Below are positions 1 to 64,000 of a stretch of 64,000 nucleotides of DNA, piece after piece. Numbering within the stretch: position 1 is the first letter of the stretch; each line of letters opens with the position of its first letter. Both the position numbers and the translations under genes were made by a program. The DNA lies in assembly GCF_001311845.1 (NCBI RefSeq), contig NZ_BBCC01000012.1:1-64000 (forward strand), in the 5' to 3' direction. A model generated the notes under the pieces. It was not told where the DNA came from, made no database searches, and saw only the letters and a list, made by a program, of their open reading frames with translations. The stretch is from Desulfosarcina cetonica JCM 12296. Lineage in GTDB: Bacteria > Desulfobacterota > Desulfobacteria > Desulfobacterales > Desulfosarcinaceae.

Positions 1-1029
1 CGCGGCCCGGGACACCGGCTCGCCGGCCAGTTGCTCGGGAGCCGCGTAGGCCGGCGTGCAGCCAGCACCGTCCACCAGCACGGTGCGATCGCCGCCGATC
101 ACCATCTCTTGCCCACTGTCTGAGGCCCCCTTGGCGGCGGTCAGACCGAAATCGGTGACCTTGACCCGACCATCCGTGGTCAGCATGACATTGGCCGGCT
201 TGACATCCTTGTGCACCAGATTCCGCCCATGGGCGTAGGCCAGGCCCCAGGCGAACTGAATGGCGATGTCCAGCTTGGTCCCCAGCGCGTCCACCCGGCC
301 CGCTTGAATCATCTCCTGAAGACTGCCGCCGTCCACGAATTCGGCAAAGGCCCGCGGAACGCCGCCCAGGCTGCGCACATAGTAGCAGGAGACGATGTGC
401 GGATGCAGTCCCAGCTCGGACCAGGTCTCGGCCTCGCCGGTAAAAATTTCAGCACCGTGGGCCTCGAGGGCCTCGGGGTTGGGCGTCTTGACCGCCAGAT
501 CCATGTCCCAGCCCAGGTGGCGCACCTTGTACACCGTCCCGAAGGCACCCTGGCCAAGCACCGCGTCGACCCGGTAGGTATCCAGGATAAGGTCGCCCGG
601 CCGCCAGACCAGTGGCACGGTCGCTTCCCCAGCGGCTTCCGCCGGTTCTGGAGAGACCGCATGCAAGCGCGTCGCCTCGGGATCGTTTTCTTCGATCGAA
701 GGTGATTTGGGTTCCGGCGCAGCGGCCGGTTGCAAACCCGCCAAACGCGTCGCCTCCGGATCAGACACCTTTAGCGGGGTCGCCGAGGAAAGCTGTGTTG
801 CTTCCGTTGGGGGGGCTGATGGCGCCAGCCGCGTGGATTCCGGATCCGCCGTGTCCTGGACCGGCTGCACGCCCGGCCCCAAGGCGATAAGCCGGCATGG
901 GATATCCACCACAAAGGTTGTCCGGCACGCCGGGCAGCGGCCCTGGCGCCCCCGGTACGAGGCCGAGACCGCCTTTATTTTTTGTCCGCACCCGGGACAG
1001 TTGATGGGAATCGGTTCTTCAGCCTTCAT
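1..1029 (-). CDS. Ser/Thr protein kinase with N-terminal zinc ribbon (C-terminal part outside window)
   Basis: Eukaryotic-type protein kinase, cut by the left window edge; 343 residues are visible. Cys 11/14 and 32/35 form an MJ0042-like zinc ribbon. Residues 50-140 are a Pro/Ala-rich linker carrying three copies of DPE(A/S)TRL (62-68, 90-96, 116-122), possible phospho-Thr docking sites. The kinase domain starts near 150: glycine loop LGQGAFG at 158-165, AVK lysine at 181, HKDVKPAN catalytic loop at 273-280 (HKD in place of HRD) and DFG at 293-295. The start ATG overlaps the stop of the PP2C gene (ATGA), so the two are translationally coupled. With the FHA-kinase upstream it makes a phospho-signalling trio. 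The partner substrates are unknown. Confidence 0.9.
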   Translation of the reverse strand, partial: MKAEEPIPINCPGCGQKIKAVSASYRGRQGRCPACRTTFVVDIPCRLIALGPGVQPVQDTADPESTRLAPSAPPTEATQLSSATPLKVSDPEATRLAGLQPAAAPEPKSPSIEENDPEATRLHAVSPEPAEAAGEATVPLVWRPGDLILDTYRVDAVLGQGAFGTVYKVRHLGWDMDLAVKTPNPEALEAHGAEIFTGEAETWSELGLHPHIVSCYYVRSLGGVPRAFAEFVDGGSLQEMIQAGRVDALGTKLDIAIQFAWGLAYAHGRNLVHKDVKPANVMLTTDGRVKVTDFGLTAAKGASDSGQEMVIGGDRTVLVDGAGCTPAYAAPEQLAGEPVSRAA

Positions 1030-1778
1030 TGGTTCTCCATTTTTTCAATTTCTACAACAATAACGGTAATATTGTCTCGGCCACCGGCCTCCAGCGCGGC
1101 GTTTAGAAGCGTTTTGCAAATATTTTTCGGTTTCTGCCGCAAGGAGAGAATCCCCGTAATTTTCTCGTCATCGATCATGCCGTGCAAGCCGTCGGAGCAA
1201 AACAAGAGAATATCGGCGGGATTAAGTGCGATGGCGGAGATATGGGGAAGCGGCTCCTGATCCATTCCCACCGCCTGGGTCAGCCGCCCCGCCGCCGGGT
1301 GCCCGATCAGTTGATTGGCGGCAATCTCTCCCAGATCCAAAAGCATCTGCACCACGGTGTGATCCTTCGTCAGGCGTTGCAGGATGCCGTCCCGAAGCCG
1401 GTAGCAACGGCTGTCACCCATGTGCCCGAGGACGAGCATGCCATCGGCGAGCAATCCGCAAATCGCCGTGGCGGCCATCCCTGCGGCACCCGGCATCTGG
1501 CGGGTCTGGGCGAGAACTTGATAGCTCAATGCCGCCAGGGATTCTTCCATGGCCCTCTTTTGGGCAATGACGTCCGTATCCCGACTGATCCGTGGATCCA
1601 GCAGCAGAGGAAGGGTTTCCACAACAATGCGCGACGCAATCTCGCCGGCGGCGTGTCCGCCGACGCCGTCACTGACGACGAAAAGCATGTGGCCTGATGT
1701 CAGCGAGCAAACCTGCCAGGCATCCTCGTTGTGTTCCCGAAGGTGTCCGGGATCGGTGAGGCCGGCATATCGCATCAT
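1026..1778 (-). CDS. PP2C-family protein serine/threonine phosphatase
   Basis: PPM/PP2C phosphatase, about 250 residues, expected to reverse phosphorylation by the two adjacent kinases. Metal-binding motifs are visible: EHNEDAW near the N-terminus, SDGVGGHAAGE, LLFCSDGLHG and GGRDNITVIVV near the C-terminus, with no membrane segment, so cytoplasmic. I chose the ATG at 1778 because it overlaps the stop of the FHA-kinase gene as ATGA; the open frame runs a further 13 codons upstream but inside the kinase gene. Its own stop overlaps the start of the next kinase, so the three genes form one coupled operon, a layout known from Pkn/Stp and PpkA/PppA pairs. Confidence 0.93.
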   Translation of the reverse strand: MMRYAGLTDPGHLREHNEDAWQVCSLTSGHMLFVVSDGVGGHAAGEIASRIVVETLPLLLDPRISRDTDVIAQKRAMEESLAALSYQVLAQTRQMPGAAGMAATAICGLLADGMLVLGHMGDSRCYRLRDGILQRLTKDHTVVQMLLDLGEIAANQLIGHPAAGRLTQAVGMDQEPLPHISAIALNPADILLFCSDGLHGMIDDEKITGILSLRQKPKNICKTLLNAALEAGGRDNITVIVVEIEKMENQ

Positions 1779-3334
1779 AGGGCGCCTTGAACTTCCCGCT
1801 GAAAGTCCGCGATGCAAGAAAAACCGATGGTTGGCTTGTCCACCAGGGCCCGATCGATGACCGCCGCCAGTTTTGGCGGGATGGCTGGATTGCGCTGGCG
1901 GATCGGCACTGGATCGCTTTGCAGGATCGCCAGCCAGATATCCTTGCCGGGAGGAAAATTCCGGGGGAAGGCACCGGTGAGAACATTGTAAAAAGTCGCC
2001 GCAATGGCCCAGACGTCCACCTCGGGCCGGGTGTTGAGATAATCAATCACCTGCTGGCGGGGCATGAAGGGCGGCGAACCGGCAATCTGGCCGGTCATGG
2101 TGAGGCCCGAAAGCCCGGCCTGATCGAACGCCTTGGCCAGGCCGAGGTCGGCGATCTTGACGGTCGGCTTGCCGTTCACGGTGTGCAGAAAGAGGTTGGC
2201 GGGCTTCAAGTCCCGATGCACCAATCCCGTTCCGCGCCCATATCGACCATCGGCCAGTTTGACATTGGGAATCGGCGCCGTGTGCAGGTATTTCAGCCCT
2301 TCCAGGGCTTGAAGCATCAGGTCGACACCTTCATCGAGGGCGAGCCGGCCGCCTTTTTTTTTGGAGAAGATCCTGCAGGGAGCCGGCATTGCAGACCTCC
2401 ATGGTCAGATAGAAAACATTGTCGGCAAATCCGGATTCGAACGATTGCACGATATGCGGGTGACGCAGGGCCTTGGCATTGTCCATCTCCCGGCAAAAAC
2501 GCGCCACGGCGTCCTTGTTCGCCGCCATTTGGGGAAGCATGACCTTGAGCGCCACCTGTTTGCCCGTGGCTTCCTGCTGGGCCAGGTACACGGCGCCCAT
2601 GCCCCCCGGCCGAGGGTTTTAAGGATTTTATAGCCCTTGATGTTTTGGACATCGGGTGCTCCCAAGCGGGCCTTTTCAAGAATTTGCGCCACAAGGGCCA
2701 TGATGTCCGGCGCGCCTGCCCGCCCCGGGATGGGCCCGGCCGCTTTTACCGTTGCGGGTTTGGGCGCGGCCGCACCCCCCTTTTTTGGGTAGGCCGGTTT
2801 TCGTTTGGCCGCCTCAGCCCGTTCCTTTTTTTGTTTTTCAGCGGCCAAACGACGGTTGCGTTCAGCAATTTCCTTGACCCGGCAGGCGCCACAGACATAC
2901 GGGTTGTCCGCGGTGCAACATTGAGATCTCTCTTTCTCTGGTATTTCCTTGCCGCAACGCCGGCAAACCTCAGGGGCGTCGATAGCCACGGAAAATTGGA
3001 TGTTGGCCATCCGGATGGTGTCGCCGTTGGCAAGATCACATTGCGGCGATACGGCTTTGGGATCTCCCGCCGCCTGTGAGGGGCCGCGGCTGCCAATGCG
3101 TTTGCCGTTGAGATAGGTTCCGTTGAGACTGCCAAAATCGCGAATCCGCGCCAGAGGCGGACATATTTCGATCATGCAGTGATGGCGGGAAATTTCCATG
3201 CTTTCCTCGGACTTGGGAATCGTGATGAGGCATTCATGGGAACGCCCAACCAAAAAAGTGGTTCGGGTTTGAAAGGAATAGATTTTGCCCTTCAATGGGC
3301 CCTCGATGCAGGTAAACGTGACGATGGCCGGCAT
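1775..3334 (-). CDS. FHA-domain Ser/Thr protein kinase (two frameshifts)
   Basis: N-terminal FHA domain (residues ~20-95, with GRSHECLI, SRHHC and NGTYLNGKRIG), then a Cys4-type zinc ribbon (CRRCGKE ... VCGAC, ~122-150), a Lys/Ala/Pro linker and a protein kinase domain from ~225. The catalytic loop is HRDLKPAN; the DFG motif is DLG. The reading frame breaks twice. Near 2601-2606 a run of six C (sense G) must be seven to read LGRGGMG. Near 2354-2362 a run of nine T (sense A) must be eight to join LLQKK to GGRLALDEG. Both sit in homopolymers, so sequence error is the likely cause. ATG at 3334 follows GGAG at a spacing of 6. An 18-bp palindrome lies 40 bases upstream. It is first in the kinase/phosphatase operon. 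Confidence 0.85.
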
Positions 3335-3373
3335 GCTATGCTCCGCTATTGGGTTGTATCATCAGGGAACGTG

Positions 3374-3391
3374 CCTTGCCTTAAGGCAAGG
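3374..3391. promoter_or_regulatory. perfect 18-bp palindrome upstream of FHA-kinase operon
   Basis: CCTTGCCTTAAGGCAAGG is a perfect palindrome centred about 48 bases upstream of the FHA-kinase start codon. Its position and two-fold symmetry suit an operator for a dimeric regulator, but no known consensus is recognised. Apart from this site and the hairpin at 3592-3618, the gap 3335-3730 shows no credible gene. Confidence 0.45.
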
Positions 3392-3591
3392 TTTGATGGA
3401 TTATATCGTGTTGATTGATAGATAGTATTCGGTTGATAAGGGCAAAACCTGAGTCAATGGGGCACTGATTTGTGAACGCTGATTTGGATACGACGGGGCG
3501 TTTCACTGATCCGGCCATATCGAAAAGGCAGTTCGACACGGATCAACGAGAGAGGAATATACCGTTATTGTTGTGTTTTTCGGAGACTCAA

Positions 3592-3618
3592 ACAAAAAGA
3601 GGGAGTGAAGGCTCCCTC
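3592..3618 (-). terminator. Rho-independent terminator downstream of the 3731-4639 gene
   Basis: Read on the minus strand: GAGGGAG, six-base loop, CTCCCTC, then TTTTTGTTTG. It lies about 110 bases past the stop codon at 3731 and should end transcription of the 5215-to-3731 genes before the FHA-kinase promoter. Confidence 0.7.
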
Positions 3619-3730
3619 GGTGGGTTAAAACGACATTCTTCCTTCCCCCAATCTTACACGCCTTGATAGAGGAAGAACGCGCACATGTATATAAGCGCCA
3701 ATTTGTCGCTTATCATGATCCACATGCGGT

Positions 3731-4639
3731 TTACATGTACTTGTCCTTGAGCGTCTTCAGACGAGTGAGATAACGCTCCCGGTAGGCAAGATCCTTCTGG
3801 TTGGCAATGTCGTAAAAAAGGTAGTCGATATAAGGTCTCAGATCAATACCGTACGGGTTGAATTTCTCGTCGTTGGCCCGGTCGACGATCAGGATTGCAT
3901 AGTAGTTGATCAGCATGCGCGTTTTGGATTCCCGGCGCAGCAGATAACTGCGTCCGCCCAGCGTGTTGAGAAAATACCCGGCATAGTCGTACAGCCGCTC
4001 AATGGACAAAGGCGCCGCATCGCCGGGCAGGGGCTTGCCGCATTCGACCCCATGGGCATAGAAAACCGACAACGCGGCTTCGATGACCCGCCGCTCCGAG
4101 ACCAGCACATCCTTGGCCAGGAGCAGGCGCTCCTTACCAAGGACACGGTAAAAATGGGTCACGTTCTTCACCAGGCGGAACATCTCGGTCATCTCGCCGA
4201 CATTGACCGGCGGATCGGCCATCAGAAGGGATACGCACGTATGGAAGAAACCGGCGCTGCCACCGTCGAGGTTATGCGAAGCCAAATAGGGTCGGCTGTC
4301 CAGGTAGGTGAAAAACGCCTTCACCTGGCCATCGATGCTGGCGCAGTCGACAGGCTGGCCGACATTCGCCAACCCGGGCGTCGCCGTGCCGAAGACCGCC
4401 GGTAAATTCTCGTCCCCCGGTCGCGCCGTTTGGCGCTCGGCTTCGATCTGGGCCCGCAATTGGGCCAGCTCGCTTTCTAACTGATGGACCACTTCAAGGC
4501 ATTCGGCCTCGGCTTTTTGCTGACCCAGGGCCATCTGGTCCTGATGCCAGCGGTTGAATTTCATGTAGCCGAACATCCCGGCCGCAACCAGGATAGCAGC
4601 AATCACGACCGTCACCAGAATCTTTTTGATCACCTTCAT
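3731..4639 (-). CDS. membrane-anchored protein of unknown function with coiled-coil stalk
   Basis: About 302 residues. Residues 4-26 (KILVTVVIAAILVAAGMFGY) form one N-terminal membrane anchor, followed by a charged helical stretch (~30-75, rich in Gln/Glu/Ala) likely to form a coiled coil. The remainder is a soluble helical domain with paired Cys (CASID, FHTCVS, VECGK), probably periplasmic. I do not recognise a family. ATG at 4639 was chosen because AAGGAG lies nine bases upstream. The frame is open back to 5215 through the Cys-rich protein, but a seven-C run just upstream suggests the join is artificial and that these are two genes. Confidence 0.6.
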   Translation of the reverse strand: MKVIKKILVTVVIAAILVAAGMFGYMKFNRWHQDQMALGQQKAEAECLEVVHQLESELAQLRAQIEAERQTARPGDENLPAVFGTATPGLANVGQPVDCASIDGQVKAFFTYLDSRPYLASHNLDGGSAGFFHTCVSLLMADPPVNVGEMTEMFRLVKNVTHFYRVLGKERLLLAKDVLVSERRVIEAALSVFYAHGVECGKPLPGDAAPLSIERLYDYAGYFLNTLGGRSYLLRRESKTRMLINYYAILIVDRANDEKFNPYGIDLRPYIDYLFYDIANQKDLAYRERYLTRLKTLKDKYM

Positions 4640-5215
4640 CTCATCCATCTCCTTGATCGTAACGAGGGGGGGAAACGATGACCGACAGCATCTGACGAAA
4701 GCGGCAGGCGGATTGACCGTCCAGAACTGCCACGGCGCCTGAAAGGCCGTCTGCGCTTCACCGAGACGCGCCATGAATCGCTCCGGTTGGATCCGCGCCA
4801 GATCGGCAGCGCGCATCACCGCCACCAAATGCCGACCACCGACGGCCCGGCGCCCCACATGGGTCAGCAGCATGCTCAGGGTCATGAGTGCATGCAGGCG
4901 GTCAGCATCCATCGCCACCGCCGTACTGATGTCGCGGCATAAGAACTCATAGCAAACCGGGGGACGTCCGGCAAGCAGCTGACAGCCGCTGGCCGACAGC
5001 CAGCCCTGCACCGGGTCGAAGGTCGCCGCCGGTGAAAACAGCGCCGCAACACGCGACAAGAAGGGGCTCTGCCGGGTCTCCTCACAAAAATCGACCCGGC
5101 AACAAATGCGGCGACAATGGGAGCAGAAAGGCCGGCACCACTTTTCGGTGACCTGCCGCACCGCTTGCTCAAACCGTCCGTATCCCTCGACCAGCACGTT
5201 CAGATCCGCCATCAA
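4640..5215 (-). CDS. YkgJ-like Cys-rich (zinc/iron-chelating) protein
   Basis: About 185 residues with Cys clusters typical of the YkgJ/Fe-S-cluster-oxidoreductase-like family: CRPFCSHCRRICC near residue 27, VDFC, GCQLL and VCYEFLC. These probably bind a metal or Fe-S cluster in the cytoplasm. No in-frame stop separates it from the membrane-anchored protein downstream. A change of one base in the C-run at 4668-4674 would give a stop overlapping the next start, which I think is the true arrangement. The end coordinate is therefore approximate. It starts a few bases after the radical SAM gene, so it is probably in one operon with it. The function of the pair is unknown. Confidence 0.6.
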
Positions 5216-5221
5216 GTATCC

Positions 5222-6613
5222 TTATGCATGTCGGCTGGCCAATTGTTTCAGCCGCGTGAGCACCTCCCAGGAGAAGCGTTCGCTCTGGCAGGGAAAAATC
5301 GCGTTGTTGGTGAAAATCGGATCCGCCGCCAGGTCATAGCGCGAGGCGGCCACGGCCGCCGGCCACATGGCCGTGTGGGGGATGGGAGTGTAATGGGCGA
5401 TCACCGGTGTCACGCCGGCGGCCTTGACCACGGCGATGGAGGTCTCGACGGCGGCGATATCCTGGTCCGGCAGACCGGCCAGCAGGTAGGCGCCCACCTG
5501 GTCGGCGGGGAAGCCGGCCGCCCGCAGATAGCCCACGGCCCGCAGGAATTCCGCTTCGGTCACCTTGCGGTCCATGGCCTGGCGCCCTTCAAAAGCGGTG
5601 GTCTCCAGCCCCAAACGGATCGTGTGAAAGCCCGCGCGCCGCATCAATTCGGCCACCGGCCGGGTGATGTTGCGGATATGCAGGGCATTGGGCGTATGAA
5701 AACGCACCGTGATACCCGCCGCCAGCACCCCGTCCAGGATCGGGACAATATGATTTTCGGCATCCACCAGCAGGGCATCGTCGTAAAAGGCGAAATCCGT
5801 CACGCCATGGGATCGGTGCCAATGGATGATCTCGTCCACCACCGCAGCCGGGCTGCGGCGCAAACAGTTAGGCTGCAAATGGTGGGAAGCGCAGTAGGCG
5901 CACTGGAACGGGCAGCCGCGGGATGTCAAAAGGGGGACGTGGGCCAGGTGGTGGGCCAAATCCAGGGCGGGTCGTGGCAGCGTATCCAGATCCGCCGGGT
6001 CATGATGGGGCGTGGGCGACCAACCGGTCAATCGGGCCGCCAGCGGCAAAATGGCCCCCTCCCCCGGTCCGCTGAGCACATGATCGGCACCGCAATGCCG
6101 CTCGGCATGCTCGCTGCACAAGGTGGCGTAAATGCCGCCCAAGACCAGGGGTACATGGGGAAGGACCGTCTTGATCGCCTGGATGGTTTCGCGTACCCCC
6201 GGATACCAATACGTCATCAGGGAGGTGACCAGCACCAGATCCGGCGTGGGCATGGTGGTCAGGTCGTGCCGCAACCATTCAGGGGAAATGCCGTAACGGC
6301 AGTAGTTGCGGGGGATATCCGCCAAACCCGCCGGTTTGGGGATGATCGTCTTCAAATAGGGACCGCGACCGCAACGCTGGCCGGGAATGGGTGGTTTTGT
6401 TTGCAGGGGGTGGAATCGATCCAGGCAGTCGATGAATGAAACCCGCGCCCCGTGATCGCGCAGGATCCCCCCCAGGGTGAACAACCCCAGCGGCGCGGCC
6501 CAAAAATCGTAGGCGGCGAAGTCATGAATCCAGGGATTGACCAGGAGGATGTGGGGGACGCTGGATCGAGGCATCGGCGGGTTGGCGACGGCAGGTCCGA
6601 GGTCAGATCGCAT
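5222..6613 (-). CDS. B12-binding-domain radical SAM protein
   Basis: 463 residues. The N-terminal ~20-150 has the Rossmann-like look of a cobalamin-binding domain (HILLVNPWIHDFAAYDFWAA, then LVLVTSLMTYWYPGV and LVLGGIYATLC). The radical SAM core follows with GCPFQCAYC at about 228, the CxxxCxxC motif that binds a 4Fe-4S cluster and SAM. The usual DADH-type B12 loop is not conserved, so cobalamin binding is uncertain. The substrate cannot be read from sequence. It overlaps the stop of the AhbB-like gene by 11 bases, which suggests co-transcription. An alternative start is the Met at residue 14. Confidence 0.85.
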   Translation of the reverse strand: MRSDLGPAVANPPMPRSSVPHILLVNPWIHDFAAYDFWAAPLGLFTLGGILRDHGARVSFIDCLDRFHPLQTKPPIPGQRCGRGPYLKTIIPKPAGLADIPRNYCRYGISPEWLRHDLTTMPTPDLVLVTSLMTYWYPGVRETIQAIKTVLPHVPLVLGGIYATLCSEHAERHCGADHVLSGPGEGAILPLAARLTGWSPTPHHDPADLDTLPRPALDLAHHLAHVPLLTSRGCPFQCAYCASHHLQPNCLRRSPAAVVDEIIHWHRSHGVTDFAFYDDALLVDAENHIVPILDGVLAAGITVRFHTPNALHIRNITRPVAELMRRAGFHTIRLGLETTAFEGRQAMDRKVTEAEFLRAVGYLRAAGFPADQVGAYLLAGLPDQDIAAVETSIAVVKAAGVTPVIAHYTPIPHTAMWPAAVAASRYDLAADPIFTNNAIFPCQSERFSWEVLTRLKQLASRHA

Positions 6614-7091
6614 CCGGGAAATAGGTCATCGAAATCTTTTTCAGCTCACGCTTGCTGAACAGGAGCTGATACGTCTCGACACCGGCCTTTTTGGCCATGA
6701 TTCGGGCCGTGGCGCGGCAGTCCGCCTCGCTCTTGCCGTGGATCATGGTGTAGAGGTTGTAGGGCCAGTCCTCGGCCGGATCGCGGCGGTAGCAGTGGGA
6801 AACGGCACGAAAGGATGACATGATCTTGCCCACGGCTTCGATACGCGCTTCGGGAACCTGCCAGGCGGTCATGGCGTTGGCCTGATAACCGGATTTCTGA
6901 TGGCGCAGGGTGGCGCCAAAACGGCGGATCACCCCCCGATCGGTCAGGTCCCGGAGCACCGCGATAAAGGTTTCCTCGGCGATTCCCAAGGAACCGGCCA
7001 GTACTTGGTAGGGCCGCTCAACGATGGGGATGTCCCCCTGGATGGCGGCGATTACCCGCTTTTCAAGATCAGTCAGCATCAATGGTGTCAC
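6603..7091 (-). CDS. ahbB: siroheme decarboxylase subunit (AhbB/NirL-like, Lrp/AsnC fold)
   Basis: 162 residues with an AsnC/Lrp-type winged helix (residues 5-65, ending VIRRFGATLRHQKSG) and a RAM-like alpha/beta domain carrying SHCYRR and WPYNLYTMIHG, hallmarks of siroheme decarboxylase subunits. In the alternative heme pathway of sulfate reducers AhbA/AhbB convert siroheme to 12,18-didecarboxysiroheme. The SHCYxR/WPYNLY form is the one usually named the beta subunit, AhbB, but I separate A from B only by memory. No partner subunit lies in the window. It sits between mtnA and the radical SAM gene on the same strand. Confidence 0.85.
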   Translation of the reverse strand: MTPLMLTDLEKRVIAAIQGDIPIVERPYQVLAGSLGIAEETFIAVLRDLTDRGVIRRFGATLRHQKSGYQANAMTAWQVPEARIEAVGKIMSSFRAVSHCYRRDPAEDWPYNLYTMIHGKSEADCRATARIMAKKAGVETYQLLFSKRELKKISMTYFPDAI

Positions 7092-7103
7092 CGGCAGCCG
7101 GCA

Positions 7104-8207
7104 CTATTCGTGCTCGGGGAAAAGTTCATGGATCTCGGCCTGGCTGGCCCCGCAGATGCCCCGTTCGGTGATGAAACCGGTCACCAACCGGGCCGGGGTT
7201 ACATCGAAGGCAAAATCAGCCGCCGGACTATTTTCGGGCGGCACCAGCACCCGGACCAGATTCCCGTCATACAGCCCCTGGATGTAGCGCACCTCATCCG
7301 GGTTGCGCTCCTCGATGGGGATTTCCCTCACCCCGTCGCGCATGGTCCAGTCGAAGGTGGACGACGGCAGGGCCACGTAAAAGGGGATGCCGTTGTCCCG
7401 GGCGGCCAGGGCCTTGAGGTAGGTGCCGATCTTGTTGGCCACGTCACCGGTGTGGGTTGAACGATCCGTGCCCACGATCACCAGGTCCACCCGGCCATGC
7501 TGCATGAGGTGGCCGCCGGCGTTGTCGGTGATCACGGTGTGGGGCACCCCGTGTTTGCCCAGCTCCCAGGCGGTCAACCGTGCGCCCTGATTGAGGGGCC
7601 GGGTTTCATCGACCCAGACATGCACCTTCACGCCGCGGTTGAAGGCTTCGTAAATCGGTGCCGTGGCCGTGCCGTATTCGATGCAGGCCAGCCAGCCGGC
7701 ATTGCAGTGGGTCAGGATATTGACCGTCCCACCGCCCCGCTGGCGGCTGATCGCCTCAATCAGGGCGGCGCCGTGGACGCCAATCAAACGGCAGTTTTCG
7801 GCCTCCTCCTCGGCGATGGCGGAGGCTTCATCCCGGGCAATGGCAATCAGCGATTCTCCGGGTCCGGCGGACATGACGCGATCCAGCACCCGATCGACCC
7901 CCCAAGCCAGGTTCACCGCCGTGGGACGCGCCGCCCTGAGACGCACGCATTCCTCCTGAACCGACACCAGGACATCGGCCGCATCCCGGGCCTGGGCAGC
8001 GGCGATCATCACCCCGTAGGCACCGGTCACGCCGATGAGTGGCGCGCCGCGCACGAACATCTCGCGGATGGCATGAATCACCTGATCCACAGTCTTCAAA
8101 TCCGCCACCACGAAACGGTGGGGAAGCTGCCGCTGATCGATCACCTTGACGGAAACACCGTCTTCATCCAGCCAGATCGGACGAATCGGTTTGCCATCGA
8201 CATTCAT
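7104..8207 (-). CDS. mtnA: S-methyl-5-thioribose-1-phosphate isomerase
   Basis: 367 residues, full length. MtnA isomerises methylthioribose-1-phosphate to methylthioribulose-1-phosphate in methionine salvage, in the cytoplasm. Visible family motifs: VRGAPLIGVTGAYG near residue 52, the catalytic Cys in ILTHCNAGWLA (~165), the Asp in GTDRSTHTGDVANKIGTY (~250) and the C-terminal VTPARLVTGFITERG. The eIF2B-alpha/beta/delta-like fold is typical. No other salvage gene is adjacent; it is followed by ahbB with 12 bases between them. Confidence 0.97.
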   Translation of the reverse strand: MNVDGKPIRPIWLDEDGVSVKVIDQRQLPHRFVVADLKTVDQVIHAIREMFVRGAPLIGVTGAYGVMIAAAQARDAADVLVSVQEECVRLRAARPTAVNLAWGVDRVLDRVMSAGPGESLIAIARDEASAIAEEEAENCRLIGVHGAALIEAISRQRGGGTVNILTHCNAGWLACIEYGTATAPIYEAFNRGVKVHVWVDETRPLNQGARLTAWELGKHGVPHTVITDNAGGHLMQHGRVDLVIVGTDRSTHTGDVANKIGTYLKALAARDNGIPFYVALPSSTFDWTMRDGVREIPIEERNPDEVRYIQGLYDGNLVRVLVPPENSPAADFAFDVTPARLVTGFITERGICGASQAEIHELFPEHE

Positions 8208-8344
8208 TGTTCAGTCCCTTTTTATCGCACGGTTATCATGGGGATAGGCTATGGCGTGTGCTTAGCACAAATCCCGAGCATTGAAAAGAATCCCCGTGCA
8301 TGCTTCGCCCCGATGACCACCGAATCTATAGCGGATGGCTGCGG

Positions 8345-9365
8345 TCAGAATCCGGCCTTGAGCAGGGTGTTGATTTCTTCCGGATAAGCCATGCAAACCG
8401 TCTCGTTGAAAAGGTTGCGCAGGGCGCGACGTCGGGCGTGCCCAGAGCCTGGCTGAAAAAGGTCCGCGGTGAGAAGAGCAAATGGAAACGGGAATGACGG
8501 TCTTCTGCCGTACCGGTGAAAAAGTTCATATTGAAGCTGTAAATACCCATTTTGTCGTATTCGGCCATGACATGGGCAAGGCCGGTGGCCAGAGCCATCA
8601 GATCCGCTTCGGTCAGGTCCAGGGTACTACGGGTGCCCTCGACCACCGCCAGGACATCGCCGGCAACGCCCATGGGGGCATAGGCTGTCATCCAGTGGCT
8701 ACGTCCGATTTGTTTCAGATAACGCTCGCCATGGGTTTTCTCGAAAGCCACCAGGTCATCCCAGTAGCAAGTGCCGTGTTGCTCGAGATAAGTTTTCGCC
8801 GCATCCAATTCCAGGCGCATCAGATAGGGTGCCGATGAGGAGGAAAACACTTGCAGGTGGGGATGAATCAGCGAACTGCCCGACGGCGGCATGTAGTTCC
8901 AGTTGACGATGGGATAGACGGCTTCGGGATGCCCGGTTGCAGCCACCCGCCGAAAGAAATCCAGGACGAATCCGAATGCCTCGGCCATCAGGAGGGTGTG
9001 AATTCGGTCATGGGAATGTAGTGCCGCGCACCGAAGATGGCCACCGCGCCGATGCTGTCATAGGGTGCCATGTTCGGGAAAATCACCATGTCGCCCTTGC
9101 ACATGCGCCCTTCGGCGATCAGCTCCGCTGGAAATTGCGGCGTTAGCTGATGGACCTTCGCACCACAAAATGGACACCAGGCATCGGTGCCCGAGACGAG
9201 AGCATCAAAATCGGGTTTCTCCCAGGCCAATTTCATGAAGTGGCAGATCCGAGCCGTTCGCCCGGTGAGTGGGTCGATGCGGATTTCGCTGGGAATCCGT
9301 TGCAGTGCCGGTTCCTTATTGGGTACCAGCATGATCGTCTCTTTTTTAATGGCTTCGAAATTCAT
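8345..9365 (-). CDS. galactose-1-phosphate uridylyltransferase-like protein (two frameshifts)
   Basis: GalT/HIT-superfamily nucleotidyltransferase, about 340 residues after correction. The N-terminal half has the zinc-site start WCPFCGAK; the second half has SSLIHPHLQVF, the His triad HxHxQ of GalT whose His forms the uridylyl intermediate. Two one-base gaps break the frame: near 8989 (TPS then LMAEAFG; one C missing from CTCC) and near 8431 (PDVA then ALRNLFNETV; one G missing). The true end is the TGA at 8345-8347. ATG at 9365 follows AAGGAG by five bases. Substrate could be galactose-1-P or another sugar-1-P; I cannot tell. Confidence 0.85.
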
Positions 9366-9473
9366 GTGGACTCCTTGATTGACAATGGGTGAAGGGATCC
9401 GGGCGACCAGTAGAAACGTCAATCGCCTGTCGAAGGGCAGGTGGCATTGTACGGACAACGATCGGAACGAGAT

Positions 9474-9507
9474 AAAAAAAGGGGGCTGGCCGATTCGCCA
9501 CCCCCCT
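9474..9507 (-). terminator. Rho-independent terminator of the cold-shock gene
   Basis: On the minus strand GGGGGGTGGC, a six-base loop and GCCAGCCCCC are followed by seven T. It begins about 28 bases after the csp stop codon and ends ahead of the GalT promoter region. Confidence 0.85.
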
Positions 9508-9534
9508 CAATTTGACTTGTACCGGGCCTAATGC

Positions 9535-9735
9535 TTAAACAACAGTAACATTGGCAGCGGCCGGACCTTTCGGCCCCTGAACGATCTCAAAGGTAACGCG
9601 ATCGCCTTCGTTGAGTGTGCGGAACCCGTTTGCATTGATCCCCGTGTGGTGAACAAATACATCCGGCCCATTTTCCTGCTCAATGAAGCCGTAGCCTTTA
9701 CTGCTGTTAAACCATTTTACTACGCCGTTAACCAT
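9535..9735 (-). CDS. cold-shock domain protein (CspA family)
   Basis: 66 residues, the normal size for a single-domain cold-shock protein that binds single-stranded RNA/DNA in the cytoplasm as a chaperone. RNP1 (KGYGFIEQ) and RNP2 (DVFVHHTGI) are both present, and the C-terminus is the usual [14 protein letters not shown] chose the ATG at 9735, which has AAAGGAGG about ten bases upstream, over a 33-residue longer open frame. A clear terminator follows, so it is probably a single-gene transcript. Confidence 0.97.
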
Positions 9736-10114
9736 GCTGGCACCCTCCTTTCGAAAAATTTCTCTTGCTTCATCCATAAAGGGTGCCACTGGGCGAACAT
9801 GACCACCACCTTCATAACGAAACCGGCTCGCCAAACTGAAACGAACCTTCGATTAGATCAAATAATAGCATGGCAAAATGGGAAATCAAGAAAATTGTTA
9901 ATGGGATGTAATAATTTATATGCAATCAAATCGAGAAACATGTGGCCTGACCAAAACATCCGGCATTCCACGGTTGGGGGCAATGTGAACCAGTCGGCAG
10001 GATGGTGGTCGACAAAATCGACGACGTATGGGATGGGTTGCAGACCGGACGGATATCCTTTAGGATGGATTGTCCACCTCACCTCATTATTTGTGAACAA
10101 ATAGGGAAATAAAA
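9736..10114. other. gap between cold-shock and esterase genes
   Basis: This divergent gap holds the csp leader (strong Shine-Dalgarno at 9745-9752) and the esterase upstream region. An 87-codon minus-strand frame crosses it but lacks a ribosome binding site and resembles nothing I know. The base composition is AT-richer than the surroundings, continuing into the esterase gene. Confidence 0.5.
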
Positions 10115-11014
10115 ATGCCAAGTTTACGCGCCACCCTTTGCCGTCTGATCACAAAATATGGAATTTCGCCGAAATTGAACAAGATAGATTCCATTGATGA
10201 AACCAGAAAAAAGATGGAAAAAATCGCAAAATTCGCGAAACTGCCACCTGGCACGCAGGTTGAAAAGATAACGATCGATGGGATGGCCGCTGAATGGATT
10301 GCTGCAAATACAGTTCGAGAAGACATCGTCATCTTGTACCTGCATGGCGGTGGCTACAACGTATGCTCGCCGAATACACATCGTGAATTCGCAGCCCACA
10401 TTTCCAAAGCAAGTGGTGCAAAGGTGCTGCTTATCGATTATCGCCTCGCTCCGGAACACCCTTTCCCAGCCGCTTTGCAGGACGCTACGGCTGCCTATCG
10501 TTGGCTGCTGAATCAAGGACTAAAGGGAAAGCGTATTGCCATCGCCGGAGATTCCGCAGGCGGTGGATTAACGTTGACCACAGCAATTTCGATACGCGAT
10601 GCAGGCATTCCCTTACCTTCATCAATCGCATGTATTTCTCCGTGGACAGATTTGATGTTTACAGGTAACTCAATCAAAACCAATTCAAAAATCGATCCTT
10701 TGGTAACTGCTCGAGGCGGAAAGATCATGGCGGAAAACTATATCGGTGATCATGATCCCCGGAATCCGTTAATATCACCGCTGTATGCTGAGATGAGCGG
10801 TCTTCCGCCGATCCTGATTCATGTTGGCACGGACGAAATGTTATTGGATGATTCAAAACGCATTGCAAAAAAGGCCGAAGATGCGGGCGTCAATGTGACG
10901 TTAAAGATTTATGATAAATTGTGGCATGTATTTCATCTGAATGTGAATGCCATGCCTGAGGCAAAGACGGCAGTCGCTGAGTTCGGCGCTTTCATTGCTG
11001 AGCATTTTGAATAG
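10115..11014 (+). CDS. alpha/beta hydrolase, hormone-sensitive-lipase (HSL) family esterase
   Basis: 299 residues. The oxyanion-hole motif HGGGYN (~76), nucleophile GDSAGGG (~148) and the late Asp/His (GTDEML near 244; DKLWHVFHL near 272) define a type IV (HSL) carboxylesterase or lipase. No signal peptide is seen, so cytoplasmic. The natural substrate is unknown. The gene is clearly AT-richer, with more A/T third positions (AAA, ATT, GAT), than flanking genes. It stands alone between a terminator-like hairpin and the csp gene, which fits recent acquisition. The ribosome binding site (AGGGAAAT) is weak. Confidence 0.93.
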   Translation: MPSLRATLCRLITKYGISPKLNKIDSIDETRKKMEKIAKFAKLPPGTQVEKITIDGMAAEWIAANTVREDIVILYLHGGGYNVCSPNTHREFAAHISKASGAKVLLIDYRLAPEHPFPAALQDATAAYRWLLNQGLKGKRIAIAGDSAGGGLTLTTAISIRDAGIPLPSSIACISPWTDLMFTGNSIKTNSKIDPLVTARGGKIMAENYIGDHDPRNPLISPLYAEMSGLPPILIHVGTDEMLLDDSKRIAKKAEDAGVNVTLKIYDKLWHVFHLNVNAMPEAKTAVAEFGAFIAEHFE

Positions 11015-11210
11015 ACTCTGACCGTTCAATATCGTCGAATCAAAGTGGGAATATGCGCCAGCCAGCAAGATGACCATCCGGTAATCTAAAGGTCATGTTC
11101 CCGTAAGGTCGGGCTGCTAATTCATCATCAACAAACGGATTCGCTGCTGACCTTACCATGGAACCAGAGCGTCCGACCCCATAACAGATCACCCATTCTA
11201 CCTTCCTCCT

Positions 11211-11238
11211 CATCGGGCCGCCATTTGGTGGCCCGATG
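11211..11238. terminator. 12-bp near-perfect hairpin between convergent transcripts
   Basis: CATCGGGCCGCC, loop ATTT, GGTGGCCCGATG: one G-T wobble in twelve pairs. It lies between the esterase (+) and the small ORFs (-), about 200 bases past the esterase stop. T-tracts are poor on both sides, so a terminator role is only likely. I see no gene in the rest of 11015-11261. Confidence 0.45.
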
Positions 11239-11261
11239 TCTTTGGGGGCTCAGAGCAATCG

Positions 11262-11292
11262 AAAAAGGCAGAGCCCCGTTAGAGGCCCTGCC
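11262..11292 (-). terminator. Rho-independent terminator of the small-ORF transcript
   Basis: On the minus strand an 11-bp stem (GGCAGGGCCTC / GGGGCTCTGCC, two G-T wobbles) with loop TAAC is followed by TTTTT. It lies 70 bases after the stop of the 26-codon ORF and supports real minus-strand transcription across 11300-11600. Confidence 0.75.
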
Positions 11293-11362
11293 CGTATCAC
11301 CGCCATTTCAGCGGTCTTTCATTTTCCGCCTATTTGTCGAAGCTCTGCCGTTAACCGTGCCC

Positions 11363-11443
11363 TCAAAGTTTGCAGGTGGCACCGGCGATGCATCGATTGA
11401 CAAAGTATCCCAACGTGATGAGCGTCAGTGTCAGTCCGATCAT
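11363..11443 (-). CDS. 26-residue hydrophobic small protein
   Basis: A short ORF below usual gene-calling limits. It starts at ATG 11443 with GAAAGGAAGG seven to ten bases upstream, and encodes a hydrophobic N-terminal half (MIGLTLTLITLGYFV) and a short tail with two Cys (NRCIAGATCKL), so it may insert in the membrane. It lies 18 bases after the 44-residue ORF and ahead of a good terminator. No known family is recognised. Confidence 0.5.
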   Translation of the reverse strand: MIGLTLTLITLGYFVNRCIAGATCKL

Positions 11444-11461
11444 GGGGCACCTTCCTTTCAG

Positions 11462-11596
11462 TTAGCCCGCCACATCGATCCCCGGGTCGCAACCCAGATG
11501 CGGGTCCTTGTTTTCGCACTCGAAGTTTCTTTCGCGGGTGTCAACGTGTCCTTCATTCCGGTCGTCAAAGTAGTCCTGCGTTCTATTATCGGCCAT
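11462..11596 (-). CDS. 44-residue acidic small protein
   Basis: ATG at 11596 preceded by TTGAGGTGATACC (GAGGTG at good spacing). The product is polar and charged (MADNRTQDYFDDRN..., ending DPGIDVAG) with two Cys spaced by 13 residues (ECENKD ... LGCDPG). It is followed 18 bases later by the 26-residue hydrophobic ORF and then a terminator, so the two probably form a small bicistronic transcript. No family recognised; it may be a conserved metal-binding or stress microprotein. Confidence 0.5.
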   Translation of the reverse strand: MADNRTQDYFDDRNEGHVDTRERNFECENKDPHLGCDPGIDVAG

Positions 11597-11835
11597 GGTA
11601 TCACCTCAATGGTTGATTGTTTCGTTGATTGAGCGGTTTGTGTTGCTTGGTGAAAAGATATGACATACCACGGCGTGACACAATGTGAGCCGTTTGGCTG
11701 GTAGGTGGTAGGTGGATACTACCATATGCAAATCACAGATCTGTAGAGTCGATATCGTATGCGTAGTCAATTGTTGAAGAAAACGGCAGAACACATACCT
11801 TCAAAAATTTACGGGCACAATCGCCGATTTTCCAC

Positions 11836-11870
11836 AAAAAAAGGGAGCCAGCGGATGATCGCCAACTCCC
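11836..11870 (-). terminator. terminator of the tRNA-Leu transcript
   Basis: On the minus strand GGGAG ... CTCCC with inner GCG/CGC pairing is followed by seven T, 13 bases beyond the tRNA CCA end. Confidence 0.75.
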
Positions 11871-11882
11871 TGATCTTTCTTA

Positions 11883-11969
11883 TGGTGCCGGAGCTCGGAA
11901 TCGAACCGAGACGGAGTCGCCCCCGGTGGATTTTGAGTCCACTGCGTCTACCAATTTCACCACTCCGGC
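11883..11969 (-). tRNA. tRNA-Leu (anticodon CAA)
   Basis: 87 bases including an encoded CCA. The acceptor stem GCCGGAG/CTCCGGC is perfect. The anticodon stem GTGGA/TCCAC encloses loop CTCAAAA, giving anticodon CAA for UUG codons. The long variable arm (class II) and T-arm GGTTCGATTCC are present. Confidence 0.97.
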
Positions 11970-12018
11970 ATGGGTTCGGTTTATAAGGAAAACCCGTGAG
12001 GATGTCAATCAATTTACG

Positions 12019-12668
12019 CTAAGTCTGACGCAATAGATGGTAAATTGTGGCCATGGGCACCGCACCTTCGCGGACGATCCGTATCGGCCAGACCGTCAGA
12101 TCCACAACCGTGGAACCCGGCCCGCCGGAGAGGCCCCCGGCGTCGAGTGTCAAATCGACCTGGCGGGATATCTCCGGCGCGATCTCTGCCGCGCTGGCAG
12201 CTGCCGCCTGGCCGGAAATATTGGCGCTGGTTCCCGTAATCGGTCCACCGAAACCGACTGTCAGGGCCTTGGCCACCGGATGCCGTGGCAGTCGAACGCC
12301 AATCTTTCCCGTTCCACCGGTCAAGACCGGCGGGACGACTTCGGCGGCCTCGAAAATCAAGGTGAGCCCACCGGGCCATAGGGTCAGCAACGGTCGGGCA
12401 TAATCGGGGACCCGACGAACGACACGATCCATCTCCCCGGTGCTGGAAAGCAACACCAGCATCGGTTTGTCCGCAGGCCGACGCTTGATGGCAAACACCC
12501 GGTGGACCGCCCGTTCACTCAATGCATCGGCTCCGAGGCCATACAGCCCGGATGTGGGAAAGGTGATCACCCCCCCTGTTTCAACAAGGTGACGGCCGAC
12601 CGGATCGCCACAGGATCGGGGGTTACCGGATCGACCCGGAGCCAATTACCGGTATCCCCTGAGCGCAT
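12019..12668 (-). CDS. tsaC: L-threonylcarbamoyladenylate synthase (TsaC/Sua5/YrdC)
   Basis: About 215 residues. Makes threonylcarbamoyl-AMP for the t6A37 modification of tRNAs decoding ANN. Motifs: GGVITFPTSGLYGLGADA (N-terminal), KRRPADKPM, the WPGGLTLIF loop, VRLPRHP and PITGTSANISG. The N-terminus is displaced by a one-base loss in a run of seven C (12571-12577). Restoring it joins RVDPVTPDPVAIRSAVTLLK to QGGVITFPT and moves the start back to ATG 12668 inside the purE end. It then follows purDE with a 23-base overlap and precedes the tRNA-Leu gene. Confidence 0.93.
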
Positions 12669-14417
12669 CAGCCTTCTTCTCAACCTCTGCGGCCATCTCC
12701 TGCTTGAAGGCGACCAGTTCGGCGGTTAGGCCTTCGTCTGCCGCAGCCAGGATCTGAACGGCCAGAATCGCGGCGTTCTTGGCGCCGGATTTACCGATCG
12801 ACACCGTTGCCACGGGAATTCCAGGAGGCATCTGGACCGTTGCCAGTAGCGCATCGAGCCCTTGCAGGCAGGAAGAATCGATCGGCACACCGATGACCGG
12901 CAGGGTGGTGTGCGCCGCGAGCACACCGGCCAGGTGGGCGGCATGGCCGGCACCGGCAATCATCACCTTGAGCCCCCGTTCCCGGGCCGTGGTCGCATAC
13001 GTGGCGGCCCGTTGCGGACTGCGATGGGCCGATGCGACGGTCATCTCGATGGGAATGCCGAATTTCTTGAAAATACCCAGTGCGCCCTCCATCACCTTGA
13101 GGTCCGAATCGCTGCCCATGACGATCCCCACACGGGGCCGCGTCTGCATCCGCACCAGGGCTTTTCGCCCGATGTCCTTTCGGTAGTGGACGCCCTCCCA
13201 GGTGATCTTGGCCACTGCCTGGTAGGCCTTCTGAATGGCCAGCGCCACCGTCTCTCCAAGAGCGGTCACACCCAGGACGCGGCCGCCGTTGGTAAGGATT
13301 TTCTTGTCCATCAGCTGCGTGCCGGCATGGAAGACCACCACATCGCGCATGCGGTTGGCGTTGTCGATCCCGCTGATCTCGATCCCTTTCTTATATTTCT
13401 CCGGATAGCCGCCGGCAGCCATGACCACACAGACCGCGGCCCGGGGATCAATCGTCAACTGGCAGGTGTCGAGACACCCATCGATAACGGCTTCCATCAA
13501 CGGGACAATATCGTTCTGCAGGCGCATCAAAAGCGGCTGTGCCTCCGGATCACCGAAGCGGCCGTTGAATTCGAGGACCTTGATCGTGTCCCGCTGGATC
13601 ATCAGACCGGCATACAATACACCTTTATATGGACAGCCCTCGGCGGCCATGCCCTTGACCATGGGAATCATGACGTCGTTCATGATCCGATCATGGAGGT
13701 ATTGATCGACCACCGGTGCCGGCGAGTAGGCACCCATCCCGCCGGTATTGAGCCCCTTGTCGTCATCGAAAACCGGTTTGTGGTCCTGGGAGGAGGGTAG
13801 CGGCAAAACGGTTTTTCCATCGGTAAAGGCCAAAAAGGAGGCCTCTTCCCCAACCAGGCACTCCTCCACCACCACCTGGGTACCGGCCTCGCCAAACTGG
13901 CGTTCAACCATGATCTGCTTCAGGGCGTCCAGGGCCATCTTCTCCGTACTACAGACAATCACCCTTTTCCGGCGGCCAGGCCATCGGCCTTGACGACGAG
14001 GGGGGCGCCGATTTTCTTGACATACGCCTCAGCCTGGGCAAAACGGGTAAAGGTTTCTCCCTTGGCGGTGGGAATGCCGTATTTCTGCATGATTGCCTTG
14101 GCAAAAGACTTGCTGGACTCGATACGCGCGGCCTTCTGGCTGGCGCCGAAAATCCGCAGCCCGGCGGCCTCGAACTGATCGACGATGCCGCCCGCCAGCG
14201 GATCCTCGGGGCCGACCACGGTAAGATCGATCTTGTTGTCGCGGGCAAACGCCAACAGTTTGTCGATTTCGGCGGCGCCAATCGGAACACATTCGGCCAG
14301 GCGGGCAATGCCGGCATTTCCCGGTGCACAGTAAATTTTCTTCGCCCGGGAACTTTGGGCAATTTTCCAAACCAGGGCATGCTCCCTGCCGCCGCCACCG
14401 ATAACCAACACATTCAT
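12646..14417 (-). CDS. purD: PurD-PurE fusion: phosphoribosylamine-glycine ligase / N5-CAIR mutase (one frameshift)
   Basis: N-terminal ~420 residues are PurD (GAR synthetase): MNVLVIGGGGREHAL start, ATP-grasp segments KADGLAAGKG and EFNGRFGDPE, and the late GVHYRKDIGRKAL. The frame then continues without a stop into PurE: RVGIVMGSDSDLKVM, SAHRSPQRA, GAGHAAHLAGVLAA and PVIGVPIDSS. Together they give two non-consecutive steps of purine synthesis in one ~590-residue chain. One base is missing from the G-run at 13961-13963, between GLAAGKG and VIVCSTEK. ATG 14417 follows GGGAG. A one-base error could also have removed a stop between the two halves, so the fusion should be verified. Confidence 0.93.
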
Positions 14418-14480
14418 ATGCCATCTCCCTCTTGTGATGTAGCCGGCGGGTCCGCCGCCAGGCATTGGATGAAAAACGGG

Positions 14481-15432
14481 CTATCCCCGGGTCGTTCGGC
14501 GACGCCGGGCACGGATTCCCAGTTCGATGAGCCGGTCAAGCAATTGGCTGAAGGTCATTCCGGCGGCTTTGGCCGATTGCGGAAAAAGACTGGTGGCCGT
14601 CATTCCGGGGATCGTGTTCGTCTCCAGGATATAATACGCCCCGTCCTTTAAAATCATGTCCGTGCGGCTGTAGCTTGGCAAAAAAGCGCCTTGTGTGCCG
14701 TCAGGGCACAGGTCTGGGCCTTTTGGGTCAGTTCGACATCCAACCGCGCCGGGCAGATCTCCTGGCTGGCGCCGGGTTCGTATTTTGCCGTATAGTCAAA
14801 AAACTCATGATCTTTCCCGGGAATGATTTCGATCAGCGGCAAGGCTTCCAGATCGTCGTTACCCATCACGCCGCAGGTGATCTCCGTTCCCTGGATGTAG
14901 GCTTCGATCAAAACGGTGGGACCATAATCCAGGGCTTTTTCCACGGCGGTCGCCAGGTCCTTGGCGTCACGCACAATGGACATGCCGACACTGGAACCGG
15001 TTTCCACCGGTTTGACCACCAGCGGCAGACCGAGCTGATCGACGAGGGCGACCATGTCGGAATCCTCTCCCCGGCGAATCACGGCATAGGGCGGTACGGT
15101 TAACCCGGCGAGTGCATAGAGTTGTTTGGAAAGCAGTTTGTTCATGGCCACGGCGCTACCCAGAACACCCGTGCCTGGTAAGGGATATCGAGTAAATCCA
15201 GAAGCCCCTGAATCGTTCCATCCTCGCCATAGGGACCGTGAAGGATAATCAATGCGCAGTCGATCTTATTGGCATCGGCCACCAGACGGGGGATGTCCGT
15301 CGCCGGATCGTAGGTTTGGATCGCATATTTTTCCTTGTCCAAGGCATCATGGACCTGTCTGCCGCTGTTCAGCGAAACGTCCCGCTCCGATGATATGCCA
15401 CCGTAGATCAGGGCAATATTTTTTTTTTGCAT
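14481..15432 (-). CDS. ddl: D-alanine-D-alanine ligase (two frameshifts)
   Basis: Cytoplasmic peptidoglycan-precursor enzyme of the ATP-grasp fold, ~316 residues. Segments seen in order: [16 protein letters not shown] with the N-terminal Ser, [37 protein letters not shown] (ATP loop), [28 protein letters not shown], and after correction [11 protein letters not shown] and [18 protein letters not shown]. One G is missing near 15175 ([16 protein letters not shown]) and one near 14687 (CQ-GYSRTDM). ATG 15432 has AAAGGA upstream. It sits just before purDE on the same strand. Confidence 0.93.
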
Positions 15433-15527
15433 GGTTGGATTATCCTTTCATGGCGATCGTCTCATAACAATTGGCGGCGGGGCGTTTGCGGGCCTTGACC
15501 CTTCAGGCCTTTTTGATGGCGTCCGTT

Positions 15528-15660
15528 CAGAAACAGGCAAAGTTTGTCAAAATCAAGGCACGTGGTAAATTTAACCGAAGGCATCGGGTTGATATTTCTG
15601 TAGTTAAATTTGCCATGCAGCTCCGGTAGCGGGCCAAATGGTTATTTCTGGAGCAGGAAT
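15528..15660 (+). repeat. dispersed ~130-bp intergenic repeat, copy A
   Basis: Aligns along its whole length with 44878-45011 in the same orientation, at roughly two thirds identity. Shared cores include ATCAAGGCACG, AGGCAT, GTTGATATT and ATTTCTGGA. It lies between the 3' end of the SHOCT gene and the ddl upstream region. Nothing else is evident in 15433-15698 apart from a short hairpin with T5 at 15494-15518. Confidence 0.7.
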
Positions 15661-15698
15661 CTTCTCGTGTGAACACAACAGAAACGAAGGGCGGCGGA

Positions 15699-16189
15699 TC
15701 AGAGATTCAACAACCGACGCTTGGCCTGATTGAACTCTTCCACGGTGATAAGATCTTTTTCAAGCAAGCGGGCCAATTCCGCCAACTGAGAGACCTCCTG
15801 GTTGCTGGAGGATTCCGGGTCTTCAAGAAGCGGCAGATCAACCACCGCATCATGGCCAATAGCCGGCAGTTGAGATGGCTGCCCCAGCTTGACCGTGGCC
15901 ATGCCCCCCAATAGGCTTACCTCGACGGATCGCCCATTAAACATGGGATTGCGCAACATTTCGCGCAGTGATTTTCCTTCCGCACGCATCCGTCGAATCA
16001 ACAGGAATACGGAAAGGCCGGCCACCACAATCCCCCCAAAACAATCCAGAGCATGTAGTTGACAACACCCCGGAAAAAGAGAACCAGAATCGCTATGCCG
16101 GCAATCAGCAGCAGATGCAACGCGAGAATCAGGTAAGCGAGCATGACGCTTTTTACCAGGCCGTCGCCTTCTTTCCGTTTACCAAACAT
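15699..16189 (-). CDS. two-segment membrane protein with C-terminal SHOCT domain (one frameshift)
   Basis: About 163 residues after correction. Two N-terminal membrane segments (~14-38 and ~42-68) are followed by a cytoplasmic linker and a SHOCT motif (LAELARLLEKDLITVEEFNQAKRRLL), a short domain found at the end of oligomeric or membrane-associated proteins. The frame breaks at a run of six C (16031-16036); a seventh restores VLGGIVVAGLSVFLLIRR. Function unknown. It begins 13 bases after the DUF1992 gene, so is probably co-transcribed with it. Confidence 0.75.
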
Positions 16190-16201
16190 GCTTACACCTG
16201 C

Positions 16202-16606
16202 TTATGCCTCATCCTTCTCGATACGCTCGACCACATCGGCATAGTAGCGCTGAGGGATATCAAGGGCCGCGTTCGCGCCTCGTATGGAATTGAGTTTCAT
16301 GATCAGAAAGTTGAGTTTTTTAATGGTCCGGTGCTTCTTGCCCGTATCGGTCATTCCGGTCAGCAGTTCTTCGGTCGTTTTGATCTCTTTACGCAGTTGG
16401 ACCTCCGGTGGCAAACAATCCGCGTTTTTAAGAATCTTGTGGGCCAGCCGCAAGTCCTCGGGAATGTGCGGATCATGTTCCAACTGAAGCGGCTGACCGC
16501 TGCCGGGAAGGTCTTCGAAAGCGCCCTCATCCTGGGCCTTTTTTATTCTAGACTCGATGATTTTCTCAAAACCGGGAAACATGGCGTCACTTTTGTGGGA
16601 TGTCAA
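16202..16606 (-). CDS. DUF1992 (DnaJ-homologue subfamily C28-type) protein
   Basis: 134 residues, matching the conserved domain: FEKIIESRIKKAQDEGAFEDLPGSGQPL, then MAHKILKNA-like AHKILKNADCLPPEV and a helical LRKEI...KLNFLIMKLN region. The family is widespread in bacteria but of unknown function; the DnaJ label is only by domain pairing in eukaryotes. The Met at residue 9 (MFPGFEK) is an equally likely start. Confidence 0.88.
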   Translation of the reverse strand: MTSHKSDAMFPGFEKIIESRIKKAQDEGAFEDLPGSGQPLQLEHDPHIPEDLRLAHKILKNADCLPPEVQLRKEIKTTEELLTGMTDTGKKHRTIKKLNFLIMKLNSIRGANAALDIPQRYYADVVERIEKDEA

Positions 16607-16724
16607 ATCTGTCCATTCGTCCCCATGCCGGCGGACAACCGACAGGACTATATTATACCGGCAAGGCGGATTTCAAGGGTTAAAATTAGGACAAAACCGA
16701 CAGGAAATGCAACCGTTCAACCGG

Positions 16725-17610
16725 TTAGGCCGCAAACAGGCGATCACTGAGGCCATCCAAATACTGAAGGGTTTTTTCGAGTATCTGCTGCAGGATATCT
16801 GGATGTAAAGAAAGAACGGACTGGCTGTTGTCATGGATTTCCGGTGGTGCGTAGCCGGCGCTGCCCGCAAGCCCTGCCCGGGATACCAAAACGTCCGCTT
16901 GATGGACAATATGGGCCAGCTGATGATCACCGGTGGTCCCGGGTTGATGATGGTTCCGGATAGCGAAAGCGATCGGTCGGGGAATATCCCAGTTTTCACA
17001 AAGCACTGCGGCAATCATGGCGTGGTCGAACCCCAGGATGTCGCGTTCGGCATCCCGGACACATTTTTGCGGATACGTTTCCATGTACCGGTCGAAGAGG
17101 ACCTTGCGTTCACGGATATAAGGGTCGAGAATGATCTTGCCCACATCATGCAACAACCCCGCCATATAGCACTCTCAGCGGAATCCGACATCATGGCCGA
17201 GGAGATTTCGCTGGCCATCACCGCCACGGCAATGGCGTGCCGCCACAGATCTCCGGATTTCAGCTTGTACCCGTCCATGGACGAGCCCATAACACTTCCC
17301 GCGCTGACCGCCGTAATCAATTCAGCCAGCCGCCGGTACCCAGCATGGAGGCAGCGTGCTGAATGGTCGAAACCTTTCCGCGAAATCCGTAATAGGCGGA
17401 GTTGGATACTTTCAGGACATCGGCCACCATGGCCGGATCGGTTTCGATCACTTTGGCCACTTGCGCCGGACTGGTCGTCGGCAGCCGCAACATCTTCTGA
17501 ACCTTCAACATCACTTCCGGCATGGCCGGCAGGGCATCGGTACTCGAAACGATCTTGCGAATCAGTTTCCGGCCGGACAGGAACATCGGTTCGATCGAAT
17601 CCTCGGGCAT
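16725..17610 (-). CDS. HDOD-domain signalling protein (frameshifted)
   Basis: HDOD domain of about 290 residues, a diverged HD-fold used in bacterial signalling. In order: LPAMPEVMLKVQKML, VIETDPAMVADVLKVSNSAYYG, then LAELITAVSAGSVM, WRHAIAVAVMASEIS and AGLLHDVGKIILD with an HD pair, ending FAIRNHHQPG. Frame breaks near 17334 (one C missing in TACCGG) and near 17166 (SAESA to YMAGLL). Upstream, in the same frame, coding continues to the end of the cNMP-binding gene (TANRALTRYRSAANGTIAAP), so the two are probably one protein. Confidence 0.85.
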
Positions 17611-17681
17611 TGAAACGGACGGGGGCCTGAACGGTCCCGACGGCGCGGCAATCGTCCCGTTGGCGGCGCTACGATAACGCG

Positions 17682-18113
17682 TTAACGCGCGGTTGGCCGT
17701 ATCCAGCGCGCCACCAGTTTTTCGATAATGCGATCTTTAAATTTTTCGCGGATCGTTGCTGGCAAGCTTTCGAACATCGGCCGATCGAGCTTGAGGGTAA
17801 TCACCGGTTCCTGGGCGACAACATGGGCCGTACGCCGCGTATCGGTCAGAAAAGCCATTTCGCCTAAAATCTCTCCGGCCCTGAGGATGGCGATCACCGT
17901 ATCACCGGACTCTTCGGTAACGGCAACGGTACCACTGAGAATAATTAACAGACTTTGGTCACTACTGCCCTTCCGAATTAGCATTTCGCCCTTATCATAG
18001 ACTTGAAAATGAGCGTCTTCGGAAGCAACCTGCTGTTTTTCCGCCGGGGTAAACGGATTGAAAAAATTGAGCCGGTTGATGATCGACAGTTTTTCGGCAA
18101 GCGAGCTACCCAT
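17682..18113 (-). CDS. cyclic-nucleotide-binding-domain protein, probably N-terminal half of an HDOD protein
   Basis: 143 residues, almost entirely a CAP-type cNMP-binding domain: beta-roll FQVYDKGEMLIRKGSSDQSLLIILSG and the phosphate-binding cassette GEILGEMAFLTDTRRTAHV. No DNA-binding domain follows. One missing base near 17700 would replace the tail WIRPTAR-stop with LDTANRALTRY and run on into the HDOD domain at 17610. I infer a cNMP-HDOD sensor protein of ~460 residues. The ligand could be cAMP; a class III cyclase is encoded at 53716-57186. Confidence 0.85.
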   Translation of the reverse strand: MGSSLAEKLSIINRLNFFNPFTPAEKQQVASEDAHFQVYDKGEMLIRKGSSDQSLLIILSGTVAVTEESGDTVIAILRAGEILGEMAFLTDTRRTAHVVAQEPVITLKLDRPMFESLPATIREKFKDRIIEKLVARWIRPTAR

Positions 18114-18564
18114 TGATTAGTGTCCTTGGCAACACAGCCGGCAGTCAATGATAGTCGTATCTTGTTCAGCACCACGGACCGATTATGAACGCGTACAAAA
18201 AACAATAAATACGGGTTTGACGATGGCAGCCGACAATCCATCGGGCCGCTGAACTGTTGACATGCATCCTCCAGCGTCGGGAACTCTCCGTACAATCGTG
18301 TTATCGTCCAGTTATCTTATTTCATAAACACTTGGTGCATGAAAAACGTCGATGGCATTGATCCATCGGCAAACCGGCACTCGACATGCGCCGATAGCAG
18401 CGGTAGGATAATATCCGTATGGAATCTAAAGGGGCAGGAAGATGAAACCGGCACATTGAACTAAAGGTCGTTGCCGCTTCATCCGATATAGAAACTATTG
18501 CATTGAACCCCAACGTCCGGACCTTTGGGAAAACCAAACAATCCGGATACAAAAGGAGGTGGAT
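18114..18564. other. divergent promoter gap
   Basis: Separates the cNMP/HDOD gene (-) from the PilZ gene (+). I find the PilZ Shine-Dalgarno at its right end and no credible gene, tRNA or strong hairpin elsewhere. Confidence 0.4.
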
Positions 18565-18942
18565 ATGGACCAACTGTTGGGAAACAGACGCAGGCGCCGT
18601 TTTCATGCAAAGGATCTGACCCTTTCCATCAATGGAAAGAGCTACCGGATCTTCAATATCAACGAATACGGCGTTGGTTTTTTGATCGATGCCCCGGATG
18701 AAATCGAACTGGGTACTCCGATCGCGCCCATGACGGTCAACGGCCATATCCCCATTAAAGTGGCTGGCATTCCCAAACATATTTCTCAGTTCATCGACCC
18801 TGAGAATCGACTCTTTTTCCAACCGGGTTGGGTTTGCGGAACAGAATTCGCCACCCAACACGATCTTGAGGGCGGCAAACTGCTGGCAGAGTTCATCAGC
18901 GAAAATATCAACCGGGAAAATACCGAAGAGTCGGAATCATAG
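18565..18942 (+). CDS. PilZ-like domain protein
   Basis: 125 residues. RRRRRFHAKDL near residue 8 matches the RxxxR part of the PilZ c-di-GMP site, and FNINEYGVGFLID matches the (D/N)xSxxG part, although the Ser is Tyr. Binding is thus plausible but may be weak. The fold runs to about 100 and a charged tail follows. ATG 18565 was chosen for the strong AGGAGG six bases upstream; a GTG six bases earlier is less likely. It is convergent with the HDOD-GAF gene across a long inverted repeat. Confidence 0.75.
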   Translation: MDQLLGNRRRRRFHAKDLTLSINGKSYRIFNINEYGVGFLIDAPDEIELGTPIAPMTVNGHIPIKVAGIPKHISQFIDPENRLFFQPGWVCGTEFATQHDLEGGKLLAEFISENINRENTEESES

Positions 18943-18981
18943 GGGCTGGCTGCATTCCCCCACCCGCCCTATTCTCCACCA

Positions 18982-19043
18982 CCCAGCCCGCTTTATCAAG
19001 GATTCTCAAAATGGATGACAAGCCTCCTTGTAAGCGGGCTGGG
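18982..19043. terminator. long inverted repeat between convergent genes
   Basis: Arms CCCAGCCCGCTT and AAGCGGGCTGGG are perfect over 12 bp, and inner CAAGG/CCTTG extends the stem around a 24-base loop. It lies between the ends of the PilZ (+) and HDOD-GAF (-) genes, so it can act as a bidirectional terminator or RNA 3' cap. No T-tract is present. Confidence 0.6.
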
Positions 19044-19050
19044 TGCCGTA

Positions 19051-20514
19051 TCAGGATCGTTGTGTGGTGGCAAACGCCGCTGCGACCTGCCCCACGATCT
19101 GGTCAACCCAGACACACTCCCGCTCGTTGAAGGCATTGTCGTTGGAGCGCCCCACAAAACACAGCCCGATGGATTGTTTTTGGACAACAATGGGCGCCAT
19201 ATAGACAAAATGAAACGGCATTTGTCCGAAAGGGCAAAAGGGCAAGCCCAGGCCGGATTCCCCGCGTTGCCAGTCGTCCGCTGCCTGCGTCTTCAGGCAG
19301 CGGACGATGGCTGATTCGATGTTATCCATGGAAACCATGAAGGCTTGTGCATTTCTCGGCAGCATGTTGCCGACATGAAAACGCCCTTGCAGTTGCTGTT
19401 TGTCCTTACTCAAAAAGGCCAGGAAGATCTCGCTTTCGGGCAGACAACGAAACAGGGCTTCCTGGGCGAGCATCAGCACCGGATTGAGCTCTCCGCCGCG
19501 TTTGCGGCACAGAGCCAATTCCGTGAGAAAATGGCCGATCAACGCATCAGGCGTCTCCGTAGCGGCCGCTGTCTCCAATGAAGAACCGAAATCCAGATGC
19601 GTGACAACCTTCATGGGATTGGCCTTTCCCCATGCCAGGAGGTTCAGCATGATTTCAATATCCTCGATCCCAAGATTGAAAAAGTGCTTAATGTTGCCGT
19701 CGCTTTCGAAGGTTTGGCGAATCATCTCCAAAATGGAAAAAGTGGGACAATCAAGAAGCTTACGGACCCTTTTTTCAACGGCGTGAAGGGCATCTTTTCC
19801 GCCGGGTTGATCCCCGAAGAACATCGCTGCCAGGCTTGCCGACACTTCCACCAGAAGCGTCAAGGGTTCTCGCGAGATCCTGCCCCGGTTGATAATGCGC
19901 TCGACATCATCGGGCAAGTGATACATGGACAGGACAGCATCACAAATATCATCATAATGCACCTGAAAAGCCTCGAAGCAGGCCTGGTTGAGGGGCAACT
20001 CTTTTTCATTGACACGAGATTCCATTTCAACAAACTGCTGGGGAAACGTATTGGCCAGGCTCAGTATCGGCAACCGGTAGAGCAATCCGGCAAGAAAAAT
20101 TTCCTCCGGCGCGGCATGGCTGTAGGCCTTGGCCAAGGCCATGGCCAAGGTTCCTGAAAAATAGGAAATCGCGTACAGTTTTAACAGACTTTGCGATTGC
20201 AGGCTGGCCATGGTATTCCTGAAAAGGCCAAGCCCCAGGGAGAGCAGATACACCTTATCGAACCCCAGGTAGGTCACCGCCGCCGATATGGTCTTGATGG
20301 GAAAACGGGGTGCGTAATAGGAAGAGTTGACCGTGGCCAGGAGGTTGCTTGCCAGTCCGCAATCCCGCATGATGACGGCCGCCAGCTCGGGTGCGCTGGA
20401 TTCGCTGTTTTTTGCTAAACGTGAAATCTCGAGGACCGTCTCATTGAGGGCCGGCAGGTTACCCTTGGCGCGCATCTCCTCCAACAATTTTTGTAGCGGC
20501 GAATCCGAATTCAT
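19051..20514 (-). CDS. HDOD-GAF signalling protein
   Basis: About 487 residues. The N-terminal HDOD domain (LPALNETVLEISRL, VIMRDCGLASNLLATVNSSYY, TISAAVTYLGFDKVYLLSL) lacks the HD catalytic pair (GLLYRLPIL where HD would be), typical of non-hydrolytic HDOD proteins. After ~300 residues a GAF-like sensor domain follows (FLAFLSKDKQQLQGRF ... CFVGRSNDNAFNERECVWVDQI). Probably cytoplasmic signal integration; ligand unknown. Start ATG 20514 has GGAGGG upstream; the frame is open 22 codons further. It is unbroken, unlike many neighbours. Confidence 0.85.
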   Translation of the reverse strand: MNSDSPLQKLLEEMRAKGNLPALNETVLEISRLAKNSESSAPELAAVIMRDCGLASNLLATVNSSYYAPRFPIKTISAAVTYLGFDKVYLLSLGLGLFRNTMASLQSQSLLKLYAISYFSGTLAMALAKAYSHAAPEEIFLAGLLYRLPILSLANTFPQQFVEMESRVNEKELPLNQACFEAFQVHYDDICDAVLSMYHLPDDVERIINRGRISREPLTLLVEVSASLAAMFFGDQPGGKDALHAVEKRVRKLLDCPTFSILEMIRQTFESDGNIKHFFNLGIEDIEIMLNLLAWGKANPMKVVTHLDFGSSLETAAATETPDALIGHFLTELALCRKRGGELNPVLMLAQEALFRCLPESEIFLAFLSKDKQQLQGRFHVGNMLPRNAQAFMVSMDNIESAIVRCLKTQAADDWQRGESGLGLPFCPFGQMPFHFVYMAPIVVQKQSIGLCFVGRSNDNAFNERECVWVDQIVGQVAAAFATTQRS

Positions 20515-20896
20515 GAGGCTGCTGACCCTCCAAAAAAATATGGGTATAGACGCCACGGAAGACCATTGCAGGCGATCCACCTTTCGAGGGAATCACGGCT
20601 TCCGGCTTACGACTAGTTATCGGCCAGCGACGGACAAACATAAAGCCCCCAGGGTCAGGAAAAACAACGACGAGATCGGGACACATTTTACCTTGTCCAT
20701 TTCACAACATTGTCTGGCGGCGGTACAGGGCTTCTGCTTGAGCTTGTAACCAGATGATTTCATTAATATAGAATGGTCGTCGGGTTGCAAAATTTCTACC
20801 GTTTGCGATCCCTATATGCGCCCGGATTCCATGTTTTGCAGCGTGGCTGGCAAATCCACCACTTTTGACTCGTACTTCGATCTTGCAGATCACCTT

Positions 20897-20922
20897 TGAT
20901 CCACAAAGCATCTTGTGGATCA
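20897..20922. promoter_or_regulatory. 10-bp inverted repeat upstream of HDOD-GAF gene
   Basis: TGATCCACAA, six bases, TTGTGGATCA: a perfect two-fold site. TGATCCACAA recurs directly at 20938-20947, and related GATC boxes flank it (GATCTTGCAGATC, TTTGAAGATCATC). It could be an operator cluster. No credible gene lies in 20515-20997. Confidence 0.4.
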
Positions 20923-20997
20923 TAAGTTACGTTTCATGATCCACAAACATCTTTGAAGATCATCAAGGCAAAGTGTCTTTTAATCTACAAGCCCCCA

Positions 20998-21031
20998 ATA
21001 AAAAACCCATTGATTGTGACATCAATGGGTT
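20998..21031 (-). terminator. Rho-independent terminator of tRNA-Met
   Basis: On the minus strand an 11-bp perfect stem AACCCATTGAT / ATCAATGGGTT with a six-base loop is followed by a T-rich tail, 11 bases after the tRNA CCA end. Confidence 0.85.
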
Positions 21032-21041
21032 AAGTATTGTC

Positions 21042-21118
21042 TGGTGGCGATGCAGGGATTTGAACCCCGGACGCTGCGGATATGAGCCGCATGCTCTGAC
21101 CAACTGAGCTACATCGCC
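21042..21118 (-). tRNA. tRNA-Met (anticodon CAT)
   Basis: 77 bases with encoded CCA. Acceptor GGCGATG pairs with CATCGCC, D-arm AGCTCAGTTGGT, anticodon stem TGCGG/CCGCA around CTCATAT, T-arm GGGTTCAAATCCC. The first pair is G-C, so not initiator. CAT could also be tRNA-Ile2 if lysidinylated; elongator Met is more likely by overall form. Confidence 0.95.
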
Positions 21119-21195
21119 AATAATGTTGGGTGCCCCCGAAAGGACAGCGGACTATTAACAGCTCAATAGCGGTTAGTCAAGATGAAAACTGAGCT

Positions 21196-23463
21196 TTATT
21201 TGAGCGACGTCGACCCGACCACCTCGATCGTGAACTCCTCCAAGTCATCGGGCAAATTGGAAAAAACCACCATAAAGCCGACGGATTGTCCCGGCTCGAT
21301 TTTTACATTGCTGCGGTTGTCACCCAGGCGGTTGGCCAGCCGCGCCTGGATTTTATCCCACGCCAGGTTGGCCAACTCAAGGTCGGACATCACATTTCCG
21401 GCATAGACCTTCTCCTGCTTGACCGCTGTTTTCCCTTTGGCGAAAAGTTTGCCTACCAGGCTGATCATCCCACGGTTGTCAGCATACCCGTTTTTTATCA
21501 TGCCTGAAATCACGAAGATCTTGCCAACATTGGCGTTGTCAACAAACTTACTGTTGATATCATATGTGGACAGCTCCAGGTTGCCGGGATCCTGCACCTT
21601 GGGTCCCAGGTAATCGCTAATAAAGAGAATCTGGATGCCGCTTTGGCTCATGAAATACAGTGCCGCAAACCCGCAGAGCCCCACTAAAAGCACGATCAGC
21701 AAGATAATCAACGACCTGTTTGCACCGGTTTTCACCGGTTTGGGCCGTTCAGCGGCAAGGGGCGGTTCCGGAATTCCCGCAGGTTGAGGCGCAGCAGCAG
21801 GCATGGGCGGCACCACATGATTTTTCTCGGCTTGGGCTTGGGATTCGGCGACGGTAACCGTCTCGCTTAGGCCTTCGTCATCAAGTATCTCCTCCGCTTT
21901 ATCGCGGTCTTCCAGCTCAAAATCGAGCGCCATGTCATCGGATTCAGCACCGGCGGCAACACCGGGAGATTTTTCTTCAAAGTCAGAGAGATCAAATTCG
22001 AGCTCATTGTCCATGGCGACCGTTTCGTCAGCACCGCCAACGGGTTGATCCGCGTCGAAATCCAATTCCAGTTCCGGCTCTTCTTCCAAATCGTCGGTCG
22101 CATTGACATCGACATCCTCCAAAGCCTGTTCCAAATCGGACAGATCCAGTTCTTCATCTACGACAACAGGCTCTTTATTTTCGCCTCCAGACATCCATTT
22201 CTCGGTCTCAAGGCTGGCCTCGATATCCAAATCAAGGTCCTGCTCCGGCAGGGTCGTAAACTTGGCATCCCCCGCTTCCGGCTCTTCCAGCATCTTCTCG
22301 ATTTCAGAAAGATCGATCTCCTGGTCGGCCGCATCGTCCATCTCCATGGATTCCAACGCGTCTCCGTCCCCATCCAGGGAAAGTTCGAGGTCATCCAGGG
22401 CAAGATCTGCCGGACCTGCTTCGTCGGCCGCCGTTTCAACGCCCCCGGGTTCGTCCATTTCAAGCGTCGGTTCGGGTGTCGTTTCATCATCGAAAGAGAG
22501 TTCCAGGTCCTCTTCATCCCCAATGACCACGGTGGCCGCATCTTCTTGCGGCGCGTCATCGCTCAGCAGGCTTTCCAAACTGGAGAGATCCAGGTCATCG
22601 GAAAGCTCGGGAATGGAATTCGATGATTCGGCCGGTTCCAGCTCGCCGTCTTCCAAATCCAGGGCCAGCGTAAGGTCATCGGGGAAATCCAGGTTCTCCT
22701 CGGCGGGTCGGTCCGCCGGTGCCTCGTCGTCCAACTCCAGATCAAGGTCCAACACAAGCGTATCGGAAGGCGTGTCCGTTGCGCCGCTTCCGGCATCCAT
22801 GGCCGGCGGAGAATTCTCATCAGCCTCCAGATCCAGCGTCAGTTCGAGGTCGTCCAGCTCGTCATCGAACCCGCCTCCGCCATTTTCGTCCGGTGCCCCC
22901 CCTCCCTCCGCGTCGGCTGAATCCGGGGAAAGATCATCCAACTCGAGGGCATCCACATCAAGATCGGCAATCATCGTTACGTCATCCGCAGCGTCGTCGG
23001 GTACCGGGGAGAGATCCAGATCAAGATCTTCATCGATACTGGCAATCATGGTTGCATCGCTCTCCATGGTTGCGTCTTCGGCGAAATCGAAATCAGATGC
23101 CGATTCCGTATCGAGGGAAATGTCCGTCAATTCATCATCCAAATCCAGATCAAGTGATGCGCTGGAAGCGTTATCGGCTGCGGCCGGCGCAGCCATATCT
23201 TCTTCAATGTCGAACTCAAGATCCAGTTCCTCGGCCACAGGGGAGGCATCTGACGCAGGTGGTTCAGGCGGCGCCGATGGAGCGGGGTCTGCGACCGCCG
23301 GCGCTGTTGGTTCGGGCTCGCTTTCCAGAGATGCGGGGGATTCCGGTGGGTAAACGGTGAACACCTTGGCGCAGACCGAGCATCTGACCTTCGAACCAGT
23401 AGGTTTGATCATCTTGTCATCAAGATTGAAACTGGTACTGCACGTGCTACAGGTGATAATCAT
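21196..23463 (-). CDS. MJ0042 zinc-ribbon protein with huge acidic linker and C-terminal DUF3426 domain
   Basis: 755 residues. The N-terminal MJ0042 zinc ribbon (MIITCSTCSTSFNL ... VRCSVCAKVFTVYP, Cys pairs near 5/8 and 29/32) is followed by about 510 residues of extreme Asp/Glu richness built from LDLDxE and DLELSLD-type units, surely disordered. One membrane segment (SLIILLIVLLVGLCGFAALY) leads to a C-terminal DUF3426 beta-domain (FVDNANVGKIFVISGMIKNGY ... EPGQSVGFMVVFSNLP). Family members occur near hpt in Deltaproteobacteria; function unknown. ATG 23463 follows GAGGGGAG. Linkers of this length are unusual. Confidence 0.9.
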   Translation of the reverse strand: MIITCSTCSTSFNLDDKMIKPTGSKVRCSVCAKVFTVYPPESPASLESEPEPTAPAVADPAPSAPPEPPASDASPVAEELDLEFDIEEDMAAPAAADNASSASLDLDLDDELTDISLDTESASDFDFAEDATMESDATMIASIDEDLDLDLSPVPDDAADDVTMIADLDVDALELDDLSPDSADAEGGGAPDENGGGGFDDELDDLELTLDLEADENSPPAMDAGSGATDTPSDTLVLDLDLELDDEAPADRPAEENLDFPDDLTLALDLEDGELEPAESSNSIPELSDDLDLSSLESLLSDDAPQEDAATVVIGDEEDLELSFDDETTPEPTLEMDEPGGVETAADEAGPADLALDDLELSLDGDGDALESMEMDDAADQEIDLSEIEKMLEEPEAGDAKFTTLPEQDLDLDIEASLETEKWMSGGENKEPVVVDEELDLSDLEQALEDVDVNATDDLEEEPELELDFDADQPVGGADETVAMDNELEFDLSDFEEKSPGVAAGAESDDMALDFELEDRDKAEEILDDEGLSETVTVAESQAQAEKNHVVPPMPAAAPQPAGIPEPPLAAERPKPVKTGANRSLIILLIVLLVGLCGFAALYFMSQSGIQILFISDYLGPKVQDPGNLELSTYDINSKFVDNANVGKIFVISGMIKNGYADNRGMISLVGKLFAKGKTAVKQEKVYAGNVMSDLELANLAWDKIQARLANRLGDNRSNVKIEPGQSVGFMVVFSNLPDDLEEFTIEVVGSTSLK

Positions 23464-23478
23464 AGCTCCCCTCACTGA

Positions 23479-24000
23479 CTAAAGTTTCATATGGTAGATT
23501 TCGGGCAAGTTCCTGAAATTCTCGGCGTAATCCAAGCCGTACCCAACAAGAAAACCGTCGGCTACCGTACTGCACGCGTAATCGACCGCAACAGCCACCT
23601 TACGTCGTTCACGTTTGTCGATCATGGCGCAAACGCGGACACTGCGCGGTCCGAACCCTTTTAGATGGGCAATCAAACGGGTCAGGGTCAATCCGGTATC
23701 AACGATGTCCTCGACCAACAATACATCTTTACCACGGATATCAAGGTCAACATCCTTTTTAAGGGCGATATTTTCTGATGATACAGTATCGGCACCGTAA
23801 CTAGAAGCTTGAAGAAAATCGATCTTAATTTTTTCGAGGGTCAAACAGCGGGCCAGGTCCGCAAGGAAGATGAAAGCGCCCTTGAGCACACCAATCAGAA
23901 TCAGCTCACGACCTTCATAATCGGCCGAAATGGCGGCCGCGACACGGGTAATCTGGCGATGGATATCCTCTTTTTCAACAACGGGAATAAATTCAGGCAT
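23479..24000 (-). CDS. hpt: hypoxanthine phosphoribosyltransferase
   Basis: 173 residues, full length. Salvages hypoxanthine (and often guanine) with PRPP to IMP/GMP in the cytoplasm. The PRPP loop VLLVEDIVDTGLTL (~100-113), the PPi loop VLKGAFIFLADL (~42) and the base-binding C-terminal VGYGLDYAENFRNLPEIY are all present. It lies 15 bases upstream of the MJ0042/DUF3426 gene in the same direction and is probably co-transcribed. Confidence 0.97.
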   Translation of the reverse strand: MPEFIPVVEKEDIHRQITRVAAAISADYEGRELILIGVLKGAFIFLADLARCLTLEKIKIDFLQASSYGADTVSSENIALKKDVDLDIRGKDVLLVEDIVDTGLTLTRLIAHLKGFGPRSVRVCAMIDKRERRKVAVAVDYACSTVADGFLVGYGLDYAENFRNLPEIYHMKL

Positions 24001-24355
24001 ATGAAATCTTCAGTTCAGGTTTATGGCTGGCAAGCACGGTGAACCGTAAGGGCAGAGGGTTTAGAAGCTGTTTGAGAAGTTCGGGTTTTTCAAACAACGT
24101 CTTAAAGTCAATGGGTTTGCGCGGGTGTTGCCAGCAGTCTGGCTATAAGACAAAAGACTGAGGCGAAAGAGCGGGACATTCGACTGCCCTCATCCAAGGC
24201 GAACGCCCTTCGCCTCAACCGGTATTCAACATCGATTCGGAACATGGGGAAAAATATGGAGGGCCATAGCCGGATCCGCATGGCCCCCCAATGCATGTCA
24301 TCTGACAAACCGAAAATTACCCCACCGATGGTTAGTTGTCAATGAACTTAATTTG
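24001..24355. other. gap between dnaJ-like and hpt genes
   Basis: About 355 bases with no gene I can support. It holds an 8-bp inverted pair (GAGGCGAA at ~24160 and TTCGCCTC at ~24211) enclosing a smaller GGCGAACGCC-type hairpin, perhaps a folded leader or dnaJ-transcript 3' end. Confidence 0.35.
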
Positions 24356-25261
24356 TTACATACCCGTGGCGGCGAGTTCTTCGATCAATTTCTTCTGTTC
24401 CTTGCTCAGTTTTTTGGGGACATCCACCAAAACGGTGACATACAGATCCCCTTTGGCGCTTCCCTTCATTTTGGGCAAGCCGTGCCCGGCAAGCCGCATG
24501 CGTGTTTTGTGGCGGGTACCGGCGGGTATTTTCAAGCTTAATTCGCGCCCTTCAAGCGTGGGGACACTGACTTGGGTACCGAGAATGGACTCACTGAGAC
24601 GAATGGTCACATTGGCGTTCAGATCCCATTCGTCATTGGTGAAAAACGAATCGTCGACAACCCGCGATTGGATGAAAAGATCTCCTGTCGGGCCACCATA
24701 AGGGCTGGGTTCCCCCTTTCCCGCGAGCCGGAGCTTTTTCCCGGTAATCATTCCCGGGGGAATCTTAACGGTAATGTTTTCACTGCGTCCCTGATGCTGG
24801 AAAGTGACGGTTTTACTAGTTCCGCTGGCGACCTCCTGCAGGGTTAACGGCAGTTCATAAACCAAGTCGGATCCCTTTGCTGGCGCCTTGCGGCGCGGAT
24901 GACCGCCGAAAGGACCACCGCCGAAGGGAGATCCGCCGCCAAAAGAAAAGCGCGCTCCCTGACCGCCGAAGCCGAATTCCTTGAGAATATCTCCCAGATC
25001 CACATTCCTGAAGATGTCTTCCTGAGAATAACGCTGATGAAACCCCGTAGAACCGAAGGTGTCGTACTGCTGCCGTTTTTCTTTGTCGCTGAGAACGGCA
25101 TACGCCTCGCTGACCTTCTTGAACATCTCTTCGGCGTTTTTATCCCCCTTCGAATGATCCGGATGATACTTCATCGCCAGCTTGCGATAGGCCTTTTTGA
25201 TCTCACTGTCGGTGGCGTCCTTGGATACGCCTAAAATCTTGTAATAGTCCTGTTGGGACAT
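24356..25261 (-). CDS. DnaJ-class co-chaperone, CbpA type
   Basis: 301 residues. N-terminal J domain (DYYKILGV, YHPDHSKGD with the HPD motif at ~34-36), a Gly/Phe-rich linker (FSFGGGSPFGGGPFGGH) and the two-lobed C-terminal substrate-binding domain (GSDLVYELPLTLQEVASG ... GDLYVTVLVDVPKKL). There is no zinc-finger domain, so it is CbpA-like rather than DnaJ proper. ATG 25261 has GGGAG upstream; the open frame extends 74 codons more but with non-native composition. A general Hsp70 partner. Confidence 0.93.
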   Translation of the reverse strand: MSQQDYYKILGVSKDATDSEIKKAYRKLAMKYHPDHSKGDKNAEEMFKKVSEAYAVLSDKEKRQQYDTFGSTGFHQRYSQEDIFRNVDLGDILKEFGFGGQGARFSFGGGSPFGGGPFGGHPRRKAPAKGSDLVYELPLTLQEVASGTSKTVTFQHQGRSENITVKIPPGMITGKKLRLAGKGEPSPYGGPTGDLFIQSRVVDDSFFTNDEWDLNANVTIRLSESILGTQVSVPTLEGRELSLKIPAGTRHKTRMRLAGHGLPKMKGSAKGDLYVTVLVDVPKKLSKEQKKLIEELAATGM

Positions 25262-25542
25262 GATACGTTCTACTCCCTGTCGACGGCCGATGCCCTCAAG
25301 ATGGGTTCCGAACCCGGCAAATCCGCTCCGAAGATGGATAGTCGCCCGTTGGACGCATCCTTTTCGGGACGCGGATGCATCGAAACCACAGCATCTCTCG
25401 TGATGATCAAACCATCGTTCTTTTGATTTTTTTGCGTGCCGGCCGTCTTGTTCGGGTCCATCGGCAACCCGGCCGTCAGGCAAAATTGATGATGCTGAAA
25501 AATAAGGTGTAAGCCTTTTAATGTCAAGCCGTTGGGAATGGA

Positions 25543-26348
25543 TCAGGCCGGGTTGTCAAGCCGGTCGAGACGCAATCGGTGGCGGTCGTCAAACAAGCGT
25601 CGTGCCCCAACCCAGACGGCAATCAAGGCGCCAAAGCCAGCACCGGCGGAAATGATAAACATCACCAGGATCTGGTACTTGACCGCTTCCATGGGCGGAT
25701 TACCGGCGAGGATCTGACCGGTCATCATCCCCGGCAGACTCACCAGGCCGGCAGCCACCATGGCGTTGATGGTCGGGGTCATGGCACTGCGGGCACTGGC
25801 GCGACGGATATCGGCGATGGCGTCGACACTGGTCTGCCCCAGCATCAGTCGTCCCTCGATGACCGTACGCCGCTCCCAGGCGGCCTCGGTCAAGCGATCC
25901 AACCCCAGGGAGACCCCGGTCATGGTGTTGCCCAACATCATGCCAAGCAGGGGGATGGCGTACTGCGCCGTATACCAGGGGGAAACACGAATCACCGCCA
26001 GCAGGGCGAATGTCGTGATCGTGAAGGAGGAGACGAACATGGCGCCGGTACCCAGGCCGAATCCCCACCATCCGGCAAAGCGCCGTTTCTGTCGCGCCAT
26101 CGCCTCACGGGCGGCGGCCAGCAGCATGACGGCAGCCATGCCGGCCATCCACAGCGGGTGGCTGGCGGCGAAAACCACTTTCAGCACCAGCCCTACCAAC
26201 CCAATTGGAGTGTGGTCCGGATGGCAGCGATCACGATCTGGCCGCCCAGCCCCAGCCGCATCCGCCAACTGGTCAGTGCCAGCAGCAGGACCAGCAGGGC
26301 GGCCAAGCCAAGATCCGTGGCCGACAGAACAATCGTATTAACGCTCAC
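25543..26348 (-). CDS. FetB-like ABC exporter permease (UPF0014; one frameshift)
   Basis: About 268 residues, a six-to-seven-helix membrane protein of the UPF0014/YbbM family whose E. coli member FetB exports iron with FetA. Recognisable: GLGGQIVIAAIRTTLQL, then IPLLGMMLGNTMTGVSLGLDRL, the RRASARSAMTPTINAM loop and SLPGMMTGQILAGNPPMEAVKYQ. One base is missing at ~26190 (QLG-LVGLVLK). The start is a GTG overlapping the TGA of the ATPase gene (GTGA), so translation is coupled. Substrate by analogy iron or another metal. Confidence 0.88.
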
Positions 26349-26953
26349 GAGACCACCGTAACGGCGTTGAAGCCTCCGCCCGCCATGGAATAGATCCGGT
26401 CGGCCATCCGCTGCAGTTGCGCTTTCGAATGGCCCACCCACACGATCCCCGCACCGGTTCTCGTCCGGTAATCGACCATCAGCGTCTCGACGCGCCGGGT
26501 ATTTTCCTCATCCAGGTTGGCCGTGGGCTCGTCGAGCAAAAGCAGTGGGGGCTGGTTTTCCAACAGGCGCAGTAAGGCCAGGCGTTGGCGTTCGCCACTG
26601 GAAAGCCGCGCCACGGGCCAGGTCAGGATCCGGGAATCAAGGGCCAGATGCTGCAATCCCTCGGTTACCGGCGTGGAGAAATGCGCGCCGACCGTATCAA
26701 ACCACCAGGCGCTTTCGGCCGGCAGCAATCCCACCTGGCGCCGCCAATGCGGTGCCGGCAAAAGCGCCTGTTCGGTGCCATCCAGCTGAACCGTGCCACC
26801 ATGGGGTTCCAAATCGGCGACAGCCCGCAGGAAAAGACTTTTCCCAGAACCCGAAGGCCCGGACAGGCCCACGCATTCCCCGGGTTCGACCACCAGGTTT
26901 AACGGACCGACGGCATGGATGGACAAATCCGTCACCTGCAGACGGGGAATCAA
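26345..26953 (-). CDS. FetA-like ABC exporter ATPase
   Basis: About 202 residues, a compact ABC ATPase: Walker A GPSGSGKS (~33), signature LSSGERQRL, Walker [15 protein letters not shown] and switch-His GHSK. It is directly followed by the UPF0014 permease, the FetAB arrangement. Start choice: a TTG at 26953 overlaps the corrected mnmG stop (TTGA) and has GGAGG five bases before it; another TTG lies at 26965. The pair follows mnmG in one operon. Confidence 0.88.
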
Positions 26954-28823
26954 CGCTCCCTCCAAATGCGCAGATAGATAATGAGGACCGAAAGGGCCGC
27001 CGGCGTGATGCCCTCGATACGGGAGGCCTGGCCCAGGGAGGCGGGGCGGACGGCGCTCAGTTTTTCCTTGAGCTCGCTGGAAAGGCCATGGACCGTGGCG
27101 TAGTCGGCATCCTCGGGGAGCTTGATGTGCTCCAGGTGTCTGAATTTCTCAATTTCCTGGAGCTGGCGCTGGATATAGCCTCGTACTTGGTCTCGATCTC
27201 CACCTGTCGGGTCACCCGTTCATCCAGGGGCGGATCGACCGGTGCCAGGGTATCCACGGCCTGGTAGTCCAGCTCGGCCCGCTTGAGCAGTTGCGCCAGA
27301 TGGATACCGCTGTCAATGGCCGGCGTCTGTCGGGACGCGAGGTAGGCGTTCACCTCGGGCAGCGGCTTGATCACGGTTTTCTTGATGCGCTCGATCTCGG
27401 CGGCGATCTCGGCTTTGCGGTCCCGCAGGATTTTCACCGTATCGGCGTCCACAATGCCCAGATCGTGGCCGATCTCCGACAGGCGCAGGTCGGCGTTGTC
27501 CTCGCGCAGCATCAGCCGATACTCGGCCCGGGAAGTGAACATGCGATAGGGTTCCAGGGTTCCGCGGGTCACCAGGTCGTCCACCATGACGGCCATGTAG
27601 GCCTGGCTGCGGTCCAATACGAAGGGAGGCTTTTTTTGCACGGCGCAGGCGGCATTGATGCCGGCCCACATGCCCTGGGCGGCGGCTTCCTCGTATCCGG
27701 AGGTGCCGTTGATCTGGCCGGCCAGGTAAAGGCCGCGCACCCGTTTGGTCTCCAGGGTCGGCCGCAGTTGAATCGGATTGATGAAGTCGTATTCGATGGC
27801 ATAGGCCGGGCGCATGATTTCAGCCGCCTCGAGCCCGCGCACCTGCCGGACGACCCGGAGCTGAACGTCCATGGGCAGGCTGTTGCCCAGACCCGAGGCG
27901 TAGATTTCACGGGTGTCCAATCCCTCGGGTTCGAGAATGATCTGGTGACGGTCGCGATCGGGAAAGCGCACGATCTTGTCCTCGAAGGAGGGACAATAGC
28001 GCGCCGGCACGCCTTTGATGATACCGCTGTGCAGGGCAGAAAGATGCAGGTTCTCGCGCACCAGGCGGTGAACGTCCTCGCTGGTATGCCCGATATAGCT
28101 AGGCACCTGGGGCAGTCGCGCCAATGGCGCGGAGAAGGAAAACGGCCTGAGCGGCTCCTCCAGCGGCTGCTTTTCGAACTGGGAGAAATCGATGCTCTCC
28201 CGGTCGAGGCGCGGCGGTGTACCGGTTTTCATGCGGCCCAGGCGAAAACCCAGGGCCTTCAAATGCTCGGGCAGCCGGTAGGCGGCGAATTCACCGGCCC
28301 GGCCGGCCGGCATCGTGGAAAAACCGATGTGCACCAACCCCGAAAGAAAAGTTCCGGTGGCCAGGACCACCGTGGGGGCCTGGAAGCCGAAACCGGTGTG
28401 ATCCTCGACGCCCACGACCCGGTCGCCCTCAACGATCAGGCGCTCCACCAGGGCCTGCTTGAGATCCAGGCAGGGCTGGGCCTCCACCACGGCTTTCATG
28501 GCCGTATGATAGCGGCCCTTGTCATTCTGGGTACGCGTGGACTGGACCGCCGGTCCCTTCTTCGTGTTCAGGGTCTTGTACTGGATGGCCGTCTGGTCGG
28601 CGATCTTGGCCATCTCGCCACCCAAGGCGTCGATCTCCTTGACCAGCTGGCCCTTGGCCATGCCGCCGATGGAGGGGCTGCACGGCATGGCGGCCAATTT
28701 GTCCAGATCGATGGCCAGAAGCAGCACCCGGCAGCCCATCCGGGCCGCCGCCAATGCGCCTTCGCAACCGGCATGGCCGCCACCGACGACGATCACGTCG
28801 TATTGTTTCGGATAAATCCCCAT
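26950..28823 (-). CDS. mnmG: tRNA uridine-5-carboxymethylaminomethyl modification enzyme MnmG/GidA (one frameshift)
   Basis: About 624 residues. FAD enzyme that with MnmE installs cmnm5 at U34. The FAD Rossmann motif [19 protein letters not shown] (~10), [48 protein letters not shown]-like region ([16 protein letters not shown]) and [19 protein letters not shown] are all visible. The frame is lost near 27182 where one G is missing; restoring it gives [20 protein letters not shown] and a C-terminal end at TGA 26950. mnmE is not in the window. Confidence 0.96.
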
Positions 28824-28920
28824 TTTGGTTACTCGGAGGTGATTCAGGAATCGTCCGGTCCCTAAATCCAAATCGGTTTCGTCAAAGATATTACCCCTTT
28901 TTCTTTTGTGCGGCGAACTA

Positions 28921-28926
28921 TATAAT
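28921..28926 (+). promoter_or_regulatory. candidate -10 box for the radical SAM gene
   Basis: TATAAT is a consensus sigma-70 -10 element 34 bases upstream of the ATG at 28960. The region 17 bases before it is T-rich but has no good -35, so the call is tentative. Confidence 0.4.
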
Positions 28927-28959
28927 CCTGCCGTTACCAAGGTCAAGCAGAGGATCGCC

Positions 28960-29880
28960 ATGCCGGAAAAACCCTACCAGGACCTGAACAGCTACTTTCG
29001 CAGCCTTTTCGGCGGCCGGGTGCACAAGGTCACCGTCGATGCCGGATTGAACTGCCCCAACCGCGACGGCACGATATCCACCGGTGGCTGCATCTATTGC
29101 AACGCGCGGGGCTCGGGAACCGGCGCCCACGCCCAGGGGCTCTCGATCCGCCAGCAGATCGAACGCGGCCGGGAACGGATCGCCCGACGCTTCAAAACCG
29201 ACCGGGTCATGGCCTATTTCCAGTCCTTCACCAACACCTACGCCCCGCTTGACCATTTGAAGGCACTTTACGCGGAAGCCCTGTCCGTGGACGGGGTAGT
29301 CGGATTGGCCATCGGCACCCGCCCGGACTGCGTGACCCCGGAGGTATTGGACCTGCTCGCGTCCCATGCCCGCCGGTTCCTTATCTGGGTCGAATACGGT
29401 CTACAGAGCGCCCACGACCACACCCTGGCACTGATCAACCGGGGCCACGATCTGGCCTGCTTCGAAAGGGCCGTGGCCGCCACCCAGGGCCGCAACATCA
29501 AGATCTGCGCCCACGTGATCCTGGGCCTGCCCGGCGAAACCCGCCAGGAGATGCTCGAGACGGCCGATATCATCGCCGGCATGGGCATCGACGGCGTGAA
29601 ACTGCACCTGCTCTACGTGGTGCACGGCACCGCCCTTGCGTCCCTGTATCGAGAAGGCCGCTATCATTGTCTGGAACAGGAAGAATACGCCGATCTGGTC
29701 TGCGCCTTTATCGAACGGCTTCCCCCATCCATGGTTATCCAGCGCCTCACCGGGGATCCCCATCCCAACGAACTGGTCGCCCCGACCTGGTCTCTCGAAA
29801 AACGTAAAACCCTGGAGATGATCCTCGCCCGTTTTCGGGAACGTGACACCTGGCAGGGGAAATATTTTATTCCCGAATGA
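28960..29880 (+). CDS. TIGR01212-family radical SAM protein (YhcC-like)
   Basis: 306 residues. The cluster motif is [11 protein letters not shown], with a preceding [11 protein letters not shown], and family features [30 protein letters not shown] and [11 protein letters not shown] are clear. E. coli YhcC is the named relative; a role in RNA or cofactor modification is suspected but not established. Start ATG 28960 with AGAGGA upstream was preferred over an 18-codon extension into the promoter. Divergent from mnmG. Confidence 0.93.
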
Positions 29881-29908
29881 TTCCTTGACGAATGGCCGAA
29901 GAGGAATT

Positions 29909-29946
29909 AAACATTTGTTTATATCGTCCGTTTTAAACAATTGTTT
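29909..29946. promoter_or_regulatory. twin 12-bp palindromic operators for the TetR-type regulator
   Basis: AAACATTTGTTT (29909-29920) and AAACAATTGTTT (29935-29946) are two nearly identical palindromes with centres 26 bp apart, just before the regulator ATG at 29967. Such tandem two-fold sites are typical of autoregulating TetR-family repressors, so they probably control the whole regulator-exporter operon. Confidence 0.75.
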
Positions 29947-29966
29947 TCCACGACGAGGAGCCTCCC

Positions 29967-30668
29967 ATGGCCCATTCCTCCCAAGACCGATCGGTTCGCG
30001 ATAAAATCATCGACGTTGCCGGCGACGCATTCGGCCGCAAGGGATACAAGGCAACTACGATCCGCGAAATCTGCAAAGCCGCCGGTGTCAACGTGGCCGC
30101 GATCAACTACTATTTCGGGGGCAAGACCGAGCTTTACCGCACCGTGGCTACGGACCTGATTGCGTCGACCTTTGACCGCTACCCGGTAGATGAGGGCGTC
30201 GATGCCACCTCCGCTCCCGAGCAGCGCCTGAAGGCCTTTGTCCGGGGTGCCCTACGCCGCTTGCTCTCCCCTGACGGACTTTCCGGCTATCCGGGCAAGG
30301 GGCAGCTGGTGGTTCGCGAGCTGGCCGACCCCTCACCCTTCATGGACGACCTGGTGGACGCCTTCATCCGTCCCACGGCCGCCATTTTGGCTGACATTAT
30401 TACCCAACTCCTGGGGCCCGGCGCCACCGCGCAGATGATCGCCCGCTGTCAGATCAGCGTCATCGGCCAATGCTTTCATTACGCCATGGCCCGCCCGATC
30501 CTCATCCGTCTGGCCGGGGCCATGGTTGCGGATGAATCGGCCATCGACGAACTGACCGACCACATCACCCGCTTTTCCCTGGCCGGCATCGCATCGGTGC
30601 GGCGGTATCTGACGGATCCGGCGGCCGAACCACGCCCGTCCGGCCGACCCAATGGAGAAACCCCATGA
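29967..30668 (+). CDS. cecR: TetR-family regulator with CecR-type C-terminal domain
   Basis: 233 residues. N-terminal HTH (DVAGDAFGRKGYKATTIREICKAAGVNVAAINYYFGGK) is of TetR type; the C-terminal ligand domain resembles CecR/YbiH (DUF1956). In E. coli, CecR is encoded with and represses ybhGFSR, the same order as here, which supports the name. The stop overlaps the ATG of the adaptor gene (ATGA). Twin palindromes upstream are likely binding sites. Ligand unknown. Confidence 0.88.
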   Translation: MAHSSQDRSVRDKIIDVAGDAFGRKGYKATTIREICKAAGVNVAAINYYFGGKTELYRTVATDLIASTFDRYPVDEGVDATSAPEQRLKAFVRGALRRLLSPDGLSGYPGKGQLVVRELADPSPFMDDLVDAFIRPTAAILADIITQLLGPGATAQMIARCQISVIGQCFHYAMARPILIRLAGAMVADESAIDELTDHITRFSLAGIASVRRYLTDPAAEPRPSGRPNGETP

Positions 30669-31858
30669 AAAAACGGCTGCGTATCCTCATTCCCATCGCC
30701 ATCGCCATCGTCATCTTGGCCATCGCAGTCTGGAACGGACTGCTGAAACCACGCATCGGCCAGGGGGAGCTGCAACTGTCCGGTAACATCGACATCACCC
30801 AGGTGGACATGGCCTTCAAGGTCACAGGTCGCCTCCATGAGCGGCTGGTGGATGAAGGGGATCCGGTATCCCGCAATCAGCGGCTGGCCATACTGGACGA
30901 CACGGACCTTGCGCTCCAACTCAAGAAAGTTCAGGCCGATGCCGGATATGCCGCCGCAGTGCTGGCGGAACTCGAAGCCGGTAGCCGCCCGGAAGAGATC
31001 CAGGCCGCCAAGGCGCGGGTCGGGCAGGCCCGGTCGCATCTGGAGGATCTGCTGAAAGGCAGCCGCAACCAGGAGATCGCCGAGGCCATGGCCGATGTCC
31101 AGCGGGCAAAAGCGGATGAGCGCACGGCCAACAGTCAGCTGGTGCTGGCTCAAGCCGATTTCAAACGTTACGCATCGGTATTCAAGACAGGTGGCGTCAG
31201 CCGCCAGGACTACGATACTCAGCGAACACGGCGGGATGCGGCCCAAAATGCCTTTTCCGCAGCCGTTTCGAGGCGCAAGGCCGCCGAAGAACGCCTCAGC
31301 CTGCGCAAAGCCGGCAGCCGGGAAAACCAGATTCGACAGGCCCGCTCGGCGCTGGCCCAGACCCAAGCCGATCTTGACCTGGTGGTGGCCGGCCCGCGCA
31401 AGGAAGCCATTTATCAGGCACGGGAACGCAAGGCGGCGGCCGATGCCGGGGTGGCCCTGGCCCGACAGCAGCTCGCCGACACCCAACTGTTCGCCCCCTT
31501 CGACGGCGTCGTGCTGAGCACCTCGGCCGAGCCGGGCAGCTATCTCTATCCCGGTACGCCCGTGCTCACCATCGGCGACTTGAAAAACGTCTGGCTGCGC
31601 GCCTTCGTGGCCGAGGCCGACCTGGGGCGCATCCGTCTGGGCCAGACGGCTTTGGTAACGGTGGATGCCTACCCGGACAGAACCTGGAAAGGCCGGGTCA
31701 GCTTCATCAGCAGCGCCGCCGAGTTTACCCCCCGGTCGGTGCAAACTTTCAAGGAACGCACCAACCTCGTCTACCGCATCAAAATCCAACTGGACAATCC
31801 GGACGGGGTGCTCAAACCGGGGATGCCTGCCGATGCGCGCGTCGAGGCGGCGCCGTGA
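30665..31858 (+). CDS. ybhG: YbhG-like HlyD-family adaptor of an ABC exporter
   Basis: 397 residues. N-terminal membrane anchor (residues 6-26), lipoyl halves (SGNIDITQVDMAFKVTGRL and APFDGVVLSTSAEPGSYLYPG), a long coiled-coil hairpin (~75-260) with repeated AxxEL/GSRxEEI units, and a C-terminal beta-barrel (VWLRAFVAEADLGRIRLGQ). It should bridge the inner-membrane ABC transporter to an outer-membrane channel. It overlaps the regulator and ATPase genes by four bases at each end. Confidence 0.93.
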   Translation: MKKRLRILIPIAIAIVILAIAVWNGLLKPRIGQGELQLSGNIDITQVDMAFKVTGRLHERLVDEGDPVSRNQRLAILDDTDLALQLKKVQADAGYAAAVLAELEAGSRPEEIQAAKARVGQARSHLEDLLKGSRNQEIAEAMADVQRAKADERTANSQLVLAQADFKRYASVFKTGGVSRQDYDTQRTRRDAAQNAFSAAVSRRKAAEERLSLRKAGSRENQIRQARSALAQTQADLDLVVAGPRKEAIYQARERKAAADAGVALARQQLADTQLFAPFDGVVLSTSAEPGSYLYPGTPVLTIGDLKNVWLRAFVAEADLGRIRLGQTALVTVDAYPDRTWKGRVSFISSAAEFTPRSVQTFKERTNLVYRIKIQLDNPDGVLKPGMPADARVEAAP

Positions 31859-33794
31859 ATCGTCCGGATGATACACCGGCCATCCGGATCGAGAAGGCCA
31901 CCCGTCGTTTTGGCGACCTGGCGGCCGTGGACGGTCTCTCCCTGACCGTCGCAGCCGGCGAGATCTATGGTCTGGTGGGACCGGACGGCGCCGGCAAATC
32001 CACGACCCTGCGCATGCTGGCCGGTCTGCTGGATCCGTCCGACGGAACGATCCGGGTGGCCGGCTGCGACCTGCCCGCAGAAAGCGGTGCCGTCAAGACC
32101 CATCTGGCCTACATGAGCCAGCGGTTCGGCCTTTACCCCGATCTGACCGTCGACGAGAATATCGTTTTTTATGCCGATCTTTACGGGATGACGCGCAAGG
32201 CCCGCGAGGAACGGCTCGACGAACTGCTCGACTTCTCCAATATGCGCCCGTTCCGCAAGCGTCTGGCGGGCAATCTCTCCGGTGGCATGAAACAGAAGCT
32301 GCAGTTGATCTGCGCCCTGATCCACACGCCCGAAGTGCTGCTGTTGGACGAACCCACCAATGGCGTCGACCCGGTCAGCGCCGTGATTTCTGGCGTATTC
32401 TCTATCGCATGCTCAAGTCCGGGGTGGCCATCCTGGTCACCACCGCCTATCTGGACGAAGCCGAACGCTGTAACCGCATCGGGCTGATGGACCAGGGCCG
32501 GCTTTTGGCCGAGGGCCGTCCGGACCAGGTGCGGGCATCTCTCAAGGCATCCATTCTTTCCGTCCGCAGTCCTGAAAGCCGACAGACCAGCCGCCTTTTG
32601 CGTGAACAACTGAGCGGCGTCACCAGCGTGGATCTTTACGGCGACAGCGTCCACATCGTCTGCCAGGACACGGCGGCCGTCACCCGCGACGCAACCCGGA
32701 TTCTGGAACAGGCCGGCATCCCGGTGGATGAGATCCGCGCCGTCGCCCCGACCCTCGAGGACGTCTTCGTCAACACCGTCGCCCAGCCGGGCACGCCGGC
32801 CGCATCCATCGTCTCGACCCGCCTGCCGGTAACAACCCGTAGCGCGGATGCGGTTGCCGTCGAAGTCAAGGACCTGACCCGGCGCTTCGGCGATTTCGTG
32901 GCCGTGGACCATCTCCAACTGAGGGTCAACACCGGCGAGATCTTCGGTTTTCTTGGGCCCAACGGCGCCGGCAAGAGCACCACGATCCGCATGCTCTGCG
33001 GCCTGCTCAGTCCCTCGGACGGCGGCGGACGGGTAGCCGGTTGCGACATCGCCACCCAGGCCGAGGCCATCAAGCAGGAGATCGGCTACATGAGCCAGAA
33101 ATTCTCCCTCTACGACGATCTCACGGTGTCGGAAAATATCGATTTTTACGGCGGCATTTACGGGCTCGACGGCTCCCGGTTGGCCGAACGCAAGCGCTGG
33201 GCACTGGGCATGGCCGGTCTGGAGGAACGCGAGCACCATCCCACCCGACTGCTGGCCGGCGGCTGGAAACAGCGTCTCTCCCTGGCCTGCGCCATCCTGC
33301 ATCGGCCACCGATCATTTTCCTGGACGAGCCCACCAGTGGCGTGGATCCCCTGAGCCGGCGACGTTTCTGGGATCTGATCTACGACATGGCCGGGCGCGG
33401 GCGTACCGTGTTCGTCACCACCCACTACATGGAAGAGGCCGAATACTGCGACCGGGTGGCCTTGATCTATCGCGGCCGCATGATCGCCCTGGGCTCGCCC
33501 CGGGAACTGAAGGAACGGATGGTGGAGGAAACGATCCTTGATCTGCGATGCGCCAACGCCCAGGATCTCATGGATGACCTGGCGGCCCTTGCCGGCGTGC
33601 TCGACGTGGCCCTGTTCGGCGCGGGGCTACACATCAAGGTGAAGGCGGCGATCCCGGCCATGGCACGCATCCAGGCGCTGATCGACCAACGCGGCGCGGC
33701 CGACGCGACCCTGGCACCCATCGTGCCCACCATGGAGGATGTCTTTGTCGCCCTCATCGAAAAGGAAGATCGCCACAGTGAAACGGATCGATAA
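31855..33794 (+). CDS. ybhF: YbhF-like tandem ABC ATPase (one frameshift)
   Basis: About 646 residues, two ABC domains in one chain. Domain 1: Walker A GPDGAGKS, signature LSGGMKQKL, Walker B LLLDEPTNGVDPVS. Domain 2: GPNGAGKS, a degenerate signature LLAGGWKQRL, IIFLDEPTSGVDPLSRRRF and switch HYMEEAEYC. One C is missing at ~32382 so VDPVS-RRDFWRILYRML is broken. The second signature (LAGGW rather than LSGGx) is unusual. Energises the YbhSR permeases. Confidence 0.93.
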
Positions 33795-33836
33795 CACGAA
33801 ACTCCAACGGGTCGGCCGCCAACAGGGACGACGCCC

Positions 33837-34967
33837 ATGAAATTGCAGCGGTTCCTGGCCGTGGCGCGCAAGGAGTTCATCCATGTGCTGCGCGACTGGC
33901 GCAGTCTGGTGCTGGCCATCGCCATCCCCATGCTGCTCATCGCGCTTTTCGGCTATGCGCTGACCATGGATCTCAAGCACGTGCCCACGGCGGTTTGGGA
34001 CCAGTCCCGAACCGCCGAGAGCCGCGAACTGACCAGCCTCCTCGACGGCTCGGCCTATTTTTCCCTTGACCGCTATACCGACGGTTACCGGGAGCTGACC
34101 GATCTGCTCGATGCCGGCCGGATCATGGTGGCCCTGGTGATTCCGGCTGATTTCGCCGATCGGATCCGTGCCGACCGGCCGGTGACGATCCAGGCGCTGA
34201 TCGACGGCGCCGATGCCAACAACGCCACCCTGGCCGCCGGCTACCTGGACGCCATCGGCACGATCTTCAACCGCCGGATGGTTGTCATGCCGCAGACACG
34301 GCGACCGCAGCAGACGCAGCTCGGCAGGATCGGCCTGGAACCGCGCGCCTGGTACAACCCGGACATGGAGAGCCGCAACGTGATCATCCCGGGGATCATC
34401 GCCCTGGTGATGGTGGTCATCGCCGCCATGCTGACCAGCGTCACCGTGGCCCGCGAGTGGGAGACCGGCACCATGGAGCAGCTCATCAGCACACCGATCC
34501 GGGTTCCCGAACTGGTTCTGGGCAAAGTGGTACCCTATTTTGTCATCGGCCTCGGCGACGTGGCCATTGCCGTGGCCATGGGCCGCTGGATTTTCAACGT
34601 CCCCTTGAGGGGCAGTACCGGGCTATTGTTCCTCTCGGCCTCGATTTTCCTCACCGGTGCTCTTTTTCTGGGTCTTTTGCTGAGTATCAATCTGAAAAAC
34701 CAGGTGCTGGCCAACCAGATCGCCCTGTTCACCGGATACCTGCCGACGTTGATGCTCTCGGGATTCGTCTTCGGCATCTACAACATGCCGGTGGCGATCC
34801 AGGCGATCACGTTTATCGTGCCGGCGCGCTATTTCATCGCCCTGCTCAGGGGAATTTTCCTCAAGGGCATCGGCCTGGAGATTCTGGGCCTCAACGCGGT
34901 CCTGTTGACGGTTTATGCGGCGCTGATGGTGTTGCTCTGCCACAAACGGATGAAACTAAAACTATGA
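33837..34967 (+). CDS. ybhS: YbhS-like ABC-2 permease
   Basis: 376 residues. One N-terminal membrane segment (LVLAIAIPMLLIALFGYAL), a ~130-residue periplasmic domain, then five membrane segments with the ABC-2 motif REWETGTMEQLISTPIRVPELVLGK. Stop overlaps the start of ybhR (ATGA). The export substrate of the YbhGFSR system is not readable from sequence; E. coli relatives are linked to drugs and Na+/Li+. Confidence 0.92.
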   Translation: MKLQRFLAVARKEFIHVLRDWRSLVLAIAIPMLLIALFGYALTMDLKHVPTAVWDQSRTAESRELTSLLDGSAYFSLDRYTDGYRELTDLLDAGRIMVALVIPADFADRIRADRPVTIQALIDGADANNATLAAGYLDAIGTIFNRRMVVMPQTRRPQQTQLGRIGLEPRAWYNPDMESRNVIIPGIIALVMVVIAAMLTSVTVAREWETGTMEQLISTPIRVPELVLGKVVPYFVIGLGDVAIAVAMGRWIFNVPLRGSTGLLFLSASIFLTGALFLGLLLSINLKNQVLANQIALFTGYLPTLMLSGFVFGIYNMPVAIQAITFIVPARYFIALLRGIFLKGIGLEILGLNAVLLTVYAALMVLLCHKRMKLKL

Positions 34968-36085
34968 TCCTGAGAATCCGCCAAATCCTGATCAAGGAAA
35001 TCCTGCAAATGTTCCGCGACGTGCGCATGCGCGTGATGGTGCTGGTGATGCCCCTGGTGCAGATGACCGTATTGGCCTTTGCCCTGACCACGGACGTCAG
35101 GAATATCGCCACCGCCGTGGTCGATCCGGACAACACGCCGGTGAGCCGTGAGCTGGTGGCCGCGTTCACCGGCGGTGGCTACTTTGCCGTGACACACCGC
35201 CTGGACAGTGACCGGGGCGTCCGGGGCCTGCTCGACGCCAGCCAGGTACGCGCCGTGATTCGCATCCCGCAAGACTTCTCCGCCGACCTGCGCGCCGGGA
35301 AGGCCGTTGCCGTCCAGCTTTTGGTCGACGGCACCCTGAGCAACGACGCGGCCATCGCCCTTAATTACGCCAACCAGGCCGTCGCGTACTTCAATCAACG
35401 ACGATCCGGCCCAGGCGCAAGGTCGGTCGATCTCACCGGCGAGCCCCTGCGGCTGAACATGCGGGCATGGTACAATCCCAATCTGGAAAGCAAATTCTAT
35501 TACGTTCCCGGCCTGATCGCCGTCATGCTGATCCTCATCGGCCTGATGCTCACCTCCATGGCCATCGTGCGTGAAAAGGAGATCGGCACCATCGAGCAGG
35601 TAATGGTCACGCCCATCCGGCGGGCGGAATTCATCATCGGCAAGACCCTGCCGTTTCTGATGACCGGCATCTTGACCATGACCCTGATGCTCGTCATCGC
35701 ACGCCTGATTTTCGGCATCCACATCCAGGGCAGCATTGTGCTGCTCTACCTGGCAGCCATGATCTACATTCTCGGCAATCTGGGACTGGCGCTGTTGGTC
35801 AGCGTCACCGCCCGAACCCAGCAGCAGGCATTGCTCACGGCGTTCTTCATCCTCGTACCGGCCATTTTGCTCAGCGGATTCATCTTTCCCATCCGCAACA
35901 TGCCTGAACTCATCCAGTGGCTTACCGTGCTCAATCCCATGCGCTGGTTCCTGCAGATCATGCATGGCATCGTGGTCAAGGGGGTGGGCGTCCGCATTCT
36001 GTGGATGCCCTTGTGTGCCATGGCCGGCCTGGCCATTGGCTTTTTGACCTTGGCGATTTCGCGTTTCAAGAAAACGCTGGAATAA
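34964..36085 (+). CDS. ybhR: YbhR-like ABC-2 permease
   Basis: 373 residues, paralogous to the preceding permease: N-terminal segment VLVMPLVQMTVLAFAL, periplasmic domain, and REKEIGTIEQVMVTPIRRAEFIIGK before the C-terminal helices. Start ATG 34964 is coupled to the ybhS stop; the frame is open much further upstream but only as a shadow of ybhS. Last gene of the CecR-YbhGFSR operon, convergent with the retroelement operon. Confidence 0.93.
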   Translation: MILRIRQILIKEILQMFRDVRMRVMVLVMPLVQMTVLAFALTTDVRNIATAVVDPDNTPVSRELVAAFTGGGYFAVTHRLDSDRGVRGLLDASQVRAVIRIPQDFSADLRAGKAVAVQLLVDGTLSNDAAIALNYANQAVAYFNQRRSGPGARSVDLTGEPLRLNMRAWYNPNLESKFYYVPGLIAVMLILIGLMLTSMAIVREKEIGTIEQVMVTPIRRAEFIIGKTLPFLMTGILTMTLMLVIARLIFGIHIQGSIVLLYLAAMIYILGNLGLALLVSVTARTQQQALLTAFFILVPAILLSGFIFPIRNMPELIQWLTVLNPMRWFLQIMHGIVVKGVGVRILWMPLCAMAGLAIGFLTLAISRFKKTLE

Positions 36086-36136
36086 GGCTATTTCATTTGA
36101 GCACGGGCCGGGTTGTTTCGTCCCTCAACCCAACGT

Positions 36137-36985
36137 CTATCTTGTTACTGGACCGGCTGTCTGACCTCGGGCAAGCCGCAAGCCGAAGTAGCCGTCGCGC
36201 CCGTCAGGCGCGGCCCTGCGACGGTGGGCAGAGCGCACGCTCCCGCCGAAGCTGATCCAGGAACCGCCGCGCAGGACACGGCCGTCGCCTTCATCAGGTC
36301 CGGTCGGGTCGACAGACGCCTCCTCAGGGTATGGTCCATACCAATCCGCGCACCACTCCCAGACATTGCCGTGCATCTCATAGAGTCCCCAATCATTGCA
36401 GGGGAATGTCTTCACCGATACCGTTTCCTCACGATATTCTCCCTTGGGTCCGTTGTTATATGGATAGTTTCCATCAAAGTTGGCCTGATCGGTGCCGATG
36501 GTTTCCCCGAAATGAAACGGCGTCGTCGTTCCCGCCCGGCAGGCGTATTCCCACTGCGCTTCGGTGGGAAGCCCCACGTCCATCCCTGGAATTACGGCAT
36601 TGAGCTTTTCGATGAAGTCTTGGCAATCGTCCCAGTTGACATTTTCCACCGGACGATCGTCCGCCTTGAAGCGACTGGGATTCTTGCCCATCACTGCTTG
36701 CCAAAGCGCCTGGGTGCAGGCCGTTTCCGCAAGCCAGTACCCCTGGGTAAGAAGCACCTCGTGCTGGTGCTCATTATCAAACCGCTCGGGTTCAGTATCG
36801 AGGGAGCCCATCATGAACCAGCCCGGCATGATCCAACGGAATCCATGACGAATGCCCTGGTACCTGAAGGCCATCCAAACGCCGTAACCATCCTGGCCCC
36901 AGTCCGATGCCCATGGCTCCGGGAACCTTTTGGGAATACGCGGATCGGCCGCGTCTCTTTCAACCGTGGGAACACTGTCGGTCAA
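36137..36985 (-). CDS. DGR variable protein 1: stand-alone FGE-fold (C-type-lectin-like) protein
   Basis: 282 residues, essentially one formylglycine-generating-enzyme/sulfatase-modifying-factor domain. Seen: MPGWFMMGSLDTEPER, HEVLLTQGYWLAETACTQALW, MGKNPSRFKADDRPVENV, LPTEAQWEYACRAG, GLYEMHGNVWEWCADW and the core VLRGGSWI...RSA...GLRLARGQ. The two catalytic Cys of true FGE are absent from that core, so it should bind rather than oxidise. The last 117 coding bases nearly all form VR1. Start is TTG 36985 with GGAG six bases upstream. The DNA upstream of VR1 is very similar to the FGE part of variable protein 2, a recent duplicate. Confidence 0.9.
   Translation of the reverse strand: MTDSVPTVERDAADPRIPKRFPEPWASDWGQDGYGVWMAFRYQGIRHGFRWIMPGWFMMGSLDTEPERFDNEHQHEVLLTQGYWLAETACTQALWQAVMGKNPSRFKADDRPVENVNWDDCQDFIEKLNAVIPGMDVGLPTEAQWEYACRAGTTTPFHFGETIGTDQANFDGNYPYNNGPKGEYREETVSVKTFPCNDWGLYEMHGNVWEWCADWYGPYPEEASVDPTGPDEGDGRVLRGGSWISFGGSVRSAHRRRAAPDGRDGYFGLRLARGQTAGPVTR
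36166..36282 (-). repeat. DGR variable repeat VR1
   Basis: 117 bases, aligned without gaps to the TR at 37182-37298. There are 15 substitutions, every one at a base that is A in the sense TR (T on the + strand). The stretch of about 22 bases at the 3' (C-terminal) end is unchanged and GC-rich, as expected for the initiation-of-mutagenic-homing (IMH) region. Confidence 0.97.
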
Positions 36986-37181
36986 TGTCAGCTCCGTGAT
37001 AAAATTCTGTTCGCTTCGATGTCATATCACCATTGGATCGGATCACCCGGCAAGCGTTCGACGTTCGCTTCCACGTCAACGCCTACTGACATGCCGGGGT
37101 CCTTTTGCTTTTTGCCAAGCCTCATGCACCTGGACAGGATGACGATCTGGTCAGACATTTGCCATCCGGCAAATCTTTGAG

Positions 37182-37298
37182 CTCGGGCAAGCCGCAAGCC
37201 GATGTTGTCGTTGCGCTCGTCAGGCGCGTTCCTGTTACGGTTGGCAGAGCGCACGTTCCTGCCGTTGTTGATCCAGGAACCGCCGCGCAGGACACGGC
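37182..37298 (-). repeat. DGR template repeat (TR)
   Basis: Non-coding template for mutagenic retrohoming, 34 bases past the reverse-transcriptase stop. Read in the VR frame it has eight AAC codons (INN, RN, AN, RN, RN, RN, DN), the usual TR design that avoids stop codons on A mutation. It holds 24 sense adenines, 18 of which differ in at least one VR. Identity to both VRs ends abruptly at GCCGTGTC (5') and at CCCGAG (3'), where VRs read GTCAG and TR reads CTCAA. Confidence 0.97.
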
Positions 37299-37331
37299 AC
37301 GCCAGCACATTGATGACCGTCACCCTAAACC

Positions 37332-38342
37332 TTAAGCCTCTATCGTTACGGACCTTTCTAAATGATTTTTTCGCCATTGCATGCTGTCCGCATGCTGTGT
37401 CATGGCGTGAACCGCCGCATATCCCTGCTGTAATTTCTTTGCATCTATCGTTCCGCTGATGAATAGGCCTTCCCATTTACGCCGTAGCGCACCATATCTT
37501 CTTTTCCGGCGGGCACCCAATCGAATGGCCCCAGGTAAAACGCGAAAGCCGCAAAAACGGATACCACGTCGACTCTGATTGATTTGGACAGAGCTGGGCT
37601 TAACCCGCAAAGAGCGACGCTCTCGGAGATATGCTTCAACGGCTGCAAGCGTTCTTCCGGCAGCTTGTTTATCCATGCACCACCAAACCACATCATCCAT
37701 ATATCTTGCATGGGCAAAGGCTTTGAGGGTTTCCATGAGGTGGCGATCGAGCCCGTCAAGATAGTAATTTGCAAAATGCTGGGACGCCAGTGAACCGATG
37801 GGCAGTCCTTTGCCCGGGAGGGTTTGATAGCCCGATATAATCCTGCCAACCAGTGCCATGAAATTCTCTCCCTTGAAGCGCCGTTCCAAAAGCTGCAACA
37901 AGAGCCGCTGGTCAATGGTGTCAAAATAGTGCTCGATGTCAATCTTCACATACCAGGGGTATTTGCGCAATTTCGATTGGACGTGTCTTATGCCGCAATG
38001 AATCCCCTTGTCCGGGCGGCATGCAAAAGAGGATGCAACCATGGCGCGATCAATCAGCGGTCCCGCCAAGTTCATTATTGCATGGTGCAATACCCGATCC
38101 TTGAAACAGGCTGCATGGATTATCCGTTCTTTAGGATCGAAAATCCGAAATTGTTTGAACTCCCCTTCCGGCACCCGACCGGCGAGTATATCCCTGCTCA
38201 GCTGGTTCAGATTATGATCCAGGCAATGGAAAAACGTTTGCACCTCCGGACGGTGGCGCTTGGCCCTGGCTGCGTTTTTGGCTGCTTTGGCAAGGTTATG
38301 GAAACCAGCAATATCTTCTAGGTCGATGCGCAACCGTTTCAA
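37332..38342 (-). CDS. DGR reverse transcriptase
   Basis: 336 residues. RT motifs in order: FRIFDPKERIIHAACFKDRVLHH-type fingers, VKIDIEHYFDTID (first catalytic Asp), GLPIGSLASQHFANYYL (the GxxxSQ motif that separates DGR enzymes from group II-intron RTs) and the catalytic ARYMDDVVWW. No maturase or endonuclease domain follows, as in other DGR RTs. It copies TR RNA into A-mutagenised cDNA. Start is TTG 38342, overlapping the HRDC stop (TTGA), with AAGGGA eight bases upstream. Frame intact. Confidence 0.96.
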   Translation of the reverse strand: MKRLRIDLEDIAGFHNLAKAAKNAARAKRHRPEVQTFFHCLDHNLNQLSRDILAGRVPEGEFKQFRIFDPKERIIHAACFKDRVLHHAIMNLAGPLIDRAMVASSFACRPDKGIHCGIRHVQSKLRKYPWYVKIDIEHYFDTIDQRLLLQLLERRFKGENFMALVGRIISGYQTLPGKGLPIGSLASQHFANYYLDGLDRHLMETLKAFAHARYMDDVVWWCMDKQAAGRTLAAVEAYLRERRSLRVKPSSVQINQSRRGIRFCGFRVLPGAIRLGARRKRRYGALRRKWEGLFISGTIDAKKLQQGYAAVHAMTQHADSMQWRKNHLERSVTIEA

Positions 38343-38818
38343 TTGACATTCCCTTCACCAACGGATGGGGAGGAATCATATTCGTTTCGCAACAACGCCA
38401 GAAATTCCTGACCATATTTCCCAATACGAGCTTTCCCCACGCCATCGATGGCGGCCAATGCCGATTGCGTGGTGACCCGTTGTTGAACCATGACGGCCAA
38501 TTGTTCATTGGAGAACAGCGCATACAGTGGCAACCCCTCTTTATCGGCGATACTTTTTCTCAAACTCCTGAGTTTCGCAAATACGGCAAAATCCTGTTCG
38601 TTTAAAATTTCCTTGTAGTCGATACGGCTTTTCGGGAGATTCTTCTTGTCACCATCGCCGTCTATCCAGGTAACACAAACGGACCAAAAGCTTCGCTCGC
38701 CGTCAGCCACAAATTCCTTTTCCACATTCAGCACCTGGCATCCTGAACAAAATGTATTGAGCGACTGCTGGGAATCATCGGGGTGCCTCGCCGGAATACT
38801 GAAAAACGCATATTTCAT
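38339..38818 (-). CDS. HRDC-domain DGR accessory protein
   Basis: 159 residues. The C-terminal ~75 residues form an HRDC domain (FAKLRSLRKSIADKEGLPLYALFSNEQL, AAIDGVGKARIGKYGQEFL), a helical nucleic-acid-binding module also found in RecQ. The N-terminal half (AFFSIPARHPDDSQQSLNTF, VLNVEKEFV) matches the small beta domain of HRDC-type DGR accessory proteins, which replace Avd in some elements. Its ATG overlaps the corrected stop of variable protein 2 and its TGA overlaps the RT start, so the three are translationally coupled. Confidence 0.85.
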   Translation of the reverse strand: MKYAFFSIPARHPDDSQQSLNTFCSGCQVLNVEKEFVADGERSFWSVCVTWIDGDGDKKNLPKSRIDYKEILNEQDFAVFAKLRSLRKSIADKEGLPLYALFSNEQLAVMVQQRVTTQSALAAIDGVGKARIGKYGQEFLALLRNEYDSSPSVGEGNVN

Positions 38819-41780
38819 GGTTTGAACCCCCTTTTGAATAATTTTTTCACGCGGGTGAGAACTTTCCTTGATGCTTGGGTTTTCTCCTTTTCCCTGGCAA
38901 GCTTGCTTTGTCCGGCTCCGCCGGACGCCTGGCCTGCCGGCTCGGTCTGACCTCGGGCAAGCCGCAAGCCGATGTCGTCGTTGCGCTCGTCAGGCGCGAA
39001 CCAGTTACGGCAGGCAGAGCGCACGAACCTGCCGTAGCTGATCCAGGAACCGCCGCGCAGGACACGGCCGTTGCCTTCATCGGGTCCCGTCGGGTCGCAG
39101 ACGCATCCTCAGGGTATGGGCCAATCCAGTCCGCACACCATTCATAAACATTGCCGTGCATCTCGTACAAGCCCCAAGCATTGCAGGGGAATGTCTTCAC
39201 CGATACCGTTTCCTGATGATATTCTCCCTGGGGCGCGTTGTCGTATGGATAGTTCTCATCGAAGTTGGCCTGGTTGGTGCCGATGGTCTCCCCGAAATGA
39301 AACGGCGTGACTGTTCCCGCCCGGCAGGCGTATTCCCACTGCGCTTCGGTGGGAAGCTCCACATCCAACCCTGGGATTGCGGCATTGAGCTTTTTTATGA
39401 AATCTTGGCATTCATTCCAGCTGACATTTTCCACCGGACGATCATCCCCCTTGAAACGACTGGGATTATTGCCCATCACCGCTTTCCAAAATGCCTGGGT
39501 ACAGGTTGTTTCCCCAAGCCAGTACCCCTGGGTGAGAATCACCTCGTGCCGGTGTTCATCCTCATACCGTTCTGGCTCGGTTTCAGGTGACCCCATCAGA
39601 AATTTGCCCGGCATGATCCAACGCATTCGCTGAGAAACGCTTTTTATTTGAAAATCAGCATAAATCCCATACCCATCCAGGCCAAAATCTGTCGCCCAAG
39701 ATGGTCTTTTAAAACCGATATCAAAATTTTCCGCCAAATCATCCTGATCCCACCAGAACCCTTGCTCCACAACGATTTCGGGACCACTTGCGGTCCAACT
39801 TCCGACCGGGTACTTTCCAGGAGGAAACCAGTATATGTGCCGTGTTTTTTCTTTCTCCTGTAAAATCAGGAACAGCCCCTTTTCGTCGCGCCCCCACCCT
39901 GTCGCCCAGGATGGCCGCGCCTGGCAGTCCAGAATGATTTTCTGGTGGGTGGTGATCAGCTCTACCCGGCCTTCCATAGGAACATCAACGGGCACGCGTT
40001 CCTTATGATTCAGATTCACGGCATATTCGTGTGAATGGCGCGTCTCAATTTCCCTTACCTGCAGCACGCCATTGGAAGAGACGAGATCGACGACCGGGCT
40101 GCCGCCTGGAAAGATCGCACCCCCGAAGGAGCCGAATTCCGATCGATTCGCGGCAATGAATCCCTGCCCCTTTCTGAACAGGGTATAATACCGGACCGAT
40201 CCTTCCGGGGCGAATACCCAGGTCGCACAAGCGGGATCCATGCCTTCGGGTAAAACAATCTTTCCACGCGTCCACGCATCCTGGTTGGCCTTGGCCCACA
40301 AGGCGCACAGGGCGTGGCTTTGCCACATGGGTGGATCCCACCCGTGACGGTGCATGAGACGCTTGATCCACGATTCAAGCCCGGCCATTTCCCTGAATTC
40401 CGGCGTTGACAGGGTCCGCAAACTGCTCCAAAAGAAACACTCCGCCTCTTCGGAGGGTTTTCCTTGAAGCAGCGTGTCCGCAATCAATTGCTCCTCTTTT
40501 CCAACGGCTGGAGACAAATGCCGGTGATGGGATTCGATAAGCTTGCAAGCGCTCTTTTGTATGTCAGGGGCATTATTTCGGACAAAATCCGCTCTGTGGA
40601 TTGCAACATGCGCGGGATCAAATGAAAAACCGGTATATCCCCGCCGGACATGGTCATGATTCCAAACCGCGGCTTCGTTCCCTGCGTCACACTGGTCGAC
40701 GGGCAACAGCATACGCACAGCTCGCAGCAAGGCAGGCTCGACACGAATGGCTGGCGCCAGCAACGCGAGAAGCCGCTCGGTTCCGTCGCGTTTTGTTTCC
40801 AAGGGTTGACGCCCTACGCCTTTTTTCCCGAACGCGCCTCGTTTGGGTAGACGCATCCCCCTGTCCCAGCAGGCCATGCGATATAGTGATGTCAGCTCAC
40901 GGGTCCACAACCGATACGGCGCCGGTGTCAAGACAACTGGCTGGAAATTGGATTGTCTCAATTTGTGGCCAAATTTAACCCAATCGTTTTTTAGCTTGGC
41001 ATCTCGGGAAAACAGCCCCAAATCACTGATGATTAAAATGGGTGTGCCCGGTTCCGGGTTTTTAAAGGGTAAATGCGAAAGGGGCGCTTTACCAGGCCTA
41101 CTGACAGGTCCGGATGGGCCATTTTCGAAAAGTTGCAAATCAAGACCCAGCCTGCCCCTGACCTTTAGCACATTCCTATAAAGTTGCCTGGCGTCCTGTA
41201 AAAACGGTATGAGCCTTGTATCGGCATCAATAAGTAATACACAGCGGCGGGCCCACCCTGGCCTGTAGATGCGGGGGAGTCGCTTCATTGGCCGCATTTC
41301 GGCGGTAGACTGAATAACCTTGGGAATATCGATGGCTCCAAGGTCTTTTATTTCACCCAAGATGCTTCGTTGAAATGGCCACATGCGTGCCCAGGGACAC
41401 AAGGGTTGGTGAACCGGCGGATGCTTATCCGGATCGGCGTTGATCGATTCGTCATCAAGGGCAACGGCCTCGATAAACGCCTTTGGCGCCTGCTGGTCCA
41501 TTTCATCCGGATTTAGGAATTCACATGATCGCGGCCGCCAAAAAGGGATCGATATGTTTGTTTCACTCGACGTCGCCTTGGGCGGAAGGTCACCCTCTCC
41601 TTTTTCTGGTTCCCCAGGCTTCGAACCGTCGATAGCATCATCCGGCGTCGGTTTTTTAGTTTCATCTTTCAGACAGTAACCGGCAACAAAGCTCGCAGGA
41701 ATCAAGGCGTCCGCACCAAAAGCCCCATAGAGCCTGATCAGATCAGCTCTTGAGATTGCCGGTTTGCCGCTGATTTTCAT
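38815..41780 (-). CDS. DGR variable protein 2: vWA-like / FGE-fold effector (one frameshift)
   Basis: About 988 residues once corrected. The N-terminal ~40 residues look like a helical adaptor; residues ~165-330 have vWA-like alternation (RCVLLIDADTRLIPFLQDA, GTPILIISDLGLFSR, FQPVVLTPAPYRL), resembling SAV_2336-type partners of MoxR ATPases. A repeated WATxxGxD motif (~660 and ~720) precedes the FGE domain (MPGKFLMGSPETEPERYE ... LPTEAQWEYACRAG ... GNVYEWCADW). A missing base after 39097 (sense GTCGAC read as GCGAC) shifts the frame before VR2. Repair restores VDPTGPDEGNGRVLRGGSW, VR2 in frame and a stop (38815) coupled to the HRDC start. TAATG couples it to the MoxR gene. Confidence 0.88.
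38952..39068 (-). repeat. DGR variable repeat VR2
   Basis: 117 bases, gap-free against the TR with 10 substitutions, all at sense-strand TR adenines. Encoded variable residues differ from VR1 at most TR Asn positions (for example ISY and RSAC here, ISF and RSAH in VR1). The invariant IMH-side end is identical to VR1 and TR. Confidence 0.97.
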
Positions 41781-42787
41781 TAGGGCACCCGCTCATATTT
41801 AACCAATGCAAAATGACTGATGGCCGTAAGGGTCTTGAGTTGCTCGTCCTTGTCCTCCTTGGCAATACCGACCACAGCTCTGAGGATATCAAGATACTCC
41901 GCCTGGCCCGGTGTGGGCAGATTTAATTTTTCCGCCTCTTTGCGATCCTTGACCAACTGCGTGGCGGCCTCTTTTCTTACATCCATATGGCACTGGTCTC
42001 CAAAATGAACCTTGCCGCGCTCGCAAAGCCAATTGATGAGTTTGTCATCACCTTTCGGTAAATCGAGGTGCAGCACCATGCACCTGCGTATGAATGCGGC
42101 TGGCAGCTCCCGCTCTTCATTGGTTGTGATAACGACCAGCGGAACCGGATCCCCCTCGTTGACCTGAACCGGCTCATCCATATGGGGTACGGAAAAGGAA
42201 CCATTTCCCAGGGTTTCCAGAAGCCCGTTGGGAAGATCTGCATCCGCCTTATCGATCTCGTCAATAAGCAGTACCGTCCCTTGTTCTGAAGTCCAGTCCA
42301 CGGGCTTTTCCGGTCGACGGGCCGCCTTGTTGCTTTTCGCGTATTGTTTTTCGGCTGCTGTCCAGTTGAAGGCCCACCATAAGGCTCCAGGATTTAGAAA
42401 ACATATAGGATCGAGGGGATTTTTCATATTTCTCTCACTATCCGGCAGCAGGTCTTTGATCGTGTCGCCAACGGCCCCGATCAGCCCGAGCGTCTGGGCA
42501 GCGCCTAATCTCGCCACGGCATCGAAATAATATTGAAGGTCCTGGCATTCGCTTCTCGAATGCACCACCTCGGAGATAAACGCGCGCCCCAGATAATATG
42601 CCGCGGCCCTGGCCAGTTGACTTTTACCGGTACCCGGTTCGCCGCGCACCAACAGCGGCCTTTCCGCCGCAACAGCAGCCTTGATTGCCCAGAGGCTTTT
42701 TTCATCGAATTGATGCCGGGTCTCGGGCCATGTACCCGTTTTGGGCAGTGTCACCGGCTCCGTCAGCACCTTTTCCGGGATTGCCAT
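41780..42787 (-). CDS. MoxR-type AAA+ ATPase
   Basis: 335 residues. Walker A GEPGTGKSQ at ~48, Walker B TVLLIDEIDKAD near 175, sensor-1 VVITTNEER and Arg finger AAFIRRCMVLHLDLP. These are typical of MoxR ATPases, which act as chaperone-like remodelers of vWA-domain partners; the next gene encodes such a partner. ATG 42787 follows AAGGAG. Its stop overlaps the partner start (TAATG). I infer that ATP hydrolysis licenses or arms variable protein 2. Confidence 0.95.
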   Translation of the reverse strand: MAIPEKVLTEPVTLPKTGTWPETRHQFDEKSLWAIKAAVAAERPLLVRGEPGTGKSQLARAAAYYLGRAFISEVVHSRSECQDLQYYFDAVARLGAAQTLGLIGAVGDTIKDLLPDSERNMKNPLDPICFLNPGALWWAFNWTAAEKQYAKSNKAARRPEKPVDWTSEQGTVLLIDEIDKADADLPNGLLETLGNGSFSVPHMDEPVQVNEGDPVPLVVITTNEERELPAAFIRRCMVLHLDLPKGDDKLINWLCERGKVHFGDQCHMDVRKEAATQLVKDRKEAEKLNLPTPGQAEYLDILRAVVGIAKEDKDEQLKTLTAISHFALVKYERVP

Positions 42788-42801
42788 GACAACTCCTTTT
42801 G

Positions 42802-43371
42802 TTAACGGAAAAAGTTCTCGATATACATATAGAACGTTATTTCAGAGACATTGAACGCATCCCCCGGCTCGTCGGTGTTGTGAAAAATCACCTGCAGGTC
42901 GGGAAGATCGTTTAGCAACGCCGTGTATACGTCACGATCAATCGGGCAAGAGGTATCCGAGCGTCGAATCACCAGATATTTTCCTTGACGATGTCCATGG
43001 AACCACTTCAGCTGCGCATTCAAGGCCTCGTCATCATCACGTGTAAAATGGTCTGGAATATCCTTTTCTCCCCAGTACAGGTTCATGTAGCCAAAAATCG
43101 ATCGTTTGATTTCATTGACCTTATTGACCGCTGCAATACCGCTTTCCAGAAACTTGTCATCCGGTGCTGGCATCCGGTGGGATCCAAACAGGGTCGCATT
43201 TTGCAGGTTAAACCGCGCCTGTCGCCGATTCAGCGCAGCATGAATGATCTCGATACCGGTATCGCGCTTGACGGGCAACTCGATGGCGCCTGGATATTCC
43301 TCCAGATGCAACCGCTCTCGATTGGTCTCCAGCCACGCCGAATTTACCGCGAGCAGCACCAACCAACCCAA
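42802..43371 (-). CDS. unrecognised conserved-looking protein or C-terminal part of the protease
   Basis: 189 residues from a TTG start (GAGG six bases before). Not a family I recognise. It begins hydrophobic (GWLVLLAVNSAWLE), then has an alpha/beta look (ELPVKRDTGIEIIHAALNRR, GKYLVIRRSD, LPDLQVIFHNTDE) and ends in YMYIENFFR. If one G were restored in the GGGGG run at 43405-43409, the trypsin frame would read on through GALSYVRRGVEDIL into this ORF, making one ~500-residue chain. Given how often single G/C bases are missing in this window, the fused form is at least as likely. It ends 15 bases before the MoxR gene. Confidence 0.6.
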   Translation of the reverse strand: MGWLVLLAVNSAWLETNRERLHLEEYPGAIELPVKRDTGIEIIHAALNRRQARFNLQNATLFGSHRMPAPDDKFLESGIAAVNKVNEIKRSIFGYMNLYWGEKDIPDHFTRDDDEALNAQLKWFHGHRQGKYLVIRRSDTSCPIDRDVYTALLNDLPDLQVIFHNTDEPGDAFNVSEITFYMYIENFFR

Positions 43372-43400
43372 AATATCCTCAACACCCCGACGAACGTAGC

Positions 43401-44306
43401 TTAAAGCCCCCTCACCGGCATTGTTTTTTCAAGCGCCTTGATTGCTGATTCCTTTGCCAGGCTGACCAGCATCAGGGCATCCGTAGTTTTCAATTTAACG
43501 AGCGCAGCTGAAATAGCTGCTGGACGTTTCGCATCAACGCCCTCCTTTTCAAGGAATTCCTTCTGGAAGCCATTAACCAATTCTGTTAGCCCCGGCCCGT
43601 CAAGCGTTTCAGCGATCTTCGCTTCAACCTGGACTTTCAGATCGCCAGGAACGCTTACACCGATTTCAGTGTACCAGGTTGGATGTTTCTGGTGATACGC
43701 TTCCTGCAACGCCTCAAGATCATCAAATGCGCTCAATAAGGTTGCGGCAGTCACCCCGCCGCCCCCAAGCATCGAATTTTTATCGTCGGTGAAATTGATC
43801 ATCCCACAAACGCGTTTGGTTTCCATGTTAAGCACTGGCGAGCCGCTCATCCCGCCACGGATGTTGTCCATTTTAACTTTCAACATAGGGGGCTTATCAT
43901 CCGAGTATCCCTTGCATTCGAAAGTTGCCGGCTCAGCATGTTGTGCTTCTTTGGGATAACCGAATGTTGATAGCCTATCGTACGTAAGACACGCCCTTCC
44001 TAAAAGAACGCATGGGGGGTGTGGTTCAGGCATGGGATGGCATTGCAAAAGCGCAACATCCTCATCCGGCATCCATTTATCCGGTAAGACCGTTGCTGTT
44101 GAAAAATCATCGTTATCCTGCCAACGAACCTTGATGGTGCCCTTTGGATCACCGTAAAAATCATTTGTCTTTCGATTACCGACAACATGCGCACAGGTGA
44201 CAATAAGGCCAGGGACGACAAAAAAACCGGTACCGACGGCCTGCGGAGAGATCAATTTGACGACACATGCATGCATGAGATCAATTACAGGATGATCCAT
44301 CGACAT
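43401..44306 (-). CDS. trypsin-like serine protease
   Basis: 301 residues. S1-type peptidase domain over the first ~200: catalytic His in VTCAHVVG (~39), Asp in DEDVALLQC (~81), Ser in GGMSGSPVLN (~153). No signal peptide, so cytoplasmic. The C-terminal ~100 residues are helical (VKVQVEAKIAETLDGPGLTELV...) and may be an adaptor. It follows the Trypco1 gene by four bases. In conflict systems such proteases are thought to process a partner or target after sensing; that role here is inferred. Confidence 0.92.
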   Translation of the reverse strand: MSMDHPVIDLMHACVVKLISPQAVGTGFFVVPGLIVTCAHVVGNRKTNDFYGDPKGTIKVRWQDNDDFSTATVLPDKWMPDEDVALLQCHPMPEPHPPCVLLGRACLTYDRLSTFGYPKEAQHAEPATFECKGYSDDKPPMLKVKMDNIRGGMSGSPVLNMETKRVCGMINFTDDKNSMLGGGGVTAATLLSAFDDLEALQEAYHQKHPTWYTEIGVSVPGDLKVQVEAKIAETLDGPGLTELVNGFQKEFLEKEGVDAKRPAAISAALVKLKTTDALMLVSLAKESAIKALEKTMPVRGL

Positions 44307-44310
44307 GCCC

Positions 44311-44634
44311 TCACTTGCCTTTGTTATCCCATTCCAATGTAATTTCCAGGATCCCCTTCCCCGCCCCTTTTACAATCATGGTTGTCAATGCCCCTGATTC
44401 GACGGCCATCTCGACACCGAATTTCACTGTGGCCTTATCCGGTTTTGCCTTGTCCAGCGCTCCTTTCAATTCGCTGACGATATCTTTTAACGTTTCTGAA
44501 AAATCTTTGAAGGAAAGGTCATTCAACCCAGCCACATCCTCTCGCCCGGGTCCTTCTTGAGGAGTGACTTCAATTTTAATTGTAGTGCCATTCGCCAATT
44601 TTACCGGTACGGGTTCGGTTTTTGTCTGGTCCAT
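44311..44634 (-). CDS. trypsin-co-occurring domain 1 (Trypco1 / CU044_2847-type) protein
   Basis: 107 residues. The end VKFGVEMAVESGALTTMIVKGAGKGILEITLEW and the middle helix FSETLKDIVSELKGALDKAKPDK match my memory of the CU044_2847 family, a small domain named for its regular place next to trypsin-like proteases in predicted conflict operons. It is the first gene of the operon. ATG 44634 was chosen because TAGGAGG lies just upstream, rather than a 38-codon longer frame. It may inhibit or present substrate to the protease. Confidence 0.8.
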   Translation of the reverse strand: MDQTKTEPVPVKLANGTTIKIEVTPQEGPGREDVAGLNDLSFKDFSETLKDIVSELKGALDKAKPDKATVKFGVEMAVESGALTTMIVKGAGKGILEITLEWDNKGK

Positions 44635-44877
44635 CAGGCCTCCTATGGAGCGAAAGTAATGCTGAATGAATTGTATTGAAATTTTGACGTGAGGCTGAAG
44701 ATCATGGAACGTACTGGTTTTTCTATCAAAGTATATCCAGCCTGGCAATAATCGAATTTCTTATGGTGAACGCTCACCCGAAATATCCGTAATGTCGTGA
44801 TTAGGAAAAAACGGTATTGTTGACGCTGGCTTGTGCTGAGTGTAAGGTCGGCGTGTCATTTCGAATCAGTGTCTACC

Positions 44878-45011
44878 CAGAAATAGGGAAATTTGGTCGA
44901 GATCAAGGCACGCGAAAATTTTACCGCAGGCATATAGTTGATATTCCAAGGATAATTTTTTTGCACAACACGGATATCGGAAAAATTGGACATTTCTGGA
45001 TGAACACGAAT
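44878..45011 (+). repeat. dispersed ~130-bp intergenic repeat, copy B
   Basis: Homologous to copy A at 15528-15660, same orientation. It fills much of the gap 44635-45038 between the conflict operon promoter (-) and lgt (+). Nothing else could be supported in that gap. Confidence 0.7.
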
Positions 45012-45038
45012 TAGGGAAAAACAAGGAGTTGATCCCGC

Positions 45039-45885
45039 ATGAATGGTTTTCTCAACTGGTGGCAGCATCTGCCGGAACATATGGATCCGGTAATTTTTCA
45101 GATCGGCAGCTTCCGGCTGCAGTATTACGGCCTCATGTATATTGTGGCTTTTGCCTTCACCTACGGACTGGCCGCCTACCGGTTGAAGCACGAGGATCGT
45201 TTTTCCATCGACATCGAACAGCTTCAGGGATTGATTACCGCCTTGATCCTGGGACTGATCATCGGTGCGCGCATCGGGTACGTGATCTTCTACAACTTCT
45301 CATACTACCTGCAGCACCCGCTGGAAATCATCCTGCCGTTTCAATTCTCCGGCGGGTTCCATTTCACGGGAATATCGGGCATGTCCTACCATGGCGGATT
45401 GATCGGCGTGGTGATCGCGGCGCTCATTTTCGTACGCAAGAACAAGCTGTCGTTTCTCGACATGGCCGATCTGATCGTCCCCTGCATTCCGCTGGGCTAT
45501 ACCTTCGGCCGGTTGGGTAATTTCATCAATGGTGAGCTCTACGGACGGGTGACCACCCATGCCATCGGCATGTTCTTCCCCCTGCGCCCGGGCCTGGACG
45601 ACGCCACCCCTCGCAGCTCTATGAGGCCTTTTTCGAGGGCATCGTCCTTTTTATCATCCTGTGGAGCATCAAGGGGCGCGTCAAAACCCGTGGCGCCATG
45701 CTGGCCCTCTACCTCATGGGCTACGGGATCGCACGCTTTTTCATCGAATATGCCCGGCAACCCGACGCCCAGCTGGGATTCGTGTTCCTCTCCTTTTCCA
45801 TGGGCCAGATGTTGTGCATGGCATGGTGCTGGCTGGCGGGGGGCTGCTGGTCCTTCTGAAAAAAAGACCCGACGCCGGCGCTTAA
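45039..45885 (+). CDS. lgt: prolipoprotein diacylglyceryl transferase (two frameshifts)
   Basis: Inner-membrane enzyme that transfers diacylglycerol to lipoprotein lipobox Cys, ~280 residues. Visible: LQYYGLMYIVAFAFTYGL, GARIGYVIFYN, GISGMSYHGGLIGVV (catalytic-region HGG), and GRLGNFINGELYGRVT (Lgt signature). Downstream the frame is lost near 45605, probably one unit of a GCCACCCCTC direct repeat deleted from the PRHPSQLYEA motif. It is lost again near 45822, where one C is missing before MVLAGGGLLVLLKKRP. True stop TAA at 45883. AAGGAG precedes the ATG. Confidence 0.95.
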
Positions 45886-45910
45886 GAGTAGTAATAGGGA
45901 ACTGCTGTTA

Positions 45911-46063
45911 GTGAACCGGGAACTCAAGATTGTCGTCTCCAGTGGGTATTCCTTCAATGGCCAATTGTCGACGGCGCTGGCCGACGGTGCTGCCGGGTTC
46001 ATCCCCAAGCCATTCAGTGCGCTGGAGATGCTCAAAGCGGTCAGAGAAGTGCTGGACCGGTGA
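45911..46063 (+). pseudogene. C-terminal fragment of a response-regulator receiver domain
   Basis: A 50-codon frame reads IVVSSGYSFNGQLSTAL ... GAAGFIPKPFSALEMLKAVREVLDR, the last third of a CheY-like receiver domain including the conserved SS/T switch and KPF lysine. The phospho-acceptor Asp half is absent, so it is a remnant. It lies 25 bases past lgt. Confidence 0.7.
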
Positions 46064-46099
46064 AATGCTGCTGCCCGATGGATATTGGACCGGGATCGC

Positions 46100-46596
46100 C
46101 TATGGCGAAACCGCCTCCAGCACCCGCCCCCGCGATGTAAATGAGATTCCCTGCTGGGTCTTGGTACTGATCATCACCGATTCGATGAGCGGCTCGGCCA
46201 CGGGCTGCCCCGCCTGCCAGGCCACGATGAATTTGGCCCCCGAACCGCCGCTTTTGTCAGACTCGGGCACCACGAAACGTAGGGTGGCCATGGCCCCCAA
46301 CGGCTGGGGCGACGCCAGGTAATGTTTCAGGAATTTGCCTTCCGAATCGTAATAGTCCACCGCCATGATGGTGATGGCGTGTCTGCGGTCGGTGTTGCGG
46401 ATGCTCAGGGTAGCGGCTAAATAAAACGGCTGCTCCCGGTCACCGCTGTAAATGTGGGAATAGACCGGCACATAGACGGTCTGGCTTTTGAACAACGGCA
46501 TGTCGCAAACGCCGACGGGGTGGGCCCGCCGCCGATCGCCGCCAGCTGCAGGCAAAATACGGTCGTCAAGCCGATCAAATTGAGGCGCTTCAGCAT
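46100..46596 (-). CDS. secreted DUF3124 protein (one frameshift)
   Basis: About 165 residues. The DUF3124 core is clear: SQTVYVPVYSHIYSGDREQPFYLAATLSIRNTD ... YYDSEGKFLKHYLASPQPLG ... KFIVAWQAG. Reading back in another frame gives a signal peptide from ATG 46596 (MLKRLNLIGLTTVFCLQLAA), so one base is lost around 46500-46540 and the product is exported to the periplasm. Function unknown. Confidence 0.82.
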
Positions 46597-46643
46597 CCTG
46601 GAACTCCCTTCATTGATTTTTGTATGGTATGAAAGGCCAATTG

Positions 46644-46667
46644 GTCGACCCTTCTTTTAGGGTCGAC
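46644..46667. promoter_or_regulatory. 8-bp perfect hairpin between divergent genes
   Basis: GTCGACCC, loop TTCTTTTA, GGGTCGAC, followed on the + strand by GCTTTCTTT. It lies upstream of both the DUF3124 gene (-) and the CarS-phosphoesterase gene (+), so it could be an operator or a stray + strand terminator. Confidence 0.35.
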
Positions 46668-46762
46668 GCTTTCTTTATCAATATGGACGACCGAAGGCAA
46701 ATGCTTGAAGCGGGTTTGATTATCGTCAAATCCACCCAACCCACCAAGAAAGATTTATCGTC

Positions 46763-48189
46763 ATGGGGCCATCCCTAAAAATCCTGTCGCTGCTGTGGCT
46801 GGTCAACCTGGCGCCGCCGATTGCTTCACTCGTGCTGCGGGAGCGTTTCCGCACGCCCGTGGATGGGGGCTGCCGGCTAAAAGATGGCCGGCGGCTTTTG
46901 GGAGATCATAAAACCCTTCGCGGGGTTTTGGCCGGTATCACCACCGGCGGGCTGATGGGATGGCTGCTGGGCATGCCGCTTGGCATCGGCCTGAGCTGCG
47001 GTTTCCTCAGCATGGCCGGCGACTTGTTGACCAGCTTCGTGAAACGCCGCCTGGGAAAGCCCAGCGGTGCGGTGGTCGCCGGCCTGGACCAACTGCCCGA
47101 GGGGGCGCTACCGCTGCTGGTGCTGGTCCCTTATGCCCGCTTGGGTGTGGCGTCGTATGTCGGTCTGCTTCTGCTGTTTGGTGTGGGCGCCTATGTGGGT
47201 TCGTTTCTTTTTACCTGGATTTCACTCAATCGCACGGGCCGGCGCTACCGCCGCAATTTGCCCCTGACCGGCAGGCTACGCGAATGGCGAGCCTGTGACA
47301 CGGCCTACCACCCCCTGCATCCGGTAATCAATGTCGATCGGAACATCTATTACCAGCTATTGATGAAAACGGCCTTCCGGTTGACATGGCTGTATGGGCG
47401 AGGCCGGAAAAACGCTCTGTCCATCCGGCTGAACACGGTAACCTTTCATTTTGATGATCTGCCGGCCGCCTTTGACGGCTATACGATCCTGCTTCTCACC
47501 GATTTGCACCTGGACGGGCTGGCCGGTCTCGATCAGGCGATCATCTCCCTGGTCGCGCCGCTCAGCGTGGATTTGTGCCTATTCGGCGGCGACTACCGGG
47601 CCAAGCTGTCCGGTCCCTACTCCAAAGTGCTCATTCGCATGCGCCGTCTGCTGCATGCCATCGACACCCGAGACGGCTGTTATGCCGTACTGGGCAATCA
47701 CGACTGCATCGGCATGATCCCGCCGCTGGAAAAGCGGGGGCTCCGTTTTTTGGTCAACGATGCGGTTTCCCTGGCCCGGGGGGAAGACCACCTCTGGCTG
47801 GTGGGCATCGATGACCCCGCCTACTACCAGGCCCACGATCTGCGCATCGCCTTTGAAGATGTCCCCGCCGGGGCCTTCACCATCCTTTTGGCCCACTCCC
47901 CGGATGTCTATGACGAGGCCGCCGCCTATGGCGCCAGGCTCTACCTGTGCGGCCACACCCACGCCGGGCAGGTTCAGCTTCCGCGAATCGGGCCGGTGGT
48001 CACCCATTCCCGCGCCCCCCGAGAATACACCAAGGGCAATGGCAATTCGGCCGTATGCAGGGCTACACCAGCACCGGGGCCGGTGTTTCCGGTGTGCCCG
48101 TGCGCTTCGGTACCCTGGGCGAAGTGGTCCTGCTGCGCTTGAAGCGGGACGCCCCGCCGTCTCCAACCAAACCGTTCCCGACGCCTTGA
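46763..48189 (+). CDS. fusion of CDP-archaeol-synthase-like (CarS/DUF46) and metallophosphoesterase domains (one frameshift)
   Basis: About 475 residues. Residues 1-165 form a polytopic membrane domain with LLGDHKTLRGVLAGI, SMAGDLLTSFVKRRLGKPSG and GLDQLPEGALP, the CarS-A signature of CTP-dependent archaetidyl/CDP-lipid synthases. Residues ~215-460 are a YaeI-like calcineurin phosphoesterase: LLTDLHLDGL, GGDY, VLGNHDC, LAHSPD and CGHTHAGQ. One G is missing near 48035 (EYTKG-QWQFGRMQGYTSTG) and the true stop is TGA 48187. A phospholipid-headgroup task for both halves is plausible inference. Confidence 0.85.
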
Positions 48190-48213
48190 TGTTTCTGCCG
48201 CCGCTTTGCTGGA

Positions 48214-48636
48214 TCAAGCTTTGTCTTCCCGACTCGGCAGGTTGCTCTCGTCGGTGATAAAGGGTTTGATATCCAGAATCGGCGTCCCGTCTAGCATGTC
48301 CACGCCTTTCACGCGAAGTACATTCTTATCGCGCCCCAGCACGGTCAGCACCGACAGTCCGATGGGATTGGGCCGCCTTGGCGAACAAATACTGAACACG
48401 CCCGACGTTTGATTCCGATGGGGCGGGGTTTGCTTTAACAGTTCGGGTGTAAAGGGCGCGCTTTTGTGAAAATGAAAAAGCACCACGATCTTTTGCCCGG
48501 CAATGACATCCGCAAGCCCCTCAGTGTACTGGGGGTCGATCACCAGTGTGCCCTCGACGTCCGACACCGTCCAATGGCGCGGAAGGCTGTCGGCTTCGGT
48601 ATGGGCGGTTCCAATCGGTTCCAGGTTGATCGGCAT
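48214..48636 (-). CDS. trmO: tRNA (N6-threonylcarbamoyladenosine37-N6)-methyltransferase, TrmO/TsaA family
   Basis: 140 residues, compact single domain. PIGTAHTEADSLPRH start, VLFHFHKSAPFTPELL, the loop HRNQTSGVFSICSPRRPNPIGLSVLTVL and GVDMLDGTPILDIKPFI are diagnostic. Methylates t6A37 in tRNA-Thr(GGU) using SAM. It belongs to the same modification as tsaC at 12019. ATG 48636 was chosen over a longer frame because of the family N-terminus. Confidence 0.92.
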   Translation of the reverse strand: MPINLEPIGTAHTEADSLPRHWTVSDVEGTLVIDPQYTEGLADVIAGQKIVVLFHFHKSAPFTPELLKQTPPHRNQTSGVFSICSPRRPNPIGLSVLTVLGRDKNVLRVKGVDMLDGTPILDIKPFITDESNLPSREDKA

Positions 48637-48644
48637 GGTCTTTT

Positions 48645-49994
48645 CTATCCTTTTTTTTTGGCTTTGATTTCCCGCCATTTGGCCAGTCGCCCGGCGATCA
48701 TCTTCTCGTAGCCCCGTTCGGTGGGGAAGTAAAACAGGCTGCCGGCAATGGCCTCGGGAAGGTACTCCTGCACGGCGTAACCGTCCTTGTAGTCGTGGGC
48801 GTAGCGATAATCCTTGCCATAGCACAAATCCTTCATCAGCGTCGTGGGGGCGTTGCGGATGTGCAGGGGCACCGGCAGCGCCCCTTTTTCATGGACCAAC
48901 TTGCGGGCCGCGTTCCAGGCCCTGTAGACGCCGTTGCTCTTGGGCGCGGTGGCCAGATAGACCGCCGCCTGGGCCAAGGCCAGATCCCCTTCCGGGTGCC
49001 CCAGGAAACGAAAGGACTCCATGGCACCCAGGGCGATGCGCAGGGCAAAGGGATCGGCATTGCCCACATCCTCGGAGGCGAAGCGCACCATGCGCCGGGC
49101 CACGTATAGGGCGTCCTCGCCGGCCTCGATCATCCGCGCCAGCCAGTAAAGCGCCGCATCCGGGTCGCTGCCGCGCAGGCTTTTGTGAAAGGCGGAGATC
49201 AAATTGAAGTGTTCATCCCCCTGTTTGTCGTACAAAAGGGCCTTTTTCTGCAGGGCCTTCTCCACATGCGCCAGGGTGATGCTGCGCAGGCCGCCTTCGA
49301 CCGGTGGTGGCTCGGCCAGGGTCAGGGTGGCCGCTACTTCAAGACTGCCCAGGATGCTGCGCGCATCTCCGGAAGCAATGTTGACCAAGTGCCGACGGGC
49401 CTCATCCGCCAACGCCAGTCCAAGTCCCCCCAGACCGGCCGGCACGTCTGCCAGGGCACGGTCGACCACCTGGCCCAGAGCCTCATCGGATAACAAATTG
49501 AGGGTGATCACCCGGCAGCGGGAAAGCAGCGGAGAGATGACCTCAAACGACGGGTTTTCGGTGGTCGCGCCGATCAAGGTGATCAATCCGGACTCCACAT
49601 GGTGCAGGAAGGCGTCCTGCTGGGCCTTGTTGAAACGGTGGATCTCGTCCACGAAAAGAATCGTGCGCTTGCGTTGGAATTGGCGCTGCTTTTTGGCTTC
49701 GTCGATGACCTCGCGGATCTGCTTGACACCGGACAGCACCGCCGAGAAGTGGACGAAGTGGGATTCGGTTTCAAAGGCGATGATGCGCGCCAGGGTGGTT
49801 TTGCCGCAGCCGGGCGGCCCCCACAGAATCATGGAGAAGATGCGGTCGTTCTCGATGGCGTGGCGCACCAGGGATCCCGGACCGGTGACCGCTTCCTGAC
49901 CAAAAAGATCCGCCAGCCGCCGGGGCCGCATGCGCTCGGCCAACGGGCGCTCGGTATCGGTCTCGATTTGGGCTTGTTGATCGAAAAGTTCCAT
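48645..49994 (-). CDS. rarA: replication-associated recombination protein A (AAA+ ATPase)
   Basis: About 449 residues, MgsA/RarA/WRNIP1 family. PLAERMRPRRLADLFGQE start, Walker A GPPGCGKTTLA, Walker B TILFVDEIHRFNKAQQDAFL, sensor GATTENPSFEV, SRCRVITL, then the tetramerisation C-terminus (YLATAPKSNGVYRAW, YAHDYKDGYAVQEYLP). Acts at stalled forks. ATG 49994 was chosen; the 30-codon upstream extension has the wrong composition. Confidence 0.96.
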   Translation of the reverse strand: MELFDQQAQIETDTERPLAERMRPRRLADLFGQEAVTGPGSLVRHAIENDRIFSMILWGPPGCGKTTLARIIAFETESHFVHFSAVLSGVKQIREVIDEAKKQRQFQRKRTILFVDEIHRFNKAQQDAFLHHVESGLITLIGATTENPSFEVISPLLSRCRVITLNLLSDEALGQVVDRALADVPAGLGGLGLALADEARRHLVNIASGDARSILGSLEVAATLTLAEPPPVEGGLRSITLAHVEKALQKKALLYDKQGDEHFNLISAFHKSLRGSDPDAALYWLARMIEAGEDALYVARRMVRFASEDVGNADPFALRIALGAMESFRFLGHPEGDLALAQAAVYLATAPKSNGVYRAWNAARKLVHEKGALPVPLHIRNAPTTLMKDLCYGKDYRYAHDYKDGYAVQEYLPEAIAGSLFYFPTERGYEKMIAGRLAKWREIKAKKKG

Positions 49995-50082
49995 GCTTGA
50001 GTATATATACCAGCGGCACGCGTAAGAAAAGTCGGCCGCAGCGAAAATGAGAGAAACCACAACAGCATGGGAGAATGCGATC

Positions 50083-51242
50083 ATGCCGTATCTTTTTGCC
50101 GAGAAGCTCTACACGGGGACCGATGTGAGAAAGCGCACCTACCTGTCGTTCGATGATGCCACGATTGTCGACGTATCCCCAAAGAAACCCGCCGGCGGCA
50201 CATCGATTGGCGAATTCGCGGTGGTAACGCCGGCCTTCATCGATCCGCACAGCCACATCGGCCTGTATCGTGCCGGAGAGCCGCAATCCGACGGCGAGGG
50301 TAACGAAAAGACCAGGCCCATGCTTTTTCTGCCCGACGCCTCGACTCGCTGCAGATGGACGATCCGGCCTTTACCGATGCCATTGAAATGGGCGTCTTGT
50401 ACTCCTGCATCGTCCCTGGCAGCGGCAACATCGTCGGGGGCTTGTCGGCCGTGATCCGCCACTTCGCCAAAAACAGCAGCGCGGCCCTCATCGGACGCGC
50501 CGGCGTCAAGGCGGCCTTGGGCTACAACCCCATGTCCACCCGCACCTGGAAAGGTGAGCGCCCCACCACGCGTATGGGGGCTGTGGGGATGTTTCGGGAA
50601 AAGCTCTATCAGGTCAAAGACAAGATGGATCGTTGGTCAACGGCCAGTAAGAAAGAGCAGGCGAAAATCGAATTCAGTGCCGAAGAACGTGTCCTGCGGG
50701 ATCTGATCGAGGGGAAAACCCGGCTGCGAACCCATGTCCACAAGATCGACGATATCGCTGCACTGCTGCGTTTGGTGGACACCTTCGGCCTGCGGGTCAC
50801 GGTCGAGCATGCCAGCGATGTAAACCAGCCGGAAATTTTCGCCGCTTTGAAAAAACGTAACATTCCCGTGGCCTACGGCCCGCTGGATGCTTTTGCGTAT
50901 AAAGTCGAGCTCCGCCACGAGAATTGGCGCAACATCCGCCACCTGCTCGATTCAGGCGTTTCCTTCGGTTTGATCACCGACCATCCGGTGGTTCCGTCGC
51001 GCAACCTGCTGCTCACCACCCGCTGGTTTCTGCGTTGCGGGTATACCCGGCAGCAGGCCATCGAACTGATCTCTCGCAAGAATGCGGCGTTTTTAGGAAT
51101 CGAGAAGACGGTCGGCACCCTCGAGAAAGGTTACTGGGCCTCGTTCAGCGGTTGGAACGGCGACCCCTTTGACCTCGCGGCATTCCCGGTGACCGTTTAT
51201 GGTGAGGGGCAATGTCTGTATCGGTCCCAATCCGTCAGATGA
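50083..51242 (+). CDS. metal-dependent amidohydrolase-family protein (one frameshift)
   Basis: About 387 residues. Amidohydrolase metal ligands: HSH in FIDPHSHIGL (~58), His in RTHVHK, His in VEHASD and Asp in LITDHPV, ordered as in imidazolonepropionase-like enzymes. One base is missing near 50340 (LPDA-LDSLQMDDPAFTDAI). Substrate unknown. ATG 50083 has GGGAG upstream. It is divergent from rarA. Confidence 0.88.
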
Positions 51243-51248
51243 AGCCGA

Positions 51249-52634
51249 TCAGCGCCGCTCCCGCCGTTTGCGTTTGCGATTCACCGGTGTGCGCTTCTTG
51301 TTCAGAAAATCCGGATTCTTGCCGGTACGCTGGCGCAGCCACAGTCGGAGGGGGGTCTTGTCCAGGCCGAAGGCATCCCGCAGTTGGTTGGTCAGATAGC
51401 GCTGGTAGGAGAAATGAACCGCATCCGGAAAATTCACGAAGCTGACGAAGGTCGGTGGCCGCGTCGAAACCTGGGTGGCGTAGTAGAACTTGAGCCGCTT
51501 GCCCTTGTGCAGGGACGGCGGCGTCCGTTCGATGGCCTGGGCCATGACCTTGTTGAGCTGGCCGGTGGTGATCCGTATGGCGTACTGCCCGTAAACCTCG
51601 TCCACAATGGGGAAAATGCGCTGGACGCGCAAGCCGGTCTTGGCCGACACGGTCATCACCGGAGCAAAACCCAGGAACTTGGCCGTCATGCGCAAATTCT
51701 CGGTCATGCGCTTGAGAGCCTTGCCGTCCTGGTTGTCCACCCGATCCCACTTGTTCAAAAGGAAAATCGCCCCGCAGCCACGATCAAAGGCATAGCCGGC
51801 CACCCGGACGTCCTGCTCGCTGATGCCCTCCTCGGCGTCGATGATAATCAGGGCCACATGGCAGCTCTCCAGGCTGCGCAGGGCCTTGATGATGGAGAAC
51901 TTTTCCAGACGCTGGGAGACCTTGCCCTTGCGGCGGATACCGGCCGTATCGACAAGCACATAGTTTTTGCCCTCGCGGGTAAAGGCCGTGTCGATGGCGT
52001 CACGCGTGGTGCCGGCGACCTCACTGACCACCAGCCGCTTCTCCCCCAGAATAGCGTTAATCAGCGAGGATTTGCCTGCATTGGGTTTGCCGATCACGGC
52101 AATGCGGATCGCATCGGTCGCGTCCTCTTCTGCGGCGACATCGGGAAAGTCGTCGGTCAGGGCGTCCAGAAAATCGGCAACCCCGTAGCCATGCTCGGCC
52201 GAGACGGGAAAGAGGTGATCGATCCCCAGCCCGTAAAAGTCGAACAGGGCTTTCTCCTGCCCCTCCCCATCGATTTTGTTGACCACGAAGTAAACCGGTT
52301 TGGTCACGCTGCGCAGGGTGTGGATCAGGTCAGTGTCAAAAGGCGAACTGCCGCCCTTGCCGTCCAGCACCAGAATCACCGCATCGGCGTCGGCGATGGC
52401 CTGCTCCACCTGTTGGCGGATATGGGGTGCAAAGGCATCCGCGTCCCCTTCGGCGAAACCACCGGTATCCACCAGGGTGAAGGCTTTTTCGTTCCAGCGG
52501 GCATCCCCGAAATTACGGTCCCGGGTCACGCCGGGCAGGTCGTCCACAATGGCATCCCGGGACCGGGTGATACGGTTGAAAAGGGTCGATTTGCCCACAT
52601 TGGGCCGCCCCACAATGGCAACGATGGGTTTCAT
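51249..52634 (-). CDS. der: ribosome-assembly GTPase Der (EngA)
   Basis: 461 residues, full and unbroken. Two tandem G domains: GRPNVGKST / DTGGF / NKIDG, and GKPNAGKSS / DTAGI / NKWDR, with a C-terminal KH-like domain ending KRRERR. Essential in 50S maturation. Convergent with the amidohydrolase gene by six bases. Confidence 0.98.
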   Translation of the reverse strand: MKPIVAIVGRPNVGKSTLFNRITRSRDAIVDDLPGVTRDRNFGDARWNEKAFTLVDTGGFAEGDADAFAPHIRQQVEQAIADADAVILVLDGKGGSSPFDTDLIHTLRSVTKPVYFVVNKIDGEGQEKALFDFYGLGIDHLFPVSAEHGYGVADFLDALTDDFPDVAAEEDATDAIRIAVIGKPNAGKSSLINAILGEKRLVVSEVAGTTRDAIDTAFTREGKNYVLVDTAGIRRKGKVSQRLEKFSIIKALRSLESCHVALIIIDAEEGISEQDVRVAGYAFDRGCGAIFLLNKWDRVDNQDGKALKRMTENLRMTAKFLGFAPVMTVSAKTGLRVQRIFPIVDEVYGQYAIRITTGQLNKVMAQAIERTPPSLHKGKRLKFYYATQVSTRPPTFVSFVNFPDAVHFSYQRYLTNQLRDAFGLDKTPLRLWLRQRTGKNPDFLNKKRTPVNRKRKRRERR

Positions 52635-52865
52635 GGGTTGTTTCTATTTCCGTTTGTGATCATTCCGGTCCGACAACCGGCGGCAATCAATCCTACAGAG
52701 CTATATCCCAGGTTCAAATCCCGTGTCAAACGGGCTGAAAAAAAGACCGCTGAAACGTGGGCCGGCAGGGAAATGAGTTTCACGGGCATGGTTTTTTGGT
52801 GTAGGGTAAAGAAGCCACGACAAAAACAAAGACCGCTTTTTACATCCCACCGAAAGGAAACGGTC

Positions 52866-53723
52866 ATGCCGGATCTTGCCTATCTGAACGGGGAAATCAT
52901 GCCCATCGACCAGGCGCGTGTTCCCATCGAGGATCGCGGTTACCAGTTCGCCGATGGGGTCTATGAGTATATCGCCAGCTATGAAGGCCGCCTTTTCAGG
53001 CTTGAGGCGCACCTGGATCGGCTGGAACACGGTTTGCGCGAACTGGGCTATGCGCCGATCCCGCGTCCCCATCTCCGATCGGCGATCGCCGAGCTGTTCC
53101 AACGCGCCGGCTACGCCCGGGCCGGGATTTACATCCAGATCACCCGGGGGGTAGCCCCGCGCAATCATGCCTTTGCCACCACGCTCACGCCCCAGATCGT
53201 CATGACCGTCCGCGAGATCAAGGCAATTCCGGCCGACCTGCGCGACAACGGCATACAAACCATCACCGTGCGCGACCTGCGCTGGAGCCGTTGCGACATC
53301 AAGACCACCCAACTTCTGGCCAACTGCCTGGCCAAGCAAAAGGCCCTCGCCTCGGGTTATTATGACGCCATTTTCGTATCGGATCAGGATATCGTCCGCG
53401 AAGGCACGAGTTCCAACGTATTCGCCGTCTCAAACGGGCGCTTGACCACCCACCCGCTGACCCCGCATATCCTGCCGGGCATCACCCGCATGGCAATCCT
53501 GGAGATCTGTGGCGAGATCGGTCTGGAATTCAGCGAATCCTTTTTCACCCGGGAAAATCTTTATGCCGCGGATGAGGTTTTCCTCAGCGGTACCGTGACC
53601 GAAGTGCTTCCGGTGATCGGCGTCGACGACCGGATCATCGCCAACGGCGGCGTTGGACCGATCACCCGTCAGCTTTACGCAGCCTTAGGTGCAAAGGCAC
53701 TCGACCGGCCGGATGTCAGATGA
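52866..53723 (+). CDS. dat: D-amino-acid aminotransferase (PLP fold type IV)
   Basis: 285 residues. YLNGEIMPIDQARVPIEDRGYQFADGVYEYI start, RLFRLEAHLDRLEHGL, the catalytic Lys in SRCDIKTTQLLANCLAKQKA, and EGTSSNVFAV plus LPGITRMAILE match class IV enzymes, with the D-amino-acid form (RGYQFADGVYE) more likely than IlvE. Alanine racemase lies close by, which fits D-Ala/D-Glu supply. AAAGGA precedes ATG. The 230-base stretch before it holds no gene. Confidence 0.92.
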   Translation: MPDLAYLNGEIMPIDQARVPIEDRGYQFADGVYEYIASYEGRLFRLEAHLDRLEHGLRELGYAPIPRPHLRSAIAELFQRAGYARAGIYIQITRGVAPRNHAFATTLTPQIVMTVREIKAIPADLRDNGIQTITVRDLRWSRCDIKTTQLLANCLAKQKALASGYYDAIFVSDQDIVREGTSSNVFAVSNGRLTTHPLTPHILPGITRMAILEICGEIGLEFSESFFTRENLYAADEVFLSGTVTEVLPVIGVDDRIIANGGVGPITRQLYAALGAKALDRPDVR

Positions 53724-56700
53724 CATGGTGGTGATGCGGGCGATCCGGCACGATCGATTTGGCCACCCGCCTGGCCCGCAGGAGATGCTCGCTGGCACCG
53801 ATCCGTTCAAAGAGGGCGATGCTTTCCTTCAACACCGGCATGGCCAAATCCGCACGTTTTCCGGCCAGGTAGAGTCGTCCCAGGTCGAAACAGGCTTGCC
53901 CCTTGATTCCCAGGGCGCCGATCTGCCCGGCGATCCGGATGGCCGCCTTGAAATGGCGCTCCGCCAGCCTGGCGGCCCGAGGCCGATGGCCGATGAGGAA
54001 CCCCAGGTTGCGCAGAATCACACCAGGCCGCAAACGGTGCTCTCCCAATACCATATTCAGGTAAACATTGCCGAGCAGGTAGTGCGCCATCTGAGCATGG
54101 TAATGCTTGCCGATGGCCATGTACTTGACCGTGTAGTCCAGAAAAGCCTTGGCTCCGGCCCGAAGCCTCCCCCGGGCCACCGCGATGGCGGTGGACAGGG
54201 CTTCGGCGGTCTTTCCGACGAGGTCGTAGCCACACGCCTGGCAAAAGTGCATCACATTCCCGAAATGCCGCTCCGCTTGAGAGAAGTCAGCCATGGAAAG
54301 GTAGGCCCAGGCCATGATGAATTCGGCGTTGCAATGGAAATACGCATCCGCCGGCCCATCGATGGCCAAGCGGCACTGGTCGATGGCGCTTTTGAAATCA
54401 CCGGCCACGAAGGCCCCCATGCCGTAGGCAGATAGGCACCGGAACGGCTGTTGGCATCTCCGGTTTGTTCGGCGTGGGCCAGCATGCGGGCTCCCAATGC
54501 ATGGCACTGCGACTGTCCCCGCGGAACATATGGGTCACGGCCATACCGGTGTAAAGGGAACGCAGTAGATCCTGATCCATTTCATCCGACCAGAAAGTGT
54601 CTTTTTCGCGGAAACGGAAGGCCGCGCATTCCGCTTTTTCAGCCACTTGCAAGGCTTCTTCCAACCGCCCCATGTCGGTACAGGTCCAGATCAGGTGCGC
54701 GGCGGCAAAGGCGACGACCTTATGATCATCGATCGGCTCGCCAATGGCAATGGCCGCCTGCAGATAGTCCCGCGAAATGGCAAGCTGTTCCCGTTTCTGG
54801 TAGGCACATCCCAGACAGGCGAGAAACAGCCCTTTAAGATGAGGGTCAGGGCTGGTCCTGGCGACGGTTTCATAGGGGATCAAAAGGGACAGGGCATCCC
54901 GATAGCGTCCCCGCAGATGAAAAACAAAGAACCATTCGATGAGAAGGGACAGCAACCGGCCGTGGTTTGCATCGGCCGGCGGCACCTTCAGCGCAAGGAT
55001 CCGAAAGGCTTTTTCATAATACTGATGGGCCTCGGCAACCGCGTATTTTTTCAATCCCTTGCGTGCCGACCGCCGCAGATAGTCAACCGCCTTGTCCTGG
55101 CTGTGGCCACTGCTGAAGTGATGGGCCAGGGTCTCGGCCAAAGCGTCGGTGCATCCCGCGGTCCCGTCTTCCAGGGCCAGGCCGATACGCTCATGCAGAT
55201 CCTTGCGCTGCCGTTTGAGCAGACTATTGTAGGCCACCTCCTGAATTAGGGCGTGTTTGAAACCAAAGCAGTGCGCATCGGTATTGTCGCATTTCAAAAT
55301 CAGGCCCAAGGCGCTGAGAATGGCCAGACCGTCCGTGACCGTTTCGGGTTTATCCGAAATTTTCTTCAGCAGGGCCGTCGAAAATTGCTTGCCGATGACC
55401 GATGCTGCCTGCACGATCTGTTTTGTCGCCGCCCCCGACTGATCCAGGCGCGCGGCGATGACTGCGCCGATATTGGGCAGGACGGCATCCGTGCCAACAG
55501 GGCCGTTCAGCCGCCAGCCCGCAGGGGTCCTTTCAAGCGTTCCGTTGTCGACCAGGGCATTGACCATCTCCTCGATAAAAAAAGGATTTCCCCCCAATTG
55601 TTCGGCAACGACCGTTGACAACGCCGCCGGGGGTTGGGTCGTCTCCAGCAATGCATTCAGCATGGCCTGTGCCACTTCCGGGTGCAAGTCCCGCAGGTAA
55701 ATGGTGGTGCTGCCATAGTAGGGGTTGAAGATCTGGTCGGGGGAAAAATCGCATTTTTCCGATCGGAAACTGCCCAGGAACAGAACCGGCAGGTTCACCG
55801 CGTTGACGAGCGACCGGAACACGGCCAGGGTCGATGGGTCGCTCCAGTGAAGATCCTCCAGGCAAATGACGGTCAGTGTCTTCTGGGACTGCTGGAGGCC
55901 CAACTGAACCAGGGCCTGTTGCAGCTTTCGCTTCCAGGTTTCAGGTGTATCGATGGCATTGCGGCGATCGGCCAGCGTAAAGAGCCGCGCCAGAACCCGG
56001 GCGAATGCCATTGCATCGGGTTCCAGAAAAGCGAGTTCATGGACGAGTTTTTTGCAGATCTCGGTTTCGCTGTCATTCTCACGCAGGCTCAAGCACGGGC
56101 CAACAAATCGATAAGGGGATAATAAGGAATGTTCTGGGTATAGTTGTGGGCATTGCCTTCCAGCCAGCGAACGTTGTCCTGCGGCAAGCTGTTCTTGAAC
56201 TCGGCGATCAGCCGACTTTTTCCGCTTCCGGCCTCGCCGGTAATGAAGACACAGCCGCCCTGCCCCCGGGAGAGGGCGTCGAACGCCTGTTGCAGGCACG
56301 CCATCTCCATCTCACGCCCGACCATCCTGGCACGCAGGCCACGACATCGGTGGATCCGATCAGGCATTCGCGCGATGCCCAATACCCGATAGGCATGGGT
56401 AGCATCATCCTTGCCAGGGCCCACGGGGAAACGGCGCCGCTCGAAAAGAGAATACCCGGACGTGGCCGCCATGGTGTATTCATCCACGAGGATTTCACCA
56501 CCGGCTGCCTGGTTGGTCAACGCCAAGGCATGGTTTAGCGTATCGCCGGTAATACCGTGTCGGCCGGTCGTCAGATCGACCGTTCCGGTAACGACCAGCC
56601 CCGTGGCGATCCCCGAATGCATGTTCAGCGGATGATTCAAAAGGTCGCCAAACCGCGTGCTCGTTTCCGTCACCATGCCATGGATGTCGATGGCCGCGCG

Positions 56701-57186
56701 GACGGCGCGTTGGGGCGCATCTTCCTGAACTTGCGGGATGCCGAAAACGGCCAGGACCTCATCGCCGATAATCCTGTCAATGTGGCCCCCATATCCAGTG
56801 ATGATGTCGACGACGGAGGTGAAAATCGCGTCCATCATTTCGCGCACATCTTCAGGATCCATCTGTTGGCAAAGTCTGGAATAACCGCAAAGATCGGAGA
56901 AGAGGACCGTTACCCACTTGCGCTCGCCAAGCGACGATAGGGAGGCCGGCGGGGCCGGAGTGACTGGATGGTGGCCCCCACGGATCGGTGAATTTCCATG
57001 GGAGACCTGTGCCAGGGCACGACCGCAAGTGCTGCAAAAACGGCTGTGGGGACGATTGATGGTTTCACAGCCGTCGCACAACGCACCGAGCCGAGCGCCA
57101 CATGCCCGGCAAACAGCCGCATCGGCATCCACGCGGGCATGACAGAAGGGGCACCGCATGACGGAGGCAACTGTTCGTGGGTCCAT
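53716..57186 (-). CDS. class III adenylate/guanylate cyclase-AAA ATPase-TPR protein (three frameshifts)
   Basis: About 1155 residues. N-terminal double zinc ribbon (CPFCHARVDADAAVCRACG ... CDGCETINRPHSRFCSTCG), class III cyclase domain (VTVLFSDLCGYSRL with metal Asp; GDEVLAVFG), AAA module (GEAGSGKSRLIAEF, LTVICLEDLHWSD) and a long TPR region. The substrate-specifying Lys/Asp are not certain. Frame breaks near 56100 (LLAR-CLSLREND), near 54497 (HW-GARMLAHAEQ) and near 54440 (YL-AYGMGAF), each one missing base. Probably makes cAMP for the cNMP-binding proteins. ATG 57186 lies 10 bases past alr. Confidence 0.88.
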
Positions 57187-57196
57187 CCGGAGACCG

Positions 57197-58330
57197 TCAG
57201 GGCGCCGTCGGCCGCCGGTCATCGCCGGCATCGACATAGACGCGCCGCACCCTGGCCGAAATACCGCAGGTGAGCTCGTAGGGGATCGTGCCCATGGCCT
57301 CGGCCACATCCAGCACCTGAATGGCGCCGTCCCGACCATCTCCCCAGATCAGCACCTCGTCGCCCACTTGCACCGGACCATCACCGACGTCGACCATGGT
57401 TTGATCCATGGTGATGGTACCCACCACCGGATAGCGTTGACCATGGATGAGAACCTGCATCCGACCGGTCAAATGCCGTCGGAGCCCGTCGGCATAACCG
57501 ATGGGCAGGACGGCGATGGTGGTTTCCCGTTCACTGCGCCATCGCCGTCCGTAACTCACGCTGTGACCGGCCGGCAGGCGTCTCAAATGGGCCACTCCCG
57601 TGGTCAGGCGCATCACCTGTTTAAGGGGGATCGACCATTGGGTCTGGCGCGACGGGTAGTGCCCGTAAAGCATGATGCCACAGCGGCAGGCGTCAAAGCG
57701 GCTTTCGGGGAGATCCAGAATCGCACCGCTGTTGGCCATATGGATCAGGGGCACGCGCCGGCCGTTGTCACGCAAACGTTGGATCAGGGACTGGAAGCGG
57801 ACCAGCTGTTCACGGGCATAGGTTTTATCCGTTTCATCCGCCGTGGCAAAATGGCTGTACATCCCTTCCCAGACGCAGCGTCGCGATCGCTTTAGATCAT
57901 CGAAAAAAGCCGCCGACTCGGTCGGCAAAACCCCTACCCGACCCATGCCAGTCTCCACCTTGACATGCACATGGGCCGGCTGATCCCCGGCGGCCTCCTC
58001 GACCCAGCCAAGGTCCTCGCGGCAAAACAAACTGATACGAAAGCCGGCCCGGATCGCCGCAGGCAATTCGTCCGGAAACAGGCGGCCGAAAATCAGAATC
58101 GGCGCCTGGATGCCGCTATCGCGCAGGGTCATGGCTTCCTGGAACTGGGCGACGGCCAGCAGGTGCGCACCCGCCTCCACCAGGCAGCGGGAAACCGCCA
58201 CGGCGCCATGGCCGTAGGCATCGGCCTTGACCACGGGTATGAGGCGGGCTGGTTGGATGTGTTGTTGAATTTGGCGGTAGTTGGCGCGCAGGTGGTCCAG
58301 ATGAATGGTGGCAAGGGTTCGGGCGAACAT
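57197..58330 (-). CDS. alr: alanine racemase
   Basis: 377 residues, unbroken. PLP-Lys in VVKADAYGHGAVAV (~36), RVGV-type barrel segments, the catalytic Tyr region SYGRRWRSERETTIAVLPIGYADGLRR and MDQTMVDVGD. Makes D-Ala for ddl. It follows aapP by 12 bases, so may be read from the transporter operon. Confidence 0.97.
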   Translation of the reverse strand: MFARTLATIHLDHLRANYRQIQQHIQPARLIPVVKADAYGHGAVAVSRCLVEAGAHLLAVAQFQEAMTLRDSGIQAPILIFGRLFPDELPAAIRAGFRISLFCREDLGWVEEAAGDQPAHVHVKVETGMGRVGVLPTESAAFFDDLKRSRRCVWEGMYSHFATADETDKTYAREQLVRFQSLIQRLRDNGRRVPLIHMANSGAILDLPESRFDACRCGIMLYGHYPSRQTQWSIPLKQVMRLTTGVAHLRRLPAGHSVSYGRRWRSERETTIAVLPIGYADGLRRHLTGRMQVLIHGQRYPVVGTITMDQTMVDVGDGPVQVGDEVLIWGDGRDGAIQVLDVAEAMGTIPYELTCGISARVRRVYVDAGDDRRPTAP

Positions 58331-58342
58331 GATCGATGGCTT

Positions 58343-59119
58343 TCAGTGCAGGATCTGGCTTAGAAAGAGTTTGGTCCGGTCGTGCTGGGGATTCTCGAAG
58401 AATTCCTCCGGGGTATTCTCTTCGACGATGCGCCCATAATCCATGAACAACACCCGGTGGGCGACGCTTTTGGCAAAGCCCATCTCATGGGTCACCACCA
58501 GCATGGTCATGCCCTCCCGGGCCAGGCTGATCATGACATCCAAAACCTCTTTGACCATCTCCGGATCCAGGGCGGACGTGGGTTCGTCGAACAGCAGAAC
58601 ATTGGGTTTCATGCACAGGCTGCGGGCAATCGCCACACGCTGTTGTTGACCACCGGAAAGTTGGCCCGGATATTTCTGGGCCTGTTCGGCGATGTGCACC
58701 TTCTCCAGGAAAGCCATGGCCGTCTCCTCGGCTTCGCGCTTGGGCGTTTTCCTCACCCAGATGGGTCCCAAGGTGAGGTTTTCGAGGATGGTCAGGTGAG
58801 GAAAGAGGTTGAAATGCTGAAATACCATGCCGACCTCGGTCCGAATCTTCTCGATGTTCTTGAGATCATTGGTCAACTCGGTGCCGTCGACGATAATCTT
58901 GCCGCGCTGGTGTTCCTCCAGGCGGTTGATGCAACGGATCAGGGTCGACTTCCCCGACCCGGAAGGGCCGCAGATAACGATTCGTTCACCGCGGGCAACG
59001 TCCAGATTGACATCCTGGAGCACATGAAAATCACCATACCACTTGTGCATGCCGGCAATTTTGATGATGGTGTCGTTTTCTTTGATACCGTTATCGACGG
59101 CTTCGGTTGTTTGAGTCAT
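58343..59119 (-). CDS. aapP: amino-acid ABC transporter ATPase (AapP/GlnQ)
   Basis: 258 residues. Walker [13 protein letters not shown]-loop [13 protein letters not shown], signature [15 protein letters not shown], Walker [15 protein letters not shown], His switch VTHEMGF. PAAT-family ATPase for the AapJQM system. It is separated from aapM by 187 bases containing opposed heptanucleotide repeats. Confidence 0.96.
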
Positions 59120-59135
59120 GAATAAATCCGTAGTG

Positions 59136-59184
59136 TTAAGTTTTAAGTTTTAAGTATTAAGTATTAAGTATTAAGTATTAAGTG
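59136..59184 (+). repeat. seven tandem heptanucleotides (TTAAGTN)
   Basis: Seven uninterrupted copies of TTAAGT plus one base, ending (in transcript sense) 16 bases before the aapP start codon. Four degenerate copies in the opposite sense (ACTTAAC, ACTTAAA, ACGTAAC, ACTTCAC) lie at 59267-59294, so the two tracts can pair into a long AT-rich hairpin in the aapM-aapP spacer. Confidence 0.85.
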
Positions 59185-59305
59185 GTGGCATTCTGTCTAA
59201 TTCTTTATAGTTGGGTATGGATAAGCAGCGATTCGCCATAGCGCATATAAACGATCTTAATCCATGACTTAACACTTAAAACGTAACACTTCACACTGTT
59301 TTTTT

Positions 59306-60399
59306 TTATAACCCCGTATCCAGTTCCCGTTCCAGCCGTCGGCTGTAGTTGGACATGAAAAAGCAGCAGATAAAATAGACGACCGCCAGGAAAATGTAGG
59401 CTTCGGCCGAGGACCCCATCCATTTGGGATTCGAGAGAACCGACTTGGTGGTCTTGAGAAGGTCATAAAGGGCGATGATCACCACCAGGGAGGTGTCCTT
59501 AAAGGCCGAAATCAGGATACTCACCGACGGCGGGATAACGATCTTCAGGGCCTGGGGCAAAATAATCAGTCGCATGGTCTGGACGTAGTTCAATCCCAGT
59601 GAATCGGCGGCCTCGTACTGCCCTTTGGGGATGGCCTGCAACCCGCCGCGCACCACTTCGGCGATGTAGGCGGCCGTGAAAAGAATGATGGCCACCTGGG
59701 CGCGCAGGATCTTGTTCACCGTCACCCTTCGGGAAGAAACAGCGGGAAGATCACGGAAGACATGAAGAGCAGGCTGATCAGGGGCACGCCACGAATCATT
59801 TCGATGTAAACCACGCACAGGGTCTTGATCGCCTTCATGTGCGATGCGCGACCCAAGGCCAAAACGATCCCCAGCGGATAGGCCGCGGTGAGGCCGAAAA
59901 CCGAAAGCAGCAAGGTCAGGGGCAGCCCTCCCCACTGGGTGCTCTCCACCACGGTCATCCCGAAAAGGCCGCCTCGCAGCAAAACCCCCATGACGAACAG
60001 GCCGACCAACCAGCCCCAGCCGAGGGCTTTGCGCCAGTGATTCCGGTCGCGGCTGTAAAACAGCAGGACCACCAGGAGAATCATGGCCAACAACGGACGC
60101 CATTGCAAATCGTGGGGGTAAAAGCCAAAAATAATGAACCGCAGATTGGCCGTGATCACGGACCAGCAGGCACCCGCTCCGTTTTGGCACCCCGCGCCGC
60201 TGGAAGCCCAGTGGCCCTCCAGGAAGGCCCACTTGATCAGCGGCGGCAGGGCCTTGATCAGAAAAGCGACCACCACAAGCGTCAGGACGGAATTGAACCA
60301 GCCGTCGAACAGATTGTGTTTGCCCCAGCCCAGCACGCCCACCGATGTGGCCGGCGGTTTAATGTCAGCAACTGTATCGTCGTAAGTATAGACCGTCAT
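59306..60399 (-). CDS. aapM: amino-acid ABC permease AapM (one frameshift)
   Basis: About 365 residues, with several N-terminal membrane segments and the HisMQ permease domain (LTAAYPLGIVLALGRAS, EMIRGVPLISLLF, EVVRGGLQAIPKGQYEAADSLGL, IVIPPSVSILISAFKDTSL). One G is missing at ~59727 (LFLPEG-VTVNKILRAQ). ATG overlaps the aapQ stop (ATGA). Confidence 0.93.
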
Positions 60400-61573
60400 C
60401 GTTCAACCAATGCCATTTTTTTATTGTACCAATTCATGAAGGCCGAGGTCAGAAGGCTCAAGCTCAGATAGACTGCCATGATCAGGGCAACCCCTTCAAT
60501 GGCTTGTCCGGTCTGATTGATGGTGGTATTGGCCACGGAAACAAAATCAGGAAAGCCGATGGCCACGGCCAGGGAACTGTTTTTGGTCAGATTCAACAGC
60601 TGACTGGTCAGCGGCGGAATAATCACGCGCAACGCCTGGGGCAGCACCACCAGGCTCAGCACCCTGCCCGATTTGAGTCCCAAGGCCTTGGCCGCTTCGG
60701 TTTGCCCTTTATTGACCGATTGGATACCGGCACGCACGATCTCGGCCACAAAGGCCGACGTGTAAAGGACCAACCCCAGCAGAAGCGCGGCAAACTCGGG
60801 GCTGATACTCATGCCGCCCTGAAAATTGAATCCCCTCAGGTGAGGCGTGTCCATGGCGACCGGTGCGCCAAAGAACAGCCAGACCACCAGCGGCAAACCG
60901 ACCAGCAGTCCGAGAGCGCTCCAAAATGTCGGGAAGGGTTTGCCGGTCTCGAACAAACGCTGCATGGCCCATCGCCGCAACAGCCAGGCCAGCCCGCAGG
61001 CCAACAGAAACGCCCACCCCATCCACATCCACGCCGGGTGCGCCGCCGGTATGGCGAATATCATTCCCCGGTTGCACAAGAAAAGGCCGCTGATCGGGTT
61101 GAGCGCCTGGCGCGGCGCCGGCAACGCTTCATAGAAAATGGCATACCAGAAGAAAAGCTGCAACAGGACGGGAATATCCTGCAGGACCTCGATGTAAGTC
61201 GCCGCCAGACGGGAAACCAGCCAGTTGGTGGAAAGCCGCGCAACGCCGATCAGGGTGCCGAGGACAACCGTCAATACAATACCGATGAATGAGACTTTCA
61301 AGGTATTGAGCACGCCGACGATCAGGGCGCGGGCGAAGTGTCGGCCGCCGAGTAGGGAATGACGGATTCGCCGATTTCAAAAGCGCTTTCTTTGTCAAGA
61401 AAACCGAAGCCGGTGGCGATGGACTGACGATCCAGATTGTTCAAGGTGTTGGATATCAGGTAGTAGGCCAAGGCGGCGACCATCAGCACCGCACCGACCT
61501 GATAAATGAGGGAGCGTTTGGCAGGGTCGTTGAACAGGGGAGTTTTGGCATCCCCGGTGTCGATCTTTTGCAT
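60396..61573 (-). CDS. aapQ: amino-acid ABC permease AapQ (one frameshift)
   Basis: About 393 residues. The N-terminal part (LIYQVGAVLMVAALAYYLI, NLDRQSIATGFGFLDKESAFEIGE) is typical of AapQ, and the permease domain has VLQDIPVLLQLFFWY, EIVRAGIQSVNKGQTEAAKALGL and VIIPPLTSQLLNLTKNSSLAV. One base is missing near 61333 (AADT-FARALIVGVLNTLK). Partner of AapM in the inner membrane. Confidence 0.93.
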
Positions 61574-61660
61574 CCGGTTATCGCTCTGGGTTGCAGGCTG
61601 CCAGGCAAGAAAAAATCAGAAACGCGCACAACAGCCAATTAAAAGAGACACCGATTGATC

Positions 61661-61704
61661 GGCCGGCACGGAACCCCACAACCGGTGAAAATCCCGTGCT
61701 GGCC
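61661..61704 (-). terminator. hairpin between aapJ and aapQ
   Basis: Arms GGCCAGCACGG and CCGTGCCGGCC (minus strand; one G-T) begin 17 bases past the aapJ stop and are followed by TCTCTTTT. Such hairpins after binding-protein genes attenuate readthrough and protect the upstream mRNA, giving excess binding protein. Confidence 0.7.
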
Positions 61705-61720
61705 GGCGGCGGAAACAAGA

Positions 61721-62733
61721 CTATTTGAACGGGGGTGAGTACATCAACCCGCCCTTGGTCCACAGGGCGTTGAGGCCACGTTCAATCTTGAGGGGGCTAT
61801 CCATGCCCACGTTGCGCTCGAACACTTCGCCATAGTTGCCCACCTGCTTGACAACGTTGTAGGCGAATTTCTCATCCAGGCCCAGGGCGGCGCCGTTGCC
61901 CGGCGTAACCCCGAGAAAGCGCTGTACCTTGGGTCCGTGCTCTTCAGCATCGCGTCGACATTTTTGGACGTGATGCCCAGCTCTTCGGCGTTGATCATGG
62001 CCAGTACGGAAAAGTTGACGATATCGTACCATTGATCGTCACCGTGGCGCACGGCCGGCGCCAGGGGTTCCTTGGAAATGATTTCAGGCAGGATGATGTA
62101 GTCGTCCGGCTTGGGGGCCACGGCCCGGGCGCCGGCCAGCTGGGAAGCATCGGATGTCAGGCAGTCACAACGGCCGGCGAAAAACGCCTTGGACAACTCC
62201 GCGGTATTTTCGATCACCACCGGTTTCATCTTCAGGCCACTGGCACGAAAGTAGTCCGCCACGTTAAGCTCGGTGGTCGTTCCCGGCAGCACGCAAACGG
62301 CGGCGCCATCCAGTTCCTTGGCGCTCTTCACGCCCAGGGCCTTGGGCACCAGAAAGCCTTGGCCATCGTAGTAGTTGACCTGCACAAAATTCAGGCCCAT
62401 GGAGGTCTCGCGCGTCAGGGTGCGGGTTGCATTGCGGCAGAGCACGTCGATCTCCCCGGACTGCAGGGCGGTGAAACGGGTCACCGCCGTAAGCGGAATA
62501 AATTTGATTTTATTGGCATCGCCAAACACGGCGGCGGCAATCGCCCGGCCGGTATCCACATCCAGGCCTTTCCAGACGCCTTTTTCATCGGGCTTGCCAA
62601 AACCGAACAGATCGCCATTGACACCGACCTGGACAAACCCCTTGGCTTTGACATCAGCCAGGGTTCCTGCATATGCAGTCGAAACCATTGCAAGGGCGAC
62701 CATCACGGTCAGTAGTAATCGAAGTCGTTTCAT
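61721..62733 (-). CDS. aapJ: general L-amino-acid ABC transporter binding protein AapJ (one frameshift)
   Basis: About 337 residues. Signal peptide LRLLLTVMVALAMVSTAYA, then TLADVKAKGFVQVGVNGDLFGFG, KGLDVDTGRAIAAAVFGD, DVLCRNATRTLTRE and CVLPGTTTE, the PAAT binding-protein fold. Near 61934 one C is missing (STDP-KVQRFLGVTPGNG); the true end is TAG 61721. ATG 62733 has GAGGAGG upstream. First gene of the aapJQMP operon. Confidence 0.94.
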
Positions 62734-63060
62734 CAAGTCCTCCTCAGTCAAACAAAGGTTAGTGGTTCAACCGGACCTGTCAGTGGTCCGCAGGGCTATC
62801 GTCGGCCTCACCTAACATGATCGGGAGATTCGTATTGAAGCTAAAAATGGACAATATTGTTTGGAATAACATGGAAACTTTCATTTTGGCAAGCCCCTTT
62901 GCCAGCCGAAGGGGTCTCGATCTTCCGCAAATCGTGCGCGCATGGACCTTGTGGTCCGTCTGTCCTGCATTGACAAAAAACAAGACCTCCTGTAGGCAAC
63001 ACGATCAGCGCCGATCATGGTTCAGAAGCATTCCGAAAGCATATACAAAAAGGAGAAGCG
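62734..63060. other. divergent promoter gap for aapJ and lipoprotein gene
   Basis: No gene supported. It holds a TGGCAA-N6-TTGCCA two-fold site (62887-62904), the right position for an operator of aapJ, and the Shine-Dalgarno of the lipoprotein gene at 63050. Confidence 0.35.
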
Positions 63061-63681
63061 ATGCGCTGGATGAGAAGAAAACACATTGTCATGCTGGTGG
63101 GCCTGGGGATTCTTGCCCTTGGGATGACGGCATGCATGAAAAAAGTCTATATCAATTTGACCTATCAACTGCCACCGGCCAGTGAACATATAACGGGTCG
63201 TCGCGTCTATATCGAAACCCAGGATATGCGCGCCGATACCGACATCTTCAATGCGGCGGCAAAAGAAAAATTCCAATATTTCAGTGGACTGTTTTCCCTG
63301 GCGGTAGAAGCGCCAGATCAGCAAAGGTTCCTTTTGGGTGCCTACCCGCTACCCGCCTTGTTCGAGACCGCGCTCAAGAAGCGCTTGGAACAAATGGGAA
63401 TCACGGTGGTGGATCAAAAGGATGAAGATGTTCCACGCTTCCAGGTCAAAATCAACCGATTCCGCATCAACCTGATCGACCAAAAATGGCAAACCGATAT
63501 CGATTTCGAAGTGAGTCTGTCCCAAAACGAAAAACGCGTGGCACGCGAGGCGGTCAGCGGTAGCGGTGAACGCATGAAGGTCATCGGCAGCCGCGACGCG
63601 GAAAAAGTGATCAGCGAAATCTTTAGCGAGATGATCAACCAACTGAATATCGAACGGCTTTTCCAGCAGGCCAATTTGTAG
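63061..63681 (+). CDS. outer-membrane lipoprotein of unknown function
   Basis: 206 residues. Lipoprotein signal peptide with lipobox LGMTAC, Cys 25. The mature part is alpha/beta (PPASEHITGRRVYIETQDMRAD ... YPLPALFETALKKRLEQMGITVVDQKDED) and resembles YajG/LPP20-type small lipoproteins in layout, but I cannot assign a family. AAAAAGGAG precedes the ATG. Confidence 0.85.
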   Translation: MRWMRRKHIVMLVGLGILALGMTACMKKVYINLTYQLPPASEHITGRRVYIETQDMRADTDIFNAAAKEKFQYFSGLFSLAVEAPDQQRFLLGAYPLPALFETALKKRLEQMGITVVDQKDEDVPRFQVKINRFRINLIDQKWQTDIDFEVSLSQNEKRVAREAVSGSGERMKVIGSRDAEKVISEIFSEMINQLNIERLFQQANL

Positions 63682-63761
63682 GAAACTCACGATGGGCAAA
63701 GAAATCCAGGGGGAGCATACTGACACGAGGACGGAATGATGATGCAAATTCCAACCCCACC

Positions 63762-64000
63762 TCAGGTGATACCGTAAAGTTTCATTTTGCTTAACAGGGA
63801 GGGATGGCTGATTTCCAGCAGATTGGCCGCGTGGGTACGATTACCGCCAGTCGCGGCCAGCGCCTTGCGGATCATGCGCGCTTCCAGCGCGGCCCGGGCG
63901 GCTTTCAACGAAAACCCGTCACCCTCACCGGCGTTGTTTTCTGGCACTTTGGGAAGCCCCAAAAAGGCGGCGGGTGCCAATGTCGTGCCCTCGGCCAGAA
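63762..64000 (-). CDS. NtrC-type sigma-54 response regulator, C-terminal end (partial)
   Basis: 79 codons visible, entering from the right edge. The end is a Fis-type HTH: ARMIRKALAATGGNRTHAANLLEISHPSLLSKMKLYGI, followed by a stop. The AAPAAFLGLP-like linker fits PrsR-type regulators of exopolysaccharide/PEP-CTERM gene sets, but the AAA+ and receiver parts are outside the window. Confidence 0.85.
   Translation of the reverse strand, partial: LAEGTTLAPAAFLGLPKVPENNAGEGDGFSLKAARAALEARMIRKALAATGGNRTHAANLLEISHPSLLSKMKLYGIT

Follow-up and report, generated by a model that had tools for sequence, protein, structure and literature searches.

A CarS-like membrane domain fused to a calcineurin-type phosphoesterase in Desulfosarcina cetonica: a candidate bifunctional enzyme of bacterial lipid metabolism

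The draft genome of Desulfosarcina cetonica JCM 12296 encodes a protein in which a CarS-like membrane domain is fused to a calcineurin-type phosphoesterase. The gene lies on a stretch of 64,000 nucleotides of contig NZ_BBCC01000012.1, referred to below as the window. The fusion recurs elsewhere in the phylum and forms one clade, and the related short CarS genes that stand alone are genetically tied to phosphoesterases of their own. At a rough probability of 40%, the preferred reading of these observations is that the protein would be a bifunctional inner-membrane enzyme, uniting a CDP-lipid synthase and a phosphatase that act on one special phospholipid route. Judged from sequence, the pairing of CarS with a phosphoesterase, whether as a fusion or as neighbouring genes, may reflect a step of bacterial membrane-lipid metabolism that has yet to be described.

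Domain architecture of the fusion protein

The gene and its parts occupy the following positions in the window:

46763–48142, + strand: CarS–phosphoesterase fusion as a single open frame, read as 459 aa, of which the final ~35 are out of frame
46763–47242, + strand: CarS-like membrane domain (Pfam residues 31–140 = 46853–47182), with the motifs P-D, DG..LG.HKT.RG, GD...SF.KRR and DQ..E
47243–47476, + strand: Arg-rich linker preceding the phosphoesterase, conserved in alignment (R.RE), with a likely amphipathic segment
47477–48034, + strand: in-frame part of the calcineurin-like phosphoesterase (Pfam residues 241–401 = 47483–47965), with the motifs DLH, GGD.R, GNHD, HS and GHTH
48016–48189, + strand: C-terminal end of the phosphoesterase as placed by its relatives, in a different frame (tblastn with the L067 protein, open frame to the stop, alignment)

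Both domains are recognized above the Pfam cut-offs, PF01864 (CarS-like) over residues 31–140 with 41.4 bits against a cut-off of 22 (E = 2e-10) and PF00149 (Metallophos) over residues 241–401 with 40.1 bits against 21.5 (E = 7e-10). The first-pass annotation of this DNA had proposed precisely such a fused pair, and a domain search for the two bears it out: each of the 14 fusion proteins aligned matches both families at E ≤ 0.001. Nor does the N-terminal region match a different membrane family over a cut-off, as both CTP_transf_1, which is of the same superfamily as CarS, and LapA_dom fall under their own Pfam cut-offs on this part of the window protein, and the CdsA family PF01148 reaches 12.2 bits against a cut-off of 24. 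Among NCBIfam models, the 459-aa ORF is best matched by CDP-2,3-bis-(O-geranylgeranyl)-sn-glycerol synthase (NF003114), at 70.4 bits and short of the equivalog cut-off of 148. YaeI (60.5 bits) and LpxG (59.6–60 bits) are likewise significant yet under their equivalog cut-offs, 188 and 350, respectively. Structure prediction from the single sequence gave a mean pLDDT of 42.

A fusion was called in the phylum genomes where a strong CarS-profile match lay in an open frame of at least 446 aa, and the 23 fusions considered here are those of 22 phylum genomes together with that of G001, a one-contig genome of the same genus. The CarS motifs are intact in all 23, as are DxH, GNHD, HS and GHTH of the phosphoesterase and R.RE of the linker. 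GGD.R was found by pattern in 20, the other three reading GGDIR by eye. Within the linker, R171, R173, E174 and C178 are invariant in 14 aligned sequences. This retention bears on the idea that the CarS domain is a membrane anchor or lipid sensor only, leaving the phosphoesterase as the working part. Relatives of the phosphoesterase do occur without CarS; however, an anchor or sensor sits poorly with CarS motifs that are kept in every fusion and are common to the solved archaeal enzyme, and with a CarS that is also kept as a free gene adjoining a PHP gene, and we consider the idea improbable.

Simple hydropathy analysis of 14 fusions gives the N-terminal domain two to four hydrophobic segments, the last of which is followed by an Arg-rich stretch in most of the 14; the solved CarS enzyme is described as having five helices (PMC9385802). 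The position of the Arg-rich stretch suggests that the phosphoesterase domain is cytosolic, and this stretch in conjunction with the hydropathy pattern would place both active sites on the cytosolic face.

Frame break at the 3′ end

Aligned to the window by tblastn, the G001 ortholog (L067) follows one frame to about 48040 and then another over 48016–48153, a second-frame segment that is 74% identical to the L067 protein over 46 aa. The stop of this second frame lies at 48189. The extent of 46763–48189 first assigned to the gene is correct in its end point, which belongs to the other frame, but not as a single open frame, which ends at 48142. The break is explained most simply, and probably correctly, by a fault in sequencing or assembly, because intact copies of the fusion exist elsewhere and similar breaks occur in other genes of the window. 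A trypsin-like gene (42805–44300) requires two frames to match its G001 counterpart, and an Lgt gene (45039–45911) loses similarity to its counterpart past about residue 183. Given such breaks in neighbouring genes, frame breaks in this draft (558 contigs, 86.8% completeness) should not be taken for pseudogenes without checking. A fragmented draft that contains frame breaks might also invite the view that the fusion is itself an artefact, either a chimeric assembly or a chance pair of domain matches. Yet the same fusion is present in the one-contig genomes G001 and G426 and in 20 further genomes, so that this view deserves practically no weight; a chimeric assembly in particular is rejected by the ortholog in G001.

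Distribution and phylogeny

The fusion is present in 22 of 395 sampled genomes of the phylum, both halves being seen in each, and this distribution, its single clade and the G001 ortholog establish that it is real. The window protein is 76% identical to that ortholog across the CarS domain and 82% across the phosphoesterase. A PF01864 search of 60 relatives recovered the fusion in 2 of 13 members of the genus (G000 and G001) and in none of the 47 genomes beyond it. Among 297 phylum genomes, a full-length match was found in 14, the window's own among them and the rest at 42–52% identity. A one-protein scan of genome contigs returned remote phosphoesterases only (7 loci, 28–31% identity). Short, unfused CarS genes occur in 14 of the 395 phylum genomes, and no genome carries both a short CarS and a fusion. 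Two genomes, G407 and G445, possess a partial CarS fragment besides the fusion, that of G445 lying at a contig end. In G407 (L129) the second partial fragment sits just 5′ of the fusion in another frame, and may have arisen by duplication of part of the gene or by misassembly.

Phylogenetic analysis unites the fusions in one clade (support 100/100), which is retained when three plasmid-borne CarS are added; the CarS tree excludes L141, which escaped the motif pattern. A constraint grouping the plasmid CarS with the fusions is not rejected (p-AU 0.187), and the plasmid link is therefore not counted as a third origin of its own. Since the pair in the window is placed among fusions of other families, and the fusion is missing from most of the genomes sampled in its genus and order, the tree suggests that the window fusion was gained horizontally. 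The fork that supports such a gain receives 96/86 in the first tree and 81/83 in the tree with plasmid CarS.

Searches further afield located CarS, but not the fusion. Of 161 plasmid records matched by the fusion, none was covered over more than 80% of the query, and three hold CarS. Three further genomes of named records gave CdsA-level matches to the CarS profile and nothing stronger. At E 1e-12, the profile matched 0 of 395 genomes in the phylum of G450 (uncultured Rhodobacteraceae), a search run without a positive control. The control genomes of Thermus composti and Deinobacterium chartae do match CarS, at least one over the cut-off. CarS-like genes in bacteria are already known, as are both single domains. 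The CarS–phosphoesterase fusion was not found in a literature search that combined "CDP-archaeol synthase" with "metallophosphoesterase" or "phosphoesterase", most subscription journals being outside its scope.

Unfused CarS genes and their partners

The short CarS is a protein of ~166 aa, and in 14 of 14 genomes a PHP-type phosphoesterase gene lies 3′ of it on the same strand, at ~135 bases or less in 13 and at 1.45 kb in G284. These 14 genomes represent six families, with eight genomes in one family, and are therefore not independent. At E below 1e-69, this PHP subfamily is found in all 14 short-CarS genomes, in 0 of 23 fusion genomes and in 0 of 23 hand-picked other genomes, the best match in the latter two sets being 9e-14. 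Pfam analysis of two of the PHP proteins placed PHP_C over the cut-off in both, whereas the match to the PHP domain stayed under its own. Enzymes of the PHP class are not known to be related in fold to those of the calcineurin type.

A third arrangement is seen on two proteobacterial plasmids, one from Methylobacterium nodulans and one from Bosea sp. F3-2, where a gene annotated "CDP-archaeol synthase" adjoins a separate, convergent "metallophosphoesterase" gene whose product is 40–42% identical to the C-terminal part of the fusion, the second half of the linker included. Around the two pairs (L172, L174) lie GroEL, ChaB, phosphoribosyltransferase and Prs genes in Bosea and Mg-transporting ATPase and DUF302 genes in M. 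nodulans, a setting that looks like a stress-gene island.

The two partners also occur apart. On a Bradyrhizobium plasmid, no CarS lies within 15 kb of the phosphoesterase gene, and a Variovorax plasmid carries CarS with neither phosphoesterase type within 8 kb. Family f88 has the phosphoesterase subfamily without CarS: G155 and G280 show a CdsA-level match only to the CarS profile, and G257 has the phosphoesterase only and no CarS match in the 297-genome search. At three f88 loci (L058, L059, L060), the same phosphoesterase type is accompanied by a segment resembling the end of the linker, and another N-terminus replaces CarS.

A second CarS type, ~200 aa long, was found among the 60 relatives in G015, G016 and G042, with a match under the cut-off in G038. 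A CDP-alcohol phosphotransferase-like gene lies less than 1 kb from it in five of the six loci fetched out of nine candidates (L068, L069, L070, L139 and L140; Pfam was applied to one), and no partner gene was found for the sixth, L141. The loci L068–L070 also encode a large protein that by eye resembles PEP synthase/pyruvate phosphate dikinase. With one query protein, no CDP-alcohol phosphotransferase was found near the 14 short CarS genes or the nine scanned fusion loci.

Taken as one family of arrangements, CarS and phosphoesterase may constitute a lipid module of bacteria that is distinct from CdsA and has yet to be described. Calcineurin-type and PHP enzymes would be interchangeable in this module, which comes as a fusion, a tandem or a convergent pair and would make or control a CDP-lipid or phospholipid new to bacteria. 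We put this generalization forward tentatively, as less probable than the reading given above for the fusion protein.

Gene neighbourhoods

The neighbours of the fusion are weakly conserved, with a sigma-factor cluster at five loci and a radical-SAM-like cluster, recognized by eye, at four. In three f118 genomes (L046, 4726–6120; L048, from 7770; L049, from 7669), a sigma-70-type gene, identified by Pfam on the L046 gene only, lies directly 5′ of the fusion and is co-oriented with it, which might suggest expression under stress or in stationary phase. The radical-SAM-like gene is found close to the fusion and divergent from it in three genomes of f72 and one of f102 (L051, from 8256; L052, from 7778; L056, 3910–5223; L057, from 7933). 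A sodium/calcium exchanger gene, identified by Pfam on the L056 gene only, is found directly 5′ of the fusion in two f72 genomes (L056, 5370–6353; L057, from 6850).

Lipid pathways of the fusion hosts

Pathway tests covered 15 of the 23 fusion genomes. A strong CdsA is present in all 15. In two of them, a match counted as over the CdsA cut-off overlaps the fusion, one being read through stops, which tells against setting the fusion apart from the CdsA family. Because the 15 tested genomes have a normal CdsA, the fusion is an extra enzyme beside it; replacement of CdsA is rejected, and a role as the bulk CDP-diacylglycerol synthase is unlikely.

LpxI is likewise present in 15 of 15, and replacement of LpxH/LpxI is rejected on this ground. 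The same result weighs on the wider proposal that the fusion substitutes for LpxH/LpxG in lipid A synthesis. All 14 aligned members do match the LpxG model weakly, but the window protein attains about 60 bits where 350 are required, and we regard such a role as very improbable.

GGGP synthase (PF01884) is found over its cut-off in 0 of the 15, with weak partial matches in two. This finding, together with a score less than half of the equivalog cut-off, stands against a true CDP-archaeol synthase in a host that makes archaeal-type isoprenoid ether lipids. For all that the archaeal enzyme is the best NCBIfam match, we hold this explanation to be a shade less credible even than the lipid A one. 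Archaeal lipid synthesis in the fusion hosts is unlikely, and an archaeal lipid pathway is rejected as the context of the fusion. The first-pass annotation suggested an uncommon intermediate, or a step of turnover, in lipid metabolism; this idea is plausible, given that CarS and phosphoesterase are linked elsewhere and that CdsA is present in all 15, but its archaeal-lipid connection fails. CarS, the textbook archaeal lipid step, is thus recurrent in bacteria that have an ordinary CdsA and lack GGGP synthase over the cut-off, and a CarS match alone is no ground for inferring archaeal-type lipids.

All 60 genomes searched for CDP-alcohol phosphotransferases have genes for them. The mean number of matches per genome is 4.8 in fusion genomes and 5.2 in short-CarS genomes versus 3.7 in the others (Mann–Whitney p = 0.003 and 0.001, respectively, not corrected for kinship).

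Proposed function

The preferred reading, a synthase and a phosphatase on one route, can be laid out as a sequence of steps. The CarS domain would take CMP from CTP and attach it to a lipid phosphate of the membrane at the cytosolic face, yielding a CDP-lipid and PPi. A separately encoded CDP-alcohol phosphotransferase would then exchange CMP for a phosphorylated head group. The phosphoesterase domain, presumably on the same membrane face as the CarS site, would remove the head-group phosphate, a step comparable to that of PGP phosphatase on the way to phosphatidylglycerol; the PHP enzyme would take this part in relatives. The fusion would thereby carry out the opening and the closing step of a dedicated phospholipid route, whose product is probably neither archaeal nor part of the bulk CDP-diacylglycerol pool. 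As phosphatidylglycerol synthesis exemplifies, such routes require a phosphatase if the head group arrives in phosphorylated form. Either type of phosphatase could serve at that step, which would account for the apparent interchange of calcineurin-type and PHP enzymes.

The domains and their motifs, the single clade, the linkage of CarS to phosphoesterases, the absence of genomes with both a short CarS and a fusion, the CDP-alcohol phosphotransferase-like gene beside the ~200-aa CarS type, the presence of CdsA, the slightly larger number of CDP-alcohol phosphotransferase matches and the Arg-rich stretch all support this route. It is weakened by the lack of a CDP-alcohol phosphotransferase near the scanned loci, by the cases of phosphoesterase without CarS and CarS without phosphoesterase, and by the closest named relatives of the phosphoesterase, LpxG and YaeI, which by analogy suggest cleavage of a diphosphate or diester over a monoester.

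The last point leads to the main rival, a synthase–hydrolase pair in which a CDP-lipid made by the CarS domain is cleaved at its diphosphate by the phosphoesterase, returning lipid phosphate and CMP, so that the protein would control the CDP-lipid level. LpxG, the relative in question, is described as splitting a nucleotide-lipid, UDP-diacylglucosamine (PMC4807358). The hydropathy pattern, by placing both sites of the fusion on one face, would also suit such a pair. On the other hand, the two activities would run a futile cycle unless regulated, and Pfam revealed no regulatory domain in the window fusion protein. Moreover, enzymes like the PHP partners are not known to act as nucleotide-lipid diphosphatases. 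A synthase–hydrolase pair is accordingly possible, though somewhat less probable than the biosynthetic route. The fusion and the apparent PHP exchange name a reaction partner for CarS, and the substrate is thereby testable.

Relation to known systems

CarS enzymes are reported to combine CTP with a lipid phosphate to give CDP-archaeol (PMC4244643, PMC9385802), and the solved CarS comes from Aeropyrum pernix (PMC9385802). A profile built from 24 CarS domains (14 fusion and 10 unfused) matches this archaeal CDP-archaeol synthase (PDB 5GUF) at E = 4.8e-21 and a CdsA structure at only 0.056. Common to the fusion CarS and 5GUF are the motifs P-D, DG, G..KT, GD..SF.KRR and DQ, whereas at the third residue past DQ the fusions retain a conserved E and 5GUF reads DQLD. 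The window protein further differs from 5GUF in being fused to a phosphoesterase and in falling under the equivalog cut-off for CDP-archaeol synthase, and the fusion hosts differ in that 15 of 15 tested lack GGGP synthase over the cut-off. Bacterial CdsA and CarS are described as one superfamily with one reaction type (PMC9385802); the window protein is nonetheless set apart from CdsA by its score under the PF01148 cut-off and by the separate CdsA in 15 of 15 hosts tested.

Searched against PDB sequences, the phosphoesterase profile gave no match at E 0.001. With LpxG and YaeI (NF033458, NF008460), the fusion phosphoesterase has in common DxH, GD, GNHD and GHxH, the LpxG motifs being those given in PMC4807358, but it is carried on a CarS domain, and the window protein scores far under both equivalog cut-offs. 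A close counterpart of the whole arrangement is the plasmid pair of M. nodulans and Bosea sp. F3-2, in which the same two parts stand side by side, but as separate convergent genes.
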